Virus record (IMG/VR): IMGVR_UViG_3300017917_001009
Coordinates: 1-20,951 of that record
Strand: one strand, 5' to 3'
Source of the DNA: a virus
DNA length: 20,951 bases
Part shown: in pieces, positions 1-20,951 of the stretch
How positions within the stretch are numbered: the first letter of the stretch is position 1
Layout: each line of letters opens with the position of its first letter
Notes under the pieces: generated by a model
What the model saw: the letters and a program-made list of their open reading frames with translations, nothing else
What the model was told of the DNA's origin: nothing
Database searches by the model: none
Program-made: the position numbers and the translations under genes

Positions 1-708
1 AATAAGGCTGTACCAAGATATATTGTTGTTGTAAAGGGTGCGAGACTTGATTCAGAATCTGAAGATCGTCTTTTTAGATTCTTACAAACTGGACTTAAGG
101 GTCAGAATCATAGAACTCTCTATGTACCACTTCCTGCTGATCAAGAGGGAAATAAGATAGAATTTCAGATGATGCCAGTGGAAGCCAATGTTCAAGAAGC
201 ATCTTTTGATAAATATCATCAAAAAAATCGTGATGACATTCTTATGGCACACCAAGTTCCGCTGTCAAAGTTGGGCGGCGTAGATACTGGAGGACTTGCT
301 GCGGCTCTATCACAAGATCGAACGTTTAAAGAACAAGTAACTCGTCCAGCACAAAGATATATTGAAAAAATGATCAATAAGATCATTAAGACAAAGACAG
401 ATCTTATTGAACTAAAATTCAATGAACTAACTCTTACAGATGAAGTTGCACAATCTCAGATTTATGAAAGATATGTTAAGACACAAATTATGACACCAGA
501 TGAGGTTAGAGAAAAGTTAAATCTACCCTCTAGGCCAGACGGTGATGGAAATATGCCGTTCACGATGACTCCAAGACAGGCAACTGATGCAAGAGCGAAC
601 CTTGCGGAGAACAGACAGAGAGATTCAGAAAGAGCGGCTAACAATTCAGATAGTGTTGCAACAACTACTGGAAGAAACCCTCAAGGTGAGGGAAGAAGAG
701 TACAGTAA
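1..708 (+). CDS. Phage portal protein, C-terminal part (5' end outside window)
   Basis: The frame is open from base 1 and ends with TAA at 706-708, so 235 C-terminal residues are visible. The portal is the dodecameric ring at the capsid vertex through which DNA is packaged and ejected. The visible start reads PRYIVVVKGARLDSES, followed by a stretch ending in KGQNHRTLYVPLP. This resembles the stem/wing part of PBSX/XkdE-type portals, in which a 'variable residues-GKNHGT-hydrophobic-P' segment is common. A helical clip/crown-like region follows (residues about 70-175), ending in a polar tail rich in Arg, Asn and Ser. The Met at 169 lies inside this frame and is not a start. The next genes are protease and capsid, which is the normal neighbourhood. 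The family call rests on remembered sequence style and on synteny; I am fairly sure. Confidence 0.85.
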   Translation, partial: NKAVPRYIVVVKGARLDSESEDRLFRFLQTGLKGQNHRTLYVPLPADQEGNKIEFQMMPVEANVQEASFDKYHQKNRDDILMAHQVPLSKLGGVDTGGLAAALSQDRTFKEQVTRPAQRYIEKMINKIIKTKTDLIELKFNELTLTDEVAQSQIYERYVKTQIMTPDEVREKLNLPSRPDGDGNMPFTMTPRQATDARANLAENRQRDSERAANNSDSVATTTGRNPQGEGRRVQ

Positions 709-726
709 CAATTTGATAAAATTGTT
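707..726. repeat. A+T-rich perfect inverted repeat at portal stop codon
   Basis: The arms AACAATTT (707-714) and AAATTGTT (719-726) are perfectly complementary around a GATA spacer. The repeat starts inside the portal stop codon and abuts a TATAAT sequence. It could be an operator, or a weak RNA hairpin separating portal from protease translation. The lack of G+C and of a following T-run argues against an efficient terminator. Confidence 0.5.
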
Positions 727-739
727 GGTATAATATAAT
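726..739 (+). promoter_or_regulatory. Extended -10-like promoter element before the protease gene
   Basis: TGGTATAAT lies at 726-734, a full TGnTATAAT match. A second overlapping TATAAT lies at 734-739. TTGATA at 713-718 resembles a -35 but is only 15 bases from the second TATAAT, which is shorter than usual. If the first box is used, transcription would start near 741, just downstream of the annotated ATG (738). That would favour a leaderless start at the in-frame ATG at 744. The promoter activity is inferred from sequence. Confidence 0.45.
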
Positions 740-2057
740 GAGTATGAATATTTCTAAAGCACAATGGATGCACGAAGGAAATAATTTAAAACTTTCCATG
801 CCCATTGCAAAGGTGGATAAAGAGCGAAGAATGGTTTCAGGATTCGCTACTTTAGATAATATTGATCGTCAAGGAGACATTGTTCCAGCAGAGGCGAGCA
901 TCAAAGCCTTTGAAAAATTCCGTGGAAACATCAGAGAGATGCATGATGATAAGAAGGCTGTTGGAAAACTAATCTCATTTAAAGAAGATTCTTTTTATGA
1001 TCAAGAAACTGGAAAAATATATAAGGGCGTGTTTGTATCTGCATATGTAAGCAAGGGCGCTCAGGACACTTGGGAAAAGGTTCTTGATGGAACCCTAACT
1101 GGATTTTCAATCGGTGGCAGCGTAAATGATTATGAAGACACATATAACGAAGAAATGGATAAGTCAATAAGAATCATCAAAGATTATGACTTGTATGAAC
1201 TTTCTTTAGTAGACAGTCCTGCCAATCAATACGCAAATGTCATTAGCATTGAAAAGGGTCATACTGGAGGGTATTTATCAAAAGCCCTCATTGAAAACGT
1301 ATTCTGGTGCAGCACGGACGATGTTGTCCAACTATCTGCTAATAGCACATCAGACTGCCCAAGATGCGACAAGAGTATGAATAATATTGGTTTCGTAGAA
1401 ACTAACGACGCACAAAAGGCAGAAGTAGTAAAGTCTATTCTTTCTACTGTCAAAAATGATGTAAAGGAGGTAAGCAAGATGGATAACGAAACAATTGAGA
1501 CAGCCTCCACAGAAGCAGTATCAGAAGATACAGAAAATGTAGAAAAGACAATTTCAGAAAGTGATGAAACTGTAGAGAAGGCAGTCGAAGAAAACGATGT
1601 AGAGAAGGCAGAATCAACAGAGGAAGTTGATAAGGCTGTCGCCCCTGGACCAACTGCGGCCATGGAAGAAGAAGATGAAGAAATGGATGACTCAGAAGAT
1701 GATGTTGCAGAACTTACTGCAAAGAAGTCTGTAGAGGAAACCATCAACTCTGAACTAATAGAAGCAACAAAGGCTGTTGCAGAACAGATGAACTCTACTG
1801 TCAACATGCTTGCTGACACCATTAAGAATCTTAATGAGAAAGTAGAAGAACTCAACAAGACTGTTTCTGGTGTTAAGGGAGAGGTTGATTCATTTAAGAA
1901 TGAGTTTGGAAAGCGTGTAGATGCTGTGGAAAAGGATACCGCTTTCCGTAAGTCTGGCGATCTTGGCGAGGTCGTTCAGGAGCCACTAGTTAAGGCTCAA
2001 GTACAAAAATCACTATGGGGCGGCCGTTTCCTCTCAAAGTCCGACCTATTTACATGA
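738..2057 (+). CDS. Prohead protease fused to C-terminal scaffold (XkdF / HK97 gp4-like)
   Basis: This 439-residue protein would mature the capsid by cleaving scaffold and/or capsid protein inside the prohead. Residues about 15-172 look like the herpesvirus/HK97-type prohead protease fold. Candidate catalytic residues are His69 (REMHDD), Ser124 (LTGFSIGG) and Glu154 in YELSLVDSPAN, the motif that usually closes the domain. A short cysteine-containing segment (His175, Cys191, Cys207, Cys210) follows. Residues about 245-330 are very acidic (Glu/Asp-rich), about 335-400 are predicted coiled coil, and the tail has SLWGGRFLSKSDLF. The last 192 residues have their own internal start. There is no convincing Shine-Dalgarno before the ATG at 738, and the in-frame ATG at 744 is the alternative start. 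The gene sits between portal and capsid, as expected for the family. Confidence 0.88.
   Translation: MSMNISKAQWMHEGNNLKLSMPIAKVDKERRMVSGFATLDNIDRQGDIVPAEASIKAFEKFRGNIREMHDDKKAVGKLISFKEDSFYDQETGKIYKGVFVSAYVSKGAQDTWEKVLDGTLTGFSIGGSVNDYEDTYNEEMDKSIRIIKDYDLYELSLVDSPANQYANVISIEKGHTGGYLSKALIENVFWCSTDDVVQLSANSTSDCPRCDKSMNNIGFVETNDAQKAEVVKSILSTVKNDVKEVSKMDNETIETASTEAVSEDTENVEKTISESDETVEKAVEENDVEKAESTEEVDKAVAPGPTAAMEEEDEEMDDSEDDVAELTAKKSVEETINSELIEATKAVAEQMNSTVNMLADTIKNLNEKVEELNKTVSGVKGEVDSFKNEFGKRVDAVEKDTAFRKSGDLGEVVQEPLVKAQVQKSLWGGRFLSKSDLFT
1463..1481 (+). promoter_or_regulatory. Internal ribosome binding site and start codon inside the protease gene
   Basis: AAAGGAGGT at 1463-1471 is a near-ideal Shine-Dalgarno. 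It lies seven bases before an ATG at 1479-1481 that is in frame with the protease gene. It is stronger than the sites of most full genes in the window, including the protease's own start. Confidence 0.75.
1479..2057 (+). CDS. Nested capsid scaffolding protein (internal in-frame start)
   Basis: This frame gives a 192-residue protein identical to protease residues 248-439. It begins MDNETIETAST. The start is supported by the strong Shine-Dalgarno 1463-1471 and by its exact placement at the boundary between the enzymatic part and the acidic/coiled-coil part. The product would be acidic in its first half (a cluster of Glu and Asp around residues 60-85), then a heptad-like helix, then a short hydrophobic/basic end that could contact the capsid protein. 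Scaffolding proteins are typically acidic, helical and needed in many copies per prohead. Making them from an internal start of the protease gene is known for lambda C/Nu3 and similar systems. The existence of the shorter product is inferred, not shown. Confidence 0.68.
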   Translation: MDNETIETASTEAVSEDTENVEKTISESDETVEKAVEENDVEKAESTEEVDKAVAPGPTAAMEEEDEEMDDSEDDVAELTAKKSVEETINSELIEATKAVAEQMNSTVNMLADTIKNLNEKVEELNKTVSGVKGEVDSFKNEFGKRVDAVEKDTAFRKSGDLGEVVQEPLVKAQVQKSLWGGRFLSKSDLFT

Positions 2058-2072
2058 AATAAAAGAAAAAAT

Positions 2073-2080
2073 GGAGGTGA
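2073..2080 (+). promoter_or_regulatory. Strong Shine-Dalgarno of the major capsid gene
   Basis: GGAGGTGA lies six bases before the ATG at 2087, an ideal spacing. This fixes the capsid start. The gap from the protease stop (2058-2086) contains no TATAAT, unlike the other longer gaps, so the capsid gene is probably read from the protease transcript. Confidence 0.8.
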
Positions 2081-2086
2081 AATACA

Positions 2087-3229
2087 ATGTCTGAAGAAAT
2101 TTTAAAGAACCAACCAAGCAGCGATACTTCAGGATGGGATCCAGCACCAGCAGCGGCTGACGGCTTGTTCCAAGGTGAAGGTGCATTTGCTGCTGGTGGC
2201 GTTGGTAACGTAGTTGATCCAGCCGCTGGCGTACTTGGCAATATCCCAAACGCCAACTATGGAGACACAACAGGTCCAAACGCTGTTAACCCAACAGGTG
2301 TTGCTTCAGGTCTACTCAATCCTGAGCAGGCTCGTCGCTTCATCGATTATGTTTGGGATGCCACAGTTCTCGCTAACGATGGCCGTCGTGTAACCATGCG
2401 TGCAAACACTATGGAAATCGAAAAGGTTAACGTTGGAGAACGTGTTATTCGTGCGGCAGCACAGGCTCTAGGCTCATACGAGAATGCTGGAGCGACCTTC
2501 ACAAAGGTTGAACTCACAACAAAGAAGATTCGCCTTGACTGGGAAGTTTCAACAGAATCATTGGAAGATAACATCGAAGGTGGTGCCCTTGAGGATCATC
2601 TCGTTCGTTTGATGACCAATGCTTTTGCCAATGATATCGAAGACTTGGCAATCAATGGTGATGGTGGTGCCGATCCATTCCTTGGAATCATGGATGGATT
2701 TGTTAATCAGGTTACAACAACTGGTGACGCTCATGAGGCAGTAGTTACTGTTTCTGACAATCAGTGGACACCAGAAGTAATGCAGCAGATCATCTACGCC
2801 CTACCACGCAAGTACCGTGCAGTTAAGAGCAATCTTAAGTTCTACGCTGGCACAGATGCTTTCGCTGGTATTGTTGCTAACAATGGTACACTTGCTGATG
2901 CTATTGCAGCAGCATTTGATCCACGCATTGCTGGCACAGAGCGTAACCGTCAGGCCTACCTTGACGGTGCAGGACAGACATTTGGCAATGCCAATGTTAC
3001 CCGCGTTCTAGGTGTAGACGTTCTAGAAGTTCCTTACTACCCTGCTGATTATGTCGATTTGACATTCCCCAGCAACCGTGTATGGGGCTTCCAGCGCGAT
3101 ATCACTGTTAACCGTGAATACAAGGCCAAGAAGGACACAATCGAATACACCGTATTCGTTCGTTTTGGCATCGCTTGGGAAGAACTTGATGCAGTTGCTT
3201 ATGCAGATGCAGCAGTAGATCCTTCCTGA
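2087..3229 (+). CDS. Major capsid protein (HK97 fold)
   Basis: This 380-residue protein would form the icosahedral shell. The first ~70 residues are Gly/Ala/Pro/Asn-rich and probably flexible; part may be removed by the protease. From about residue 75 (GLLNPEQARRFIDYVWD) the sequence looks like the HK97 fold. An N-arm/E-loop-like strand region covers about 100-150, followed by WEVSTESLEDNIEGG, an ED.AINGDGG segment near residue 185-195 and PFLGIMDGF, all features common in phage capsid proteins. C-terminal strands end with TVFVRFGIAWEELDAVAY. All 19 arginine codons are CGT or CGC, unlike the AGA-rich tail genes, and the gene ends in tandem stops TGA TAA. Both point to selection for very high expression. 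It lies directly behind the protease/scaffold gene. Confidence 0.95.
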   Translation: MSEEILKNQPSSDTSGWDPAPAAADGLFQGEGAFAAGGVGNVVDPAAGVLGNIPNANYGDTTGPNAVNPTGVASGLLNPEQARRFIDYVWDATVLANDGRRVTMRANTMEIEKVNVGERVIRAAAQALGSYENAGATFTKVELTTKKIRLDWEVSTESLEDNIEGGALEDHLVRLMTNAFANDIEDLAINGDGGADPFLGIMDGFVNQVTTTGDAHEAVVTVSDNQWTPEVMQQIIYALPRKYRAVKSNLKFYAGTDAFAGIVANNGTLADAIAAAFDPRIAGTERNRQAYLDGAGQTFGNANVTRVLGVDVLEVPYYPADYVDLTFPSNRVWGFQRDITVNREYKAKKDTIEYTVFVRFGIAWEELDAVAYADAAVDPS

Positions 3230-3246
3230 TAATTTAATAAGTTTGT

Positions 3247-3274
3247 TGGGGGGCAGGATATTACCTGCCCCCCA
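3247..3274 (+). terminator. Strong G+C hairpin after the capsid gene, no T-run
   Basis: GGGGGGCAGG (3248-3257) and CCTGCCCCCC (3264-3273) form a perfect 10-bp stem, extended by one T-A pair, with the loop ATATTA. It starts 18 bases after the capsid stop. No T-tract follows, so it may be a partial or factor-assisted terminator, or a 3' end-stabilising hairpin for the capsid message. An extended -10 sequence starts only 12 bases downstream. Confidence 0.7.
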
Positions 3275-3285
3275 CAAGCATATTC

Positions 3286-3294
3286 TGATATAAT
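3286..3294 (+). promoter_or_regulatory. Extended -10 promoter-like element behind the capsid hairpin
   Basis: TGATATAAT is a perfect TGnTATAAT. The position where a -35 would lie falls in the hairpin and does not resemble TTGACA. The expected start near 3301 would place the Shine-Dalgarno GAGGAAAGGA (3301-3310) at the very 5' end of the message for the gene at 3321. Confidence 0.5.
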
Positions 3295-3320
3295 TGCTAA
3301 GAGGAAAGGATTTTATAATC

Positions 3321-3779
3321 ATGGATTTTTCAAAGATGACTGTTTCAGATCTTAAATCATATGCAGAAGAAAGCGGTATTGATCTAGGAACAGCGAAAAC
3401 AAAAACAGCAATTTTATCTGTTTTAACAAATACAAAGTCAAATATTTCAGGGGAGACAGAGACAACAGAAAACGTCATTGGTTCTAATAAAATTAATAAT
3501 GAAAAAAGAATCCCAGTATCCAATACAAGAACAAATAGCGATGGCGTTCTTACTGTAGGCTCAGCAGATACTTTTAAGAATAAAGAATTTAAGAAGAATA
3601 ACGAGAAGCCAGAAAACAAGATAGCAATTTATTCAGAAAAAAATATAAGGTGGCAAGGCCTTGGTGGTCTAAGTAAAGGATACAATATCGTTACAGAGGA
3701 GGCAGCCGAAAAGTGGTTAACCCTTAAGGGTATTCGTGAGGCTACAGCACAAGAAGTAGCAAACCATTACGGCCTATAG
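3321..3779 (+). CDS. Small structural-region protein with SAP/HeH-like N-terminus
   Basis: This 152-residue protein has three parts. Residues 1-33 (MTVSDLKSYAEESGIDLG followed by Lys/Thr and AILSVL) look like a helix-extended-loop-helix or SAP/Rho-N-type fold: a short helix, a turn with Ile-Asp, and a Lys-rich second helix. Residues about 35-105 are a polar Asn/Lys/Thr-rich linker. The C-terminal ~50 residues (KNIRWQGLGGLSKGYNIV, then EEAAEKWLTLKGIREAT and a final NHYGL) look like a compact alpha/beta module. The ATG at 3321 is chosen because AGGAAAGGA lies ten bases upstream; an upstream TTG at 3294 overlaps the promoter-like box. Small HeH-containing proteins are often found between capsid and connector genes, where their role is unclear (head decoration or neck). 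I do not assign a function. Confidence 0.8.
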   Translation: MDFSKMTVSDLKSYAEESGIDLGTAKTKTAILSVLTNTKSNISGETETTENVIGSNKINNEKRIPVSNTRTNSDGVLTVGSADTFKNKEFKKNNEKPENKIAIYSEKNIRWQGLGGLSKGYNIVTEEAAEKWLTLKGIREATAQEVANHYGL

Positions 3780-3780
3780 T

Positions 3781-4743
3781 ATGAACATTTTAAGACAACC
3801 ACCATTTCCATTAGAAGTATCATATGATGGATTAGAAATTTCTACAGACTACATATTAGAAATATATGACGATCATAATTTTTTGGTGGAGTCAGTGATT
3901 GTTACATCAGACAATCAAGGTGTTCTTACTTATGAACTTCCAAGCAGTTTCCAAAATTATGACGAAACATATTCTCTTTCTGTCTATACCATAGACCTAA
4001 ATGATGAGCCAGATGAAACTGTAATAATGGACAGTCTATATATTTATAGGCCATATGTAAATCCTTTAAGCATTGCAGATATTGATTGCGATGAAGAGGA
4101 ATATATTCTTTTAGAAAGAACTGCACGACAAATTATTGACACTATCGTTGGAGGATTTTACTATTATAGAAGTGAGGTAGAAACAGTTGGCCTAGGCGCA
4201 GACTATCTTCCATTAAGTAAAAGAGCAAACAAAATCAATCAGGTATACGAAAACAACGTAAAAGTTTATGATAGATTAAATCCAATAGATGGTCAACACA
4301 CATACATTCTTTCCCCAGACAAAACTGCTCTTACAATTGAGGTAAGCGATACTCAAGAATATAATAGAATGGAGTCAAGACCAGTAAGGCTTCCAATCGC
4401 GGCATCCGATTCAATAATGCTTTATGGAGATGACTATGATGCAGTCTTGGCACTAACAGAAATAAAAGGTTCAGCAATGTTTCCAAAAGATTGGGGATAT
4501 ACTGTTTATGGAGAATGGGGCTGGGCAGTAGTTCCACAAGACATTAAGGATGCAACACGAATGCTGATTAATGATCTTAAGTGTGGAAAACTTTCATATA
4601 TCCAAAAATATGTTACAGAATATGAAACAGATCAATTTAAAGTAAAATATAGCGACCTTTCATTGAGGGGAACAGGAAATCTTCTCGTAGATAAAATTCT
4701 TGAAAACTATTCAATTCCAATCTACCGCCTTGGAGTAATATAA
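3781..4743 (+). CDS. Head-tail connector (gp6/gp15-like adaptor) with N-terminal beta domain
   Basis: The 320-residue product would bind under the portal ring and extend the DNA channel. Residues 1-92 are rich in alternating hydrophobic/polar strands, with LEVSYDGLEI at the start and DSLYIYRPYV at the end, and look like an added Ig-like beta-sandwich. From about 97 the sequence is helical (IADIDCDEEEYILLERTARQIIDTI), as in adaptor proteins. The later part has YTVYGEWGWAVVPQDIKDA, a pattern typical of gp6-type connectors (strand, Trp-Gly, Val-Pro, helix). It ends with a short strand, IPIYRLGVI. The start follows the previous stop by one base and has no clear Shine-Dalgarno, so translation is probably coupled. 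The family call comes from motif style plus position; the beta-domain function is unknown. Confidence 0.72.
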   Translation: MNILRQPPFPLEVSYDGLEISTDYILEIYDDHNFLVESVIVTSDNQGVLTYELPSSFQNYDETYSLSVYTIDLNDEPDETVIMDSLYIYRPYVNPLSIADIDCDEEEYILLERTARQIIDTIVGGFYYYRSEVETVGLGADYLPLSKRANKINQVYENNVKVYDRLNPIDGQHTYILSPDKTALTIEVSDTQEYNRMESRPVRLPIAASDSIMLYGDDYDAVLALTEIKGSAMFPKDWGYTVYGEWGWAVVPQDIKDATRMLINDLKCGKLSYIQKYVTEYETDQFKVKYSDLSLRGTGNLLVDKILENYSIPIYRLGVI

Positions 4744-5189
4744 TGTTTTCTTGTGATGATCATTTATTTTCTATGAAAATGGATGTTTACTATTCTACAG
4801 AATCACAAGATAAATTTGGAAAAGAAATAAAAGAATGGTCTTTAGATAGAACAATATTGGGATATGCTGAAATATTGGGTGCAGTAGATAAAGATGGTTT
4901 AAAAAATAATCAATTTTTTGAATATGAGGGAAAACTTATTGGAAGATCAAAAGAAGATATAAGAACTTCTTTAGAAGGAATAAATTATCCAATAACAAGC
5001 ATATTGATTACAGATATCATGGATGCAAAAACCTCAACAAACTTTTATACAGAATCAACTGGAGATAGATCAGGAAAAGCAACAGTATTTGAAATTATGG
5101 CAGTGGAACCATATGTAAACCCTTGGAATGAAATAGAGTATTACAAAATATTGTTCAATAGATCTGATAGGCAGATATTAGATGATTAG
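4743..5189 (+). CDS. Probable head closure / stopper protein
   Basis: This is a 148-residue protein. Its ATG overlaps the previous stop (ATAATG at 4741-4745), and GGAG about seven bases upstream supports the start. The sequence is mainly beta: MKMDVYYSTESQDKFGKEI near the start, then GYAEILGAVD, ITSILITDIMDA and a final hydrophobic strand YYKILFNRSD. Its size, strand-rich pattern and place between the connector and the gp10-like gene fit the head-completion (stopper) ring that closes the head before tail joining. No diagnostic residue motif is visible, so the name relies mostly on gene order. A minor neck protein of another type remains possible. Confidence 0.55.
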   Translation: MFSCDDHLFSMKMDVYYSTESQDKFGKEIKEWSLDRTILGYAEILGAVDKDGLKNNQFFEYEGKLIGRSKEDIRTSLEGINYPITSILITDIMDAKTSTNFYTESTGDRSGKATVFEIMAVEPYVNPWNEIEYYKILFNRSDRQILDD

Positions 5190-5856
5190 GACAAGTATAA
5201 ATACAAAAGACTTTTCTAATATTTTAAAACAAGTAAATAATTATTCGCAGGGATTTTTGAGTGGGGCAGAGATGAACAGGGTTGAGTTTAATCGGGTTTT
5301 GGGTGGATATACTGCTGAAGCACTGGGCCACTATATTGATTCAAAAGCAAGAATGAATCCACAGTCCCTACACCATGTCTATGAATGGGGTGCTGTTGGA
5401 AATTCTTCATCTAGACTATTTTCTTTTAGTGTAGTAGCAAAAGGAAATTCAATTAATTTCAATGGCAGATTTTTGCCTTCACGCACTACTCCACCTAACT
5501 CTAATGATGTTTTTTCTGATAAAGCAACAGTTATGGAAAACAGAATAGCAATAACAGTAGAACCTAAAAGTTCCAATGTTCTAGCATTTGAAGAAGATGG
5601 AGAAATGGTTTTTACTACTACATCAATATATATTGCAAATCCAGGCGGGGACGAGGTTGCAGGAAGTTTTGGTCGTGTTGTTGATGAGTTTTTTGGAGAA
5701 TACTTTACTGCATCAATCCTTAGTGGAATTTTAAAAGATTTATCTTCTCCACAAGAATTTTTGCAGTTTTTCTCTCAAGGATCTAAAACAGGTAAATCTG
5801 CGGGAGTAAAGGCAGGAAGAAAGTATTTTTCTATCAAAGGGGCTGATCTATTTTGA
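5182..5856 (+). CDS. HK97 gp10-like neck/tail-completion protein
   Basis: A 224-residue protein whose ATG overlaps the end of the upstream gene by eight bases, typical of translational coupling. The N-terminus is helical (DFSNILKQVNNYSQGFL, later ALGHYIDSKARMNP). It continues into a long beta region with SSRLFSFSVVAKG and MENRIAITVEPKSSNV, and ends with a helical tail rich in Lys/Gly. This helix-then-'xxxR..G.L..S' layout with a central sandwich recalls HK97 gp10/SPP1 gp16.1-type proteins encoded just before the tail terminator. These act in head-tail joining or tail completion. The call is by architecture and position; sequence-level recognition is weak. Confidence 0.55.
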   Translation: MIRTSINTKDFSNILKQVNNYSQGFLSGAEMNRVEFNRVLGGYTAEALGHYIDSKARMNPQSLHHVYEWGAVGNSSSRLFSFSVVAKGNSINFNGRFLPSRTTPPNSNDVFSDKATVMENRIAITVEPKSSNVLAFEEDGEMVFTTTSIYIANPGGDEVAGSFGRVVDEFFGEYFTASILSGILKDLSSPQEFLQFFSQGSKTGKSAGVKAGRKYFSIKGADLF

Positions 5857-6386
5857 GTTTTGAGGATTTTGGGGTAGCCCCAATTATAGTTAATAATTAC
5901 TTATGGGATACGATGAAAGCAATTGATCCTTCACTATCACAAACTAAAAATTATGGTCAAACAATTCCAATTTTTCCATTAGGAGACACAGCATCTGGCA
6001 AAAAGTCTTGGGAAAATAAAACATATATGATTTATGACAGAATGTTTAAACCAATGAGGAACCCATTTTATCCAATACGATGTGAAGAAATTAGATATCA
6101 CTTAAAAGCAAAAGAGCAGGATACATTTTTATGGGGCTCTGTAATACAGCAAATTCTTGATAGACAAGATGATGCAGGAAAAGACATAAATGCATGGATA
6201 AGAGAAAATGGTGGAAGCGAGCAATATCCAGTATTTTTCCATAGCGTAAGACTATATCAAGTATCCTCATCTTTGGCTACAGAAAAAGAAAACCTAAGAG
6301 ATTTTTCTGTTAGACCATTCTATGTTACTGAATTTATTGCTGATATGAAATATCACTACACAAACTCAATTGAACACTATCTATAA
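5853..6386 (+). CDS. Probable tail terminator protein
   Basis: A 177-residue product starting at TTG (5853), whose last two bases form part of the previous TGA stop. AAAGGGG at 5836-5842 lies ten bases upstream, and no nearby ATG gives a full domain. The sequence starts with a helix (VAPIIVNNYLWDTMKAID), then strands including NKTYMIYDRMF and IRCEEIRYHLKAKE, and a helix in which SVIQQILDRQDDAG is evident. A strand-rich end (VFFHSVRLYQVSSS, VRPFYVTEFIADMKYHY) follows. This alpha/beta plan, together with the position immediately before the tail tube gene, fits the gpU/gp17 tail terminator hexamer that caps the tube and joins it to the head. Confidence 0.6.
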   Translation: MSFEDFGVAPIIVNNYLWDTMKAIDPSLSQTKNYGQTIPIFPLGDTASGKKSWENKTYMIYDRMFKPMRNPFYPIRCEEIRYHLKAKEQDTFLWGSVIQQILDRQDDAGKDINAWIRENGGSEQYPVFFHSVRLYQVSSSLATEKENLRDFSVRPFYVTEFIADMKYHYTNSIEHYL

Positions 6387-6400
6387 TATTGCTGTATAAT
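6382..6400 (+). promoter_or_regulatory. Promoter-like TATAAT boxes before the tail tube gene
   Basis: TATAAT occurs at 6382-6387 (overlapping the terminator-gene stop) and at 6395-6400. The second continues as TATAATTATTA, an 11-base match to the box at 7191 before the chaperone gene. It would start a message near 6407 with a leader of about 50 bases. No clear -35 is seen. Confidence 0.45.
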
Positions 6401-6418
6401 TATTATTGAGGAAACGCC

Positions 6419-6440
6419 CCATAGTTTAAATAAATTATGG
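6419..6440 (+). promoter_or_regulatory. Hairpin in the tail tube gene leader
   Basis: The 22-base sequence from CCATAGTTTA to TAAATTATGG is a near-perfect palindrome: nine pairs including one G-T wobble, with a four-base AAAT loop. It ends just before the Shine-Dalgarno AGAGGTGA (6445-6452), which itself is six bases from the ATG. It could stabilise the 5' end of the message while leaving the ribosome site free. Confidence 0.45.
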
Positions 6441-6458
6441 AAATAGAGGTGAAAAAGT

Positions 6459-7136
6459 ATGTCATATACACGCGGAGAAGCCAAGAACATCATTGTCGGC
6501 GCAGCCGCCATGTTCGTTTCTGTTGGCGCTGAGTTTGATCCTGACACTGTTGTTTTCCCCGATTTTGAAGAAGACGTATCTTACCTAGATACACTTTCTT
6601 CATCAGCAGGAGCAGGTCTTGTACGCAACGTTGGCTTCACAATGAATGGTCTTGAATTACAGTTCCAGCCAGACTTTGGTGAAGTTCAGGTAGATCAACT
6701 TCTTGACGTTGCTAAACTCTACAAGCAGGGTATGCAGGTTAATCTTGCAACAGCATTTGCAGAGGCTACACTTGAAAATCTTCTTGTTGCAATTGCAGCC
6801 CCATCAAGCGACTATGACGCAAGTGTAACATTGGACAGCCCAATGGACACTGGAACAATTTCTCAGGCTTCAACACTTGAACTTACTTCAGGTGCAATTG
6901 GCGAATGCCCAGTAGAAAGAGGTCTAGTTGCAGTAGGACCAGGCACAGGAGATTGTGAGCCTGACAACTACATTGAAAGAATCTATGTTGCTTACCGTGC
7001 ATTGTCAATTGACAACGTTACAGTATCAGCAAAGCGCGATGAGCCTTCCATGTTTGAAGTTTCATTCCGTTTGCTTCCAGCAAACAATGGTTCATACGGA
7101 AAGATTGTTGACCGCACAGTCAATACTCCAACCTGA
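6459..7136 (+). CDS. Major tail (tube) protein
   Basis: A 225-residue protein that would polymerise as stacked hexamers to form the tail tube. It starts SYTRGEAKNIIVGAAAMFVS, and contains VRNVGFTMNGLELQFQPDFGEVQVDQLLD, which matches the 'strand, then gV.vDQLlD.a.ly..g' layout common in siphovirus tube proteins. A long strand region closes with a domain in which FEVSFRLLPAN is the last clear strand. Two cysteines (in GECPVERG and GDCEPDN) border an exposed-looking loop. The strong Shine-Dalgarno, mostly CGT/CGC arginine codons, tandem TGA TAA stop and downstream terminator are shared with the capsid gene and indicate high expression. It lies directly before the frameshifting chaperone genes, as expected. 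Confidence 0.88.
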   Translation: MSYTRGEAKNIIVGAAAMFVSVGAEFDPDTVVFPDFEEDVSYLDTLSSSAGAGLVRNVGFTMNGLELQFQPDFGEVQVDQLLDVAKLYKQGMQVNLATAFAEATLENLLVAIAAPSSDYDASVTLDSPMDTGTISQASTLELTSGAIGECPVERGLVAVGPGTGDCEPDNYIERIYVAYRALSIDNVTVSAKRDEPSMFEVSFRLLPANNGSYGKIVDRTVNTPT

Positions 7137-7161
7137 TAAAAAAATAACTTAATAGGCAATT

Positions 7162-7183
7162 GCCCCGCTTCGGCGGGGCTTTT
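7162..7183 (+). terminator. Intrinsic terminator with UUCG tetraloop after the tail tube gene
   Basis: GCCCCGC (7162-7168) and GCGGGGC (7173-7179) form a perfect 7-bp stem closed by C-UUCG-G, the very stable tetraloop. It is followed by TTTT at 7180-7183. This is the clearest factor-independent terminator in the window. The T-run is short, so read-through to the chaperone and tape measure genes is likely. A promoter-like box follows four bases later. Confidence 0.88.
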
Positions 7184-7187
7184 GTCA

Positions 7188-7196
7188 TGCTATAAT
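7188..7196 (+). promoter_or_regulatory. Extended -10 promoter-like element before the chaperone gene
   Basis: TGCTATAAT is a perfect TGnTATAAT, followed by TATTA as in the box before the tail tube gene. The predicted start near 7203 gives a leader of about 20 bases with AAGGA at 7211-7215, six bases from the ATG at 7222. Any -35 would lie inside the terminator stem and does not match a consensus. Confidence 0.5.
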
Positions 7197-7221
7197 TATT
7201 ACTCCATAGAAAGGAAACAAA

Positions 7222-7557
7222 ATGGCTACAAGTGTATATGAAGTAACAGAGATCGAACTTTTGGACGGCACAAAGATCAAGATGCGTCCACTAAAGATTT
7301 CTTTGCTTAGAGAGTTTATGAAGACATTTGAGGGTATTGCCAAGGTAGCAGATAACAATGATAAGTCAATGGACATTCTTATGGATTGTGTTCAAATTGC
7401 TATGAAGCAGTATTCTCCAGAACTTGCACTAGATCGTGAAAAACTAGAAGATAACATTGATCTGCCAAGTGTTTATAAGGTCGTTGAAGCAGCCTCTGGA
7501 ATTAAGTTTGATGATCAGGGAAACGCAGCGGCGACGGGGATTCGTGGTCTGAACTAG
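7222..7557 (+). CDS. Tail assembly chaperone, short form (lambda gpG-like)
   Basis: The unshifted product is 111 residues. It starts with a strand-rich part (VYEVTEIELLDGTKIKMRPL), then helices (ISLLREFMKTFEGIA and MDILMDCVQIAMKQYSP), and an end carrying LPSVYKVVEAASGIKF. This pattern is very common in the first member of the tail chaperone pair in siphoviruses. These proteins coat the tape measure and recruit tube subunits, and are not part of the mature tail. The start is set by AAGGA six bases upstream. It lies directly between the tube and tape measure genes, the universal place for this pair, and contains the slippery site near its end. Confidence 0.85.
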   Translation: MATSVYEVTEIELLDGTKIKMRPLKISLLREFMKTFEGIAKVADNNDKSMDILMDCVQIAMKQYSPELALDREKLEDNIDLPSVYKVVEAASGIKFDDQGNAAATGIRGLN

Positions 7558-7913
7558 ATCTTGCAAAAATAGAGTCAGAAGTATTTCTTTTAGGAATATG
7601 GAAAGACTATCAAGAACTAGAAGACAATCTCTGTATGCAAGAATTAACACAAATCCTCGTCGCTAAAAGAGAAAAAGAAAATGAGGAAAAAAGGTTTCTT
7701 GCTGCCCTCCAAGGGGTAGACATTGGCCAAGGAGCGGAAGATCCTCAAAAGAAGTGGGAAGATCTCAAGGCTAGGGCGTTCAGCGGCGGGAAAGCAAAAG
7801 ACTCAAGTGATATCACATCTCTAGTAGGAAATAATGCCAAACAAAAGGGTTTTGGTATAGGAAGAGGACTAGAGTATTCTGATGGAAATAAGGCTAAAAA
7901 TCCCTTTGGCTAG
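7222..7913 (+). CDS. Tail assembly chaperone, -1 frameshift fusion (lambda gpGT-like)
   Basis: Translation of 7222-7524 followed by a one-base backward slip continues from 7524 to the TAG at 7911-7913. This gives about 230 residues: 101 shared with the short form plus a 129-residue extension. The extension has SELDLAKIESEVFLLGIWKDYQ, a Lys/Glu-rich helix (VAKREKENEEKRF) and a flexible Gly/Lys-rich end. In this extension frame there are stops at 7509-7514, so it opens only just before the slippery site. Its first ATG (7635) lacks a ribosome site. Both facts support fusion over a separate gene. In lambda the equivalent T domain recruits tail tube protein. The shifted ratio cannot be read from the sequence. 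Confidence 0.82.
7518..7524 (+). promoter_or_regulatory. -1 ribosomal frameshift slippery site GGGAAAC
   Basis: In the reading phase of the gene starting at 7222 the bases are split G GGA AAC, which is exactly the X XXY YYZ heptamer for -1 slippage. Shifting there enters the frame that runs uninterrupted to 7913. The unshifted frame stops 30 bases later at 7555. No obvious strong stem follows within ten bases, though the stretch to 7540 is G+C-rich. Confidence 0.85.
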
Positions 7914-7915
7914 TG

Positions 7916-7921
7916 TATAAT
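7916..7921 (+). promoter_or_regulatory. Promoter-like TATAAT before the tape measure gene
   Basis: GTGTATAATTAG begins two bases after the chaperone stop. The predicted start near 7928 would put the ribosome site AGAGGTG (7927-7933) at the extreme 5' end. TG directly abuts the box instead of being one base away, so the extended -10 match is imperfect. Confidence 0.4.
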
Positions 7922-7940
7922 TAGATAGAGGTGTACTGTC

Positions 7941-10900
7941 TTGGCTGAAGGTGTAAATGCAAATATCAGAATTGATTTAGATACTTCAGATGCCATTGTA
8001 TCTTTAAGAGCACTCCAATCTCAAATATCAGAATTCAATAAGTCTGTAATCAGAAGTAATGCTGCTGCGGTTGCTGCGCAGCAAAGCATGATATCAACTC
8101 TTACTGCTCAAATTGGTGCAACAAAACAATTTACCACATCAATGGTAAATGTAGAAACAAGTGTTTCTAAACTCGGCAGAGCAATAGATAAAAATAAATT
8201 AACGCTTGGTGAGTATTTTAGATATGGTGTTGCATCAAGCAGAACTTTTGGTAGGGTTTTCCGCACAGAACATAATGCAATTATGGAATTGGCGGCAGAT
8301 AGAGTAAAAAGACTACAGACGCAATACATCGCTATGGGGGAAGCACAAAATGGCGTAACGAGGGCTATGGCCGTTCGCCCAATGAATCTTTTTAATGCAG
8401 ATGCAGCAATAGGAATACAAAGACAACAACTTTTTAACAAACTTCTTCATGACGGATCAACAAGCCTAATTAACTGGGGTAAAAATACACAGTGGGCTGG
8501 CCGACAACTTATGGTTGGCTTTACAGTTCCTCTTACAATTTTTGGAGGAATTGCTGGCCAAGTATTTATGGACTTAGAAAGGCAGATTGTTAATTTCCGT
8601 CGTGTTTATGGAGATGCTACAACTCCTGCTGAAGAAACAGAGGGCATGATTGATCAGATTAAAGAACTTGGATCTGAATTTACTAAGTATGGAATTGCAG
8701 TAAAAGATACTATTACTCTTGCTTCACAGGCGGCAGCCGCAGGTGCTCAAGGAGGAAATCTCTTAGCCCAAACAGAGCAAGCAACTAGACTAGCCACCCT
8801 TGGCATGATGGAGCAGCAACAGGCTTTAGATGCAACCATTGCCCTACAGTCAGCATTTCAGATGAGTTCAACAGAACTTGCTGAATCTATTGATTTTCTT
8901 AACGCAGTTGAAAACCAAACAGTAGTTTCTTTGCAAGACGTTTCTGAAGCAATTCCAAAAGTTGCCCCTGTAATTCAAGGCTTGGGTGGAGATGTTCAAG
9001 ACTTAGCAATTTTTCTTGCTGCTATGCGAGAAGGTGGCGTGAGTGCGGCAGAAGGAGCAAACGCACTAAAATCAGGCCTAGCATCTCTTATTAGTCCAAC
9101 TAAAAATGCAAGGGCACAACTTAATAAAGTTGGTATTGACATTGATACCATTCTTAGTACAAACAAGGGTGACCTTCGTGGCATCGTTATGGAATTTGGT
9201 GCTGCTTTGTCTACCCTTAGCAAGTTCCAAAGACAACAGACCCTAGCAAAAGTTTTTGGAAAATATCAGTTTGCAAGACTTGGAGCATTGTTTGAAAATG
9301 TTGCTCGTCAAGGATCACAAGCACAAAGAGTTGTAGATCTTACTGGACAAAGTGTTGAACAACTTGCACAACTTGCAGAAAAAGAACTTGGTGCAATTTC
9401 TGATTCAGTTGGAGTTAAATTTACTGGAGCGGTAGAAAGACTCAAACTAGCAATCGCACCAATTGGAGAAGCATTTTTAAGAGTTGCAACACCAATCATA
9501 GAGTTTGCAACTAAGATGATTGAAAAGTTTAATGAACTAAGTCCAACAGCAAAAAATGTAGCAATTGTTTTGGCAACTGGTCTTGGAGTTGTTGTGCCTA
9601 CGGTAACAATGCTTATCGGTTTGTTTGCTAACTTTATAGGACAAGCGGTTAAGGGAATTGCAACGTTCACGAATTTCTTCTCTAGAATGAGAAGCGGTGG
9701 CGATGCGCTTAACTATCTGTCACAGGAGCAGTTGGACGCCCTCGCCGCAGCATCAGCACTTGAAGGAAAAACTGATAGTTTAACTACTTCATTAAACGTT
9801 CAAAGATCCGCAGTAGAAAATTTGACAAGAGCATATGCTACATATGTCTCTTCTGCGCGAGCAGCAGCAACAAATCTACCACAAGGATTTAGAACAAGAA
9901 GAGTAAGAACACCAGGCTTTAATCGTGGCGGAATTGTTCCAGGAACTGGAAATAAAGATACTGTTCCTGCAATGTTAACTCCAGGCGAATCAGTTATAAC
10001 AAAAGAAGCAACAGAAAAATTTGGACCAGTTCTTCAGGCAATGAATTCAGGAAAGATTCCCGGATTTGTTGATGGGGTGGTAGACCTTGGCGGAGGGCAG
10101 AAGGTATCACTAGACGTACTTAGAGGCTCATCTCTTGCTTCTATTCAACAACTTTTTGATTCAATTCCAGAAGATGCGATAGAAATAAGACAACAGTTCT
10201 CTCAGATGCTCAGAGATATTTCAACATCTCAAAAAGAAAATGGAGAACAGTTAAGACTTACTGCACAAAAACTAAAAGACATTCTTCGTGAATCTGGATC
10301 TCCAGAACTCGCACGGCTTGCAGGCTCATCAGCAAGATACAGTAGGCTTTCTGGGCTTCCAGCAGTTTCTGCTCAACTAGAACAAGAACGAGGCGTATCT
10401 GGTGCAAGAGAAATGCGAGTTGCTACTGGATCTGCTCAAGCAGCAGCAGAAGCAATGCGTGAATTTGGTGCTACTGCGGGACAAATTGCAGATGCTTCTA
10501 CAGTAGCAAGAGCACATTTGGTAGAAGTATCAAATGAACAAAAGAGATTAAATGCAGCATGGCATTCAAATGTTTGGGAGGCACAGAGCCAAGCAGAAAA
10601 TCAGTTCAGTAATCTAGTTGCGAGATATGACAATAATAGACAAACATACGCAAAATACCTTGGTTTATTAACAGATGATGTTGCAGATGAGCGACAAAAA
10701 GCAACTATCCTAGATAAGATAACAAGAAATATTAGTTTAACAGAAGAAGAATATCAAATTCAAAAAGTTCTTTTACAAAACATGCTTGCAGATGTAAGGA
10801 GTGGAAGGCTGCTTGCTTCAGAAGTAACTGCTGCGTTCCTTCCATATGCCGCAGGAGCAGTTGGCGCAGCACAGTATAGAGCAAGAGTAGGCGTTGGTTA

Positions 10901-13900
10901 TGGGGGAAGATCAGCGGCTGAACTTGGAGCAGGACAGGCAGCAATTCAGGCAGAGATGCAGCAAGCAGGAATGGCCCAAGCACAAGCAAACTTGCAGGGG
11001 CAAAGAAAAGGCTTTGAAACTGGATCTCCATCAGAAGCAGCAGCAAGAATTGGAGATGAGGTTCCTCGCGGCACAGCAGTAGGAATTCAAAGATCTACTC
11101 CCATTGCTACTAGGGCAGCGGCACAACTATCAAGAGAAGTATCTGCTGCTGCCCAAACCTCTGACATAAGACAAGTTCTAAAAGATAGACTAAGCGTTGG
11201 TCCAATTGTAGATGCAGAACAAGCAGAAATTAGACAGACAATTGCGTTAAGAAAACTAGAAAACAAAGAATTAGAGAAAAGAAAACAACTTCTTGTTTCT
11301 AGAGGTATGAGCCCAATTAGTGCAGGATATGTGGCGCAGCAACAGTTAGCAGCAGAAAGGGCTGCGGCTACTACTCCCCCACCAGTTGTGCCAACAGGAG
11401 CAGCAATGCTACCAATTGTTCCAGCAGGGGGCGGAACTGGAGGTGGAGGACCAGAGGGGCCGCTGGGGGCAGCAGGGGGAGCAGCAGATGATGCCTCAGA
11501 AGGATTTGATAAAGCAGAAAAATCTGCATCTAGATTGTCCTCTAGACTTTTTGGCCTATCTATGGGTGCAACCACTGTAGCAGGTAGTTTATCAATGATG
11601 GATAACGAGGTTGGAGATACTGCTGCAAGTTTTCTACCATTCCTCGCTGCCATTGATGGCTTAGCAATAGGTCTTACTTTACTTGATGGAAAGTGGGGAA
11701 AAATAGGAGGAAAACTCAAAAGTTTTGCAGCACCTCTTGTTGCAGCAGGAGGCGCAGTAACTGGACTAGTCGGTAAGATCACTGCTCTGGGAGCAAAAAT
11801 ACCATTTATTGGAAAACTAGGCACAGCATTTTCAAAAATAGGTGGGGCAGTTGCTAAAGCAGCATCAGCATTTATGAGATTTTCTGGATTAGGAAAAGTT
11901 GTTTCTGTTCTTGCTAGATTTGCAGCATTCATAGGTCCACAAGGAATTATTGCTGGCCTCATAGCACTCGGTGTGGCGATTGTTGGGGTATGGAATAAAT
12001 TCCAAGCATTTAGAGATGCCGTTGCAGAAATCGGAGCATCATTTAAAGAGTTGTTTGAAGCAATCTTTGGTCCAGTTGACGAACTTGGATCAAAGGCAGC
12101 AGCAGCAGGAAATATTTTTTCTAGCATTTGGAACGGGGTACTAAATGTTGTTGGACCAGTATTTACTGCAATAGCCAAAGTAATTACCATTGTTATTAAA
12201 GCAATAACGATTGTTGTTGAAGTAATTAAAAATGGAGTGCCACAAATTATTGGCATGTTCTCAACACTTCTTGATAATATGGGGCCAGTTGGCGAATTTA
12301 TTCGTAAAATTGGAGAAGACATATCAAATCTATTTAAGTCAATTCCCGCTGTAATATCAACAGCGTGGAATGGAATTATGGATGTTGTCGGCACAGCAAT
12401 AAACTTTATTATCGATAGGGCAAATGAACTTATTAGAGCACTAAAGGCACTAAAACTTCTTTCAGAAGATGTTGCTGAAATTAGTGCATTTAGTATGGCA
12501 GATCGTGGAGCAGTAAGTGGTACAGTTGGTGCTGGAGTTGCACAGGGAGAAGAGCAAAGAAGAAGGCTTATTGCATCTGAGGCTGCCAGAGATAGAGCAT
12601 TTGCAAGAAGAGGAACCGCACCACAACCAGATAAAGAGGAAGAAGAAGACGGCGGCGGTGGCGGCGGAGCAACAAAGTCTTGGTTTGAAGAATTATTAAG
12701 TGAAATTTCAGCAAATCTTAAACTCTTTGGTGATGGAGTATCTAATGCAACATCTGGTGTAGTAGGACAATTAAGAAGCAAAAAAATTCCAGAACAACTT
12801 ATTGCTGCCATAGGCGCGGGACCAGAGGGATTAAAGAGAGCACAAGAGTTATTGAAACTAGATGCTGCTCAAAGAAAGAAGTTTATTGGTGATTGGATCA
12901 AGCAAACAATTGGTCAAACAGTTTCTGGTGCCATAGCAAGAGCAAATCAAGCACAGCAAAGAAGTGCAGCAAAAGTTAAACTTGCAGACATTTCAGTTGA
13001 TGGAAGAAAAGTTGAAAAAAGTATTGTAGACCAAATTCTTCAAGATGAAAATGCAATTCTCACTATTCTTAAAGGTAAGCCAAAGCAGGTTGAGGCATTT
13101 ATTAGGTCACTAAGAAATGCTTCAGAAGAAATAGATTTCCAAAAGCAAGCACTTGAAGAATTGGATGCAGCAATGCAACCAGTTTTTGATAATTTTGATA
13201 GACAAGAAGCATTGTTCCAGCAAGCGTTTGGTGAACTAGAAAGACAATATCAACCCATACTTAGAGCAAACCAGCAAGCAGTTCAATTGCTTCAAGAACA
13301 AATAGATGCTGTTCAACGAGAAATTGATGCTGTACAGCAACTCAATGATGCAGATGAACAAAGAATTAGAGGTCTTGAACGACAAAAAGAAATGCTTGAT
13401 AGACAATTAGAGGCACTAGAAAGACAAAACGAGCAAGATGAGAGAAAGATAGAGGCTCTAAGAAGAGAAGATGAACTTAGAAATCGAACTGCTGAAGCAT
13501 TGTCTAGAGATTTAGATCTTTTATCTGAACAAGAAGAAAAAATTAGAAAAGAATATCAAGATAGAATTTCTGCTCTTGAAAATATTGCTAGAATAAATGA
13601 TCAAATATTGCAAAGCCAAAAGGACCAACTAGGCGTTGCTCAGGCAATCAGTTCTGGAGATATTTATGCTGCCACTGCTGCTGCGCAGGAAATGAGACAA
13701 AATCAAATACAGTTTGCAACAGAGCAGACAAGGGCTGGAATGGAGCAAGGCATGGAAAATGCCGTTGCTTCACTTACAACCCCTGGTGGTTTAACAAGAG
13801 CGCAAGCAGAAGAACAACTAAGAATTATTAAAGAGCAGTCCTATCAAACAAGTCTTCAAATAAGAGATATTGAGGATCAGATTTATAATCGTAATCTTCA

Positions 13901-14912
13901 AATGATTCCAATTAAAGATCAACAGCGTTCGCTTGATGATCAAATTAGATCAATTCAGGATGTAATTTATGATAGAGAAACAAGCATTCTCAATATTCAA
14001 AATAGCAGATTAACACCACTCAATCAACAATTGCAGGCTGCACAACAACTCTTAACGGAAAACGAAAAGGCGCTTGCAGATGCTAAAGCAAAGGTTCAAG
14101 TTGATGGACTAACATACGAACAGTTACAAAATCAAATATCTGCTCAAAAAGAATCTTATAATGTTCTCGTTGCATCAATTAAAACAAATGGAGAAATGAG
14201 AAAGTCTGTAGATAATTTAAGAAAGAAGTGGGTGGATGTAACTCAGCAAATTGCTGCGGCAGTAAGGACGGCAAAGCAATTAAGCGAACAAGCAATTATG
14301 GGAGCAGAATCTGAATATGCAGCAATTAATGCCGATGCATATGCAGGTAAAATTGGTCCAGATGAGGCACAAGCAAGAATTGCAGCAGCAAGAACAGCAC
14401 TAAATAATAGCCTTGCTGGAATTACAAATCAAAGAACTGCATCAATAAATGCGTCATTGGCATCTGGTACAGCCGCAATATCAACAGCAGGAATGTATGC
14501 TGGCGGTATGGTTGTTAGACAATATGCCCAAGGTGGATCAGTTTTGGGTCAAGGAACAAGAGATTCAGTAAATGCACAACTTACACCAGGGGAGTTTGTT
14601 GTAAGAAAGGCAATGGTTGACAAGTACGGATCTCCAATGTTTAATGCAATAAATCAAGGATCATTTAGATTCCCAAGATTTAGTGAACCAAGAATGTGGG
14701 CTGGAGGAACGCCAAACTTTGATGAATCAACTGGAAGATATAGAAGAAGAGATAGAGATATAGCACAAAAGATTATTGCTCCCATGTATAATACATATAG
14801 TGTAAATGTTAATGTTGAAGGCTCAAACTCTTCTGCTGAACAAATTGCAAATATGACAATTACAAGGATAAAACAAATGCAAAATATGCAAATTAGGGGA
14901 AATCGTGGCTAG
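7941..14912 (+). CDS. Tail tape measure protein
   Basis: A 2323-residue protein starting at TTG, with AGAGGTG seven bases upstream. It sets tail length and is ejected with the DNA. Residues 1-190 are helical with coiled-coil tendency. From 191 comes MVGFTVPLTIFGG, then the TP901-type tape measure core (about 225-420: Ala-rich helices with ASQAAAAGAQGG, AMREGGVSAAEGANALKSG). Residues 660-709 hold a Gly-rich LTPGE motif that recurs at 2195-2240. Residues about 1170-1480 are very hydrophobic (for example GIIAGLIALGVAIVGVW near 1335) and could insert in the host membrane. Gly linkers flank this part. About 1735-2060 is a long coiled coil rich in Gln, Glu, Arg and Leu. No muramidase, transglycosylase or peptidase motif was seen. 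At about 0.15 nm per residue the tail would be near 350 nm, which is long. Confidence 0.97.
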   Translation: MAEGVNANIRIDLDTSDAIVSLRALQSQISEFNKSVIRSNAAAVAAQQSMISTLTAQIGATKQFTTSMVNVETSVSKLGRAIDKNKLTLGEYFRYGVASSRTFGRVFRTEHNAIMELAADRVKRLQTQYIAMGEAQNGVTRAMAVRPMNLFNADAAIGIQRQQLFNKLLHDGSTSLINWGKNTQWAGRQLMVGFTVPLTIFGGIAGQVFMDLERQIVNFRRVYGDATTPAEETEGMIDQIKELGSEFTKYGIAVKDTITLASQAAAAGAQGGNLLAQTEQATRLATLGMMEQQQALDATIALQSAFQMSSTELAESIDFLNAVENQTVVSLQDVSEAIPKVAPVIQGLGGDVQDLAIFLAAMREGGVSAAEGANALKSGLASLISPTKNARAQLNKVGIDIDTILSTNKGDLRGIVMEFGAALSTLSKFQRQQTLAKVFGKYQFARLGALFENVARQGSQAQRVVDLTGQSVEQLAQLAEKELGAISDSVGVKFTGAVERLKLAIAPIGEAFLRVATPIIEFATKMIEKFNELSPTAKNVAIVLATGLGVVVPTVTMLIGLFANFIGQAVKGIATFTNFFSRMRSGGDALNYLSQEQLDALAAASALEGKTDSLTTSLNVQRSAVENLTRAYATYVSSARAAATNLPQGFRTRRVRTPGFNRGGIVPGTGNKDTVPAMLTPGESVITKEATEKFGPVLQAMNSGKIPGFVDGVVDLGGGQKVSLDVLRGSSLASIQQLFDSIPEDAIEIRQQFSQMLRDISTSQKENGEQLRLTAQKLKDILRESGSPELARLAGSSARYSRLSGLPAVSAQLEQERGVSGAREMRVATGSAQAAAEAMREFGATAGQIADASTVARAHLVEVSNEQKRLNAAWHSNVWEAQSQAENQFSNLVARYDNNRQTYAKYLGLLTDDVADERQKATILDKITRNISLTEEEYQIQKVLLQNMLADVRSGRLLASEVTAAFLPYAAGAVGAAQYRARVGVGYGGRSAAELGAGQAAIQAEMQQAGMAQAQANLQGQRKGFETGSPSEAAARIGDEVPRGTAVGIQRSTPIATRAAAQLSREVSAAAQTSDIRQVLKDRLSVGPIVDAEQAEIRQTIALRKLENKELEKRKQLLVSRGMSPISAGYVAQQQLAAERAAATTPPPVVPTGAAMLPIVPAGGGTGGGGPEGPLGAAGGAADDASEGFDKAEKSASRLSSRLFGLSMGATTVAGSLSMMDNEVGDTAASFLPFLAAIDGLAIGLTLLDGKWGKIGGKLKSFAAPLVAAGGAVTGLVGKITALGAKIPFIGKLGTAFSKIGGAVAKAASAFMRFSGLGKVVSVLARFAAFIGPQGIIAGLIALGVAIVGVWNKFQAFRDAVAEIGASFKELFEAIFGPVDELGSKAAAAGNIFSSIWNGVLNVVGPVFTAIAKVITIVIKAITIVVEVIKNGVPQIIGMFSTLLDNMGPVGEFIRKIGEDISNLFKSIPAVISTAWNGIMDVVGTAINFIIDRANELIRALKALKLLSEDVAEISAFSMADRGAVSGTVGAGVAQGEEQRRRLIASEAARDRAFARRGTAPQPDKEEEEDGGGGGGATKSWFEELLSEISANLKLFGDGVSNATSGVVGQLRSKKIPEQLIAAIGAGPEGLKRAQELLKLDAAQRKKFIGDWIKQTIGQTVSGAIARANQAQQRSAAKVKLADISVDGRKVEKSIVDQILQDENAILTILKGKPKQVEAFIRSLRNASEEIDFQKQALEELDAAMQPVFDNFDRQEALFQQAFGELERQYQPILRANQQAVQLLQEQIDAVQREIDAVQQLNDADEQRIRGLERQKEMLDRQLEALERQNEQDERKIEALRREDELRNRTAEALSRDLDLLSEQEEKIRKEYQDRISALENIARINDQILQSQKDQLGVAQAISSGDIYAATAAAQEMRQNQIQFATEQTRAGMEQGMENAVASLTTPGGLTRAQAEEQLRIIKEQSYQTSLQIRDIEDQIYNRNLQMIPIKDQQRSLDDQIRSIQDVIYDRETSILNIQNSRLTPLNQQLQAAQQLLTENEKALADAKAKVQVDGLTYEQLQNQISAQKESYNVLVASIKTNGEMRKSVDNLRKKWVDVTQQIAAAVRTAKQLSEQAIMGAESEYAAINADAYAGKIGPDEAQARIAAARTALNNSLAGITNQRTASINASLASGTAAISTAGMYAGGMVVRQYAQGGSVLGQGTRDSVNAQLTPGEFVVRKAMVDKYGSPMFNAINQGSFRFPRFSEPRMWAGGTPNFDESTGRYRRRDRDIAQKIIAPMYNTYSVNVNVEGSNSSAEQIANMTITRIKQMQNMQIRGNRG
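9918..10067 (+). repeat. Gly-rich LTPGE motif, copy 1 (tape measure residues 660-709)
   Basis: The stretch has GGIVPGTGNKDTVPAMLTPGE, then VITK, a helix ending in KFGPVLQAMNSG, and GF. Its partner at 14523-14660 keeps GG, G.G, D.V, the LTPGE core, the VxxK/R position and (K)(F/Y)G. The similarity is visible at protein level. Confidence 0.75.
14523..14660 (+). repeat. Gly-rich LTPGE motif, copy 2 (tape measure residues 2195-2240)
   Basis: It reads GGSVLGQGTRDSVNAQLTPGE, then FVVRKAMVDKYGSPMFNAINQG. It lies about 1535 residues after copy 1, close to the C-terminus of the protein. A shared role, such as binding the same partner at two ends of the ruler, is inference. Confidence 0.75.
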
Positions 14913-15549
14913 CAGTTCCTATATGTCTGGAAGAAAGTCATATTTACCTAGTGCTACTAGACCCCAAGCAATTATTTTTTCCGATAATGAAGGAACCCTA
15001 GATTCAGGAATGTATATTCCAAATGGAAATGAGTGGGAAGATTTTATAATTTTGACAGACGGTAATCGTGGAGAAATCAATATGTCTCAGCAAAGAATAG
15101 AATCAAGACAGAGAATGATAAATGGAAATATGAGATCATATTGGATAGCAGATAAAATAAATCTGTCAACGTCATGGAATAGGATTCCATCTAGAGCATA
15201 TTCTCAGTCAGTAGATTTTAATGAAAATACTGGGCAAATAATTGAAAACCCATCAACATATTCTATGTATACTGTAGATGGTGGCGCTGGTGGGGTTGAT
15301 ATAGTCAACTGGTATGAAAACCATCCAGGCCCATTTTGGGTTTTTCTTGCATATGATAAATTTAGAGTAAATGGCGTAGAAAACTTCAATAGGCTTGGAG
15401 GATATAATCAAGTTCTCAAAATGTATTTTTCAGCATTTGATTATAATATTGAAAAGCGCGGGGGAACAAATCAAGGTAATATGTGGAATAACAATAAAAC
15501 TGTGGGATTTGATTTTTGGAATATTAACCTTTCTTTGGAAGAGGTTTAA
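14905..15549 (+). CDS. Probable distal tail (Dit-like) / minor tail protein
   Basis: A 214-residue protein starting at GTG, overlapping the end of the tape measure gene by eight bases; AGGGGA (14894-14899) supports the start. It is rich in aromatic and Asn residues and mostly beta. Segments include WEDFIILTDGNRGEINMS, MRSYWIADKINLSTSWN and a central FWVFLAYDKF. The end, DFWNINLSLEEV, is the type of closing strand seen in baseplate and distal tail proteins. By position (between tape measure and hub) it would form the ring that joins the tube to the hub. I recognise no strict family motif, so 'minor tail protein' is the safe name and Dit the likely role. Confidence 0.6.
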   Translation: MASSSYMSGRKSYLPSATRPQAIIFSDNEGTLDSGMYIPNGNEWEDFIILTDGNRGEINMSQQRIESRQRMINGNMRSYWIADKINLSTSWNRIPSRAYSQSVDFNENTGQIIENPSTYSMYTVDGGAGGVDIVNWYENHPGPFWVFLAYDKFRVNGVENFNRLGGYNQVLKMYFSAFDYNIEKRGGTNQGNMWNNNKTVGFDFWNINLSLEEV

Positions 15550-18500
15550 ATGTTTCAGTCCACACAACTGGCAAATCATTTAGCAACCTCTGACACAATT
15601 AAAACTGAATCAGCGGTATATGCTGAATGGAATATGAATCAACCAGATAATATTGAAAGGGTTGGAAACTATAGATATAGGCCAACATATAGCGGTTCTC
15701 AATATTATCTAATACCAATGTCATATGATCCATCAGATGTTGGTGAATACTATACGGGAGCAACAGATTCAGATATCGTAATTGATTCTGGATTTAATGA
15801 TTTTGATAGCCCATCACTATTTTTAGAAAACAAGGATAAGTTTAAATTATTCTACTCATTAGATGATTGTATTAAACCATACAGACCAAGGTCTGGTATA
15901 AACAAGATGTTGTACCTTAACAATACTGGGACACAAAAACAATATATTACAAATCCGCCACCAATTAATGCAGTAAATCAGGCAATACAAAACTCTTCTA
16001 AAACTAGTATTACGAATAGGCCACGATACTATCTTGCATCTAAAGAAGATTTGTTTAAATATTGGACTTCATATAGAACAGAATATGGTATGCCGACACC
16101 AAGGCCAGGGCAAGCCATCGCTCAGGTTTTACGCCAAGTAGACAGAGGAATATCTTTTGCCCTTGACGGAATAAATTATATTGAAGACGCCGCACCATTT
16201 TTTGTATATAAAGAAAGCGTTCCCACTAATAAAATTGTAATAAAAATGCAAACAAATGTTGGCGATGTAAACCTTGGAAATGTCAGGGTAGGAAATCAAG
16301 AAATTCCTGATCCATTATATGTAGGAAATAATACACAAACAACACCTGTGGTGTGGAGAATAGAAAAACTTACATCAGACAACTCATGGGAAACAATAAT
16401 TTCTTTTGACGAAAACTCTTTAAGATCAAATAATGAGCCGCTTATAGGGGCAGATGGTTATTTGGAAATATCATATGGACTTAATATTCCAGAAAAATAT
16501 AAATCAAATTTTGTTTTTGCTGGGAAAATAGCAAACACTACATTGCTTCCAGACGCAGCGCCTGCTGGATATGCATATTTAGTTCAACAAAATGAAACAG
16601 ATATCGGAACATTTTATGTTTCTGTTTCTGACGGAATAACGTATGACTATGAATCATTTGTCCCAGAATATGCTTGGCAAATATCAGAAGAACCAATTAA
16701 TATAAATAGTAACTTTGTTACTAAAATTACAGATCCAGAATATTATATTTCACAGGGTGGTGAAACGGTATACAGAGAATTTGAATTTATTGATGGAATA
16801 CGACTTGTTGTAAAAACAATGAATAAGCCAAGTTGCACTTTTGATTTAATTGAGGTATCTCCGAGGCTAACAGTAGATTTAACGGAAATGGTATCAAGTT
16901 TTTCTATGACAAAAACAATGTCTGATCTAGGAAATGGGTCTATTCCAGTAGGATCACTCAATGCATCAATTGGACAAATAGAAATATTTGACAGCGACTT
17001 TGCCTTTAATGAAAACAATTCTTTTGATTTTTCTACAAAAACAGGTAGCATTCTTGCTCAATATACGGAAATTCCTGTAAAATTTCTTTTTTATGAAATA
17101 ACAAAAGAAGTAGACGGCATAGATTATTTCATTCCAGTAAAAACTATGTATAGTGATTCATTCCCACAAGCCGCTGGAAATGCTGGTGTAATATCTATTG
17201 AACTTAGAGATTTTTATTTATTTCTTGAATCAATGCCTGCACCAGAACTTTTGCTTACAGATATTTCACTAAGTTGGGCTATATCAATATTGCTAGACAA
17301 TATTGGTTTTTCCAATTATTCTTTTAAGAGAATAGATAATTATCCAGAGCCAGTTATTCCATACTTTTTTGTTGAACCAAACCAAAATTGCGCAGAAGTC
17401 TTACAAAAATTAGCAGTAGCAAGCCAATCAGCAATGTTCTTTGATGAATATAATAACTTAGTTATTATGTCAAAAGAGTATCTTTTGCCGAGCAATGAAG
17501 AAGAACGAGCAACAGATTTCACCCTATATGGACAACAAGAAGATTCATATTTACCGAACATTGTTTCTCTATCTTCTGAAGAAAAGAAAATATACAACAG
17601 TGGTCAAATAAACTATACAACAAGATATATTCAGAGGAGTATTGGATCTACAAAAACAGCCCAAACACTAGATGAATATAAAAACTATATATATCGACCA
17701 GTCCTTCTTTGGGAGGTGCCAGGAAGAGAATCAACAAAAAGTATAAATGAAATTGGAGCACAAAATTCTGGATATACTTTATCTGCTATTCCACTGTCTA
17801 CTAAACTAACCTCAGAATTACCATATGCAAGAAACAATATTTTATATAATAATATAATTAATGTTGGTGAAAATGTATATTGGATAGCATCTTACAATGG
17901 CTATTTTTATGCTAATGGGGAAATTATTAGATATGATGCAATAGAATATAGTATAAGTGGTCAAGCACTACCAGTATGGATAACAAATAATCAAGAATAC
18001 CAAGACTATTTTGGAAAACTCCCATTTAATGGAAAAATGTATCCAACAGGGAATGTAAGAATTTATACAAATCCAGAGTATCAAGAAATTAATGGCATTT
18101 TTACTATAAAAGATGGAATTGTTAAAGAGCATGGCAGAGGACAGTTTGGCACTCAAATAACTGAACATACAGCAGGCCTTATAGATGACAACTATTGGAC
18201 AAATAATTCATATGTCCGTGGATGTTTTCAAGACTCCGCAAAATATTTATTCACTACTAGCGACTACGTGGTGTATCCAACAAATTTAGTTGGCGGTATA
18301 GCAGGAGAGTATAGTGGATATATTACAGATCAAGAAGGATACAAAGCAACAAGTAGCGCCTCTGTTCAAATAAAAAATTCTGGAGTAGTTACTATACCAA
18401 TACAGACAAATAAACTATTTTTACAAGGCGATACAATAATTGCCAGAGGATATACTTCTGCTTCAGCAGCACAAAGCAATGTTCAAATAACACAAGCAAG

Positions 18501-20703
18501 AAATATGATGATTGGACCTATATCATCATATGATAAAACAACTGGATCTCTTGTTTTTGAAGTTAAAGAAGCATATGATGCTGGCACAACCTTGCCATAT
18601 TGGGTTATATCATTCACTGGAAAAACTGGAAATAATATCGTTATTGAAAATACAACAATAAATGCAAATATTCTTGCGGCTCAGTCATCAAGAAACGGAG
18701 TTATAAAAAACTTTTTGTCAGAAAAATATCTAACAGAACAAGAAGTAAACTATATGAAAACAACAAGTCCAGGAACAGTACAGTCATCGGCCCTAGTTTT
18801 TAATGGACCAAGCATTCCGTTTTATTTAAATGCATCAGACTTTGTTTCTTATATTTATAAAGATTTTACAGATCCAAATACTGGTTCAGCAGCACCATAT
18901 AAACATTTTGGTACAAGAATGAGGATAATTGGGAAAATAGAGTCAAGTTCTAATACTTCCCAAACGCCAATTGGAGCATATCCAATCTATCAAGGATCTG
19001 CTGGATCATCTAGTGGACTATTTTTTGAATATGGTGCAACATCTCCATTGTCCCAAAACAGTCCTAACCAAGCAGTAAAAATATACGGCGGTTCAGGTGG
19101 AATTGGAATAGGGGTAAATAAAGAAACAAATAATGGATATTTTCTAGAAATAGTTGGATTAACATCAGATAATGTAAATCAGTATGCAAATAATAATACT
19201 GCTAACACTATAACATATAAAATATTGGCTTCCCCAGTACCTACTTGTGTTAATAATGAGGTTACTGTTCATACAGAAATTCAACACAATTTACAAGTCG
19301 GTCAACCAGTAACAATTATTGGTTTAATTGATAGCAACGATCCATCAAATACTAGAACAGCACTTAATGGACAATATATTGTTACTGCTGTAAACGTAGA
19401 TAAAAAATCATTTAAATATAAAATTAGTCAATCCCCTGCTCTTTCTACTACTGTTTCTGTTGATACAAATACTGCTAAAGTTATTCAAGAAGGCGCTCAA
19501 AGAACATCAATTGCAAACATCTTCTTTTATAAAGTTTTAGCAGATCCATCAAATAAAAAGGCTGTTCCATACAGATTATGGCGCGGCCTCGCCCAAATAA
19601 ATCTTGATAGCGGAGATTTTATTGGACAGAATAGATTAGCGGGAGAAAATGCAACAACTGTATATGATTTAGCAGCAGAATATGTAAATATTGGAAGCAC
19701 AAGAAGATTTTTCCTTTATTTAAATGGAAAACAAATAGCAACAGTTGATGATACAAATCCTCTTCCAGAATACAACAGCATGGCAGTTTTTGTCCGAGGA
19801 TCGTCAAAATGTATGTTTGAAAATGTTTATGCTCTTGGTAAAAATTATTCTAATAACACAGAGTTTTCAGTTAATACAGGAATAGCATCTATCTTTGGAG
19901 ATGAAGAAATAGATGCGTCGGAAGCACTAAGAAAATATGCAATGAGTGGCATAATAAGAAAAACATTTTTATCTGGAATAAAGAGTGAAGATGGATCAAG
20001 TTATCGAATGTACTTTGATGAGTTTGGCACCATTCTTAGAGAATGTGCATATTTTAATATTAAATATGATAGGGCATATCCAGCACTTTATGCACGACTA
20101 ATGAAAACCCTAAACAACTTTAAAGGATATACTACGTCTGGATTCCTAGCAGGACCATACGGGGCAGAATTTTTAGTATTTAATTCTACAGACTTTAACT
20201 TAAACCTTGACGATACCTCTGGAAACTATTTAAGAATTCAAGGTGTTGCTTTCACTCAAGACACAACATATAATTTAACAGTTGATGACTACTTCAAGAA
20301 AAAATCAATAATAGATCCATCAGAAATATCAAATTCTCAAACGATTACAAATCCAAACAAAGTTTTGCAAGAATATAATAGAATTAAAAATAGTCGAATA
20401 AAGTATGGGGTAAATGAATTTACTCCAATAGAAAGCCCATATATTCAAACTACCGCAGATGCCGAAAAAATTTTTGGATGGGTAATAGATAAAGTCTCTG
20501 TCCCTAAGAAATTAGTGGGAGTTAAAACCTTTGCAACATCTAATGCACAACTTGGTGATATTGTTAATATAAACTACAAGTATGACCAAGGCGATGGAAT
20601 CAGTCTAATATCTCCAGAAGATAAAAGATTCGTCATATATAATATTGAATATACAAAAAATATTGAGGGACCACAAACCCTTATATATTTAGCGGAGGTA
20701 TAA
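15550..20703 (+). CDS. Tail tip hub protein with nested carbohydrate-binding-like insertions
   Basis: A 1717-residue protein that starts directly after the previous stop, with GGAAGAGG five bases upstream. Residues 1-430 are beta-rich (YKESVPTNKIVIKMQTNVG near 220, LIEVSPRLTVDLTEMV near 435). About 430-650 resembles the N-terminal domains of Tal/gp27-type hubs, with SLSWAISILLDNIGF near 575. About 784-905 is an aromatic-rich module (FYANGEIIRYDA, HGRGQFGTQI) that I cannot name. About 1115-1430 looks like a concanavalin/LamG-type domain (RRFFLYLNGKQIATVDD). This is itself interrupted at about 1230-1310 by a small beta domain with LQVGQPVTIIGL and LNGQYIVTAV. About 1450-1717 returns to hub-like sequence, ending LGDIVNINYKYDQG and LIYLAEV. 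It probably makes the central tail tip and binds surface polysaccharide. No protease catalytic motif was found. Confidence 0.75.
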   Translation: MFQSTQLANHLATSDTIKTESAVYAEWNMNQPDNIERVGNYRYRPTYSGSQYYLIPMSYDPSDVGEYYTGATDSDIVIDSGFNDFDSPSLFLENKDKFKLFYSLDDCIKPYRPRSGINKMLYLNNTGTQKQYITNPPPINAVNQAIQNSSKTSITNRPRYYLASKEDLFKYWTSYRTEYGMPTPRPGQAIAQVLRQVDRGISFALDGINYIEDAAPFFVYKESVPTNKIVIKMQTNVGDVNLGNVRVGNQEIPDPLYVGNNTQTTPVVWRIEKLTSDNSWETIISFDENSLRSNNEPLIGADGYLEISYGLNIPEKYKSNFVFAGKIANTTLLPDAAPAGYAYLVQQNETDIGTFYVSVSDGITYDYESFVPEYAWQISEEPININSNFVTKITDPEYYISQGGETVYREFEFIDGIRLVVKTMNKPSCTFDLIEVSPRLTVDLTEMVSSFSMTKTMSDLGNGSIPVGSLNASIGQIEIFDSDFAFNENNSFDFSTKTGSILAQYTEIPVKFLFYEITKEVDGIDYFIPVKTMYSDSFPQAAGNAGVISIELRDFYLFLESMPAPELLLTDISLSWAISILLDNIGFSNYSFKRIDNYPEPVIPYFFVEPNQNCAEVLQKLAVASQSAMFFDEYNNLVIMSKEYLLPSNEEERATDFTLYGQQEDSYLPNIVSLSSEEKKIYNSGQINYTTRYIQRSIGSTKTAQTLDEYKNYIYRPVLLWEVPGRESTKSINEIGAQNSGYTLSAIPLSTKLTSELPYARNNILYNNIINVGENVYWIASYNGYFYANGEIIRYDAIEYSISGQALPVWITNNQEYQDYFGKLPFNGKMYPTGNVRIYTNPEYQEINGIFTIKDGIVKEHGRGQFGTQITEHTAGLIDDNYWTNNSYVRGCFQDSAKYLFTTSDYVVYPTNLVGGIAGEYSGYITDQEGYKATSSASVQIKNSGVVTIPIQTNKLFLQGDTIIARGYTSASAAQSNVQITQARNMMIGPISSYDKTTGSLVFEVKEAYDAGTTLPYWVISFTGKTGNNIVIENTTINANILAAQSSRNGVIKNFLSEKYLTEQEVNYMKTTSPGTVQSSALVFNGPSIPFYLNASDFVSYIYKDFTDPNTGSAAPYKHFGTRMRIIGKIESSSNTSQTPIGAYPIYQGSAGSSSGLFFEYGATSPLSQNSPNQAVKIYGGSGGIGIGVNKETNNGYFLEIVGLTSDNVNQYANNNTANTITYKILASPVPTCVNNEVTVHTEIQHNLQVGQPVTIIGLIDSNDPSNTRTALNGQYIVTAVNVDKKSFKYKISQSPALSTTVSVDTNTAKVIQEGAQRTSIANIFFYKVLADPSNKKAVPYRLWRGLAQINLDSGDFIGQNRLAGENATTVYDLAAEYVNIGSTRRFFLYLNGKQIATVDDTNPLPEYNSMAVFVRGSSKCMFENVYALGKNYSNNTEFSVNTGIASIFGDEEIDASEALRKYAMSGIIRKTFLSGIKSEDGSSYRMYFDEFGTILRECAYFNIKYDRAYPALYARLMKTLNNFKGYTTSGFLAGPYGAEFLVFNSTDFNLNLDDTSGNYLRIQGVAFTQDTTYNLTVDDYFKKKSIIDPSEISNSQTITNPNKVLQEYNRIKNSRIKYGVNEFTPIESPYIQTTADAEKIFGWVIDKVSVPKKLVGVKTFATSNAQLGDIVNINYKYDQGDGISLISPEDKRFVIYNIEYTKNIEGPQTLIYLAEV

Positions 20704-20706
20704 AAA

Positions 20707-20951
20707 ATGCCATTGATATATGCTGGAGGACAGTGGAGATATGTTCCACCGTCTGCACAGGCTAATGCTGCAACGCCAAAGCCACCCCCCCCTCCTCCTC
20801 CACCTCCCCCTCCCCCACCTCCTCCTCCACGTTACGTTTCTGGAGAAGGGAGTATTATTGCTCAGGCTCCCCAACTTTATCGACCCCCGCCACCACCACC
20901 AGTTACTTTTAGGCCTCCAGATTATCCAGACCGTCCAATTCCTCCAGGACC
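20707..20951 (+). CDS. Proline-rich tail protein, N-terminal part (3' end outside window)
   Basis: An ATG at 20707, seven bases after GGAGGT (20694-20699), opens a frame that runs to the window end (81 residues visible). The N-terminus is MPLIYAGGQWRYVPPSAQ, then an Ala/Asn link. Next come 16 consecutive prolines (residues 26-41), a short ordered-looking stretch (RYVSGEGSIIAQAPQLY), six more prolines (60-65) and more Pro-rich sequence. Long proline runs form stiff polyproline-II rods. Following a hub gene, it could be a tail fibre or spike whose stalk is that rod. No receptor-binding or enzymatic domain is visible in the part present. Sixteen prolines in a row would need EF-P to be translated efficiently. 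Confidence 0.82.
   Translation, partial: MPLIYAGGQWRYVPPSAQANAATPKPPPPPPPPPPPPPPPPRYVSGEGSIIAQAPQLYRPPPPPPVTFRPPDYPDRPIPPG
20782..20829 (+). repeat. Polyproline codon tract (16 CCN codons), C-rich DNA
   Basis: Forty-eight bases encode only proline with all of CCT, CCA and CCC mixed, including C-runs of eight (20785-20792) and five (20806-20810, 20812-20816). Mixed codon use shows that the tract is not one simple trinucleotide repeat. The minus strand carries long G-runs and could form a quadruplex. Confidence 0.85.

Follow-up and report, generated by a model that had tools for sequence, protein, structure and literature searches.

Organization of the head gene locus

The window analyzed here is a 20,951-nucleotide stretch of viral DNA. 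Its plus strand carries an open reading frame (ORF) of 439 amino acids at positions 738 to 2057, flanked by a portal gene that ends at 708 and by the major capsid gene at 2087 to 3229 (plus strand). The long ORF matches the head maturation protease family PHROG 9427 (E = 1.5e-126). Possessing the S78 domain of HK97-type prohead proteases, it scores above the Pfam cut-offs for both PF04586 (31.0 bits, cut-off 21) and PF14550 (33.3 bits, cut-off 24), and the S78 match extends up to residue 171. A head maturation protease thus forms the N-terminal part of a product encoded beside portal and capsid genes, as in known nested protease/scaffold genes. These matches and an alignment of the upstream region support reading positions 738 to 2057 as a prohead protease with a C-terminal scaffold domain. 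The true start of this long form is probably ATG 744, which aligns with the start in relatives, rather than 738.

Within the long ORF lies a second candidate start. The ATG at 1479 to 1481 is codon 248 of the 738-2057 ORF and is in frame. It is preceded on the plus strand by the Shine-Dalgarno (SD) sequence AAAGGAGGT at 1463 to 1471, with 7 nucleotides between the final T and the ATG, the spacing reported by a first-pass annotation made from the sequence alone. The start shares the stop codon of the long ORF, an arrangement typical of nested protease/scaffold genes, and the resulting nested ORF (1479 to 2057, plus strand) encodes 192 amino acids with a mass of 21.0 kDa and a pI of 4.2. Its start conservation and composition suggest that it is a scaffolding protein.

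Other features of the window lie outside the head genes. An ORF at 7222 to 7557 overlaps a -1 frame that runs to 7913, just ahead of the tape-measure gene and near ACGGGGATTC; across 7222 to 7913 the arrangement is the one seen in tail assembly chaperone genes that use programmed frameshifting. A strong terminator-like hairpin, GCCCCGCTTCGGCGGGGC, is found at 7162 to 7196 and is directly followed by the extended -10 element TGCTATAAT. At 20707 to 20949, a gene begins that is cut by the window end and encodes about 16 consecutive prolines.

Domain layout of the two predicted products

The structure of the long form was modeled with AlphaFold2 using 64 sequences (mean pLDDT 64). The S78 protease domain comprises residues 9 to 158 (762 to 1211, plus strand; pLDDT about 72-93), in agreement with PF04586/PF14550. 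Past the catalytic domain, the alignment and the model reveal a conserved cysteine motif region at residues 185 to 221 (1290 to 1400, plus strand), which reads W-C191, C207-P-x-C210 and then NIGFVE. C191, C207 and C210 are possibly metal-binding. The phage NiceHouse is about 40 residues shorter ahead of the internal start and may lack this motif. A linker helix follows at residues 225 to 245. Order ends at about residue 246, and disorder is predicted from about 246 to 331.

The first-pass annotation placed the internal start exactly where the protease-like part ends. The ordered N-terminal half does end there; the catalytic match ends earlier, at residue 171. Since the cysteine motif region and the linker helix intervene, the start marks the end of the ordered half and not that of the catalytic domain.

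The short form contains no cysteine. Its N-terminal part (residues 248 to 331; 1479 to 1730, plus strand) is acidic and predicted to be disordered (pLDDT about 30), and residues 248 to 330 hold 32 Asp/Glu versus 6 Lys/Arg. A 71-residue helix at residues 332 to 402 (1731 to 1943, plus strand) is a predicted coiled coil, based on the model and on matches to generic coiled-coil profiles, and a short C-terminal helix occupies residues 434 to 438. The C-terminal motif WGGRFLxxxDLF (2016 to 2051, plus strand) is conserved in the alignment of 64 sequences, where W427, G429, F431, L432, D436 and L437 are invariant. Its conservation makes it a possible capsid-binding end of a scaffold. A structure search of the full model, much of which is disorder or coil, returned nothing below an E value of 0.001 in the PDB, and a profile search against PDB sequences matched generic coiled coils.

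Strength of the putative internal ribosome binding site

SD strength was calculated as the energy of duplex formation with the tail of the 16S rRNA. Among the 17 in-frame ATG, GTG and TTG codons scored in the long ORF, the internal site reaches -13.4 kcal/mol, compared to -6.5 for the next in-frame start and -2.9 for the annotated ORF start. Of the 16 window starts given a score, only that of the capsid gene (-15.2) is stronger, which bears out the earlier observation that the internal SD is better than the sites of most annotated genes. RNA folding around the internal start is also weaker than elsewhere in the ORF (-6.0 versus -10.3 kcal/mol).

Strength and rarity are not what identify the site. 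The window contains a single copy of AAAGGAGG, and about 0.9 copies are expected by chance in its 20,951 bases, so the case is carried by position and conservation. Synonymous shuffling produced an SD of equal strength in about 6% of shuffles per ORF; because of this per-ORF chance and the shared ancestry of the relatives, no combined probability is given. As a control, the same ranking was applied to two known nested genes. The annotated Nu3 start of lambda falls outside the top six of its gene, and the Z start of Mu ranks fourth. SD ranking alone is therefore insufficient as proof, and the argument depends on conservation.

Conservation of the internal start

Relatives were drawn from viral contigs, phage records and one Actinomycetota metagenome-assembled genome (MAG), with locus L156 left out. 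All 76 non-redundant ORFs, which come from environmental, Streptomyces and Rhodococcus phages, have their strongest in-frame SD/start at the internal site, and the same is true at 24 further loci. Every close relative examined retains the motif, the start codon and the spacing; the distance from GGAGG to the start is 8 nucleotides in 62 of 63 environmental ORFs. By these alignments, selection keeps the internal start signal in all close relatives checked. In the alignment of homologues proposed by the first-pass annotation, close relatives with the protease were checked for a missing internal SD or ATG. The outcome favored the nested start, both being retained in all of them, even in distant actinophages where the peptide is unrelated.

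The codons of the SD point to selection on the RNA. The SD of environmental relatives reads AAG GAG GNN. Lysine is encoded by AAG in 58 of 58 cases and glutamate by GAG in 53 of 53, whereas other conserved glutamate columns use GAG in 17-66%. The residue after the SD glutamate is V, E, D, A or G, and the codons for these are alike only in their first base, G. In the Streptomyces phages (Stanwilliamsviridae, 40-44% identical) and the Rhodococcus phages Trina and Weasels2, the SD is found in another codon phase, as GGA GGT, followed by ATG or GTG, and the peptides encoded there differ (EGGAEQ, EGGVI, EGGQSN). As judged from these codons, the internal signal is retained at the RNA level while the peptide changes.

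This pattern bears on two explanations in which no short form is initiated. The ORF could yield only the fusion, with the scaffold domain freed by self-cleavage, as in P2 gpO, and with an incidental SD-like sequence in its middle. P2 gpO does combine protease and scaffold in one gene, and the fusion ORF is open throughout; were the SD incidental, it would not be expected to stay paired with a start codon at an unvarying distance in 76 of 76 ORFs, or to persist where both codon phase and peptide have changed, and we regard a fusion-only product as improbable. Intragenic SD-like sequences can also slow ribosomes or promote slippage, and the internal SD could be a pause signal for domain folding or an SD-stimulated frameshift signal in place of a start site. 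Neither role requires a start codon, yet an ATG or GTG is retained at initiation distance even where the peptide is different. The frame is, moreover, open to its end with no conserved overlapping frame, which leaves a pause or frameshift role the least probable of the readings weighed here.

Several individual loci differ in the protease part while the internal site is intact. L024 has upstream frame breaks and ambiguous bases, and its internal SD and ATG are unaltered. L055 has an in-frame TAA at 3439 to 3441 in the protease part, either a genuine nonsense mutation or an error of sequencing, and its scaffold ORF, internal SD and ATG are intact. L026 is a partial sequence in which the internal site is present. 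In L025 (3001 to 4614) and L077 (3001 to 4539), about 80 residues are inserted in the linker right before the internal SD, and neither the SD nor the ATG is affected. NiceHouse has the weaker SD form GGAGAT (-8.7), and no relatives turned up when viral contigs were scanned with its protein.

The signal is confined to part of the protease family. Four remote relatives from Chloroflexi and Proteobacteria MAGs, whose proteases are 39-45% identical, have no internal start at a consistent place. These relatives retain the protease, a cluster of cysteines and a scaffold-like C-terminus, and three of the four have their best SD close to where the long ORF begins, the fourth being cut at its 5' end. 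The absence of the internal site in these relatives indicates that the nested start is a trait of an actinophage clade and not of all such proteases.

Initiation of the long form

The long form of the window begins without a good SD, as do its counterparts in most relatives. An extended -10 element, TGGTATAAT, is located at 726 to 734 (plus strand), 9 nucleotides ahead of ATG 744, and is a putative promoter. An exact TATAAT is found 8-10 nucleotides ahead of the conserved long-form ATG in 59 of 61 relatives, compared to 17 of 309 control ORF starts, and its spacing in the window fits ATG 744 better than 738. At the commonest TATAAT spacing, the predicted first transcribed base is a purine 3 nucleotides ahead of the ATG. 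Signals resembling a -10 element about 10 bp upstream have been interpreted as indicating leaderless genes, a class that accounts for more than one fifth of the genes in Actinobacteria (PMC3160421). The SD-less start with its TATAAT suggests a near-leaderless, weakly made protease alongside an abundant scaffold. The exact TATAAT-ATG spacing is absent from the Streptomyces relatives, in several of which the protease start overlaps the preceding gene. Ahead of the internal start, a promoter-like element is not enriched (18 of 63, below background).

Identity of the short form

Tailed-phage scaffolds usually display acidic disorder, a coiled coil and a conserved C-terminal motif. The head genes were also inspected for another source of scaffold. 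In HK97, this function belongs to the delta domain, a coiled N-terminal capsid extension of about 100 residues. By sequence, no such domain is found in the capsid protein of the window (2087 to 3229), whose N-terminus is rich in Gly, Ala and Pro and has 75 amino acids before the Pfam capsid match, versus 112 in HK97. The Streptomyces relatives have about 20 amino acids ahead of the conserved capsid motif EQxxxFIDY. No other scaffold candidate was found between the portal and capsid genes, the gene list of the StarPlatinum head region includes no scaffold gene, and literature searches turned up no scaffold described for Stanwilliamsviridae or for phages of the Trina/Weasels2 type.

A short form that is made and serves another purpose, such as a minor head protein or a protease decoy, is also to be considered. 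The function is assigned from layout and shape, and in Pfam and PHROG searches the short form matched no scaffold family. Against such a role, there is no other candidate between the portal and capsid genes and no coiled delta domain, and the acidic disorder, coiled coil and C-terminal motif are those typical of scaffolds, so that we hold a non-scaffold role to be unlikely. By elimination and shape, given the domain layout and given that neither another scaffold gene nor a coiled capsid delta domain was found, the short form is best read as the scaffold. The nested-scaffold reading of the first-pass annotation is thereby supported, and a 192-amino acid scaffold is very likely encoded at ATG 1479.

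Comparison with known protease/scaffold systems

The locus was first likened to lambda C/Nu3, and the likeness is one of layout. Like Nu3, the putative scaffold gene of the window occupies the 3' end of the protease gene in the same frame, shares its stop codon and sits beside head genes. Unlike the S78 protease of the window, lambda C is an S49 peptidase (E = 1.5e-44) and has its own strong SD (-12.4), whereas the long form here has none; in lambda, a decoration gene also separates C from the capsid gene. Descent from lambda C/Nu3 was rejected, the window protease being S78 and not S49 (SppA/ClpP-like). With a protease that is neither S49 nor of the Mu I family, the locus would work like lambda C/Nu3 without being a homologue of lambda C.

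In Mu I/Z and the Mu-like phage PaMx73, the scaffold is produced from an in-frame internal start that has an SD and lies within the protease gene (PMC4378225), as proposed for the window. Mu resembles the window, too, in having no good SD at the protease start (-1.9). Unlike in the window, the Z SD is only the fourth-best in its gene and the protease belongs to PF10123; Mu I matches this family (E = 2.3e-98) and the window protein does not, and descent from Mu I/Z was rejected as well. HK97 gp4 (225 amino acids) is, like the window protein, an S78 protease encoded directly ahead of the capsid gene. It differs in having no scaffold part, the HK97 scaffold being the capsid delta domain that is absent here. 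P2 gpO resembles the long form in uniting protease and scaffold in a single polypeptide, whose gene lies immediately ahead of the capsid gene. It belongs to PF05929, and unlike the window ORF it has no outstanding internal start between its parts, with one strong site at codon 281/284.

The herpesvirus UL26/UL26.5 genes encode a protease and a co-terminal scaffold, and the scaffold is also expressed alone in excess. The pair at this locus is similarly co-terminal. UL26.5 has its own transcript, unlike the short form here, ahead of which no promoter is enriched. Herpesvirus proteases gave only weak fold matches in the structure search (E about 0.5).

Model and significance

Taken as a whole, the analysis makes it highly probable that one ORF encodes two co-terminal proteins, a protease-scaffold fusion, probably from a near-leaderless start, and an SD-driven 192-amino acid scaffold that should be in excess. 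The long form, an S78 prohead protease with a C-terminal scaffold domain, would be translated from a near-leaderless transcript specified by the -10 element at 726 to 734. The short form, an acidic coiled-coil scaffolding protein, would initiate at ATG 1479 by means of AAAGGAGGT. The strong internal start would place the scaffold in large excess over the fusion, and the few fusion molecules would join the prohead by co-assembly through the common scaffold domain. The protease would later digest the scaffold, making room for DNA entry. The analysis itself establishes the sequence layout, the conservation of both signals and the domain prediction. We infer start use, scaffold role, protein ratio, promoter activity and digestion, with stoichiometry, assembly and cleavage drawn by analogy from lambda, Mu and HK97. 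That one transcript with two start modes, near-leaderless for the protease and SD-driven for the scaffold, sets the ratio of the two proteins as a trait of this clade of actinobacterial phages is, in our estimate, an evenly balanced proposition.

The nested frame with its start signal is real and well conserved, and is unannotated in the records read; its layout is already known from lambda and Mu. The expectation that annotation would miss it held, as none of the relatives' gene tables that were read lists a scaffold. The gene is matched by at least 127 Streptomyces and at least 9 Rhodococcus phage records, and those among the listed records that are annotated call it a capsid or head maturation protease. 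Giving the nested gene a name would fill the scaffold gap in the annotation of this phage group. It would also extend the nested protease/scaffold layout to a third protease family, S78, beside S49 and Mu I, and would make it possible to test directly whether the choice of start site sets head assembly stoichiometry.
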